A DNA stretch of 34,621 bases, taken from positions 1-34,621 of the IMG/VR virus record IMGVR_UViG_3300020167_000004, one strand, 5' to 3'. Origin of the DNA: a virus. A model generated the notes under the pieces. The model had not been told where the DNA came from and made no database searches. It saw only the letters and a list, made by a program, of their open reading frames with translations. Positions within the stretch are counted from its first letter, which is position 1. Every line of letters starts with the position of its first letter. The position numbers and the translations under genes are program-made. Below, piece after piece: positions 1 through 34,621 of this stretch.

Positions 1-147
1 TCGATTGCTGGCAACAGGTATCGTTTTGAGCGCAGGCACAAGTTTGTTAAATCCTGTGACTGAACCAGAGCAGCAAAAAAATTACGGTGAAACGCTTAAA
101 TCAAACATGATGATGGCTGGGATGATGGGGCCGGTTTTTCAAGGCGG
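1..147. repeat. Terminal direct repeat, left copy (circle junction)
   Basis: Bases 1-147 match 34475-34621 at all but one position: position 21 is T and 34495 is G, which changes Ser (AGC) to Ile (ATC) in the encoded protein. The repeat lies inside a gene whose frame continues across both copies. This is the pattern of an assembled circular or terminally redundant phage genome, not of a biological duplication. The mismatch probably reflects strain variation or an assembly error. Confidence 0.93.
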
Positions 148-1540
148 TGCTAAGGTCGCTGGCGCTGTGGGCGGCAATATTGCTCAAAGAGTTAGTGAAA
201 GCTCGGCGGCTGAAGCTGCAAAGTTAAAACTTGCAGAAGTATTGTCAAAAAGCGGCGTAGGCTCATTGTTTGAGCCTGGTGGTGCTGGTAATGCGTTAAG
301 CCAGATTGAAGCTAAATTAGCCAAACTTGGCCCAGAGGCAACCTTGGTAGATGCTTCTGGTCAGCCGACAAAGACTTTGCTGGATACTTTGGCAACCCTG
401 CCAGGACAAGCCAAAACCCTTGTAGAGCAGTTTATTCGCAACAGGCAAGCCACACGCCCACAAAGAATAATGACGGCGGCTGATGAGGCTTTAGGCACTG
501 GCGGCGCTGGTTACAAAACCACATTAGATGCGCTGGTTAAGCAAAAGCAAACCGAAGCCGCACCTTTGTATAAACAAATTGAAAATCTATCAGTTAAGGT
601 TGATCCTGAATTAAATAGGTTATTACAAGCAGCGCCAAAAGCTCATGCTGGATATGAAGAACTTTCTCAACTTAATCGTCAAACACCTATTGACTTGTCC
701 AAAATCAAGCCTGGCGACGATATTCCTTTTGATGCGTTGGATAAAGTTAAACAAGCTCTATATGACTTGGGCGAAAATTCAAAAGGTGAACTTGGTAAAT
801 CAACCAATTTAAGCAGATCATATGACCAGCTTAGGCGAGACTTGATCGACAAAATGGACAAGTTAAGCCCTAAAGACCCAACAACAAAAGAATCAATTTA
901 CAAGATGGCAAGGGATGCGTTTGCAGGCCCGTCCCAACTTGAGGGTGCAGTTAAGGCTGGTCGCACCGCAATGAAAACCGATGAAATTGGCGTTTCTGAA
1001 CTGACTAAAGGCATGAGCGCCAGTGAGTTAGATGCGTTTAGGGTCGGTGCTTTGCAATCCTTGCGGGACAAGGTTGGCACTGAAGCCGGTCAAACATCGT
1101 TGTTAAAAATGTGGAAAGAGCCAGCCACTAGCGGCAAGCTCAAAGAAATATTTGGCACAGATTACAGACAGTTTGCGGCATCAGTAGCAAAAGAAGCTCG
1201 ATTAAAAGAAATAGAGCAGACCGGCAGAGGCACAAAAACAGCGCAGCGTTTATTAGCGGCAGGTGAGCTTGACACTGGTGATGTAATGCAAGCCGGTCAA
1301 GCGGTTGCAAGTGCCAGCCAAGGTAATCCCGCCCCGCTGATAAATACGGTTATGAATCTTGGAAAAAAGATTTCTACACCAGAACAAACTCGCAATGAGA
1401 TGGCAAAATTGCTGATGCAACAAGGCCCAAGCGCAATGCGTACATTGCGAGAACTGCCATTGGCGGTAAAACAATTCAATGAAGCTCAAGCCAGAAATGC
1501 GGCTTTGGCAAACACTTTGGCACAACAACCGAATAGGTGA
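2..1540 (+). CDS. Probable DNA-ejection/internal virion protein, C-terminal part (gene starts at 34014)
   Basis: This is the 3' part of a gene that begins at ATG 34014 and runs through the circle junction, giving about 666 aa in all (461 nt before the unit end plus 1540 nt). The frame is open from base 2; the apparent TTG start at 5 is internal. The protein is rich in Ala, Lys, Leu and Gln, mostly helical, has no cysteine-rich or enzymatic motif, and has a Gly/Ala/Met-rich membrane-like stretch near the window start (the MMMAGMMGPVF area). Its place after tail genes and before the fibre fits the ejection proteins of P22-like phages (gp7/gp16/gp20 roles), which leave the capsid with the DNA. 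Function is inferred from position and composition; no family was recognised with certainty. Confidence 0.7.
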   Translation, partial: RLLATGIVLSAGTSLLNPVTEPEQQKNYGETLKSNMMMAGMMGPVFQGGAKVAGAVGGNIAQRVSESSAAEAAKLKLAEVLSKSGVGSLFEPGGAGNALSQIEAKLAKLGPEATLVDASGQPTKTLLDTLATLPGQAKTLVEQFIRNRQATRPQRIMTAADEALGTGGAGYKTTLDALVKQKQTEAAPLYKQIENLSVKVDPELNRLLQAAPKAHAGYEELSQLNRQTPIDLSKIKPGDDIPFDALDKVKQALYDLGENSKGELGKSTNLSRSYDQLRRDLIDKMDKLSPKDPTTKESIYKMARDAFAGPSQLEGAVKAGRTAMKTDEIGVSELTKGMSASELDAFRVGALQSLRDKVGTEAGQTSLLKMWKEPATSGKLKEIFGTDYRQFAASVAKEARLKEIEQTGRGTKTAQRLLAAGELDTGDVMQAGQAVASASQGNPAPLINTVMNLGKKISTPEQTRNEMAKLLMQQGPSAMRTLRELPLAVKQFNEAQARNAALANTLAQQPNR

Positions 1541-1545
1541 ACTAA

Positions 1546-2958
1546 ATGAGTTACAACGGCAGCGGAACATTTGTAATAAACACCACTGGACAGCCAGTAG
1601 TTACAGGCACGGTCATATCCTCGACCGCCTTTAACGCCCTCACAGCGGATTTGGCAACGGGTCTGTCCACGGCTATCACTAAGGACGGTCAGACGGCTAC
1701 AACGGCTCGTATACCGTTTGCTGCGGGTATCAGCTCCACACTGGTCACAGACTCATCTAGCACCTCCACAGGCTCAATCATTACGGCTGGCGGTGTTGGT
1801 ATAGCCAAGGCGGTATATGTGGGTACAACGGCTAACGTGGCAGGTGCGGCTACGTTGGGATCAACTTTGACCTATGGCGGCGTGACGCTAACCAATGCGG
1901 TGACCGGCACAGGCAAGATGGTTTTAGACACTAGCCCAACAATATCTGGGTTAACTTTAAGTGGTGCAAATTTATCTTTACCTGTTATTGACAACATTAA
2001 AATGGGTTATTCCACAACTGCTACGGCAGCGGGAACGACCACCTTAACTGTGGCAAGTAACTATCGCCAGTTTTTTACCGGCACACTTGCCCAAACCATT
2101 GTTTTGCCTGTGACTAGCACTTTGGTGACCGGCATAGCTTATGAAATTGAAAACAACTCAACAGGGCTATTGACCGTCAATTCATCTGGCGGCAATTTGG
2201 TTGGAACAATTCCCGCAGGTGTTTGTGCTCATGCGGTTTGTATTGGAACTACTTTAACCACTGCCGCCGATTGGGATTGGGATTACATTTCAACCTCAAC
2301 AATCACAGGTACAGGCGCTAATGTGTTGGGAACTTCTCCGACCATTACAACGCCAACAATTGACACTATTACATCAGCCGCAGCTACTGCATTGACATTG
2401 AAAAGTGCTGGAACTACAGCTCTCACAATAAGCACAAGTCAAGCGGCAACTTTTGCAAGTACGGTGGCTGATTCGGTGGCAATTTTAAGGCCATTGGTTT
2501 CTGGCACTGCTGTTGCATCTACCAGCGGTACAAGCATTGACTTTACTTCTATCCCCTCATGGGTTAAGCGTATTACTGTGATGTTTAATGGAGTGTCTGG
2601 TAGTGGGACTTCAAGTCTTCTTGTTCAACTTGGTACAGGTTCAACGACATACACAACATCTGGGTATGCGGCAATAGGGGCATTCACAGACACAGCGGCA
2701 GGTCTTGTTACATCAACTGCGGGTTTTCCAATCTTTCAGAATAGTGGAACAAATGTTTTTTCAGGAATGATGACAATCACAAACATCACAAGCAATACTT
2801 GGGTTGCAAATCATACTGGCGCAAACACTACAGGAGGATTTGTAAACAACGGTGGTGGTAACGTTCCATTGGGCGCGGTGCTTACTGCTGTTCGCATTAC
2901 AAGAGTTAATGGCACAGACACCTTTGACGCTGGTTCAATCAACATTTTGTACGAGTAA
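1546..2958 (+). CDS. Tail fibre / receptor-binding protein
   Basis: The 470-aa product is dominated by Thr, Ser, Gly and Ala with low charge, the composition of a beta-structured trimeric fibre. Short repeated patterns of the type TSPTI..LTL and LGTSPTITTPTID recur through residues 120-290. The C-terminal part (about 320-470) begins with a segment around SIDFTSIPSWVKRITVMF, a pattern I associate with C-terminal domains of phage tail fibres that contact the receptor. It starts 6 nt after the ejection-protein stop and is followed by a 51-aa gene, as in tail-fibre modules. It is likely the host-range determinant. The call rests on composition and context, since beta-fibre sequences diverge quickly. 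Confidence 0.75.
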   Translation: MSYNGSGTFVINTTGQPVVTGTVISSTAFNALTADLATGLSTAITKDGQTATTARIPFAAGISSTLVTDSSSTSTGSIITAGGVGIAKAVYVGTTANVAGAATLGSTLTYGGVTLTNAVTGTGKMVLDTSPTISGLTLSGANLSLPVIDNIKMGYSTTATAAGTTTLTVASNYRQFFTGTLAQTIVLPVTSTLVTGIAYEIENNSTGLLTVNSSGGNLVGTIPAGVCAHAVCIGTTLTTAADWDWDYISTSTITGTGANVLGTSPTITTPTIDTITSAAATALTLKSAGTTALTISTSQAATFASTVADSVAILRPLVSGTAVASTSGTSIDFTSIPSWVKRITVMFNGVSGSGTSSLLVQLGTGSTTYTTSGYAAIGAFTDTAAGLVTSTAGFPIFQNSGTNVFSGMMTITNITSNTWVANHTGANTTGGFVNNGGGNVPLGAVLTAVRITRVNGTDTFDAGSINILYE

Positions 2959-2963
2959 ACACC

Positions 2964-3119
2964 ATGACACACAGAATTGAAGTTAACGTAGAAACAGGCG
3001 TAACCACTCAGGTGGAGTACACCGCTGAAGAACAAGTTGCATACGATGCGGCGGTTGCGGCGCAAGCAGCGGAAGCAGCAGCAGTGGTAGTAACACCACC
3101 CGTTGAGCCAACAGCATGA
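2964..3119 (+). CDS. Small protein downstream of the tail fibre (51 aa)
   Basis: ATG 2964 opens a 51-aa frame with an N-terminal half of alternating Val/Thr/Glu (probably beta) and an Ala/Val-rich C-terminal half (VAAQAAEAAAVVV) ending in Pro-rich residues. It begins 5 nt after the fibre stop, and its TGA overlaps the next ATG (ATGA at 3116-3119), indicating translational coupling. Small proteins of this type often follow fibre genes in phages and may help fibre assembly, but no named family is claimed. Confidence 0.65.
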   Translation: MTHRIEVNVETGVTTQVEYTAEEQVAYDAAVAAQAAEAAAVVVTPPVEPTA

Positions 3120-3313
3120 GCGAAGAACTTGAAATAGAGTTTGCCGTGCATGAGGCGATTTGCGCCCAGCGGTACGAAGCCATTCAAAAGACTTTGGCTG
3201 AGGGCGATAAGCGCATGACCAAGATTGAATATTTGCTCTACGCAGTAATCGTGGCGGTATTGTTCGGGCCAGGCGTTGCCGGTGAGTTTGTCAAAAAGCT
3301 TTTGGGGCTGTAA
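3116..3313 (+). CDS. Small single-TM protein, lysis cassette (65 aa)
   Basis: The 65-aa product has an acidic N-terminal half (about residues 1-38) and one hydrophobic segment at about 39-58 (YLLYAVIVAVLFGPGVAG), followed by a Lys-containing tail. This is the shape of a one-TM holin-like or antiholin-like protein. The ATG overlaps the preceding stop. It opens the group of small membrane proteins leading to the 3TM holin and endolysin, so a lysis role is plausible. Without homologues it could also be a membrane-anchored accessory protein. Confidence 0.65.
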   Translation: MSEELEIEFAVHEAICAQRYEAIQKTLAEGDKRMTKIEYLLYAVIVAVLFGPGVAGEFVKKLLGL

Positions 3314-3853
3314 ATTGATCCTTTCACACTTGCACTTGCCGCCATCGCTGCAATCAAGCAAGGTGTGGCGCTATACAAAGATGCAAAATCGGTCGCTAAG
3401 GATGTCACCTCCATCACAATGGAGATTTCTGGTCACATCGGTAAATTCTTTGATGCCCATGAACAAGTCAAAACCGCCGCTGCCGAACAAAAGAAAAACC
3501 CGCCAAAGGGTAAGTCATTAAAAGCGCAGGCACTGGACAACATCTTTCAAGAGATGGAGCTGGAACGCCAAGCTACCGAACTGAGAGAATTGTTGATCTA
3601 CGGCGTTGACCCAGCACTTGGCGCGGTCTGGTCACGGTTTCAAGATGAGTTTGAAAGATTGCAAGCTGAACAGGAAAAGGAGCGATTAGCGCAAGAAGCC
3701 AAGGAAAGGGTAGTGGCATGGCAACGCAGAAAAATGCTAAACCAACTACAAGACAGGGCGCTAATAATAGCGGGAGTGGTGATAGTTTTTATATACCTCC
3801 ACCTAATGTTTCTAGCAATCCGACAGATGAGGATAGCGAAATGGGGTTTTTGA
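3314..3853 (+). CDS. Membrane-anchored lysis-cassette protein, probable ATT start (179 aa)
   Basis: The frame is open directly after the upstream TAA (3311-3313), beginning ATT GAT CCT TTC. Read from ATT 3314 as Met, the N-terminus is MDPFTLALAAIAAIKQG, which resembles an N-terminus I know from small phage proteins that start Met-Ile-Asp-Pro. GGGG at about 3304-3307 is placed as a Shine-Dalgarno. The next candidate, GTG 3365, would remove 17 residues including a small hydrophobic segment. The body is a long charged helix (about 70-145), with a C-terminal membrane segment (IIAGVVIVFIYLHLMFLAI) near 152-170. Its last 136 nt overlap the next gene in another frame. Function is unknown; an i-spanin-like or holin-accessory role is possible from context only. 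Confidence 0.65.
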   Translation: MDPFTLALAAIAAIKQGVALYKDAKSVAKDVTSITMEISGHIGKFFDAHEQVKTAAAEQKKNPPKGKSLKAQALDNIFQEMELERQATELRELLIYGVDPALGAVWSRFQDEFERLQAEQEKERLAQEAKERVVAWQRRKMLNQLQDRALIIAGVVIVFIYLHLMFLAIRQMRIAKWGF

Positions 3854-3999
3854 TTGCTTTAATTGCTATGGTTGCTGTGTTTGGTGTGCTTTTGCCTTTG
3901 ATGGCAATGCTGTACTTTGATATTTTGGAAGTACGAGAGCAAACCAAACAACAGCAGCAAACTGTTCAGAAATTGATTGACAAAGCAAAGGAAAAATAA
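3718..3999 (+). CDS. Single-TM protein with C-terminal coiled coil (93 aa), overlapping frame
   Basis: ATG 3718 follows GGAAAGG at about 3704-3710. The product has a polar Asn/Ser/Gly/Pro-rich N-terminal 40 residues, one strong membrane segment (about 43-67, GFLIALIAMVAVFGVLLPLMAML), and a Gln/Lys coiled-coil-like tail. The first 136 nt are shared out of frame with the C-terminus of the preceding gene, an arrangement reminiscent of overlapping spanin pairs. There is no lipobox and no typical signal sequence, so spanin identity is only a possibility. Its stop overlaps the ATG of the holin. Confidence 0.6.
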   Translation: MATQKNAKPTTRQGANNSGSGDSFYIPPPNVSSNPTDEDSEMGFLIALIAMVAVFGVLLPLMAMLYFDILEVREQTKQQQQTVQKLIDKAKEK

Positions 4000-4508
4000 T
4001 GCTCCCAATACTTGCATCATTGCTTGGCACACTAGCCGAAAACGGTTTGGGGCTACTGTCTAGCGCCATTCAAGCCAAGGGCAAAGACGTAGTCGAAAAG
4101 ACGCTAGGCGTGAAAATACCTGACGCACCAACCTCTGAAGACGTTGCCAAGCTGCGCCAGCTTCAGTTTGACCACGAAGAACGGCTGTTAGAGCTAGGTA
4201 TCGAGAAAGCCAAGATGGAATTAGCCGAGCTTGATCTGTTGGCAAAAGCCGCCCAGAACGATGCTGACAACATCACAGACCGCTGGGAAGCGGATATGGC
4301 ATCTGACTCTTGGCTGTCCAAGAACATACGCCCCATGAGCCTCATAGCAATCTTTCTAGGTTACTTTTTGTTTGCCATGATGTCTGCCTACGGATTGAAC
4401 GCGAATGAATCCTACGTCACGCTGCTGGGCAACTGGGGGATGTTGATCATGGGTGCTTACTTTGGCGGCAGGACTGTTGAGAAACTTGCAGAAATGAGGA
4501 AAAAATGA
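3999..4508 (+). CDS. Holin, GTA_holin_3TM type
   Basis: The 169-aa product matches the 3TM holin family first noted in gene transfer agents. It has an N-terminal small-residue/hydrophobic segment, a long charged helix (about 40-100), then the conserved RW.AD..SDSWLS.NIRP stretch followed by two membrane segments (about 112-132 and 140-158) and a short basic tail. Holins form inner-membrane lesions that let the endolysin reach peptidoglycan. The stop overlaps the endolysin ATG (4505), the expected holin-endolysin order. The call rests on the RW...SDSWLS.N.RP motif and context. Confidence 0.85.
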   Translation: MLPILASLLGTLAENGLGLLSSAIQAKGKDVVEKTLGVKIPDAPTSEDVAKLRQLQFDHEERLLELGIEKAKMELAELDLLAKAAQNDADNITDRWEADMASDSWLSKNIRPMSLIAIFLGYFLFAMMSAYGLNANESYVTLLGNWGMLIMGAYFGGRTVEKLAEMRKK

Positions 4509-4876
4509 GCTTAAGCACCGAACAAGCCGCATTCCTATTGGATGCCTGCAAACTGGTCCAATACGCCACTGAGCAAGGTTTTATGGTTACTGGCGGGGAA
4601 CTATCCCGTACACCCGAACAACAGGCCATTTATTTCAAAACAGGTCGTTCCAAGACCATGAACTCCATCCACCTCAAACGCTGCGCTATTGATCTGAACT
4701 TCTTTAAGGATGGAAAGATCATCTGGGACAAGGCAACTATTGAGTCGCTAGGTATTTATTGGGAAAGCCTTAATAAAACTAATTCGTGGGGTGGCAATGG
4801 TGTATCATTAGTAGATACGCCACACTTCTCTAGGGGATTAGATGGAAAACCAGAATTTAGAAGAATCACCAGTTGA
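4505..4876 (+). CDS. Endolysin, peptidase M15 (L-Ala-D-Glu / D-Ala-D-Ala type)
   Basis: This 123-aa zinc peptidase has the M15 motifs S-x-H-(6)-D at SIHLKRCAID and D-x-x-H at DTPHF. Predicted zinc ligands are His56, Asp63 and His107 with Asp104 as catalytic acid, and the spacing matches the T5-type L-alanyl-D-glutamate endopeptidase. It would cut the peptide stems of host peptidoglycan. There is no signal peptide, so it depends on the adjacent holin. The 3' end overlaps the next gene, an AT-rich HNH endonuclease, by 35 nt. The length is typical for single-domain M15 endolysins. Confidence 0.9.
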   Translation: MSLSTEQAAFLLDACKLVQYATEQGFMVTGGELSRTPEQQAIYFKTGRSKTMNSIHLKRCAIDLNFFKDGKIIWDKATIESLGIYWESLNKTNSWGGNGVSLVDTPHFSRGLDGKPEFRRITS

Positions 4877-5351
4877 AAAATTTGCAACAAAATATGATTT
4901 TTTGTTGATTTCAAAATGCGGTAGGGTATTTAGCAAAGACAGAATAAAACACAGTTTTGCAAGAAACCGTGCGCCCTATTCCTGCAAGATTAATGGCAAA
5001 GAATTGAAATTGCGAAAAGACAAAGATGGTTATTTGCGTTTCAATATTGTTGAAAACGGTAAACACATAACCATTCTTGTTCATAGATTGATGGCAGAAA
5101 CTTTTTTAGGAGATCGACCAAATAATTTTGTTATTGATCATATAGACAGAAACAACAATAACAATCAAATTAAAAATTTAAGATATATTTCTCAAATGGA
5201 AAATGTACGAAATTCTAATTTTCACAAAATGACTGATGAAAAAAAACAAAAAGCTATGCAAATGAAAAACATTGGTTTGTCTATTGCTGCTATTGCAAGG
5301 GCTTTAAATGTTCAACATGGATCAATTAAATATTATTTTTCCAAAATTTAA
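4842..5351 (+). CDS. HNH homing endonuclease with C-terminal HTH (169 aa)
   Basis: The core VHRLMAETFLG...VIDHIDRNNNNNQIKNLR is the HNH_3 (His-Me finger) pattern: His81-Arg82, Asp99-His100, the Asn cluster at 104-108, and Asn112-Leu-Arg. The C-terminus (about 140-168, IGLSIAAIARALNV) looks like a helix-turn-helix that would bind the target site. AGGGG lies about 5 nt before ATG 4842. The gene is visibly more AT-rich and Asn/Lys-rich than its neighbours, suggesting horizontal arrival. It overlaps the endolysin tail and converges with the leftward operon at 5348-5351. Free-standing HNH enzymes of this kind spread by nicking or cutting intron- or gene-lacking relatives. Confidence 0.88.
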   Translation: MENQNLEESPVEKFATKYDFLLISKCGRVFSKDRIKHSFARNRAPYSCKINGKELKLRKDKDGYLRFNIVENGKHITILVHRLMAETFLGDRPNNFVIDHIDRNNNNNQIKNLRYISQMENVRNSNFHKMTDEKKQKAMQMKNIGLSIAAIARALNVQHGSIKYYFSKI

Positions 5352-5443
5352 TCTGCAAAGATAAGCAGCAGCAAGACAACCCCGCCAATGCCAACAAGTG
5401 CGCCAACCGCCATGACCAAAATGGTAATTAATATTTCTCCCAT
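5348..5443 (-). CDS. Very small membrane peptide (31 aa)
   Basis: On the minus strand, ATG at 5443-5441 opens 31 codons ending at TAA 5350-5348. The peptide is almost entirely one hydrophobic helix (MGEILITILVMAVGALVGIG then GVVLLLLIFAD). A full AAGGAG lies 11 nt upstream (5460-5455). It overlaps the end of the 55-aa gene by 16 nt and is the last gene of the leftward operon. It could be a small membrane toxin, holin-like or superinfection-exclusion peptide; no family is recognised. The strong Shine-Dalgarno and uniform hydrophobicity are the reasons for calling it. Confidence 0.6.
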   Translation of the reverse strand: MGEILITILVMAVGALVGIGGVVLLLLIFAD

Positions 5444-5595
5444 CGTTTACATAGCTCCTTAACGACTTTGGTCTTGCGGGGTTTGTTGCAGACCTTGCTG
5501 ACAGATTTCTGTTTGGCTTTATACATCAATTCGGCAACGGTCGGCGGCTGGGGATGCCAGCTTAACGCCATTGACAAAAGAATTAGCCAACGCAA
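5428..5595 (-). CDS. Small basic protein with hydrophobic N-terminus, TTG start (55 aa)
   Basis: TTG at 5595 follows AAGGAT with 5-nt spacing, and the frame overlaps the upstream gene stop (5583) by 13 nt, as is typical of an operon. The product begins MRWLILLSMALSWH, a short signal-like hydrophobic run, followed by a Lys/Arg-rich body with two cysteines (KVCNKPRKTKVV, KELCKRW). An internal ATG 5571 would give 47 aa without the hydrophobic start but has no visible Shine-Dalgarno. It could be an exported basic peptide; function unknown. Confidence 0.5.
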   Translation of the reverse strand: MRWLILLSMALSWHPQPPTVAELMYKAKQKSVSKVCNKPRKTKVVKELCKRWEKY

Positions 5596-5984
5596 TTTTT
5601 ATCCTTAAGTTTGGCTTCAATGGCTCTGGCATAAGTACTTCTGACAATGTGACCTTTTGACAATTCGCTAATCTCCTCATCCGTCAATCCCACCCATGTG
5701 CGCTTTGCATCTAACTCTGCAATAATTTTTGCCATGCGTTGATTATCATTGGCAAGCATTTGTAAAGCATCAAATTCGGGTTTGAATACGTCTTCTCTTT
5801 CTTTAACCCAAATATGGTAATTAGGATCATCATGAATCTGTTGATTGAATTCTTTTAATGTTGTCTCATGCGGCTGTGCCAAGGCTTTTTCAACAACAGC
5901 AATGGCTTGCGCTGTTCCGCATGGCTCACCGCCGTGACACCACTTCAGTGCATCAAGTACAAGTTTTAAGTCATCTTGTGTCAT
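5583..5984 (-). CDS. Conserved-type phage hypothetical protein (133 aa)
   Basis: The best start is ATG 5984, with GGGAG about 6 nt upstream; a longer frame to 6017 exists but lacks a site. The N-terminal segment (MTQDDLKLVLDALKWCHGGE followed by CGTAQAIAVVEKAL) is a helical pattern met in many small early phage proteins. The rest is charged, and the C-terminal part (about 95-133) reads as helices. No catalytic motif is seen. It sits late in the leftward recombination operon. Function unknown. Confidence 0.65.
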   Translation of the reverse strand: MTQDDLKLVLDALKWCHGGEPCGTAQAIAVVEKALAQPHETTLKEFNQQIHDDPNYHIWVKEREDVFKPEFDALQMLANDNQRMAKIIAELDAKRTWVGLTDEEISELSKGHIVRSTYARAIEAKLKDKNCVG

Positions 5985-6292
5985 ATCAACTCCCGCTGAA
6001 CAGGCACAAACCGCCATTCACGCTCTGCCCTGCCAGACTTTGACTTGGTGGTCTTGCCGGTCAGCTCCACCATGCCAAGCCTTGCCATCTCAGGTAACCG
6101 CCTGGCTACCTGATTACCATCCAACCCTGTTAACTCGGCAATGCCATCCTTGCCTCTAGCGCCAAACCGCTGGAGACATTCCACAATTTTGTCAAAGTGC
6201 TGGTTGGCAAAGGTGGCTTGGTCGGCTGCGGCATGGCTGGTCACTGGGTCAAGTGACCGTGCGCGTTTAAAAAGGAATACTGGTGTCATCAT
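5981..6292 (-). CDS. Winged-helix DNA-binding protein (103 aa)
   Basis: Tandem ATGs at 6292 and 6289 follow AGAGGG. A charged N-terminus (MMTPVFLFKRARSLDPVTSH) leads into a helix-turn-helix-wing pattern at about 40-100. In it, GKDGIAELTGLDGNQVARRL would be the recognition region, followed by EMARLGMVELTG and a beta wing ending in REWRFV. This is the layout of small winged-helix regulators or replication adaptors. It overlaps both neighbours. It could be the missing partner regulator of the Cro-like protein, or an operon regulator; the target is unknown. Confidence 0.65.
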   Translation of the reverse strand: MMTPVFLFKRARSLDPVTSHAAADQATFANQHFDKIVECLQRFGARGKDGIAELTGLDGNQVARRLPEMARLGMVELTGKTTKSKSGRAEREWRFVPVQRELI

Positions 6293-6506
6293 ATTTACCC
6301 TCTGGCTTATTTGTCTTTTCCTCCAAGTCATAGCAATTTGCCCATCCTGTCCATCCACCATCTGCCAAAGGTATGGTGTCTAACTTAATTTTAAAATTTT
6401 CGCCATCTTCAAACAAACTGCCAATGGTTTGATAACGCTTTTTTTCTACGCCCTCGCGGTTTGTATATGTGCCAGTAACGACTACGATGTTTTTGATTTT
6501 CTTCAT
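6267..6506 (-). CDS. Small beta-rich conserved phage protein (79 aa)
   Basis: The product (MKKIKNIVVVTGTYTNREGV...) has a pattern of beta strands broken by basic turns, a G.LFEDGENFKIKLDTIPL block, and a GWTGWANCYDLE aromatic segment near residues 51-62. I have the impression of having seen this layout next to phage recombination genes, but cannot name a family. Its stop lies downstream of the winged-helix gene's start (25-nt overlap), and its ATG overlaps the exonuclease stop (6503-6506). Beta strands with conserved aromatics would suit a small ssDNA-binding fold, which is speculative. Confidence 0.6.
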   Translation of the reverse strand: MKKIKNIVVVTGTYTNREGVEKKRYQTIGSLFEDGENFKIKLDTIPLADGGWTGWANCYDLEEKTNKPEGKYDDTSIPF

Positions 6507-7108
6507 GGGAGGCTTTCAAGTTGTTGGATTTTTAGGTCTACGTCACCCAAGAATTGGATAACTGAATTCTCAAGCAAATCAAGTATTTCGGGGTCATAAT
6601 TGATGCGTTTGATGAATAGTTGATGCTTTTCTAACAATCTGGGATCAAATGAAACAAAGTCGCACCAAGGGCGGTCGGCACAGCACATCTGCCACATCAT
6701 TTGCGTTATGTATTTGGCTGGCACAGTTTTAGTTAACAGCGTTTCAATGTGCGTAGCAGTGTTTGGGCATTTGATTTCGACCATGCCCTCATTTGCCAAG
6801 CCATCAGGAGAAGCACCAGACATGGGAATCCAAGGGTGGTCAATGAATCCCACCTCGGTCACTAGCAAGTCCATTCTGGCCTCGTAAGCAGCTCGAGCAA
6901 ATGGCTCGGTATCTGTACCCCATTGCATGGCTGAATTGCTGTAAGACTCGGCAGGCTTGCCGGTCATGCGCTCACAGACAAGCTGGGCAAGGTAGTTATC
7001 CCTGCTGGCACTTGGCCCTGATTTGGTCTTGGCAATGATGTCTGCCACGCGGCTGGCGGTGACCTTGCCGCACCTGGCGGCAAACCATTCTTCAGATCGT
7101 TGTTCCAT
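6503..7108 (-). CDS. YqaJ-like / lambda-type exonuclease
   Basis: The 201-aa protein carries the YqaJ viral recombinase signatures: QRSEEWFAARCGKVTASR (3-20), GTDTEPFARAAYE (64-76), SGASPDG (97-103), EIKCP (111-115) and the Gln-containing helix YITQMMWQMCCADRPWCDF (133-151). Predicted metal ligands are Asp102 and Glu111, with Lys113 catalytic, matching lambda exonuclease spacing closely. It should resect dsDNA ends to give 3' overhangs for the annealing protein encoded upstream (ERF, 7540-8121). Length is typical. The ATG has AAGGAT upstream. Confidence 0.92.
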   Translation of the reverse strand: MEQRSEEWFAARCGKVTASRVADIIAKTKSGPSASRDNYLAQLVCERMTGKPAESYSNSAMQWGTDTEPFARAAYEARMDLLVTEVGFIDHPWIPMSGASPDGLANEGMVEIKCPNTATHIETLLTKTVPAKYITQMMWQMCCADRPWCDFVSFDPRLLEKHQLFIKRINYDPEILDLLENSVIQFLGDVDLKIQQLESLP

Positions 7109-7110
7109 TT

Positions 7111-7341
7111 TTATCCTTTTAATCGTAAATTTAAAACAGCAAGTTCGGTTTCAATGTCTTGCAATGTTGTTTTGCCTATGTCTGGTATTTTTAATAAATC
7201 AAATCTTGTAAGCAAAGTTAACTGCTCTATTGTTTTAATGTTTTTAGCGCGTAAAACATTTTTAGCGCGTACAGTTAATTTAAGATAATTTATCGTATTT
7301 GGAAATGCGAGGGGGTTGACTTTTGGGTCATATTCATTCAT
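7111..7341 (-). CDS. Free-standing RNA polymerase alpha C-terminal-domain-like protein (76 aa)
   Basis: Residues 18-74 follow the RpoA C-terminal domain fold signature. LKLTVRAKNVLRAKNI corresponds to E. coli LELTVRSANCLKAEAI, and FDLLKIPDIGKTTLQDIETEL corresponds to [21 protein letters not shown]. By this alignment Arg25 equals R265, Asn28 equals N268 and Gly56 equals G296, the DNA-contact residues; K298 and S299 are replaced by Thr58 and Thr59. There is no N-terminal polymerase assembly domain, only a 17-residue tail. A start at ATG 7341 is supported by GGAG. It lies between ERF and the exonuclease. It may bind UP-element-type DNA or compete with host alpha-CTD; alternatively it is an HhH-type DNA-binding accessory to recombination. 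Confidence 0.8.
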   Translation of the reverse strand: MNEYDPKVNPLAFPNTINYLKLTVRAKNVLRAKNIKTIEQLTLLTRFDLLKIPDIGKTTLQDIETELAVLNLRLKG

Positions 7342-7543
7342 CTGTAATCTCCAATTTTGTTAATAAAAGTGTGTATATAGCCAAATCAATTTGGCTGGCG
7401 GCTTTGTAAGCACGTTTACGCAAATCAGCGGTGCGGTCAAATTCCGTCATATCCTTAACCGCCCTTTCCAAATGCCATTGGCTTAATTCTTCCAAAGCGC
7501 GTTTTGCCATGACTAAAGTGTCAAGGGATATTTCGTGTTTCAT
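7334..7543 (-). CDS. Small helical protein (69 aa)
   Basis: This is an all-helical, charged product (MKHEISLDTLVMAKRALEEL..., then a second helix ending in ASQIDLAIYTLLLTKLEITDE). GGAGGG lies 3 nt before ATG 7543. The ATG overlaps the ERF stop as ATGA, and the 3' end overlaps the alpha-CTD-like gene by 8 nt, so it is co-translated with its neighbours. No motif is recognised. Confidence 0.7.
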   Translation of the reverse strand: MKHEISLDTLVMAKRALEELSQWHLERAVKDMTEFDRTADLRKRAYKAASQIDLAIYTLLLTKLEITDE

Positions 7544-8121
7544 GTACCCTCCAACATGGCTTTTTTAGCGTCTTTTTTGGCAATGACCTTAGCCTGCCAT
7601 GCTTGCTCGCCGTTTGTGGCCTTGTACGCCTGTTTATAGGCATCTTGCAGCTCTTTAAGCGTGGTGACCTCATCCATCACCGCCAATAAATCAAGGATTT
7701 GGTTTTCATTGACCGTAGACTTGATTTCGGTCTTGCGGCTGGCGCTGTTGCCATCATCATCTTCTGGTGCAAGGCCGGTAGCGGCAAGCAGGCTGTAGCG
7801 CCTAGCGTAAGTCAAAGCCGAACCATAACCTTGTGGGTCTTGTTTGCCGGCGGGAACGTGCAGCATTCCGCATTCCATGACTTCACCCGATTCATGGACA
7901 AACACGGTCTCCACCATTACGCCATCTTTGCATTCAAAGGTGCGTTGCATGAGGGCTATGCCATTGGCGTTTAAAGCGTCTACAACAGCTTCCACGCAAT
8001 TAGCCAGGTCAGCATACTTAGACTTGAAATGCGGGTTTGTAGACGTTTTGAGCGCAGGGCCAAAGGCACGCTGTGCTTTGACAAAGGCTGCGGCAATATT
8101 CTTTCCGATTGGTGTTTCCAT
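7540..8121 (-). CDS. erf: ERF-family single-strand annealing protein
   Basis: The 193-aa product has the ERF signatures NPHFKSKYADL (29-39), then PQGYGSALTYARRYSLLA (96-113) followed by an acidic loop APEDDDGN (118-125). ERF proteins form rings on ssDNA and anneal complementary strands; in P22 this circularises the injected genome. The C-terminal 60 residues form a separate helical charged domain. AGAGGAAA precedes ATG 8121. With the exonuclease at 6503-7108 it forms a complete two-component phage recombination system, consistent with the terminal redundancy seen here. Confidence 0.93.
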   Translation of the reverse strand: METPIGKNIAAAFVKAQRAFGPALKTSTNPHFKSKYADLANCVEAVVDALNANGIALMQRTFECKDGVMVETVFVHESGEVMECGMLHVPAGKQDPQGYGSALTYARRYSLLAATGLAPEDDDGNSASRKTEIKSTVNENQILDLLAVMDEVTTLKELQDAYKQAYKATNGEQAWQAKVIAKKDAKKAMLEGT

Positions 8122-8130
8122 GATTTCCTC

Positions 8131-8364
8131 TTAATAAAATTTTGGGCCACAGGTCACATCCACCAAAGTCTCGGCGGTGTAACCATTGATCTTGCGTTTA
8201 CCGTAAATTGTTATGGCTCTGAGGCCATTCTTTTCGCACTGCTTGATTGCGTCTATGACCTCATTCCTGCCCATTGGCTGGATGTTTTTGTCCATGATGA
8301 GTTTTTGTTCAGTCTCTGGGTCGCTGGCGCAAGCCGCCAGTAAAAGCAAAAGGATGTATTTCAT
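8131..8364 (-). CDS. Small lipoprotein (77 aa)
   Basis: Starting at ATG 8364, the protein has a classic type II signal: MKYILLLLLAAC with a lipobox LAAC and Cys12 as the lipidated residue, followed by ASDPET. The mature part is about 65 aa, with two further cysteines (QCEK and VDVTCGPKFY) that may form a disulphide in the periplasm. The frame extends upstream to 8454, but that extension has no ribosome site and would bury the signal. It belongs to the early leftward operon, not the lysis cassette. A superinfection-exclusion or envelope-modifying role is attractive (compare known phage lipoproteins such as Cor or Llp), but this is inference. Confidence 0.75.
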   Translation of the reverse strand: MKYILLLLLAACASDPETEQKLIMDKNIQPMGRNEVIDAIKQCEKNGLRAITIYGKRKINGYTAETLVDVTCGPKFY

Positions 8365-8366
8365 GA

Positions 8367-8642
8367 TTAAAAAATGTTGTTGGCTAAACCGTTGATAACA
8401 AACCCAACACGCTTGGCGCTGGGTGGCTCGTAACCGGCACGTTCTTTCACGCACTGATAAATGTATTTAAATGCTGCTTTAGGAATGTCGTAAGTAATGT
8501 CCAGCTCGCCGCATTTGACAAACACGTCAAAGTAACCGTCTGTGTCCCAATCGTCACCGTCCGACCAAGTCCATTCGACCGTGACTTCACCGTAGTTGTT
8601 GAGATATTCCTCAAATGTGCCTTGTTCGCCATCGTTTAGCAT
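8367..8642 (-). CDS. Acidic hypothetical protein (91 aa)
   Basis: ATG 8642 has GGAGGG 4 nt upstream and overlaps the stop of the 40-aa gene (8636-8638); a longer TTG start at 8654 is less well placed. The product is very acidic and Trp/Asp-rich around residues 20-45 (EWTWSDGDDWDTDGYFDVF), with a helical C-terminal half (FKYIYQCVKERAGYEPPSAKR). Strong negative charge with aromatics could be DNA-mimic-like or simply a small beta domain. No family is recognised. Confidence 0.65.
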   Translation of the reverse strand: MLNDGEQGTFEEYLNNYGEVTVEWTWSDGDDWDTDGYFDVFVKCGELDITYDIPKAAFKYIYQCVKERAGYEPPSAKRVGFVINGLANNIF

Positions 8643-8758
8643 GATGCCCTCCAAACTAAAACGTCAAGGGCAACCACCACAATGGCGGCAACAGATACCG
8701 CATACAGGGCAACTTGCGCCCAATCGGTAGGTTTTTTGTAGGTTTCTATGTCAAACAT
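8636..8758 (-). CDS. Small one-TM protein (40 aa)
   Basis: ATG 8758 follows AAAGGA with 6-nt spacing. The peptide has a polar start (MFDIETYKKPTDW) and one membrane helix (AQVALYAVSVAAIVVVALDV) before a short tail. Its stop codon overlaps the next gene's ATG region, placing it firmly in the leftward operon. Function unknown; small early membrane peptides of phages often act in exclusion or host takeover. Confidence 0.6.
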   Translation of the reverse strand: MFDIETYKKPTDWAQVALYAVSVAAIVVVALDVLVWRASC

Positions 8759-8771
8759 GGTTGTTCCTTTA

Positions 8772-8785
8772 GGGGCTTACGCCCC
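8772..8785 (-). promoter_or_regulatory. Perfect 5-bp hairpin with GNRA-type loop
   Basis: GGGGC (8772-8776) pairs with GCCCC (8781-8785). Read in the direction of the leftward transcript, the loop is GTAA, a GNRA tetraloop. It lies between the 48-aa and 40-aa genes, just before the latter's ribosome site AAAGGA. There is no U tract, so it is more likely a translation or RNA-stability element than a terminator. Confidence 0.45.
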
Positions 8786-8792
8786 AATAAAT

Positions 8793-8939
8793 TTAACTTT
8801 GGAAAATTTGGCAATGGCAGCCACGTTTCACCATTAAAGAGATAAATCCAAGGGCTTTTGTGATGGAGGTAAATTCCATGCGAGACCAATTACTTTGCGT
8901 GTTATTTGTATTAAATTCAACTATGTAGATTTGCTTCAT
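8793..8939 (-). CDS. First ORF of the leftward operon (48 aa)
   Basis: On the minus strand, ATG 8939 follows AGGAAACAAA, and 48 codons end at TAA 8795-8793. The product (MKQIYIVEFNTNNTQSNWSR..., ending KRGCHCQIFQS) has a beta-strand start, a central helix and a Cys-x-Cys near the C-terminus. It is the promoter-proximal gene of the operon. No family is recognised; it is supported by the ribosome site and its position. Confidence 0.55.
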   Translation of the reverse strand: MKQIYIVEFNTNNTQSNWSRMEFTSITKALGFISLMVKRGCHCQIFQS

Positions 8940-8985
8940 TTTGTTTCCTAAAAGACCCTATGCGATTTGCTGGGGCATGAATGTA

Positions 8986-9005
8986 TTGTTAAGCTAACTA
9001 AACAA
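8986..9005. promoter_or_regulatory. Operator candidate O1
   Basis: TTGTTAAGCTAACTAAACAA is an imperfect dyad in which 16 of 20 positions obey symmetry. It matches O2 (9040-9059) at 16 of 20 positions, with consensus TTGTTAAnCTAnCTnnACAA. It overlaps the -35 element of the proposed rightward promoter. It is the likely site for the Cro-like protein and/or a repressor. Confidence 0.65.
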
Positions 9006-9015
9006 TAATTGTATA
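8986..9015 (+). promoter_or_regulatory. Rightward promoter candidate (toward cro)
   Basis: TTGTTA (8986-8991) and TGTATA (9010-9015) are separated by 18 bp, which would start RNA near 9022, about 44 nt before the Cro-like ATG. The -35 is inside O1. It is a plausible sigma70 promoter with an imperfect -10. Confidence 0.45.
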
Positions 9016-9031
9016 GGTGTTTTCCCTAATC

Positions 9032-9059
9032 TATTTAAATTGTTAATCTAGCTTTACAA
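9032..9059 (-). promoter_or_regulatory. Leftward promoter candidate (toward the recombination operon)
   Basis: Read on the minus strand, TTGTAA (9059-9054) and TAAATA (9037-9032) have 16-bp spacing, with a start near 9025. The -35 is inside O2. The rightward and leftward promoters would face each other, as in P2/186-type switches. Confidence 0.45.
9040..9059. promoter_or_regulatory. Operator candidate O2
   Basis: TTGTTAATCTAGCTTTACAA is a dyad with 16 of 20 symmetric positions and the near twin of O1. The centre-to-centre distance is 54 bp. It covers the -35 of the leftward promoter candidate and ends 6 nt before the cro ATG. Confidence 0.65.
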
Positions 9060-9065
9060 TGCCGC

Positions 9066-9221
9066 ATGACCAAACAGCAATTAACCCAGTTGGCAGGCTC
9101 ACAGAGTGAGCTTGCAAAATTACTTAATGTGAGCCGTTCAGCGGTTTGCCAGTGGAAAGCTGTGCCAGAGCTGCGAATGAGGCAATTAAAAGATTTAAGA
9201 CCCCAGTGGTTTACAACTTAA
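9066..9221 (+). CDS. cro: Cro-like helix-turn-helix regulator (51 aa)
   Basis: The 51-aa product has a compact HTH at about residues 14-33 (SELAKLLNVSRSAVCQW), with the Ala-Leu...Val-Ser...Val-x-Gln-Trp pattern of small Cro/YdaS-type repressors such as P22 Cro. A short C-terminal helix (PELRMRQLKDL) follows. It should bind the dyads directly upstream and decide the balance of the divergent transcripts. It is the first gene of the rightward strand. No CI-size repressor is adjacent, so its opponent is unidentified. No good Shine-Dalgarno is visible before ATG 9066, suggesting weak or leaderless-like translation. Confidence 0.82.
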   Translation: MTKQQLTQLAGSQSELAKLLNVSRSAVCQWKAVPELRMRQLKDLRPQWFTT

Positions 9222-9237
9222 CAGAACCATGTATAAT
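9210..9237 (+). promoter_or_regulatory. Near-consensus sigma70 promoter at the end of cro
   Basis: TTTACA (9210-9215), a 16-bp spacer and a perfect TATAAT (9232-9237). The -35 is in the last cro codons. RNA would start near 9243-9245, at the base of a perfect 8-bp stem. It is the best promoter match I found in the window. Confidence 0.75.
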
Positions 9238-9241
9238 CCAA

Positions 9242-9402
9242 ACCGTCTAGAGTGGCATTTAGACGGTGAATCGACAGAGAACCCCGCAGAGTACTGTGTG
9301 GTCTTGCAAGGTGGCAAGCGTGACTTTTGTCGATTCAATCGTTTAGCTGCTGCTCTCGCCAAGAGCCAAGACCACAGAGCATTTTGCGGGGTTTTTGCTT
9401 TT
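9242..9402 (+). ncRNA. Structured small RNA or attenuated leader
   Basis: Directly after the strong promoter lies a 160-nt segment full of perfect inverted repeats. H1 is ACCGTCTA (9242-9249) with TAGACGGT (9260-9267). Stem A is GAATCGACA (9268-9276) with TGTCGATTC (9328-9336). Stem B has an outer arm AACCCCGCA (9280-9288) with TGCGGGGTT (9385-9393) and an inner arm TGTGGTCTTG (9297-9306) with CAAGACCACA (9367-9376), separated by an 8x8 internal loop. A small hairpin is GCTCT (9352-9356) with AGAGC (9362-9366). Stem B ends in TTTTT, so it is also a terminator. A and B interleave (a-b-a'-b'), so they form either a pseudoknot or alternative folds. No known RNA family was recognised. Confidence 0.7.
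9280..9396 (+). terminator. Long-range intrinsic terminator of the small RNA
   Basis: The outer stem AACCCCGCA/TGCGGGGTT, followed by T at 9392-9396, is the terminator element. The 5' arm is 97 nt upstream of the 3' arm. It would form only if stem A (9268-9276 with 9328-9336) or pairing CTTGC (9303-9307) with GCAAG (9314-9318) does not interfere, which makes it a potential switch. Confidence 0.6.
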
Positions 9403-9655
9403 GGACAATGCAATGCGGTACGTCAGTGGTTGCGTTTGAGATACCCCGATACACGAGCAAACCAGATCGGGGAGCGTGGGCTTAGTTCTAGAGCGCGGTG
9501 GTTGAAACAGTCTGGGACAGTGCGAGGCGATGACATGGCTCCATACAAAAGGAACTAGCATTGAGGCACAGGCGAACTTTGGTTTTGACCACGGTAAGGC
9601 TGTGCTTTGCTCCAACATTCACCACCAAAAGAATTTAATACAAGGAGATATGTAT
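9403..9655 (+). other. Untranslated stretch between the small RNA and the 70-aa gene
   Basis: No convincing gene is seen here. One stem, CCCCGAT (9444-9450) with ATCGGGG (9466-9472), has a 15-nt loop. A frame of 109 codons crosses from 9229 to 9558 but begins inside the -10 box and has a noncoding feel. The segment could hold further leader structure or an origin; no iterons were seen. The next gene has AAGGAG at 9642-9647. Confidence 0.4.
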
Positions 9656-9868
9656 ATGAAGTATCTGATAAACATGGATAAGGAAAGCGGTAAAGCGCAC
9701 CTTTGGGATGACGGTGACTCATATTGCAAGATGTATAGCACCGGCGGTTTGCGAAAGAAAAAATACAAAATTTACGACAATGCCCAAGATCGTGAAATTT
9801 GTTTAATGTGTCAAAACGTGTGGGCTGAAATTCATGAATTTACAGGAAAACAACATGACAAATTTTGA
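9656..9868 (+). CDS. Hypothetical protein with zinc-like cysteines (70 aa)
   Basis: Two ATGs follow AAGGAG; the second (9656) has 8-nt spacing and is preferred over 9650 (2 nt). The 70-aa product (MKYLINMDKESGKAHLWDDG...) has one isolated Cys near residue 24 and a CLMC pair near 50-53, and ends in a helix. It overlaps the next gene by 14 nt. A small beta-alpha domain is likely, perhaps metal-binding, but the function is unknown. Confidence 0.65.
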   Translation: MKYLINMDKESGKAHLWDDGDSYCKMYSTGGLRKKKYKIYDNAQDREICLMCQNVWAEIHEFTGKQHDKF

Positions 9869-10202
9869 ACAATTCTGGGTTGCATGGCCTACCAGTACCC
9901 GCAAAGGCGGCAAGTCTGATTGCTTGAAGCGGTGGGAAAAGTATTATTGTGATAGCTGTTCTGACCAAATAATCAAGCACATTGAATGGATGAAAACAAC
10001 CGACCAATGGCGTAAAGACGGCGGTGCTTACATACCCTCACCCGCTGTTTACCTAAACCAACGGCGCTGGGATGGCGCTGAGATACCCGAGATTAAAAAA
10101 ACCGTCCACATTTTGGATAAGCTGGCAGAAGAAAGCGCAAGGGCAGTGCCTATGCCTGCGGAAATAAAAGCCCGCTTGGATGCATTGCGGGGTCGCAGAT
10201 GA
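9855..10202 (+). CDS. Short replication-type protein (C-terminal module only, 115 aa)
   Basis: ATG 9855 has GGAAA upstream. The sequence MTNFEQFWVAWPTSTRKGGK...AYIPSPAVYLNQRRWDG carries the F-x-FW-x-x-(Y/W)P...KG-K...W and P-x-x-(W/Y)LNQ-x-RW-D pattern. This pattern forms the C-terminal part of many phage replication initiators or primosomal proteins (lambda O / DnaT-like context), where it contacts the host helicase machinery. Those proteins normally carry an N-terminal winged-helix origin-binding domain; here that part is absent, since only the tail module is encoded. It may work with a separate DNA-binding protein. It overlaps the methyltransferase start by 4 nt (ATGA). Confidence 0.7.
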   Translation: MTNFEQFWVAWPTSTRKGGKSDCLKRWEKYYCDSCSDQIIKHIEWMKTTDQWRKDGGAYIPSPAVYLNQRRWDGAEIPEIKKTVHILDKLAEESARAVPMPAEIKARLDALRGRR

Positions 10203-11173
10203 ACAAAATTGAATTTGGCGATTGCCGCGAAACCATGCGCCGATGGAAAGAACAAAGTATCAAAGCACAAACTTGCGTTACAAGCCCACCATACTACGGT
10301 TTGCGGGACTATGGGCATGATGGACAAATTGGCCTTGAAGAAACGCCAGAAGAATACATTGCCGCAATGGTTGAAGTGTTTCGCTGTGTTTGGGACGTGC
10401 TTGAAGATGACGGTACGTTGTGGCTAAACATTGGTGATAGTTATGCGGGAAGTGGAAAAGGTAGAAATCCAGATGGCACTGTTCATGTATCTGCATTGTT
10501 GGCAAAACAAGGATCATCTGCTGGAACAGTAATGGGAAACGTATTTGCAAATAAAGTACCTGATGGATGCAAACCAAAAGACTTGATTGGCATACCTTGG
10601 ATGCTGGCATTTGCACTCCGCGCTGATGGCTGGTATCTACGCCAAGACATTATCTGGCACAAGCCAAACCCGATGCCTGAGTCGGTGCAGGATAGATGCA
10701 CTAAGTCGCATGAATACATCTTTCTGATGAGCAAATCGCAAAAATATTACTACGATGCCAAAGCAATTGCAGAACCACATAAAGATGTATCTTTACAAAG
10801 ATGGGGTTGCGGAGGCGAAAATACAGAAAACACAAAATACAACAAAGAAAAACCAGATACATCGGTTGGAAATTTAAGGAATGGAAGCAATCCTTTGGGG
10901 GAGTTTGGGGCTAACAAGCGCAGTGTCTGGACGGTGACCACCAAGCCTTACGCTGGCGCACACTTTGCCGTATTCCCACCTGACTTGATTGAGCCTTGCA
11001 TCCTAGCTGGCGCACCAGTTGGCGGCATTGTTCTCGACCCGTTTATGGGCAGCGGTACGACTGCACAAGTGGCGCAAAACCTTGGCCGCCAGTACCTTGG
11101 ATGCGAACTCAATCCCGAATACAAACCACTGCAAGACAATCGCATAAGCCAGCTTTCATTGGAGTTGGTATGA
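10199..11173 (+). CDS. DNA methyltransferase, N4-cytosine/N6-adenine type
   Basis: The 324-aa product has motif IV TSPPYYGLRDY (28-38) near the N-terminus and motif I LDPFMGSGTT (279-288) near the C-terminus, the permuted order of beta-class N4/N6 methyltransferases (N6_N4_Mtase). TSPPY favours N4-cytosine but does not exclude N6-adenine. The middle region (about 190-250) is the presumed target recognition part, and a more AT-rich stretch lies at 10740-10890. No restriction endonuclease partner is adjacent, so it is an orphan that likely protects phage DNA or alters regulation. Start and stop overlap both neighbours. Confidence 0.92.
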   Translation: MNKIEFGDCRETMRRWKEQSIKAQTCVTSPPYYGLRDYGHDGQIGLEETPEEYIAAMVEVFRCVWDVLEDDGTLWLNIGDSYAGSGKGRNPDGTVHVSALLAKQGSSAGTVMGNVFANKVPDGCKPKDLIGIPWMLAFALRADGWYLRQDIIWHKPNPMPESVQDRCTKSHEYIFLMSKSQKYYYDAKAIAEPHKDVSLQRWGCGGENTENTKYNKEKPDTSVGNLRNGSNPLGEFGANKRSVWTVTTKPYAGAHFAVFPPDLIEPCILAGAPVGGIVLDPFMGSGTTAQVAQNLGRQYLGCELNPEYKPLQDNRISQLSLELV

Positions 11174-11439
11174 ACTATGAGCACAGACAAGTTGCCAACA
11201 GCATCCTCAGCCGACTCAAAGACGGCGAAGAATTTAGCCAATCTGTCATCCGAACAGCGCTTAGAGATGCTGGAGACCTTGCGCCAGACCGAGGCCAAGG
11301 ATTGGATCAGGCGCTACAGGAAGAAGATCAGGGAGGAGGGCAAAGCCGAAGCCTTAGCGTGGTGGCATCAAACCTTATCCGACTTAGTGAAAAGGCGTGG
11401 GCAGAAAGCCGTGGACGACTTGCGGAGACGCATGAATGA
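11170..11439 (+). CDS. Coupled small ORF overlapping the next frame (89 aa)
   Basis: ATG 11170 overlaps the methyltransferase stop as ATGA and has GGAG about 6 nt upstream. The first 40 residues (MNYEHRQVANSILSRLKDGE then EFSQSVIRTALRDAGDL) look like a genuine small phage protein. After residue about 40 the sequence turns into Gly/Gln/Ser-rich text that looks out of frame. The other frame (11177-11449) looks genuine exactly there. Either two overlapping genes exist or a +1 frameshift joins the N-terminus of this frame to the C-terminus of the other. Confidence 0.5.
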   Translation: MNYEHRQVANSILSRLKDGEEFSQSVIRTALRDAGDLAPDRGQGLDQALQEEDQGGGQSRSLSVVASNLIRLSEKAWAESRGRLAETHE

Positions 11440-11449
11440 GACACGCTAA
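11177..11449 (+). CDS. Basic helical phage protein (90 aa)
   Basis: The C-terminal half, AKDWIRRYRKKIREEGKAE, then LAWWHQTLSDLVKRRGQKA and DDLRRRMNETR, is a strongly basic, helical module that I associate with small phage proteins between replication and nin-type genes. The N-terminus (MSTDKLPTASSADSKTAKNL) is low-complexity and less convincing, and ATG 11177 is 12 nt from the nearest GGAG. See the overlapping frame from 11170. Function unknown; the charge suggests nucleic-acid binding. Confidence 0.65.
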   Translation: MSTDKLPTASSADSKTAKNLANLSSEQRLEMLETLRQTEAKDWIRRYRKKIREEGKAEALAWWHQTLSDLVKRRGQKAVDDLRRRMNETR

Positions 11450-11495
11450 ACGTGTGGACGCAAACAAATAGATGCTATGATTGCGTCTAATTTGT
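11441..11495 (+). promoter_or_regulatory. Interleaved inverted repeats and weak promoter before HNH gene
   Basis: ACACG (11441-11445) pairs with CGTGT (11451-11455). GACGCAA (11457-11463) pairs with TTGCGTC (11481-11487), and ACAAAT (11464-11469) pairs with ATTTGT (11490-11495), again in a-b-a'-b' order. A TATGAT (11476-11481) with TGGACG 15 bp upstream could be a weak promoter for the HNH gene. TTGGAG follows as ribosome site. Confidence 0.4.
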
Positions 11496-11505
11496 TGGAG
11501 TTGTC

Positions 11506-12048
11506 ATGAAAACCATAAATGATTTCAATTTAAATTCTAGGCATGATAGATGTAAAGCTAGAAAAGCTGGATTTGATGTGCCTAAACAAAAGCCAGGCAT
11601 CAAACAACAAGATTTTTGGTTTTGGGTTAATGTTAAAAATGAAAATGAATGTTGGCCTTGGCTTGGTAAATTAAACCAATGGGGATATGGAAGATATAGA
11701 TTAAATGGTTTTTTTGGTATGGCGCACCGAATAGCTTATGAAAAAACCACAGGTCAAAACATAAAAGGATTAATTGCAATGCACATTTGCGACAACCCGC
11801 AATGTTGCAATCCTAAACACATTGCTTTGGGTACTCATGCAGACAACCAAGCTGACAAAGTAGCAAAAAACAGACAAGCTAAAGGCGAAACAAATGGGCA
11901 ATCAATTCTTACTGAACAACAAGTAATTGAAGCTCGATATAAATATAAAACAACAAAAGACACATATAAAAAACTTGCTAATGAATATGGTGTTTGTAAA
12001 GACGCTATGCAAAAAGCCATTCGTGGCATCAACTGGAAGCATATATGA
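11506..12048 (+). CDS. HNH homing endonuclease (180 aa)
   Basis: The HNH_3 core is ECWPWLGKLNQWGYGRYRL (48-66), AHRIAYE (73-79), and MHICDNPQCCNPKHIALGTH (92-111). His74, His93, the cysteines at 95/100/101 and Asn102/His105 form the His-Me finger. The C-terminal part (about 130-180) with TEQQVIEARYKYK...YKKLANEYGVCKDAMQKAIRG is an HTH/NUMOD-like DNA-binding segment. It is AT-rich compared with neighbours and has its own possible promoter, so it is probably a recently inserted free-standing homing gene. It overlaps the VRR-NUC gene by 4 nt. Confidence 0.9.
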   Translation: MKTINDFNLNSRHDRCKARKAGFDVPKQKPGIKQQDFWFWVNVKNENECWPWLGKLNQWGYGRYRLNGFFGMAHRIAYEKTTGQNIKGLIAMHICDNPQCCNPKHIALGTHADNQADKVAKNRQAKGETNGQSILTEQQVIEARYKYKTTKDTYKKLANEYGVCKDAMQKAIRGINWKHI

Positions 12049-12332
12049 GAGCTGCAAGGGTAGATCAAAATCATGACCAAGTTGTGATTGCGCTACGCGC
12101 GGCTGGCGCTACAGTGCAGTCTTTGGCTGGTGTTGGCAAGGGTGTACCTGATCTGCTGGTGGGTTATCAAGGCCAAACCCTTTTACTTGAAGTTAAGGAC
12201 GGCTTTAAAAGCCCATCTAGGCAGCTTTTGACCAAAGACCAGCTAAGGTGGCATGGAAGCTGGAAAGGCGGCGCATTGGCGGTTGTAGACAGTCCTGATG
12301 CGGCTTTACGCATGATTAAGGTGCTGAAATGA
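12045..12332 (+). CDS. VRR-NUC nuclease
   Basis: The 95-aa product has the PD-(D/E)XK layout of the VRR-NUC family: GVPDLLVGYQGQTLLLEVKD with Asp36, Glu49 and Lys51 as catalytic residues, preceded by a helix containing VVIALRAAGATV. Stand-alone phage VRR-NUC proteins are small structure-specific nucleases, some resolving Holliday-like junctions. It is co-translated with both neighbours (ATGA overlaps), next to NinB and DUF1364, making a recombination/nuclease cluster like the lambdoid nin region. Confidence 0.9.
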   Translation: MRAARVDQNHDQVVIALRAAGATVQSLAGVGKGVPDLLVGYQGQTLLLEVKDGFKSPSRQLLTKDQLRWHGSWKGGALAVVDSPDAALRMIKVLK

Positions 12333-12457
12333 AAAATTTTTTTAATGAAGCGCAATTTTGTTTTGATTTAAGTCAAATTTTGCCTAAAGATAAAAAATGG
12401 TTTGAAAAATGGACTTGGTATTACCTTTTAATTTGGGCAGAAAATGAGAAGCCTTGA
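12329..12457 (+). CDS. Small AT-rich ORF (42 aa)
   Basis: ATG 12329 overlaps the VRR-NUC stop (ATGA), and the frame ends at 12457, overlapping the NinB start by 14 nt. The product is rich in Phe, Trp and Lys (FFNEAQFCFDL, KKWFEKWTWYYLLIW). Composition is more AT-rich than the flanks. The tight overlaps at both ends support translation; function unknown. Confidence 0.5.
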   Translation: MKNFFNEAQFCFDLSQILPKDKKWFEKWTWYYLLIWAENEKP

Positions 12458-12722
12458 GCAAAACCGGCTAATGTGGGCAAACCTTGAGGACATTGCCCAA
12501 CAAGTAATCTGGCACGGCGTTAAGCTGGACAAGCAGGAGTGGAAAGACGTATTGACGGCGGGGCTAAAAAAGCAAAAGATTGTGCCAGGCATCGAGGGCG
12601 GTTTTGTGGTTATTGGCGCAAGAACCAGCAAAATGAGCGTGGCAGAAATGAACGAGCTGATTGAATTAGCCGTAATGTTTGGCGCACAGCAAGGTGTTAA
12701 GTTTAGAGCATTAGAGGAATAA
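12444..12722 (+). CDS. ninB: NinB-like recombination protein
   Basis: The 92-aa product matches the NinB pattern: RSLEQNRLMWANLEDIAQQV, WHGVKLDKQEWKDVLTAGLK, VPGIEGGFVVIGARTSKM and a C-terminal helix with GAQQGVKF. Lambda NinB (Orf) is an ssDNA-associated mediator that helps phage recombination in place of RecFOR. It would work with the ERF and exonuclease pair encoded on the other strand. It is slightly shorter than lambda NinB (146 aa), as in many small phage versions. Confidence 0.9.
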   Translation: MRSLEQNRLMWANLEDIAQQVIWHGVKLDKQEWKDVLTAGLKKQKIVPGIEGGFVVIGARTSKMSVAEMNELIELAVMFGAQQGVKFRALEE

Positions 12723-12749
12723 AAAGGGGATCGGCACTAGGCCGACCCA
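12722..12749 (-). terminator. Minus-strand terminator-like hairpin
   Basis: GGG-A-TCGGC (12728-12736) pairs with GCCGA-CCC (12742-12749). Read leftward, the hairpin is followed by CC and TTTTT (12726-12722), giving an intrinsic terminator shape. Read rightward it has no U tract. No minus-strand gene lies upstream, so it may stop antisense transcription toward 12.7 kb. Confidence 0.4.
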
Positions 12750-12799
12750 AAGTGATCACCGCAAGCATTTAAAATCGGCAACCAGAAAGAAGTGTATCC

Positions 12800-13153
12800 A
12801 TGTTTCAAAAACACAGTTATGTAAGGTCAAAAAAGCTACTCAAGCTGGTGGCGGGGCTTGAATGCCAGTCCTGCGGGTCGGGCAACATGGTGCAGGCTGC
12901 ACACGCAAATTGGGGCGGCGGCAAAGGGCGAGGGATCAAAGCTGATGACAATCTGGTGGCTGCGCTATGCCTGAAATGCCATTACGAGATTGACCAAGGC
13001 AAGGATTTGACCAAAGAACAGCGTCAGCAAAAGTGGTTGCTTGCCCATGTAAATACGGTAGCTAGACTGCAAGAATCTGAACAATGGCCTGTTGACGTAC
13101 CGACTCCTACGTTTACAATAGAGGCGCAGTTGTCTCCTTTAGAGGGTCTGTGA
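12800..13153 (+). CDS. DUF1364 (YbcO-like) nuclease
   Basis: The 117-aa product has the family features CQSCGSGNMVQAAHANWGGG (22-41), GIKADDNLVAALCLKCHYEID (45-65) and a C-terminal helix. Cys22, Cys25, Cys57 and Cys60 should bind zinc, and His35 and His61 are candidate catalytic or metal residues of an HNH-like beta-beta-alpha metal fold. YbcO from a cryptic lambdoid prophage belongs here and is a small nuclease. The final codon region forms the terminator hairpin. It is the last gene of the nin-like cluster. Confidence 0.88.
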   Translation: MFQKHSYVRSKKLLKLVAGLECQSCGSGNMVQAAHANWGGGKGRGIKADDNLVAALCLKCHYEIDQGKDLTKEQRQQKWLLAHVNTVARLQESEQWPVDVPTPTFTIEAQLSPLEGL

Positions 13154-13165
13154 CCCTCTTTTTTT
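13141..13165 (+). terminator. Strong intrinsic terminator
   Basis: AGAGGGTC (13141-13148) pairs perfectly with GACCCTCT (13152-13159) around a 3-nt loop and is followed by T through 13165. The stop codon of the DUF1364 gene is inside it. It separates the middle genes from the late block, so late transcription needs read-through (antitermination) or a new promoter. Confidence 0.85.
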
Positions 13166-13178
13166 GGAGCTAACACGC

Positions 13179-13337
13179 ATGGGGATTGTGGCAAACGGTA
13201 AGCGAACTGATGGAAGACGTTCCAGAATCGCCCCGCCCGACAGAGTCCCCAGCCGTGTTGGTGGAAACGTGTCGGCATCGTGGGAGCTTGGTTTGTTGTT
13301 GAATTACGCCCAAATCCTGCCTTATGGAAGCCACTAA
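13179..13337 (+). CDS. Possible small ORF after the terminator (52 aa)
   Basis: ATG 13179 has TTGGAG 9 nt upstream (in the terminator tail), and the 52-codon product is basic (MGIVANGKRTDGRRSRIAPP). A second frame (+1) is open through much of the same stretch from TTG 13188 (WQTVSELMEDVPESPRPTE...) to its stop near 13291, and also looks protein-like, so the frame is uncertain. The 190-bp region might instead be an untranslated late leader. No family recognised. Confidence 0.35.
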   Translation: MGIVANGKRTDGRRSRIAPPDRVPSRVGGNVSASWELGLLLNYAQILPYGSH

Positions 13338-13356
13338 CAACATTTAAAGGAAAAGT

Positions 13357-13713
13357 ATGAAAAAAGACGTTGCAGACTTTATTTCTACGCTGTTTCACAG
13401 CTCAACGGTGACGCATTTCATGCACCTGAGCACCGATTCATACGCTACACACAAGGCTTTAGGAAAATACTACCCTGCCATTGTCGAACTGGCTGACACT
13501 TACGCAGAGGCGTATTCGGGCTGTTACGAAAAAATCAAGGATTTCCCTGAGAACTTTCACAACGCCAAAGACCCTGTTAAGTACCTAACCAGCATCAAGG
13601 AATACGTCTACAAGAACCGTGAAGCACTGCCAGACGACACCCAGCTCCAGAACATTGTGGACGAGATAGCGGCGCTGATTGACACAACCCTGTACAAGTT
13701 GACACTGAAATGA
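13357..13713 (+). CDS. DUF5856-like, ferritin/Dps-like helical protein (118 aa)
   Basis: The product is all helix. The stretch STVTHFMHLSTDSYATHKAL then YYPAIVELADTYAEAYSG resembles the phage DUF5856 family, in which His and acidic residues (His-x3-Thr-x-Ser-Tyr-x3-His and Asp-x-Tyr-Ala-Glu) sit as in Dps/ferritin-like bundles. Such proteins occur in many phages with unknown role; ferritin-like folding is inferred from the pattern. AAAGGAAAA precedes the ATG, and the stop overlaps the glycosyltransferase ATG. Confidence 0.7.
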   Translation: MKKDVADFISTLFHSSTVTHFMHLSTDSYATHKALGKYYPAIVELADTYAEAYSGCYEKIKDFPENFHNAKDPVKYLTSIKEYVYKNREALPDDTQLQNIVDEIAALIDTTLYKLTLK

Positions 13714-14390
13714 TCAGGATATTTGCCGGCTACGACCCAAGGGAGGCTATTGGCTACCATGTGTTTTGCCAGAGCCTGATTGAGCGCAGCAGTGAGCCGG
13801 TCGCCATCACGCCGTTTTTTGGTAAGCAGCGAGACGGCACAAACGCATTTATCTACCAGCGATTTCTTGTCCCCTACTTCACCAAATTCACCGGCAAGGC
13901 GATATTCCTTGATGCAAGCGATATGCTTATGTTGGCAAACATTGATGACCTGAGCAAACTGTTTGATTCGACCAAGGCAGTGCAGGTGGTCAAGCACGAA
14001 TACCAAACCAAGCACCCAAGGAAATATATCGGTACACCGATGGAAGCGGCGAATCGGGACTATCCCCGAAAGAACTGGTCGAGTTTAATACTTTGGAATT
14101 GCGAACACCCAAGAAACAAGGTGCTGACACCTGAATTTGTGGATGACCACAGCGGCGCCGACCTGCACCGATTCGGTTGGCTGCCAGATTCACTTATCGG
14201 TGACTTACCGAAAGAATGGAACGTACTGGTGGGCGAGCAGGACAATAAGAATGCCAAGATAGCGCACTACACGCTGGGCATCCCTGAGTTTGAGCACTAT
14301 GAAGACTGCGACTTCAGTCAGCAATGGTTTAATACCAAGAGCCGACTAATGAATGGTTTGATCAAAATGAAAGAGGTGGTCGATGCCTAG
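13710..14390 (+). CDS. Glycosyltransferase, GT-A fold (GT8-like)
   Basis: The 226-aa product begins MIRIFAGYDPREAIGYHVFC, typical of a phage/bacterial group of nucleotide-sugar transferases. FLDASDML (67-73; Asp68 and Asp71) is a DxD-like metal site. Conserved-looking blocks are AVQVVKHEYQTKHPRKYIGT, RDYPRKNWSSLILWNCEHP and AKIAHYTLGIPEF, the last with a His that often binds metal or substrate in GT8. It could glycosylate host surface polysaccharide, virion protein or modified DNA. Overlaps couple it to both neighbours. Confidence 0.85.
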   Translation: MIRIFAGYDPREAIGYHVFCQSLIERSSEPVAITPFFGKQRDGTNAFIYQRFLVPYFTKFTGKAIFLDASDMLMLANIDDLSKLFDSTKAVQVVKHEYQTKHPRKYIGTPMEAANRDYPRKNWSSLILWNCEHPRNKVLTPEFVDDHSGADLHRFGWLPDSLIGDLPKEWNVLVGEQDNKNAKIAHYTLGIPEFEHYEDCDFSQQWFNTKSRLMNGLIKMKEVVDA

Positions 14391-14544
14391 TCATTCTGCA
14401 AAACAAGCCCGATTCATGCAAGCTGCGGCGCATAACCCAGAGTTTGCAAAGAAAGCCGACATTCCTGTTAAGGTTGCGCAAGATTATGTGGCGGCTGACA
14501 AAAAGATGGCGCTGGCGAAAGCCATAGCGAAAAAGAATGGCTGA
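14383..14544 (+). CDS. Small conserved phage protein (53 aa)
   Basis: The product MPSHSAKQARFMQAAAHNPE followed by FAKKADIPVKVAQDYVAADK is a widespread pattern of a small basic phage protein (SKAQARFMAAAAHNP-type), usually near terminase or late genes. The ATG overlaps the glycosyltransferase stop, and the stop overlaps the next ATG region. Function unknown. Confidence 0.8.
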   Translation: MPSHSAKQARFMQAAAHNPEFAKKADIPVKVAQDYVAADKKMALAKAIAKKNG

Positions 14545-16594
14545 CTACCGTGACATGGCTGCGGCGTTAAGTGGCGGGTATGGACAAGATACCGGCGGCA
14601 TCACGCCGGACACACTGATTACGTTAAAAAACGGTAAGACGGCTAGTGCTGGCGACTTGCTTGGCCTGCTTAAAGGCTTTGGTCAATCGGTGGGCAGCAA
14701 TCTGGAATCACTGGGTCGGGGTGGTTTGTCTACGTTTTTGGGTACGCCTGTGGACACGGCAAATATGGCGTTATCTGTATTTCCAATGGAAGTGCCTGAC
14801 AAATATGGCAACATAAATTACACACCTGAAACAGAATTGCGTGGCGGGTCGCGGGACATTTTGGGCATGATGCCAAGGGCGACCGCGGCTAGACCAGAGA
14901 CCGCGGGCATGGAGGAGCTGGGCGGGTTTATGGCGCCAGCGACCGCTAAAGTGCTGAAACCAGTAGCAACAGGCGCAGTCAAAATGGCGGGGCAAGGAGC
15001 CGCCGTCATTAACCAAGCAGTAAAGCCTGTAACAAAAATAAATACCGTATTTCCAAATACATCATTAGGAGCAACCTATGCAATCAAACAAGAAGGACCG
15101 TTCTACCGAGTCAGCCCAACCTCGCTCGATGTCAGTGGAGGAAAAAATCGCGGACTTCGAGAAACGCCTGAACTACAAGTTGCAGGGATTAACCCCAGAA
15201 CAACAGGACAAGTTGGAAGCGAAGTTCCGATCCGCATCTCGGATGAAGAGGTGGCAAGACTAATTGCCAACCCAGCGTCAAATCAACCTTTACAAATTGC
15301 ACAACGTTTTACTAAAGAAACGCAAGGCACTGATTTTGGTTTTCCCGATATTCCAGAAAGTTCTCTTGCGAAGCAGTCTGCCATTGGACGCGCACATCAA
15401 CTTGCTATTGAGGGTTCGCCCGAATATAAATCCGCAGTGTTTGATGCTTACGCAAAGCAAATGCCTAATCTGCTTGAACAAGTTGGTGCAAAAAATTACG
15501 ACGATTTAATGGAAAAGGCTTACCGCCAACTTGCTAAAGAAACAGACGAACAGTTTAAACAACTACCGTACAACTTTTCGTATCACCGCAAAGGCGAAGG
15601 CGATTACCTTGGCGGCTCAAAAGAGATGATGGCTGATGTGCATGGCAACAAGCACTTGTACGTTTTCCAAGGTGGCGATCCGCATGATTTTTTAAACCGC
15701 ATGGATAAAGCAACTGGATTAAACGAAAATGAAAAGTTTCGCGCGGTCCATGATTTGTTGGGCCACGCAGTTTACGGCAACCAATTTGGGCCAAAAGGCG
15801 AAGAAATAGCTTATGCTGTTCACCAGCAAATGTATTCTCCTCTTGCACGATTAGCAATGGCTTCGGAAACTCGCGGTCAAAATTCACTTGTGAATTACAG
15901 TCCGCTAAACATAAAGATGAAGTCCAATATTGCTAAGCTAGAAGAAGCAGAATATATTGCTCGTCGCCAAGGCAATACAAATTTGATTAAAGAAATTCAA
16001 GATGCTAAAAAACAAGAATTTGGTAATTTTCAATTTGCGCCACAAAAGGCAGTTTTACTTCCTCCTGAGTTTATAGACCCTAAGTTTTCTGGTGGATTCC
16101 CTGATTATTTGAGTTCTGCCAATCTTCCTACTAAGGGAACCGAAACTCAATCGGTTTTGACTCACTTTAGTAACGACCCCAATTTGCAAATGCTTGACCC
16201 AAAGAAGTACGGCACTGGCATCAAAGGAGCAGAGGCCGAGCGTTTGCGCGAGTATGCGGGTGGCGTAAAAGATCGATCTTATGTGTATCTGGGCGAACCA
16301 GGCGCAGTTTCTCCAGAATCTGGCCTTGGAGTCAATCGTTACCGTGCTGAGTCTCAAAATTTGTACGACATCACCAAAGACCCATTGTTTTTTCGTGCGT
16401 TGGCTCGTGAGTTAAATCGTACACCTTTCACCGCCAAAGTTAACGCCGGAATTATGTCACCTTTGCAAGAAGCCAACGATTACGAACGGTTGGTTAAAGA
16501 ATACGGCTACGAAGGAATGATTAACCCGAACGCAAGTAAGCCAATGGGTATTATGTTTAGACCAACCCCAGTTAAACTTAACAATCAACGATAA
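14537..16594 (+). CDS. Large multidomain protein with ADP-ribosyltransferase-like C-terminus (685 aa)
   Basis: Three parts are visible. Residues 1-175 are Gly/Ala/Thr-rich with membrane-like segments, similar in texture to ejection proteins. Residues about 380-460 carry FRAVHDLLGHA (401-411), QFGPKGEEIAYAVHQQMYSP and ETRGQNS (444-450), a domain I have met in large phage proteins but that has no name known to me; its conserved His, Asp and Glu suggest an enzyme. Residues 540-685 (VLTHFS...LDPKKYGTGIKGAEAERL...YVYLGEP...NLYDI...DYERLVKEYGYEGM) resemble the ART-PolyVal ADP-ribosyltransferases of injected polyvalent proteins. It lies just before terminase, so it may be a virion-carried effector. 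A second frame with strong ribosome site is nested at 15078-15263. Confidence 0.75.
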   Translation: MADYRDMAAALSGGYGQDTGGITPDTLITLKNGKTASAGDLLGLLKGFGQSVGSNLESLGRGGLSTFLGTPVDTANMALSVFPMEVPDKYGNINYTPETELRGGSRDILGMMPRATAARPETAGMEELGGFMAPATAKVLKPVATGAVKMAGQGAAVINQAVKPVTKINTVFPNTSLGATYAIKQEGPFYRVSPTSLDVSGGKNRGLRETPELQVAGINPRTTGQVGSEVPIRISDEEVARLIANPASNQPLQIAQRFTKETQGTDFGFPDIPESSLAKQSAIGRAHQLAIEGSPEYKSAVFDAYAKQMPNLLEQVGAKNYDDLMEKAYRQLAKETDEQFKQLPYNFSYHRKGEGDYLGGSKEMMADVHGNKHLYVFQGGDPHDFLNRMDKATGLNENEKFRAVHDLLGHAVYGNQFGPKGEEIAYAVHQQMYSPLARLAMASETRGQNSLVNYSPLNIKMKSNIAKLEEAEYIARRQGNTNLIKEIQDAKKQEFGNFQFAPQKAVLLPPEFIDPKFSGGFPDYLSSANLPTKGTETQSVLTHFSNDPNLQMLDPKKYGTGIKGAEAERLREYAGGVKDRSYVYLGEPGAVSPESGLGVNRYRAESQNLYDITKDPLFFRALARELNRTPFTAKVNAGIMSPLQEANDYERLVKEYGYEGMINPNASKPMGIMFRPTPVKLNNQR
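15078..15263 (+). CDS. Possible nested gene in the +1 frame (61 aa)
   Basis: Inside the 685-aa gene, ATG 15078 is preceded by AGGAG with 6-nt spacing. The product (MQSNKKDRSTESAQPRSMSV then EEKIADFEKRLNYKLQGLTP, EQQDKLEAKFRSASRMKRW) is a well-formed charged amphipathic helical protein, not what random out-of-frame text usually gives. It ends at 15263. The host gene's own sequence over this part (KNRGLRETPELQVAGINPRT) looks like a linker between domains, where a nested frame would be tolerated. Confidence 0.45.
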   Translation: MQSNKKDRSTESAQPRSMSVEEKIADFEKRLNYKLQGLTPEQQDKLEAKFRSASRMKRWQD

Positions 16595-16607
16595 ACTACC
16601 ATATACT

Positions 16608-16919
16608 ATGGACAATAAAGTAGTCAAATCTGGAAAGAAAAAGGGCGGTCGGACTGCGGGCGTGCCTAATAAGGTCACAGCACAAGCTAGAGAGGCCATA
16701 GCAATGTTTGTGGATGGTAATGCCCACCGACTTGCACAATGGCTTGATGAGGTTGCTATGGGCGTTCCTGACCACGATATAAAGCCAAACCCTGCCAAAG
16801 CCTTTGAGCTATTCCAATCAGTGGTTGAATACCATGTACCCAAGTTGGCAAGGACTGAAATCACTGGCAAAGATGAGGGGCCGGTAGAAATGGTGGTGAC
16901 ATGGGGCGGCGTGAAGTAA
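16608..16919 (+). CDS. Terminase small subunit
   Basis: The 103-aa product starts with a basic tail (KSGKKKGGRTAGVPNKVTAQ), followed by helices with REAIAMFVDGNAHRLAQWLD and VVEYHVPKLARTEITGKDEG. This is a familiar pattern of small terminase-like proteins placed directly before the large subunit. It would recognise phage DNA for packaging. It overlaps the large subunit by 19 nt. The identification rests on pattern and on the adjacent TerL. Confidence 0.8.
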   Translation: MDNKVVKSGKKKGGRTAGVPNKVTAQAREAIAMFVDGNAHRLAQWLDEVAMGVPDHDIKPNPAKAFELFQSVVEYHVPKLARTEITGKDEGPVEMVVTWGGVK

Positions 16920-18220
16920 TCCTCCCATACAGCCCAAGGGCGGCTTTCATGCCGTTTCATTTGAGGACCGAGCGCTGGTCATGCCTACTTGCCCACCGCA
17001 GAGCTGGTAAGACCGTAGCGGCAATCAATGACCTGATCAAACGAGCCATTACCGAAAGCGGTAGGGGAGCGCAATACGCCTACATAGCCCCATTTAGAAG
17101 CCAGGCCAAGCGGGTGGCATGGGATTACATCAAACATTACGCCGCACCAGTAACCAAAGCCACAAACGAAGCCGACCTGATGGTGGAGCTGGTGAACGGC
17201 GCAAAGATCATGCTGTTCGGGGCAGACAACGCTGACGCAATGCGGGGCATGGGCTTTAACGGCGTATACATGGATGAGTACGGTGACTTCAGGCCAAGCG
17301 TCTGGGGAAACATCATTCGACCTTGCCTAAGCGACAGACTGGGCTGGGCTGTGTTTGGGGGTACGCCAAAGGGCAAGAACCAATTCCACGACATCTACAA
17401 GGTGAGCCAAGTCGTACCAGATTGGTTTCTGCTACGCCTACCGGCATCAGTGTCCAAGCTGTTGCCAGACACAGAATTGCAAGCGGCTCGGTCACAGTTA
17501 AGCCAAGACCAGTACGACCAAGAATACGAGTGCAGCTTTGATGCCGCCTTGTTAGGAGCGTTCTTTGGTCAGGAAATGCGCCAGGCTGATGCTGAGGGCA
17601 GGATTTGTGAGCTACCGTTTGAGCCAGAATCCCCAGTATTTACCGCATGGGACTTAGGCTATCGAGATGACACCGCAATCTGGTTTTATCAGGTAGTCAG
17701 GGGTGAGATCAGGGTAATGGACTATTACGCTGTTTCAGGCGCAAGCATTGAAGAAATAGCCAGTGCGGTGATAGCCAAAGGTTACCGATACACCCGCCAT
17801 TTCCTGCCGCATGATGCCAGAGCTAAGACCTTGGCCTCGGGGGGTAAGTCCATTGTTGAGCAGTTGGCGGCACATTTGGGCGGCATGAGCAAACTTGCAA
17901 TTGTTCCCGAAATTGGTGTGCAAGATGGCATCCAAGCGGTTAGAATGGTTTTACCGCTGTGCTACTTTGATCCAAGCTGTGAGGAGGGATTAGAGGCACT
18001 CAGACAGTACCAACGTGAATATGATGAAGACAAAAAAGCATTTCGTCAGACTCCGAGGCACGATTGGACAAGTCACCCGAGCGATGCTTTTCGGATGATG
18101 GCAGTAGCTTATAGACAAGAAGCAAAAGATCAGACACCGCCCAAGGGCAAGACCCTGCAAACCATCACATTAGATGAGCTGTGGGACTTTGAGATGCAAC
18201 ATAAAGAGGAACGCATATGA
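16901..18220 (+). CDS. terL: Terminase large subunit
   Basis: The 439-aa packaging motor has a Walker A-like AHRRAGKT (31-38), Walker B VYMDEYGD (122-129, Asp125-Glu126) and coupling motif FGGTPKGKN (152-160). The RNase H-like nuclease domain has TAWDLGYRDD (248-257, Asp251), HDAR (304-307) and HPSDAFRM (392-399, Asp395). Residue order and length fit a P22/Sf6-type headful enzyme, in keeping with terminal redundancy. The start at 16901 overlaps TerS; the stop overlaps the next ATG. Confidence 0.96.
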   Translation: MGRREVILPYSPRAAFMPFHLRTERWSCLLAHRRAGKTVAAINDLIKRAITESGRGAQYAYIAPFRSQAKRVAWDYIKHYAAPVTKATNEADLMVELVNGAKIMLFGADNADAMRGMGFNGVYMDEYGDFRPSVWGNIIRPCLSDRLGWAVFGGTPKGKNQFHDIYKVSQVVPDWFLLRLPASVSKLLPDTELQAARSQLSQDQYDQEYECSFDAALLGAFFGQEMRQADAEGRICELPFEPESPVFTAWDLGYRDDTAIWFYQVVRGEIRVMDYYAVSGASIEEIASAVIAKGYRYTRHFLPHDARAKTLASGGKSIVEQLAAHLGGMSKLAIVPEIGVQDGIQAVRMVLPLCYFDPSCEEGLEALRQYQREYDEDKKAFRQTPRHDWTSHPSDAFRMMAVAYRQEAKDQTPPKGKTLQTITLDELWDFEMQHKEERI

Positions 18221-18495
18221 GCCAGCCAGTAGCAGAAGTCGGTGGATATAAAAACATCACCGCAACCGGCGCAGTCAGCACAGGCCCTTGCCAGTTGATT
18301 GGTTTTTACGTCAACAACACAACCATAGGCACATTGGTGTTACGCAATGGCGGCGCTAGTGGCGAGGTCATGAGTGGCACGATCACGCCAGCTATCGGTT
18401 TTCACCGATTTCCCGCTAACGTGGGTGTCAGTCTGTACGCCACGATTGCAGGCACTGGATTGGATGTGACATTCTTCTTTGCCGCAGGTAGTTAA
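18217..18495 (+). CDS. Small beta-rich structural protein (92 aa)
   Basis: The product is Gly/Thr/Val-rich with repeated strand patterns (VGGYKNITATGAVSTGPCQL, IGTLVLRNGGASGEVMSG) and few charges. It sits between terminase and portal, with ATGA coupling to TerL. It could be a head decoration or neck component; no family recognised. Confidence 0.6.
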   Translation: MSQPVAEVGGYKNITATGAVSTGPCQLIGFYVNNTTIGTLVLRNGGASGEVMSGTITPAIGFHRFPANVGVSLYATIAGTGLDVTFFFAAGS

Positions 18496-18497
18496 CC

Positions 18498-20792
18498 ATG
18501 TACGAAGAAAACGGCGCATACGAGGGCGAAGACCCAGGCCCGTACTGGCACGACCAGATTGAGACCGCCATCAAGATATTTGATAAGTGGGAGAAGCGTG
18601 GGCAAAAGGTAGTTAAACGGTATCGGGATGAGCGTGATGCCATTGAGATGCCAAGGATGAAGTTCAATATCCTTTGGTCAAACATTCAAGTGCTGTTTCC
18701 AGCCCTGTATGGCAGACAAGCCAAGCCAGAAGTCTCGCGCCGGTACATGGATCAAGACCCTGTAGGTCGCCTTGCATCCACAATGCTCGAGCGTGTCATG
18801 GAATACGAGACCACCCAATTCGGTGACTTTGACGCCGCCATGTCTGGTGCGGTGCAAGATAGGTTGCTGCCTGGTCGAGGTACAGCGTGGATTCGCTATG
18901 AGCCGGTCATTGTCAATGAGCAACCTGAGGCCGAGGGACAACCAGAAGAAGCTGGCGAAGCTCAGATATACGACACGGTCGAAGACCCAACAGAGCGCAT
19001 TGATGCCGCCCATAGCCCAATTGATTACGTCCACTGGTCAGATTTCTTGCATTCGCCAGCTCGCACATGGGATGAAGTGTGGTGGGTAGCTCGGGCGGTC
19101 TACATGACCAAGGACGAGGGTGTAGAGCGTTTTGGTGACGTATTTAAGAACGTCAGCCTAACCAGCTCAAACACCGACATGGACGGTAAGAATCCATTAA
19201 CCGCCAAGATGACCTACGACAAAAAGGCGATGGTCTATGAGATTTGGAACAAGCGCAGCGGTAAGGTTTGCTGGATAGCCAAAGGTTATCCACAGGCGCT
19301 AGACGAGCGTGATGACCCGCTAGAGCTGGAAGAATTCTTCCCATGTCCCAAACCGCTGATGGCGACCACCACCACCGGCACGATGATCCCTGTACCTGAT
19401 TACTGTGAATACGAGGATCAGGCGCAGGAGTTAGACAATCTGACGCAGCGCATTTACTTGCTGACCAAGGCTTGTAAAGCGGTCGGTGTGTTTAATGCTG
19501 AGTTCAAAGAACTGGCGCGGATGTTTAGCGAGGGCGTGGACAACAAACTATTCCCAGTCACTGGCTGGGCGGCAATGTCGGAAAAGGGCGGCTTAAAGGG
19601 CGCAATCGACATGATGGACACCTCGCAGATCATTGTGACCTTGCGAGAGTTGTACCAAGCCCGAGAACAGGTCAAGCAGTCAATCTACGAGATCATGGGC
19701 ATATCTGACATCCTGCGTGGATCGTCTAAAGCTCAGGAAACCCTCGGTGCTCAACAGCTTAAGGCCAACTTTGGTAGCTTGCGGTTAAAGAATAGCCAAG
19801 GCGATGTAGCTCGATTTGCTACCGACATCTTCAAGCTCAAGGCGCAGGTCATTTGCAAGTTTTACCCGCCCGAGCTGATTGTGGAGATGTCTGGGGTGAT
19901 GAACACACCAGACGGTCAAGACCCGCAGATGTTGCAAGCGGCGATCCAGATGCTGTCCAACAGCACAATCAGGGATTTCCATATTGCGGTTGAAGCTGAT
20001 AGTCTGGCGCAGATTGACGAGCAAGCTGAAAAGCAGGGCGCACAAGAGGCCATCCAAGCTATTGGTTTGTTCTTGCGTGAGGCAATCCCCATGATTGCCC
20101 AAGCACCCGAAACCCTGCCTATGGCCTCCGAGATGCTGTTGTTCCTTGTACGCCGATTCAGAGCTGGTCGCGGGCTGGAAAGCGCGGTCGAGAGAGCAAT
20201 GAAAGCCTTGCAAGACAAGGCAGACGCTGCAAAACAGCAACAGCCTGGTCCACCGCCTGAGATGATGCAAATGCAAGCAGAGCAGCAGGCAGAGCAGATG
20301 AGGATGCAGGCACAGGCGCAGACCGAGCAAATGAAGATGCAAGCACAAGCCCAGATTGAGCAGGGTAAGGCACAGCTTGAGATGCAGATGCACCAGGCTA
20401 AGACGCAAGCAGAGATGCAATTGGCTCAAATGAAAGCCGAGTTTGAGGTTGCAAAACAAAACAATGAAATGCAAATAAAGGCCAGAGAAATGGCTGGGAG
20501 AGAAGAATATGAGCGATGGAAAGCAGAACTTGATGCAGCGACTAAAGTCCTTGTGGCTCAAATTGGCGCAAAAGCTGGGCTTGATCAAGCCGCAATGAGC
20601 GCACAGATGGCGGCATCCGAGGAAGTTGACAACACTTTGGGTGACGGCATGAACGAGGCGATTAACCGATTGGCTGATATGCACGGTCAGACGCTGGGAC
20701 AGATTACCGGCGTAATGCAAGCAATCAGCGCACCCAAGCGCATTATTCGTGGGCCTGACGGTCGGGCGGCGGGTGTTGAGATTGTTTCATGA
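18498..20792 (+). CDS. Portal protein, P22 type
   Basis: The 764-aa product has the P22-like portal layout. Helices with KIFDKWEKRGQKVVKRYRDE and FNILWSNIQVLFPALYGRQA are followed by DPVGRLASTMLERVMEYE and a wing/stem region, with QAREQVKQSIYEIMGISDIL (about 390-410) before the crown. Residues about 585-680 are a Gln/Met/Ala-rich continuous helix (repeated QMQAEQQAEQ, QMKMQAQAQ units), which would be the long C-terminal barrel inside the capsid. The length matches P22 gp1 (725 aa). It forms the dodecameric packaging vertex. The repetitive codons produce a long antisense open frame that is not a gene. Confidence 0.93.
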   Translation: MYEENGAYEGEDPGPYWHDQIETAIKIFDKWEKRGQKVVKRYRDERDAIEMPRMKFNILWSNIQVLFPALYGRQAKPEVSRRYMDQDPVGRLASTMLERVMEYETTQFGDFDAAMSGAVQDRLLPGRGTAWIRYEPVIVNEQPEAEGQPEEAGEAQIYDTVEDPTERIDAAHSPIDYVHWSDFLHSPARTWDEVWWVARAVYMTKDEGVERFGDVFKNVSLTSSNTDMDGKNPLTAKMTYDKKAMVYEIWNKRSGKVCWIAKGYPQALDERDDPLELEEFFPCPKPLMATTTTGTMIPVPDYCEYEDQAQELDNLTQRIYLLTKACKAVGVFNAEFKELARMFSEGVDNKLFPVTGWAAMSEKGGLKGAIDMMDTSQIIVTLRELYQAREQVKQSIYEIMGISDILRGSSKAQETLGAQQLKANFGSLRLKNSQGDVARFATDIFKLKAQVICKFYPPELIVEMSGVMNTPDGQDPQMLQAAIQMLSNSTIRDFHIAVEADSLAQIDEQAEKQGAQEAIQAIGLFLREAIPMIAQAPETLPMASEMLLFLVRRFRAGRGLESAVERAMKALQDKADAAKQQQPGPPPEMMQMQAEQQAEQMRMQAQAQTEQMKMQAQAQIEQGKAQLEMQMHQAKTQAEMQLAQMKAEFEVAKQNNEMQIKAREMAGREEYERWKAELDAATKVLVAQIGAKAGLDQAAMSAQMAASEEVDNTLGDGMNEAINRLADMHGQTLGQITGVMQAISAPKRIIRGPDGRAAGVEIVS

Positions 20793-21601
20793 GCTTAGTT
20801 TTAGCTGACAGGGTACAGGAGACCACAACCACGGTTGGAACTGGTACGCTGGCGCTTGATGGTGCGGTGCAAGGCTTTCAGAGTTTTACGGCGGTTGGCA
20901 ATGGAAACACCACCTACTACACCATTCAAGGCACAACCCAGTGGGAGGTGGGGATTGGCACATATTCAGCCAACACGCTAACCAGAGACACGGTAATCAG
21001 CTCATCGCTAGGCGGTGCAAAACTATCTTTGGCGGCGGGGACAAAGCAAGTATTTGTCACTTTGCCTGCCACTAAAACCGTTACATCGGTTGCCGGTCAA
21101 GTTGGTGCGGTTACGTTAACTGATGCAGACATTAGCGGTCTGGGGACAATGGCGACTCAAAACGCCAATGCTGTAACAATTACAGGGGGTACGGCAACCT
21201 TAACAAGTTTAAAAACCGTAACAGTGCAAGCTACCAATTCGGCGGGGCTATCACTTAAAAACGCATCAGGTACAACCCAACTAAGCATGGGCGCAGGCGG
21301 CGGGGATAATTTAACGCTAGGCGTTTCAACCAATATTAATGGCGCAAATGCCCAAGTTGACATAAGCCCAACAGGGACAGGTCATGTCCATATGAAGCCG
21401 ACAGGTACAGGGTCGGTTGAAATAGCGCCTACTAACACAGGCACATTGGATAACTTGGTTATTGGAGGGGTTACACCTAAAGCCATTACAGCAACTTCAT
21501 TGACAACGACCACAGGCACAATATCAACAGCACCGTCAGCCGATACAGATATTGTGAACAAGATTTATGCGGATGGATTAGCGGCTAAGTGGGGCGCATA
21601 A
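20789..21601 (+). CDS. Fibre-like structural protein (270 aa)
   Basis: The N-terminal domain (MSLVLADRVQETTTTVGTGT... to about 95) is a pattern seen in many phage structural proteins. The rest is Thr/Gly repeats such as SPTGTGHVHMKPTGTG and EIAPTNTGTLDNLVIGG (about 190-235), typical of beta-helical fibres, ending in an Asp-Ile-Val-Asn-Lys-x-Tyr-Ala-Asp segment. It lies between portal and scaffold, an unusual place for a fibre, and could be a head fibre or a tail appendage. ATGA couples it to the portal. Confidence 0.7.
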   Translation: MSLVLADRVQETTTTVGTGTLALDGAVQGFQSFTAVGNGNTTYYTIQGTTQWEVGIGTYSANTLTRDTVISSSLGGAKLSLAAGTKQVFVTLPATKTVTSVAGQVGAVTLTDADISGLGTMATQNANAVTITGGTATLTSLKTVTVQATNSAGLSLKNASGTTQLSMGAGGGDNLTLGVSTNINGANAQVDISPTGTGHVHMKPTGTGSVEIAPTNTGTLDNLVIGGVTPKAITATSLTTTTGTISTAPSADTDIVNKIYADGLAAKWGA

Positions 21602-21958
21602 GTGTTTGGCTACGCCGCATTTGCTCAGTTACCGTTTGCCACAATTGGCGCAGCCGTCATACCGCCACCGCCGCCGGCAGAGATTTTGCTGGGTGGACAC
21701 TTTGGCTTTGACGAGCGCGACAAGGGATGGGAAGAAGAAAAGCAACAAGAGGCCAAGCGTAGGGAAAGAATCAAGACCGCCTTGTTTGGCTTACCGCCAG
21801 AGCAACGGGAACAGATTGCACCCACCGAAACAATAAATATTGCGGCACAAACAGTAATCACTTATGATGCGGTCATGGTTCAGATTGAAACGCTGAAAAA
21901 GCAAATTGAATTTAAGCAGGATGAGGAAGATTTTGAAACACTTTTGGAGTTGCTTTGA
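21602..21958 (+). CDS. Hypothetical protein, GTG start (118 aa)
   Basis: GTG 21602 directly follows the upstream TAA. The N-terminus is hydrophobic and Pro-rich (MFGYAAFAQLPFATIGAAVI then five Pro), and the rest is a charged helical region (DKGWEEEKQQEAKRRERIKT) ending in an acidic coiled-coil-like tail. It is probably a minor structural or assembly protein. No family recognised. Confidence 0.65.
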   Translation: MFGYAAFAQLPFATIGAAVIPPPPPAEILLGGHFGFDERDKGWEEEKQQEAKRRERIKTALFGLPPEQREQIAPTETINIAAQTVITYDAVMVQIETLKKQIEFKQDEEDFETLLELL

Positions 21959-22377
21959 GAACTACATGGGTTTTTCCATCAGACGGCAGTGAGCCTTACG
22001 AAAAGAGCAAAGGCCCAGCCGCTGAATACACCACGGTGATGGGTGACATTGCCCCATTTATGTCGCCTGATGGCAAGATGATTGAGGGTAGAAAGCAGTG
22101 GCGTGACCACCTTAAGCGCACCGATTCCATCGAAATGGGGCATTCGGATGTTAAGTATGCCCAGCAAGAGTGGAACAAAAAGAAAGAAGCACATCGAGAC
22201 CGATTGCGTGGGCAGTTGCAGACCGTGCAAGAGTTTGACCGACCAGGCGCACCGATTTCCCCTGTTAAGATGTCTAACCTAAACATAGAGATGGCAAACC
22301 GCCTACACAACCGTCCCATGCCTGAGCGCAAGGAGATGATCAAAATGACCCTCGATCAAATGAAAAGGATGAAGTGA
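21955..22377 (+). CDS. Conserved late hypothetical protein, TTG start (140 aa)
   Basis: TTG 21955 overlaps the previous stop. The segment DGSEPYEKSKGP...DIAPFMSPDGKMIEGRKQWRDHLKRT is a small zinc-ribbon-like or beta-hairpin region (no cysteines) that I have met in proteins upstream of podovirus scaffold genes. The C-terminal half is basic and helical (NKKKEAHRDRLRGQL). A head-assembly role is inferred from position. Confidence 0.65.
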   Translation: MRTTWVFPSDGSEPYEKSKGPAAEYTTVMGDIAPFMSPDGKMIEGRKQWRDHLKRTDSIEMGHSDVKYAQQEWNKKKEAHRDRLRGQLQTVQEFDRPGAPISPVKMSNLNIEMANRLHNRPMPERKEMIKMTLDQMKRMK

Positions 22378-23432
22378 TGGAAAACGAAGTTGTCGCACCC
22401 GACACGATAGACACACCAGCACCCGAAACCCCAGCTCCTGCGCCAGTTGAAGCGCCAGCCGAGCCGCAAAGCAGAGCCGATACGATTCGTGAGGCGCTGA
22501 CCAAGACACCGACAAACCGTGGCAAACACGCTGCCACACAAAACCGCGAGGGCGGTAAGTTTGCTCCTAAGTTCCCAACCGACCAGACACAAGCACCGCA
22601 GATGGCTGAAAAGCCAAGGGCTGAGATGCCCAAAAGCCTGCGCCTTGAGTTGAAAGAACATTGGGAAAAAGCACCGGCTGAACTACAACAAGCCTTTGCC
22701 CAGCGGGATGCTGACTACGAAAAGGGCATCACCTCATACAAACAAAGGGACGCAGAGGCTCGGGCAATCACCGAGCAATTTGCACCGTACGAGTGGATAT
22801 TGCGAAATGAGGGCAGTACGCCATCGCAGGCCATTGGCCCATTGCTCCAGACGGCGGCATTGCTGAGAACAGGCACACCGCAGCAGAAGTCGCAAGCGGT
22901 TGCGCAGATGATTCAGCAATTCCAGATTCCTTTAGAGCAAGTGGCGGCTTACTTTGGCGGCGAAGCACCACCACAGCAGGATTCGCACTACAATCAATTG
23001 GCGCAACAAGTACAGCAGCTCACGCAACACATCACGCAGAGCCAGTATGAAGCGCAGAAACAGAATGAAAACCGAGCACTCTCGGTAATCCAGCAGTTTG
23101 CAGGCGACCCCGCAAACGCACACTTTGAGGCAGTCCAAGACCGTATGTTGTCGCTTCTACAGGCGCCGCAGGTACTAGGGGACATCAGTCATATGTCAGA
23201 ACGCGAGAAATTGCAAGTGGCATACGACACCGCCGTAAGACTTGATCCACAGTTGGCACAAAGTTTATTTGCTCAACAGCAACAAAGCTACGCCGCACAG
23301 AATCAGGTACAGAAAGCAAAACAAGCGGCTGTACAGGTTAGGGGAGCGCCAGGCGGCGCAGTCTCTGGCCCAGTAAGTCAAACAGACCGCCGAGCTGTTA
23401 TCGCAAATGCGTTACGGTCGGCAAACTTTTAA
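22374..23432 (+). CDS. Scaffolding protein
   Basis: The 352-aa product is highly charged and Gln/Ala/Pro-rich, with a disordered N-terminus (Pro-Ala-Pro-Glu repeats, residues 8-32) and a central helical domain with LKEHWEKAPAELQQAFAQRD and ITSYKQRDAEARAITEQFAP. Gln-rich coiled segments and a basic C-terminal end follow. It stands directly before the major capsid gene. Scaffolds guide procapsid assembly and leave before maturation. The KEHW...P.ELQ..F.QRD pattern is common in phage scaffolds. Confidence 0.88.
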   Translation: MMENEVVAPDTIDTPAPETPAPAPVEAPAEPQSRADTIREALTKTPTNRGKHAATQNREGGKFAPKFPTDQTQAPQMAEKPRAEMPKSLRLELKEHWEKAPAELQQAFAQRDADYEKGITSYKQRDAEARAITEQFAPYEWILRNEGSTPSQAIGPLLQTAALLRTGTPQQKSQAVAQMIQQFQIPLEQVAAYFGGEAPPQQDSHYNQLAQQVQQLTQHITQSQYEAQKQNENRALSVIQQFAGDPANAHFEAVQDRMLSLLQAPQVLGDISHMSEREKLQVAYDTAVRLDPQLAQSLFAQQQQSYAAQNQVQKAKQAAVQVRGAPGGAVSGPVSQTDRRAVIANALRSANF

Positions 23433-23443
23433 AGGGGTAAATC

Positions 23444-24424
23444 ATGGCATACGCCAATAGTAATTACTCAGACGTTTTGGCAACCACCATTGAATCGCGT
23501 TCAGGCATTGTTGCCGATAACGTGACCAAAAACAATGCGTTGCTGACTCGCCTGCGTGAGAAAGGCCGTTACAAGCCGTTCACAGGTGGTTCGACTATTC
23601 TGCAAGAATTGTCATTCCAAGCAAACTCAACAGCCATGTACTACTCAGGCGCTGAAGTATTGAACATCTCCCCAGCGGACGTGATCAGTGCGGCTCAGTT
23701 CCCGATTAAACAGGCAGCCGTAGCAGTCACTATCAATGGTTTGGAAATGCTCCAAAACAGTGGCGAAGAACAGATCATTGACCTGTTTGACGCACGTTTG
23801 GACGTTGCCGAGGCATCCATTGAGAACTTGATCTCTACTGGTATTTATTCTGACGGTACAGCCAACAACGGCAAGCAGATCACTGGTTTGCAAGCTATGG
23901 TGGTTGCGTCTCCATCCACTGGTGTGGTTGGCGGCATCGACCGTGCCACTTGGTCATTCTGGCAAAACCAGACTTTCGACTTTTCTACCGATCTGGGCGC
24001 TTCTGCATCCAGCTCAAACATTCAGACTGGTTTTAACCGCCTGTATGCAAAGACAAGTCGCGGCTCTGATGTAGTCGATTTGATCTTGTTGGATAACAAC
24101 CTGTGGGGCTTCTTTATGTCGTCTCTGCAAAACATTCAGCGTTTCCCTGGCTCGAGCAAAATGGCTGAACTCGGCTTTGTTGCTTCCAAGTACATGAATG
24201 CAGACGTTGTTCTTGACGGTGGTATTGGCGGCAACATTCCCGCAAGTACCGGCTATTTCTTGAACACGAAATACATTTTCTTCCGTCCTCACGCCAATCG
24301 GAACTTCGTTCCTATCGGTGATGAGCGTATGTCCACCAACCAAGATGCCATCGTGCGCTTGATCGGCTGGGCTGGCAACATGACTGCCTCGGGACTCCAG
24401 TTCCAAGGCGTAATGACTGAATAA
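23444..24424 (+). CDS. Major capsid protein
   Basis: The 326-aa product follows the scaffold and has a good AAAGGGGTAAATC leader. Recognisable segments include the N-arm (SNYSDVLATTIESRSGIVAD), the E-loop-like GGSTILQELSFQANSTAMYY, the spine helix region (EEQIIDLFDARLDVAEASIE) and the A-domain (DLILLDNNLWGFFMSSLQN, FRPHANRNFVPIGDERMSTN). Length and order fit an HK97-fold capsid protein. The gene has smoother, C-ending codon use than its flanks, typical of highly expressed genes. Confidence 0.9.
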   Translation: MAYANSNYSDVLATTIESRSGIVADNVTKNNALLTRLREKGRYKPFTGGSTILQELSFQANSTAMYYSGAEVLNISPADVISAAQFPIKQAAVAVTINGLEMLQNSGEEQIIDLFDARLDVAEASIENLISTGIYSDGTANNGKQITGLQAMVVASPSTGVVGGIDRATWSFWQNQTFDFSTDLGASASSSNIQTGFNRLYAKTSRGSDVVDLILLDNNLWGFFMSSLQNIQRFPGSSKMAELGFVASKYMNADVVLDGGIGGNIPASTGYFLNTKYIFFRPHANRNFVPIGDERMSTNQDAIVRLIGWAGNMTASGLQFQGVMTE

Positions 24425-24435
24425 GGAGCACAAAA

Positions 24436-24969
24436 ATGGCTGATTACGTCACCGATGGAAAAATTGGTATTGATCTGACCGCTACTTATGCGTCCACATC
24501 TGCCGGTTCTACAACATTGTTCCCCGTTACTCCTGGTACACGGGTAAACACCTCCAACAACGGCGTGTATATGTTTGTCCGCGCCGAATCCGACATTGCG
24601 GCTTATGACGCAGTGATCATGAGCACATTTGCAGACTCAGCAAGCCCAACTGCTGTTATGCGAGCTGTGCCTGTGACCACTACCAATGCTGCTGCATTGG
24701 GTTACAACATGGTTGGCTTTGCACAAAACGCTATTGCTTCCAGCTATTACGGCTGGGTTGGCTTGAACGGTCTGCTCAAGGTTAACTTGTTAATTGCTTG
24801 CAATCCTAAAGTGCCTTTGTACACCACTGGTACTGCGGGTAAGCTAGACGATACAACCGTGTCTGCTGGTTACATCCAAGGTATTGTGGCTAATACATCT
24901 GCCACTTCTGCATCTGCACCATACTGCATGGTCAACAATGCAGGCTTGATGACATCTAATCCTGTCTAA
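24436..24969 (+). CDS. Capsid accessory/decoration protein (177 aa)
   Basis: The product is a neutral, Ala/Thr/Val-rich beta protein with blocks VYMFVRAESDIAAYDAVIMS, GFAQNAIASSYYGWVGLNGL and GYIQGIVANTSATSASAPYC. It directly follows the capsid gene with AAGGAG before the ATG, and codon use resembles the capsid gene, so it is probably abundant. Decoration or head-stabilising protein is the most likely role. A strong terminator follows. Confidence 0.75.
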   Translation: MADYVTDGKIGIDLTATYASTSAGSTTLFPVTPGTRVNTSNNGVYMFVRAESDIAAYDAVIMSTFADSASPTAVMRAVPVTTTNAAALGYNMVGFAQNAIASSYYGWVGLNGLLKVNLLIACNPKVPLYTTGTAGKLDDTTVSAGYIQGIVANTSATSASAPYCMVNNAGLMTSNPV

Positions 24970-24976
24970 GCTAGAT

Positions 24977-25006
24977 GCCCTCTCCCCATAAAGGAGGGGG
25001 CTTTTT
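24977..25006 (+). terminator. Terminator that also contains the next gene's ribosome site
   Basis: GCCCTCTCC (24977-24985) pairs with GGAGGGGGC (24993-25001; one G-U pair), with T at 25002-25006. The stem's 3' arm contains GGAGG (24993-24997), 10 nt before ATG 25008. So the hairpin should reduce transcription after the capsid genes and hide the Shine-Dalgarno of the glycosyltransferase gene. Confidence 0.82.
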
Positions 25007-25007
25007 A

Positions 25008-26639
25008 ATGAGTTCTGTTCCTTTAAAAATTGTTGGTAAATGTGTCGCAGAAGACGAGACACTGTTTGCACACATGGACGCGGCGATAGCCCGAGGTTAT
25101 CCACAGGTCAAGCAAGCCGAGCCAGCCAATACTGGGTCTGTCCTGTTGGTGGCAAGTGCGCCGAGCGTTATGGGTCAATTAGAGGCCATTAAAAAGTTAA
25201 AAGTCGCAGGGTCGCCCATTGTGGCGATCAAGGGAGCACATGATTGGCTTATTGCTCACGGCGTGATCCCAGACTATGCTCTAGCCATTGACCCACAAGA
25301 GCACAGAATTGCGTTTTACAAGCCGCATAAAGATGTGCATTACATGATTGCCAGCCAGTGCCATCCTGCAATGTTTGACAACCTTGATGGGCATCAGGTC
25401 ACGATATGGCATCCATACGTCAAAAAGGGGCAGACACGCCCCAAAAACTGTATGTTGATAGGTGGCGGCACAACCTCTGGTTTAAGGGCTATATCGCTGT
25501 TCTACGTCCTTGGCTACCGCCAGTTTGAGCTGTTTGGGTTTGATTCCTGTAACACTGGCGATATGCTCAGGGTCAACGGCGAGGGTCTGAAAGACGGTGA
25601 CGATTTGGTTGAGGTCAGGATTGATCCAGATGGCGAGACCTTTTATTGCAATACGGCAATGGCCTTGCAGTCTGAGCATTTCCAGACGTATTACGATTAT
25701 TTGCCAGATGCTACGTTTAACGGGCATGGGCATGGATTGATTCAAGCCATTATTAAGAAGCGCCAGCAAAACATGATGGAGCTAGGCGGCATCATTGATG
25801 TTAAGGCAAACCTAAACGACCGCACTTCATTTATCCATTGGGGCAATAAAGATGCAGCAAGCTGGCGCTATCGAGCCAAAATACCGGCGGCAGATTGGGC
25901 AAGTCTGAACGACCTGACTGCTGACACGTTGGTGTTTTCCAAGCCTCAAGCGCCTGAATTGATGGACATGGCTCGGGCAAAGGCTCGGGGCGCATGGGTG
26001 GTGGTGGACTTTTGTGATGATCATTTTGATTGGATGCACTACCAAGAGGCGCTACGTCTGGCTGATGCGGTGACTTGTCCGACCACCGAAATGGCAAAAA
26101 GAATTAAAGAACTGGGCAAGGATGCTATTGTCATTCCTGACCCTTATGAGTACCCCGAGATGCCACCGCACTGTAATGGGGTCAATTTGCTATGGTATGG
26201 GCATCATGTCAACCGTGAAAGCCTAAAACGCATACTGCCTGAGATTGAGGGTTATCCCTTGCGGGTGGTGTCAAACTTTGATGGTGCAATTCCTTGGTCA
26301 CATGAGACCATGCTGAAAGAATTTGCCCAAGCCGATATTGTGGTGATCCCTGCCACAGCTCCTTACAAGAGCGCAAACAGGGCAATTGAGGCAATTCGCC
26401 AAGGGTGTTATGTGGTTGCAGAGCCGCATCCAGCCTTGAAGGGTTTCCCCATTTACATCGGCAACATCAAAGAGGGCATCGAATGGACAACACAGCAGAA
26501 CATGAACGAACTCATTTCCAAGGCGCAGAAGTTCGTGATGGCAGAATTCTCGCCAGCAACACTGATCGACAGGTGGAAGATCGCTACGAAACGGCCTACA
26601 ACCTTGGATGCGGAAAGAAAAAATGGGACGGCTGGATAA
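25008..26639 (+). CDS. DUF115 plus GT-B glycosyltransferase fusion (543 aa)
   Basis: The start is ATG 25008; the longer frame from 24975 reads through the terminator and is not the start. Residues 43-240 are a DUF115/MptE-like domain: GSVLLVASAPS (43-53), GAHDWL (76-81), IPDYALAIDP (87-96), GGGTTSGLRA (152-161) and FGFDSC (176-181). Residues about 270-530 are a Rossmann GT-B-like transferase ending in a KSANRAIEAIRQGCYVVAEP block that recalls the donor-binding E...E motif. DUF115 proteins are linked to glycan or sugar transfer (for example flagellin glycosylation). It may decorate capsid proteins or act on host envelope sugars. Confidence 0.8.
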   Translation: MSSVPLKIVGKCVAEDETLFAHMDAAIARGYPQVKQAEPANTGSVLLVASAPSVMGQLEAIKKLKVAGSPIVAIKGAHDWLIAHGVIPDYALAIDPQEHRIAFYKPHKDVHYMIASQCHPAMFDNLDGHQVTIWHPYVKKGQTRPKNCMLIGGGTTSGLRAISLFYVLGYRQFELFGFDSCNTGDMLRVNGEGLKDGDDLVEVRIDPDGETFYCNTAMALQSEHFQTYYDYLPDATFNGHGHGLIQAIIKKRQQNMMELGGIIDVKANLNDRTSFIHWGNKDAASWRYRAKIPAADWASLNDLTADTLVFSKPQAPELMDMARAKARGAWVVVDFCDDHFDWMHYQEALRLADAVTCPTTEMAKRIKELGKDAIVIPDPYEYPEMPPHCNGVNLLWYGHHVNRESLKRILPEIEGYPLRVVSNFDGAIPWSHETMLKEFAQADIVVIPATAPYKSANRAIEAIRQGCYVVAEPHPALKGFPIYIGNIKEGIEWTTQQNMNELISKAQKFVMAEFSPATLIDRWKIATKRPTTLDAERKNGTAG

Positions 26640-27085
26640 ACGTAGACCTGCATTCAGACATTTCAGACATCAAATGCGACCTTAGAAAACTTGAGCTTGC
26701 AACCAATTCAGCCGATGCGGTAGCCGCAATCCACGTTTTAGAACACTTTTACGAGTGGGAGGTCTATGACCTGTTGAGTGAATGGAAGCGGGTTTTAAAG
26801 CCAGGCGGCAAGATGATCCTAGAGCTTCCCTGCATGGATAAGGTGTTTGCCTACGTCCACAATTGTGTGGTCAGCAAAGAGCCATTACAGCCCTTTATGA
26901 CCCTGCTTGCGCTGTACGGTGACCCCAAACATAAAGACCCAGCTATGTGCCACCGGTGGGGCTGGTTTCAGCGTCCATTGAGGGATATGCTAGAAACCGT
27001 AGGAATGCAGAACATTGAGTTCCACGAGCCTCGCTACCATTTCCCATTTCGTGACATGAGGGTGGAATGCTTAAAGGGGTCTTGA
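26483..27085 (+). CDS. SAM-dependent methyltransferase, type 11-like (200 aa)
   Basis: The class I core is NLGCG (40-44, motif I), VDLHSD (54-59), the HVLEHF segment (84-89) and a post-core strand with LKPGGKMILELP. This is the Methyltransf_11 arrangement of small-molecule or sugar methyltransferases. ATG 26483 lies inside the glycosyltransferase gene, a 157-nt overlap; a GTG near 26573 just before the core is an alternative without ribosome site. Flanked by DUF115 genes, its substrate is probably a sugar or glycan. Confidence 0.82.
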   Translation: MDNTAEHERTHFQGAEVRDGRILASNTDRQVEDRYETAYNLGCGKKKWDGWINVDLHSDISDIKCDLRKLELATNSADAVAAIHVLEHFYEWEVYDLLSEWKRVLKPGGKMILELPCMDKVFAYVHNCVVSKEPLQPFMTLLALYGDPKHKDPAMCHRWGWFQRPLRDMLETVGMQNIEFHEPRYHFPFRDMRVECLKGS

Positions 27086-27804
27086 CCAACACCGAGCGCC
27101 ATGAGCAAATGGCAAAATCAATGCACCTGCCTATGCTTAAGAAAAAGGGCAAGTTCAACGACCGGCGCATGACCATTGCGTGTTATGGCCCAAGCCTTGA
27201 GGATACTTGGCGGCAGCTCAAGCACCCAATCATGACGGTCTCGGGGGCGCATGATTATTTGGTGGAAAGGGGCGTTATTCCTGATTTCCATGTTGATTGT
27301 GATCCCAGACCGCACAAGGCGCAAATGTTAAGAAAGCCGCAAAAGAACACCAAGTACCTGATGGCCTCGGTATGTCACCCAGACTTCTGGGAAATTCTTA
27401 AGGGGAAAAATGTTAAGGTATGGCATCTGGTTAACGGTAACGATTTCGAGACGGTGGCATGGGTTGCCCAGCACCACCCAGAGGGAATGGAAAGCCTGAT
27501 TGGTGGCGGTTCGAGTGTAGGAATGCGAGCAATGAATGTTTCGGCGGCTTTAGGGTTTCGCCGGTTTGACATTCACGGCATGGATTGCTCATTTGTAAAA
27601 AACCGTCATGCAGGTGCTCATACTGGCAAGGATCAGACTAAAATCATGGTCAGAGTTGGTTTGAGAACTTTCCAAACAACACAGCAAATGCTCCAAGCGG
27701 CGATTGAAATGGAGAATTTCATAGAAACGCAGGATGCTGAAGTTGTGTTTTACGGTGATGGACTTATGCAGGAAACTGCTTTCAAACTCAAGGAATTAGC
27801 ATGA
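27067..27804 (+). CDS. Second DUF115 protein (245 aa)
   Basis: This is a paralogue of the DUF115 half of the gene at 25008. Shared blocks are GAHDYL (60-65), IPDFHVDCDP (71-80), YLMASVCHPDFWEIL, LIGGGSSVGMRA and HGMDCSF. It lacks the GT-B part. GAGGG precedes ATG 27067 in the end of the methyltransferase gene. Two DUF115 copies around a methyltransferase suggest a dedicated sugar-modification unit. Confidence 0.8.
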   Translation: MLKGVLTNTERHEQMAKSMHLPMLKKKGKFNDRRMTIACYGPSLEDTWRQLKHPIMTVSGAHDYLVERGVIPDFHVDCDPRPHKAQMLRKPQKNTKYLMASVCHPDFWEILKGKNVKVWHLVNGNDFETVAWVAQHHPEGMESLIGGGSSVGMRAMNVSAALGFRRFDIHGMDCSFVKNRHAGAHTGKDQTKIMVRVGLRTFQTTQQMLQAAIEMENFIETQDAEVVFYGDGLMQETAFKLKELA

Positions 27805-28391
27805 AAAACGAAGTGGCAGGCTGGACAAACGAAAGCTGGATGGAAGACAACCGCGGCAAGATGGCGGTGTTTTTCTATACCAAGCAGGTGCAGAATTCAT
27901 TCAAGACGGCACAGGAAAACCGTCCGATCTTTGATGAAAAGATTTTCTTGAAGAAACTTGTGCCTGGCGACTCCACCTTGGTGGTTGACCGCCCAATGCG
28001 TCCGACAGATGTTGAGGATCACCCAATTGAATGGGCGCGGTTTGAGCAGAAGAAAGAAAACCGTGTGTCTGGTACGCCTTTGGACGCATGGTCTATTTTG
28101 AGCGACACCCAAAAAGCCGAGTTCAATGCTTTGCATATTTTTACAATTGACCAGTTTGCACAGCTCCCCGACTCAGTTGGCAACAAGATCATGGGCTTTA
28201 ATGATTTGCGCGACAAAGCTCGCACGTTCATTCTGGCGGCAAAAGACTCTAAGCTGATGGACAATGTACGAGCTGAGACTGAGAAAGTAATGCAGACCCA
28301 AGCTGCTGAAATTGCCCAATTGCGTGAGATGATCAACGATCTGACTACCAAAAAAGCAGGCAGACCTAAAAAAGAAACCGTAGAGGAATGA
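27801..28391 (+). CDS. Hypothetical protein with AT-hook-like tail (196 aa)
   Basis: The N-terminal part (to about 90) is a beta-rich domain with aromatic residues, followed by SGTPLDAWSILSDTQKAEFN and LHIFTIDQFAQLPDSVGNKI, a pattern I know from phage late hypothetical proteins. Then come a coiled coil (about 150-185) and a KKAGRPKKE tail, which resembles an AT-hook that could touch DNA. It links the sugar island to the tail-connector genes. Function unknown. Confidence 0.7.
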   Translation: MKNEVAGWTNESWMEDNRGKMAVFFYTKQVQNSFKTAQENRPIFDEKIFLKKLVPGDSTLVVDRPMRPTDVEDHPIEWARFEQKKENRVSGTPLDAWSILSDTQKAEFNALHIFTIDQFAQLPDSVGNKIMGFNDLRDKARTFILAAKDSKLMDNVRAETEKVMQTQAAEIAQLREMINDLTTKKAGRPKKETVEE

Positions 28392-28392
28392 T

Positions 28393-29310
28393 ATGAGCTA
28401 CACGTTACTGCAACTGGTTGACCAAATGTCCGCAGAGTTGGGCCTAACTCAGCCAGCGGCAGTAATCGGCTCATCAAACAATCAGACCATTCAGATTCTT
28501 GCTTTGGCTAACCGGCTGGGCAAGGATTTGGTCAGGGATTTTGAATGGCAGCGTCTGGTGCAAGCCTACATCTGGCAAACACAGGTTGCGGTGAGCACCA
28601 CGGGAAACATCACGGCAGGCTCAAAGGTCATCACAAATATCCCGACCACCGCGGCGTTGGCGGTTGGTAATGTGATTACCGGCACAGGTCAGACACCGTA
28701 TGCAGAGATTCTGACGATTGACAGCAGCACCCAAGTGACGCTAAACGCGCCGGTTGCTACGTCCACATCCTCGGTGTCAATGACGTTTGCCAAACAGGAC
28801 TATGACCTGCCAGGCGGGTACGACCGCATGATCTCGGATACCAACTGGGACAGGACAGACCACTGGCGCAACCTTGGAACTAAGTCATCTCAGGATTGGC
28901 AGTTCTTGCAGGGCGGCATTATCTCGATTGGCCCGCGTGAGCGTTATCGGATATACAACAACAAGTTCAGGATTTTCCAAGCCCTGACAACGGTTTACAA
29001 CTTTTCCTTTGAGTATGTGTCGAACTGGTGGGTATGCGCTACAGGCTCAGATCAGGGGACAAAATCAGCGTATACAGCAGACACAGACACCAGTGTGTTT
29101 CCTGATGACCTGATGCTGGCTGGATTGAAGTTTTACTTCTTGAAAGCCAAAAAGCTCGACTATGCAATTGAATTGGGCGAGTTCATGCGGTCGCTTTCAT
29201 ATTGCAAGGCTCAGGATGTCCCAGTTTCTGCAATGTCTTTAGCACCAGTGGGCATGAACCAACTGGTCGGGCCGTGGAGTGTGCAAGACGGTAACTGGCC
29301 GAGCGTCTGA
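28393..29310 (+). CDS. Head-tail connector / tail accessory protein (P22 gp4-like role)
   Basis: The 305-aa product begins MSYTLLQLVDQMSAELGLTQ, with IQILALANRLGKDLVRDFEW, a helical start typical of podovirus adaptor proteins that dock on the portal. A beta insert (about 62-135, SKVITNIPTT) and the block YDLPGGYDRMISDTNWDRTD follow; the C-terminal half with NFSFEYVSNWWV is a pattern shared with such connectors. It lies two genes after the sugar island and before the gp10-like gene. P22 gp4 also has lytic activity; no such motif is seen here. Confidence 0.8.
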   Translation: MSYTLLQLVDQMSAELGLTQPAAVIGSSNNQTIQILALANRLGKDLVRDFEWQRLVQAYIWQTQVAVSTTGNITAGSKVITNIPTTAALAVGNVITGTGQTPYAEILTIDSSTQVTLNAPVATSTSSVSMTFAKQDYDLPGGYDRMISDTNWDRTDHWRNLGTKSSQDWQFLQGGIISIGPRERYRIYNNKFRIFQALTTVYNFSFEYVSNWWVCATGSDQGTKSAYTADTDTSVFPDDLMLAGLKFYFLKAKKLDYAIELGEFMRSLSYCKAQDVPVSAMSLAPVGMNQLVGPWSVQDGNWPSV

Positions 29311-30857
29311 TGCTGAATTCATTTGCCAAGATACCCCGCCAACAGTCTGCCCAGACGGTAACTGTTGCCGCGCCAATTGGTGGATGGAACGCCAGAGATG
29401 CGCTAGGGGCTATGGACCCGCTAGATGCGGTGACGCTGACTAATTTCTGGCCTGGTACTAATTCGGTCATCCTGCGAAACGGCTACACCAAACACGCCAC
29501 AGGCTTACCCGCCGAAGTGCAGACGCTGATGGCGTACAGCTCGGGGACATCAAACAAATTGTTTGCTGTATCTGATGGCAAGATTTACGATGCCACTAGC
29601 GCAGGCGCGGTGGGTGCTGCGGCAGTAAGCAGTCTGACAAACTCAAAATTCCAATACACAAACATCACCACAACGGCGGCATCCTATTTGATGGCGGTCA
29701 ACGGCGCAGACAAGCTCCGCACTTTTGATGGCACAAATTGGCATAAGGATGGCGATGGCGCTCCTTACGACATTACAAATGTGGACACGGCAACGATTGC
29801 AAACATTACGTTGTTTAAAAACCGCATTTGGCTTACAACCAATGACACTTTAAAGGCTTGGTACTTGCCTGTTAATTCCATTGGCGGCGCGGCGGTTGCG
29901 TTAGACATGACCAGTATTTTCCAGCTTGGTGGCTACATCATGGCGGGAATGACTTGGACGCTGGATGCTGGCTACGGCGTAGATGATTACTTGGTGTTTA
30001 TCACAAGCAATGGCGAGGCTCTCGTTTGGCGCTTAACAGACCCAACAACCCCAACAGGAATTTCACAGATTGGGCTTTACAAGATCGGCGCACCAATTGG
30101 CAGGCGTTGCTACACAAAGTTTGGCGGCGACCTATTGGTCATTACTCAAGACGGCGTAGTGCCTATGAGTGGCTCATTACAGTCATCTAGGCTTGATCCA
30201 AGGGTGTCTATCACCAACAAGATTCAGTACGCCATGAGCGCCGCTATATCGACCTATGGGGCTAATTTTGGGTGGTGCTTGCTGTACTACCCAAAAGAGA
30301 ATCAATTGCTGATGAATGTGCCAATTACGGTGGGAACTCAACAGCAGTATGTGATGAACAACATTACTAAAAGCTGGTGTAACTTCACTGGCTGGGCGGC
30401 AAATTGCTGGGAATTGCACGTTGATAATCCTTATTTTGGCGGCAATGGATTTGTGGGTTTGGCGTGGAATGGCAACGTAGACGACACCTCTAATATTGAG
30501 GGATTTGGGCTACAGAGCTTTCAATCCTATGGCACTGCCCTGCAAAAGCAATGCAAGATGATTCGCTACCATCTTCAAACAGATGGCTCGCCTGCGGTGT
30601 TTGGTAATGTAAATGTGGATTACAACCTTGCCGATGAGTCAGCCCAGCTTAACTTTTCCACAAGTGTTTATGGCTTGTGGGACACAGGATTGTGGGATTC
30701 TGCTATTTGGGGCGCTGGGTTAGTGCCACTGGCTGATTGGCAGGGGGCGACAAATATTGGATATACGTTTGCCCCGCTGATCAAAACAGCCACGCAGGAC
30801 ATACAATTGCAATGGGTCGCAACCGATCTGGTGTTCGAGGGTGGCGGTGTCCTTTGA
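29310..30857 (+). CDS. Tail hub / stabilisation protein (P22 gp10-like role)
   Basis: The 515-aa product has VAAPIGGWNARDALGAMDPL and AVTLTNFWPGTNSVILRNGY near the N-terminus, followed by repeated strand blocks with SGTSNKLFAVSDGKIYDAT, a beta-propeller-like texture. This is the common pattern of podovirus hub proteins that plug the connector and hold the spikes. It starts on the last base of the connector stop and overlaps the GNAT gene by 17 nt. Confidence 0.82.
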   Translation: MLNSFAKIPRQQSAQTVTVAAPIGGWNARDALGAMDPLDAVTLTNFWPGTNSVILRNGYTKHATGLPAEVQTLMAYSSGTSNKLFAVSDGKIYDATSAGAVGAAAVSSLTNSKFQYTNITTTAASYLMAVNGADKLRTFDGTNWHKDGDGAPYDITNVDTATIANITLFKNRIWLTTNDTLKAWYLPVNSIGGAAVALDMTSIFQLGGYIMAGMTWTLDAGYGVDDYLVFITSNGEALVWRLTDPTTPTGISQIGLYKIGAPIGRRCYTKFGGDLLVITQDGVVPMSGSLQSSRLDPRVSITNKIQYAMSAAISTYGANFGWCLLYYPKENQLLMNVPITVGTQQQYVMNNITKSWCNFTGWAANCWELHVDNPYFGGNGFVGLAWNGNVDDTSNIEGFGLQSFQSYGTALQKQCKMIRYHLQTDGSPAVFGNVNVDYNLADESAQLNFSTSVYGLWDTGLWDSAIWGAGLVPLADWQGATNIGYTFAPLIKTATQDIQLQWVATDLVFEGGGVL

Positions 30858-31287
30858 GTTAGTTACCGATCATTCAGCAGGTCATTGGACGGCTGGACAG
30901 ACAAAAGGTAAGTATTTCGAGGCTAACAGCCAATCAATCGGATTGAAAAAAGACGGCGAGTTTGTTGCCGGTGTGATTTACGAGAATTGGAATAGGCGGT
31001 CAATCACTTGCCATATTGCCATTTCTGGTCGGTTGACACCGAGATACTTGGCGGTGATTTTTGATTATCCATTCAATGTTTGCGATGTCAAAAAAATTAT
31101 TGTCCCAGTAGATTCAACAAATTCTAAAAGTGTCAACTTGGTTGAAAAGATGGGCTTTACTGAAGAAGCTCGAATCAAGGACGGCATGGCTGATGGGGAC
31201 ATGATCTTGTACACATTGGCAAAGAATGATTGCAAATATTTAGGGGAACGATATGAAAAGCTCACCATCGCCACCGCCAGCGCCTGA
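30841..31287 (+). CDS. GNAT-like acetyltransferase (148 aa)
   Basis: The product has a GNAT-type alpha/beta pattern with RRSITCHIAISGRLTPRYLA and the C-terminal block VDSTNSKSVNLVEKMGFTEE, where N...S...L-x-x-K-x-GF-x-E matches the acetyl-CoA-binding end of RimJ/GNAT proteins. The start is GTG 30841 (or 30847) within the hub gene. Such small GNATs occur between tail genes of podoviruses; the substrate is unknown, perhaps a virion or host protein. Confidence 0.8.
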   Translation: MAVSFELVTDHSAGHWTAGQTKGKYFEANSQSIGLKKDGEFVAGVIYENWNRRSITCHIAISGRLTPRYLAVIFDYPFNVCDVKKIIVPVDSTNSKSVNLVEKMGFTEEARIKDGMADGDMILYTLAKNDCKYLGERYEKLTIATASA

Positions 31288-32332
31288 TTACGCAGGCGCA
31301 GCCAAAGAACAAGGCGCGGCAAACATTGAATCCGCAAGGGCTACGGCAAAGCTATCTAACCCCAATACTTACACGCCCTACGGTACTCAATTGGTGAGCT
31401 ATGAGGGCGATATTCCAACAATTCGACAGACCCTCAACCCAACCGCACAAAAGGCTTTAGAGGCACAGCAAAACGTGCAATTGTCGTTAGCAAACCTTGG
31501 GCAACAGGGTGCTACAACTGCAAGTAATGTGCTAGACAAGCCGTTTAGTTTTGGCGGGCCTGCGGTGCAGACATCGCTGGACACAAGCGGCATAGCCAAG
31601 ATGCCGGTCAATGCAGGCATGACGGGGCAAGAGGCAATCATGTCTCGGCTTAATCCGTCTTTGGCAAGACAGCGTGTTAGCACCGAGACAAACCTGATCA
31701 ATCAGGGATTACGACCAGGCACAGAGGCTTACGACAACGCTATCAGAATGCTTGGTGAGCAAGAGACTGACGCACGAACTCAGGCGGTTGTACAGGGTCT
31801 TAACCTTGATCTGGGTGCAAATCAGCAAGGCTTTGCTCAGGCTGTACAGTCGGGTCAGTTTGGTAACACTGCACAGCAGCAGGCGCTTGCAGAGGCTATA
31901 CAGCAGCGTCAGATGCCTTTGAATGAGATCACGGCGTTGATGAGTGGCTCACAGATTCAAAACCCGCAATTTGGCGCTTACCAAGGCGCTACGGTTGCGC
32001 CGCCACCAATATTTCAAGCGTCTACGGCAAAAGGCGCATTTGACGCAAACGCATACAACCAGCAAGTAGCAGGTCAAAATGCAATGACTTCTGGGCTGTT
32101 TTCACTTGGTGGCGCTGCTTTAGGTGCTCCAATAGGTACATTTTCTGACCGCAGATTAAAATCTAATATTGTCAGGCTGGGTACTCACCCACTGGGTGTG
32201 GGAATTTACGAATACGACATCTTTGGCGGTCGCCAGATTGGTGTGATGGCGCAAGAGCTAATGGAAGTAATGCCAGAAGCAGTGATCCACCATCCAAACG
32301 GCTACTTAATGGTTGATTACGGGAGAATTTGA
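31253..32332 (+). CDS. Tail protein with C-terminal S74 chaperone domain (359 aa)
   Basis: The N-terminal 290 residues are Gln/Ala/Asn-rich and helical, including LNPTAQKALEAQQNVQLSLA and LNPSLARQRVSTETNLINQG, a pattern I know from proteins annotated as tail-fibre-domain proteins. The last 62 residues from SDRRLKSNI (298-306) are an intramolecular chaperone (peptidase S74) domain, which trimerises the protein and cuts itself at the Ser-Asp. The domain is short but keeps the GVMAQEL...P.AV core. It overlaps both neighbours. Confidence 0.88.
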   Translation: MKSSPSPPPAPDYAGAAKEQGAANIESARATAKLSNPNTYTPYGTQLVSYEGDIPTIRQTLNPTAQKALEAQQNVQLSLANLGQQGATTASNVLDKPFSFGGPAVQTSLDTSGIAKMPVNAGMTGQEAIMSRLNPSLARQRVSTETNLINQGLRPGTEAYDNAIRMLGEQETDARTQAVVQGLNLDLGANQQGFAQAVQSGQFGNTAQQQALAEAIQQRQMPLNEITALMSGSQIQNPQFGAYQGATVAPPPIFQASTAKGAFDANAYNQQVAGQNAMTSGLFSLGGAALGAPIGTFSDRRLKSNIVRLGTHPLGVGIYEYDIFGGRQIGVMAQELMEVMPEAVIHHPNGYLMVDYGRI

Positions 32333-34014
32333 TGGCAGACATAAACTTATCTCCATACACCGCCGAACAGCAGGCGATGGATCGCCGCCGCAAAATGGCA
32401 GAAGCATTGCAACAACAAGCCGTTGCGCCGATTGATATGCCTACCATGCCAGGGGTGCGTGTTAGCCCTATGCAGGGTTTTGCAAAGCTATTACAAGGCT
32501 ACATTGCTGGCAAAAATCTCCGCAAAGCAGATGAAGAGCAAAAAGCCTATGAATCAGCCACAATGGAAGATTTTGCTAAGATTCTTAGAAATTCTGGCAA
32601 AACAGAAACCATACCTGGCGAAGTAACTACGCCTGCTGTAACTGGAGAATATCCAGAAAAACAAAATACGTTGCCAACAGGTGAGGCATATCCTGCTGTT
32701 GATATATCTGCTGGAGCTATGCCTATTACTCCAAGTTCAGCAGAAGTAAGAGCGCCAGATCGACAAGTGCCTTTGTTGACTGCTGATGCGTTAAATAATC
32801 CTAATTTCATGAAAACTAGCGCGGGTCGAATGATGCTAGCGCAGGCTTTACTGCAACAAAAATCGCAAGAACAGGCTGCGGCACAAGCTGCACAAGCCGC
32901 GGCATTGCAAGTTCATCCACTTGCGGCTGGTGGTGCGCTTGTACAAAACGGCAAAGTTATTGCCGAAAGAGCAAAAGAAGAAACATTCCACCCGCCTGTT
33001 ACACAAATTGATCCAGTTACCGGAATGCCTCAAACAGTTGCATTTAGCAATCTAGGCACTCGCAAAGTCATTGATACTGCTGGTGCTTACACGCCTGATC
33101 AATGGAACTCTATGCCTATGGAAGCAAAGGCTAAATTGTTATTTGATCAATACAAGTTTGGTAATTTGACTGCGGAACAATTGGTGCAAGCCGGTCAGAA
33201 GAATGCTCAACTTGGACAGGAATTGCAAAAACTGCAATTTGAAACTGGCAAAGGCGGCCCTGGCCCTGTGCCTATTCCAAAAAATGCACCGATGCCTAAT
33301 TTGCTTAATCCAGCGCCGGTAGGTGCTCCTGCGGTTAATCCCGCAGCAACTCCTGCTGTAAATGCTCAACCAGTTGTTGCGCCTGGCTCTCAAGTTGCGC
33401 CGGTAGTTAATCAAGCACTTGCACCGGCGGTTAAAAAACCATATCAAGCACTGAATGCGCCATCTCCTATTGCAGCGCCTGTCCCTGTTGTAGCACCTAC
33501 CCCTGTCGTTACTGGAGAACAACCACCAGCAGGACTAAGTCCTAAAGCACAGCAGCAATGGATGCTTGATCAAGCAAAAATTAAAACTGAAGCAGACAAA
33601 GCAGAGCAAAAGAAAGCTCGTAATCTTGAACAAATGCCAGATTTAATTTCATCTGCCAAAGCAATTTTGCAAGGTAATGGTGGTGTTGATGCTCAAGGTC
33701 AACCAATAAAAACACAATTGCCTACTCAAAGTTATGGCGGTGCGGCTGTAGACGTTCTTGGTGGACTTATTGGAAAAACGCCCCAAGGTGCGGCACAAGC
33801 AGACCGATTAAAAGTTATTGGTGGCGCTATGGTGATGGCAATGCCAAGAATGGAAGGCCCGCAATCCGATGCTGATGTGCGTTTGTATCGGGAAATGGCT
33901 GGTCGGGTTGGAGATGAAACAGTATCAATTCAAAGGCGACTTGCCGCTTTGGATGAAGTTGAAAAGTTATATTCCAAATACAACAAAACTTCTGGATGGA
34001 AAGTGGTTCAGTAA
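32329..34014 (+). CDS. Probable ejection/internal virion protein (561 aa)
   Basis: ATG 32332 (or TTG/ATG pair from 32329) opens a Gln/Ala/Pro-rich protein. Residues about 320-410 are a long Pro-Ala-Val repeat linker (for example VNPAATPAVNAQPVVAPGSQ). The C-terminal part (RLKVIGGAMVMAMPRMEGPQ, SDADVRLYREMAGRVGDETV) is a conserved-looking helical domain found at the end of similar phage proteins. Position before the second ejection-type protein suggests a DNA-ejection role. TAATG coupling joins it to the gene at 34014. Confidence 0.7.
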   Translation: MMADINLSPYTAEQQAMDRRRKMAEALQQQAVAPIDMPTMPGVRVSPMQGFAKLLQGYIAGKNLRKADEEQKAYESATMEDFAKILRNSGKTETIPGEVTTPAVTGEYPEKQNTLPTGEAYPAVDISAGAMPITPSSAEVRAPDRQVPLLTADALNNPNFMKTSAGRMMLAQALLQQKSQEQAAAQAAQAAALQVHPLAAGGALVQNGKVIAERAKEETFHPPVTQIDPVTGMPQTVAFSNLGTRKVIDTAGAYTPDQWNSMPMEAKAKLLFDQYKFGNLTAEQLVQAGQKNAQLGQELQKLQFETGKGGPGPVPIPKNAPMPNLLNPAPVGAPAVNPAATPAVNAQPVVAPGSQVAPVVNQALAPAVKKPYQALNAPSPIAAPVPVVAPTPVVTGEQPPAGLSPKAQQQWMLDQAKIKTEADKAEQKKARNLEQMPDLISSAKAILQGNGGVDAQGQPIKTQLPTQSYGGAAVDVLGGLIGKTPQGAAQADRLKVIGGAMVMAMPRMEGPQSDADVRLYREMAGRVGDETVSIQRRLAALDEVEKLYSKYNKTSGWKVVQ

Positions 34015-34621
34015 TGGCTGATCAAATCTACAAAGTCCAAGACCCGCAAGGAAACATTCGTCAGATCAGTGGCCCTGCCGGTGCATCTGAAGCTGAAATC
34101 ATTGCTCAAGCACAAAAGCTGTTTCAAACAGCACCTGCAACGCCAGCGCCAGAAATTGCGCCGCCACAAATTTCAACATCTAAACGTCAAGTTCCTGATT
34201 TGATGTCAATGTTGCCGCCAAAAGAAGAAAGCCCACTGTCAGGCTTATACATGGGGGCGACTGATCCTTTTTATGCTGGCGGTCGATTGGCGATGGAGAC
34301 CGGCATAGGCGACAAGCAAGCAATGGACAAAGCTATTGCTGAGCGCGAGGCTAAATACCAAGCAGGTCGCCAAAACAAAGGTTTTGACACAAGCCGATTG
34401 GCTGGCAACATTCTTAGCCCTCCCAATATTGCATTGACTATGGCTTTGCCAGAATCTCTTGTTGCTACCGTCCCTCGATTGCTGGCAACAGGTAGCGTTT
34501 TGAGCGCAGGCACAAGTTTGTTAAATCCTGTGACTGAACCAGAGCAGCAAAAAAATTACGGTGAAACGCTTAAATCAAACATGATGATGGCTGGGATGAT
34601 GGGGCCGGTTTTTCAAGGCGG
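34014..34621 (+). CDS. Probable DNA-ejection protein, N-terminal part (continues at position 2)
   Basis: ATG 34014 (TAATG with the upstream stop) opens the 5' part of the gene that ends at 1540 after circular closure. The N-terminus MADQIYKVQDPQGNIRQISG with SEAEIIAQAQKLF resembles the short N-terminal motif of phage proteins that bind the virion (GPxGASE.EIIAQAQ). A Pro-rich linker and a helical region with DTSRLAGNILSPPN follow. See the entry at 2-1540 for the rest. Confidence 0.8.
   Translation, partial: MADQIYKVQDPQGNIRQISGPAGASEAEIIAQAQKLFQTAPATPAPEIAPPQISTSKRQVPDLMSMLPPKEESPLSGLYMGATDPFYAGGRLAMETGIGDKQAMDKAIAEREAKYQAGRQNKGFDTSRLAGNILSPPNIALTMALPESLVATVPRLLATGSVLSAGTSLLNPVTEPEQQKNYGETLKSNMMMAGMMGPVFQG
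34475..34621. repeat. Terminal direct repeat, right copy
   Basis: Identical to 1-147 except G at 34495. Removing one copy gives a circle of 34,474 bp. Confidence 0.93.

Follow-up and report, generated by a model that had tools for sequence, protein, structure and literature searches.

The window analysed here is the whole of a 34,621-nt viral sequence, positions 1–34,621 of IMG/VR record IMGVR_UViG_3300020167_000004. Within it, a divergent intergenic region (8940–9060) separates leftward early genes from a cro-like HTH gene, which is followed by a promoter, a long structured segment, a small ORF and a replication initiation-like gene (Table 1). An earlier note on this DNA had described 9210–9402 as a promoter with a structured RNA behind it. 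The RNA withstood comparison with homologues, as a structured noncoding element, but the segment proved to be merely the 5′ domain of a longer unit reaching ~9632.

Table 1 Features of the RNA unit and its neighbours in the window.
Feature	Position	Strand	Evidence or remark
cro-like HTH gene, upstream	9066–9221	+	Pfam P22_Cro, 1.9e-9
Promoter, TTTACA-16-TATAAT	9210–9237	+	overlaps end of cro-like gene; kept in 86/103 homologues
P1 hairpin, CCGTCTAGA/TTTAGACGG, loop GTGGCA	9243–9251/9258–9266	+	predicted RNA 5′ end; 99.6% of cells paired, two pairs changed on both sides
P2 5′ strand, GAATCGACA (pseudoknot)	9268–9276	+	74 distinct strands; 3 columns with 29–37/64 both-side changes
P3 5′ strand, 27-nt arm	9280–9306	+	98.2% paired; 10 pairs changed on both sides
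P4 hairpin (9311–9320 with 9340–9350), surrounding P2 3′ strand	9311–9350	+	pair-count helices 4 and 5
P2 3′ strand, TGTCGATTC, in P4 loop	9328–9336	+	per-sequence pairing score, pair counts
P5 hairpin, GCTC-TCGCCAA-GAGC	9352–9366	+	pair-count helix 6
P3 3′ strand, leading into T-run	9367–9393	+	pair counts, homologue alignment
T-run tail, TTTTTGCTTTTGG; end of 5′ domain and boundary of 3′-module exchange	9392–9404	+	
Module A, 3′ structured part	9405–9632	+	A3 alignment: 91.9% paired versus 33–50% slid
Module A H1 (9408–9413/9430–9435)	9408–9435	+	pair-count helix 1
Module A H2 (9444–9450/9466–9472)	9444–9472	+	pair-count helix 2
Module A H3 (9474–9476/9494–9496) and pseudoknot (9486–9491 with 9512–9517)	9474–9517	+	helices 3 and 4
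8-nt repeat, copy a (ACAAAAGG)	9545–9552	+	
Module A terminal hairpin X (9566–9570/9601–9605)	9566–9605	+	helices 5 and 6
8-nt repeat, copy b (CCAAAAGA), last conserved bases	9625–9632	+	
Small ORF MKYLINM.., directly after RNA	9656–9868	+	found behind module A in six elements
Replication initiation-like gene, downstream	9834–10202	+	phrog_9474, 1.1e-14

Homologues of the 5′ domain were collected from IMG/VR contigs by pattern scans and a first scan (161 copies, 104 distinct). The near-consensus promoter of the earlier note could be read directly (−35 box at 9210–9215, 16-nt spacer, −10 box at 9232–9237) and was conserved, with at least 9 of 12 consensus positions matched in 86/103 homologues compared with 2/103 shuffled upstream sequences. 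The −10 box lies 5–6 nt upstream of P1 in 102/103 homologues; as the conserved promoter ends so close to P1, the RNA is expected to begin at the base of this hairpin, which had itself been claimed for the RNA start and was retained among the homologues.

Folding of 9243–9402 gave −72.3 kcal/mol compared with −46.1 ± 3.9 for shuffled sequences (z −6.7), far beyond chance. Across 64 representative homologues, 97.4% of cells in the 5′ domain were paired, compared with 34–44% when the partners were slid, and 22 pairs had changed on both sides, so that an absence of covariation, which the earlier note had named as counting against an RNA, was not seen. Six helices are backed by pair counts, and the most variable of them is P2. 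Both interleaved pairings proposed earlier are present; the longer of them, described as two blocks, does contain both blocks but is really a single near-continuous 27-bp stem, P3. P2 joins the segment before P3 to the loop of P4, which itself lies within P3, and is thus a genuine pseudoknot. Its per-sequence score was 20.8, compared with 11.7 ± 0.3 when 3′ strands were dealt among sequences, and pairing was retained although 74 different P2 5′ strands occur; at the level of sequence, the homologues of the 5′ domain prove this pseudoknot. In addition, the GCCA of P5 is complementary to UGGC in the P1 loop and could pair with it, both being invariant. TTTTT (9392–9396) comes directly after P3.

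A 109-codon frame is open through the same DNA in the window, and tblastn with it recovered relatives at 59 IMG/VR loci, so a protein gene whose DNA folds by chance was weighed as an alternative. The translations of the relatives cross all three frames and their ends differ. Length offsets among the homologues (72/21/11 modulo 3) show that indels are not in threes, a stop falls before 55 codons in 26/104 homologues, and substitutions by codon position (15/26/14, from few gapless relatives with 55 changes) lack a third-position excess. Searches of Pfam and PHROGs with the frame gave no match. Frame shifts, indels, stops and the missing codon signal contradict a protein gene, which we regard as barely conceivable; the frames differ between relatives as the RNA view predicts, and the conserved coding that the earlier note had named as contrary evidence was not there.

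The conserved unit passes 9402 and continues as module A. The helices of this 3′ part and a second pseudoknot within it covary. Its fold energy was no better than that of shuffles (z −0.18), so it is covariation, and not stability, that argues for this structure. An ORF with a Shine–Dalgarno-like stretch begins within 90 nt after module A in 73/97 cases, and the neighbouring genes comprise replication genes (25), zinc-ribbon-like genes (19), HNH endonuclease genes (7), the MKYLINM protein (6) and others. The zinc-ribbon-like protein is small (CxCGG...WxCxxCxRYE) and is the next gene in differing contexts (L006, L008, L009, L063, L082, L327 and L354). The HNH genes (Pfam HNH, 3.3e-11) stand directly 3′ of module A in L299, L332, L362, L034, L040, L117 and L135; their occurrence in unrelated contexts is a hint of mobility.

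Behind the window-type 5′ domain stands module A (72 distinct), B (26), C (10) or D (2), or else a single form, and scans with the module A 3′ end and the module C core revealed both modules behind other, unrelated 5′ domains as well. Among 255 distinct loci tallied, the 5′ domains could be grouped into eight named classes plus unclassified cases; these counts are approximate because classes were named by our own short sequence signatures, the T-run served to locate domains, and some class III and unclassified cases were misassigned by the helix finder. Domains I and III occur with modules A, B and C, domain V with A and B, and domain VII with B and C, so that 5′ domains and 3′ modules combine freely. 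All eight classes share one topology, with P2 interleaved with a P3 stem of 19–28 bp that ends in a T-run, the presence of the T-run being partly by construction. The perfect P2 helix measured 6.7–10 across classes, compared with 4.6–5.5 for shuffled sequences. The pattern of an intrinsic terminator, a GC-rich stem leading directly into a T-run, was found at 9367–9396 in the window, in all homologues of domain I and in the other classes; a simple terminator scan misses it because the loop is ~60 nt.

The unit usually sits between cro and a replication gene, and a cro-like gene ends right upstream of the promoter in 84/122 loci, as in the window. Other sites lie after a terminase gene and between the scaffold and major capsid genes, where a scaffold-gene terminator stands upstream of the unit and in several cases overlaps the RNA promoter. 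In front of the major capsid gene stands another leader that looks structured and carries a promoter of its own (GGACAACCGCAAGGCC ... GGCCCAGA..TCTGGACAACCG or relatives). In L307, L323, L327, L344 and L354 it lies 3′ of module A and 5′ of the capsid gene, and a related leader is found in the isolate phage MEP301 (L369:3816–4001). MEP301 has the scaffold gene, capsid leader and capsid gene and lacks the RNA, and its leader resembles that downstream of the inserted RNA elsewhere. As its scaffold and capsid genes are separated by the leader alone, the RNA unit is an addition, distinct from the capsid leader. At one further locus, two tRNA genes (L391:896–1060) end just upstream of an RNA composed of domain III and module C. 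Such different sites mean that the unit is no fixed part of a cro/replication switch, and the control of rightward transcription suggested in the earlier note is not supported as a general role.

Module A carries an 8-nt repeat whose two copies stand after GGCTCC plus 1 nt and after TCACC plus 1 nt, flanking hairpin X. In the window the copies share only 6 nt, CAAAAG. Per-position identity between copies was 0.79–0.94 compared with 0.30–0.69 expected, falling to background one base outside, and their longest common run averaged 7.76 compared with 4.04 ± 0.20 for permuted copies. Both copies changed jointly in 37/44 close pairs with different repeats. In the pair L096/L326, both are exchanged in RNAs otherwise 99% identical; this may reflect recombination of the whole 3′ end in one step, but matching copies occur as some 30 different words, and recombination leaves that matching unexplained. 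A target site duplication was rejected as the origin since the two copies continue to change in step in RNAs that are otherwise constant. We detected no coevolving strand complementary to the repeat within ~780 nt around the RNA, no third complementary strand above permutation in the RNA and its 5′ domain or within the 300 nt that follow, no excess of further copies elsewhere in the contigs, and no repeat of this kind in modules B and C. As no nearby complementary strand coevolves, the template DNA strand is a candidate partner, being the only one expected to coevolve automatically; the RNA:DNA hybrid of transcription is ~8 nt long.

The statement that no named RNA family is recognisable here was upheld. 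Rfam 15 at curated thresholds returned no family for the whole window; at E ≤ 5, 9150–9700 gave nothing credible: h2cR scored 22.4 bits against a threshold of 70, and the other two matches were due to chance. Across the carrier loci, Rfam reported only int-alpA RNA and tRNA, outside the element, and a tRNA or tmRNA identity was rejected. Models of the GOLLD and ROOL families matched neither window nor carriers, and int-alpA RNA (RF02996) had no match within the window element. This phage-related RNA follows module C directly in some loci (L098:3397–3470, 37.0 bits) and is a separate 3′ unit, standing alone and 4 kb away in L391 (5427–5494). BLAST against INPHARED isolates and PLSDB plasmids gave no intact copy, only a 53-nt module C stretch in one uncultured record. 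A domain I model run against 399 genomes of one order, chosen around a Burkholderiaceae genome, gave no match, a result that shows little as the run had no positive control; a pattern scan of genome contigs used a pattern too short for specificity, and none of the loci it picked out contained the domain. No paper on this RNA family was found in the open literature searched. Its carriers are metagenomic contigs, with no isolate among them in the collections searched; this may explain how the family went unlisted. We take their origin to be freshwater from the company of the contigs (for example, Manatee Spring) and from general knowledge of such samples. By these comparisons, the window would carry one member of a strongly folded noncoding phage RNA family that had not been listed before.

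Known systems resemble it in part. The HK022 put RNA and lambda nutR–tR1 place an RNA and a terminator between cro and replication genes; the window position agrees with theirs, but positions at other loci do not, and the element differs in having its own 5′ promoter, a pseudoknot and eight domain classes. Type III toxin–antitoxin RNAs (ToxI) comprise a promoter, a pseudoknotted RNA, a terminator and then a gene, whereas the element lacks tandem RNA repeats and no toxin gene was seen downstream. Nearest in kind, if not in sequence, are GOLLD and ROOL, large pseudoknot-rich phage and prophage RNAs whose function is likewise unassigned, and the one copy behind tRNA genes (L391) stands as described for both. 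In GOLLD, too, one half is conserved and the other variable (PMC12286853). These RNAs measure 600–800 nt, whereas the element is ~390 nt long, has many exchangeable 5′ and 3′ parts and carries a T-run in mid-RNA. We rate the class as new for its combinatorial build, although parts of it may be present in earlier machine surveys.

Taken jointly, these observations are best explained by a self-contained RNA gene that is not a fixed operon switch, a reading that we hold with about even confidence. Part of the transcription would halt at the P3 T-run to yield a ~155-nt RNA; the rest would proceed to a ~390-nt RNA that may enter the next small gene. Every class has a T-run after a strong stem, which speaks for intrinsic termination, as a mere scaffold would need no T-run, while a structured module constantly joined behind it, with no promoter in the gap of about 10–25 nt, argues for regular readthrough. 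We hypothesize that the P3 T-run is a leaky terminator blocked by early formation of P2. Both strands of P2 are transcribed ahead of the P3 3′ strand, and P2 is finished some 57 nt before P3. With P2 closed first, winding of the 27-bp P3 about a strand fixed at its two ends would be very difficult, since a stem of at least two turns would be hindered when the ends of one strand are tied and the polymerase sits on the other, and the polymerase would read through to the 3′ module; with P2 late or melted, P3 would form and transcription would end. This kinetic antagonism is suggested by chain topology. The long RNA would most likely act in trans through its 3′ module, a role that its independence of genome position suggests. 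This model does not account for the 8-nt repeat of module A.

Several other readings compete with that of a self-contained RNA gene. The product could instead be a ~155-nt small RNA ending at the P3 T-run, with module A a separate second RNA or leader behind it. That the stem and T-run are terminator-like in all domain classes fits this, as does the joining of the 5′ domain to unrelated 3′ modules, as if the parts worked apart; yet no promoter separates the two, and their join is retained across ~250 distinct loci. Where the unit lies between scaffold and capsid genes, moreover, the upstream terminator insulates it, so that module A could hardly be transcribed by any route bypassing the 5′ domain, and we consider a free-standing small RNA unlikely, if still a serious contender. 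Comparable doubt attaches to a cis-acting leader, an attenuator or antitermination RNA of the HK022 put kind, that sets expression of the downstream gene. Promoter and terminator-like stem do come first, unit and next gene are co-directional where checked, and an ORF commonly starts close behind module A. The next gene varies, however (replication gene, HNH endonuclease, zinc-ribbon, other small ORFs or none), and the capsid context has a separate promoter and leader after the unit.

The joint change of the repeat copies, the HNH ORF behind seven copies and the empty site in MEP301 would also suit a mobile RNA element moved by an endonuclease, with the 8-nt repeat as a guide-like tag. This we judge improbable: the repeat is confined to module A, most copies lack a nuclease gene, and insertion ends are undefined. 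Copy b is, furthermore, often followed by unrelated sequence, and so belongs to the RNA and not to a target. A fuller version of the self-contained RNA gene may be offered tentatively, as possible rather than probable: a combinatorial, autonomous RNA gene moving among freshwater phages, built from at least eight unrelated 5′ pseudoknot–terminator domains with P2-first topology and from several 3′ modules, in which module A bears an 8-nt self-matching tag and copy a may rival copy b for the template.

Eight unrelated domains with one and the same interleaved arrangement suggest selection on the topology itself. Domain shuffling is familiar in proteins, as in polymorphic toxins and tail fibres, and to our knowledge is hardly known in noncoding RNAs.
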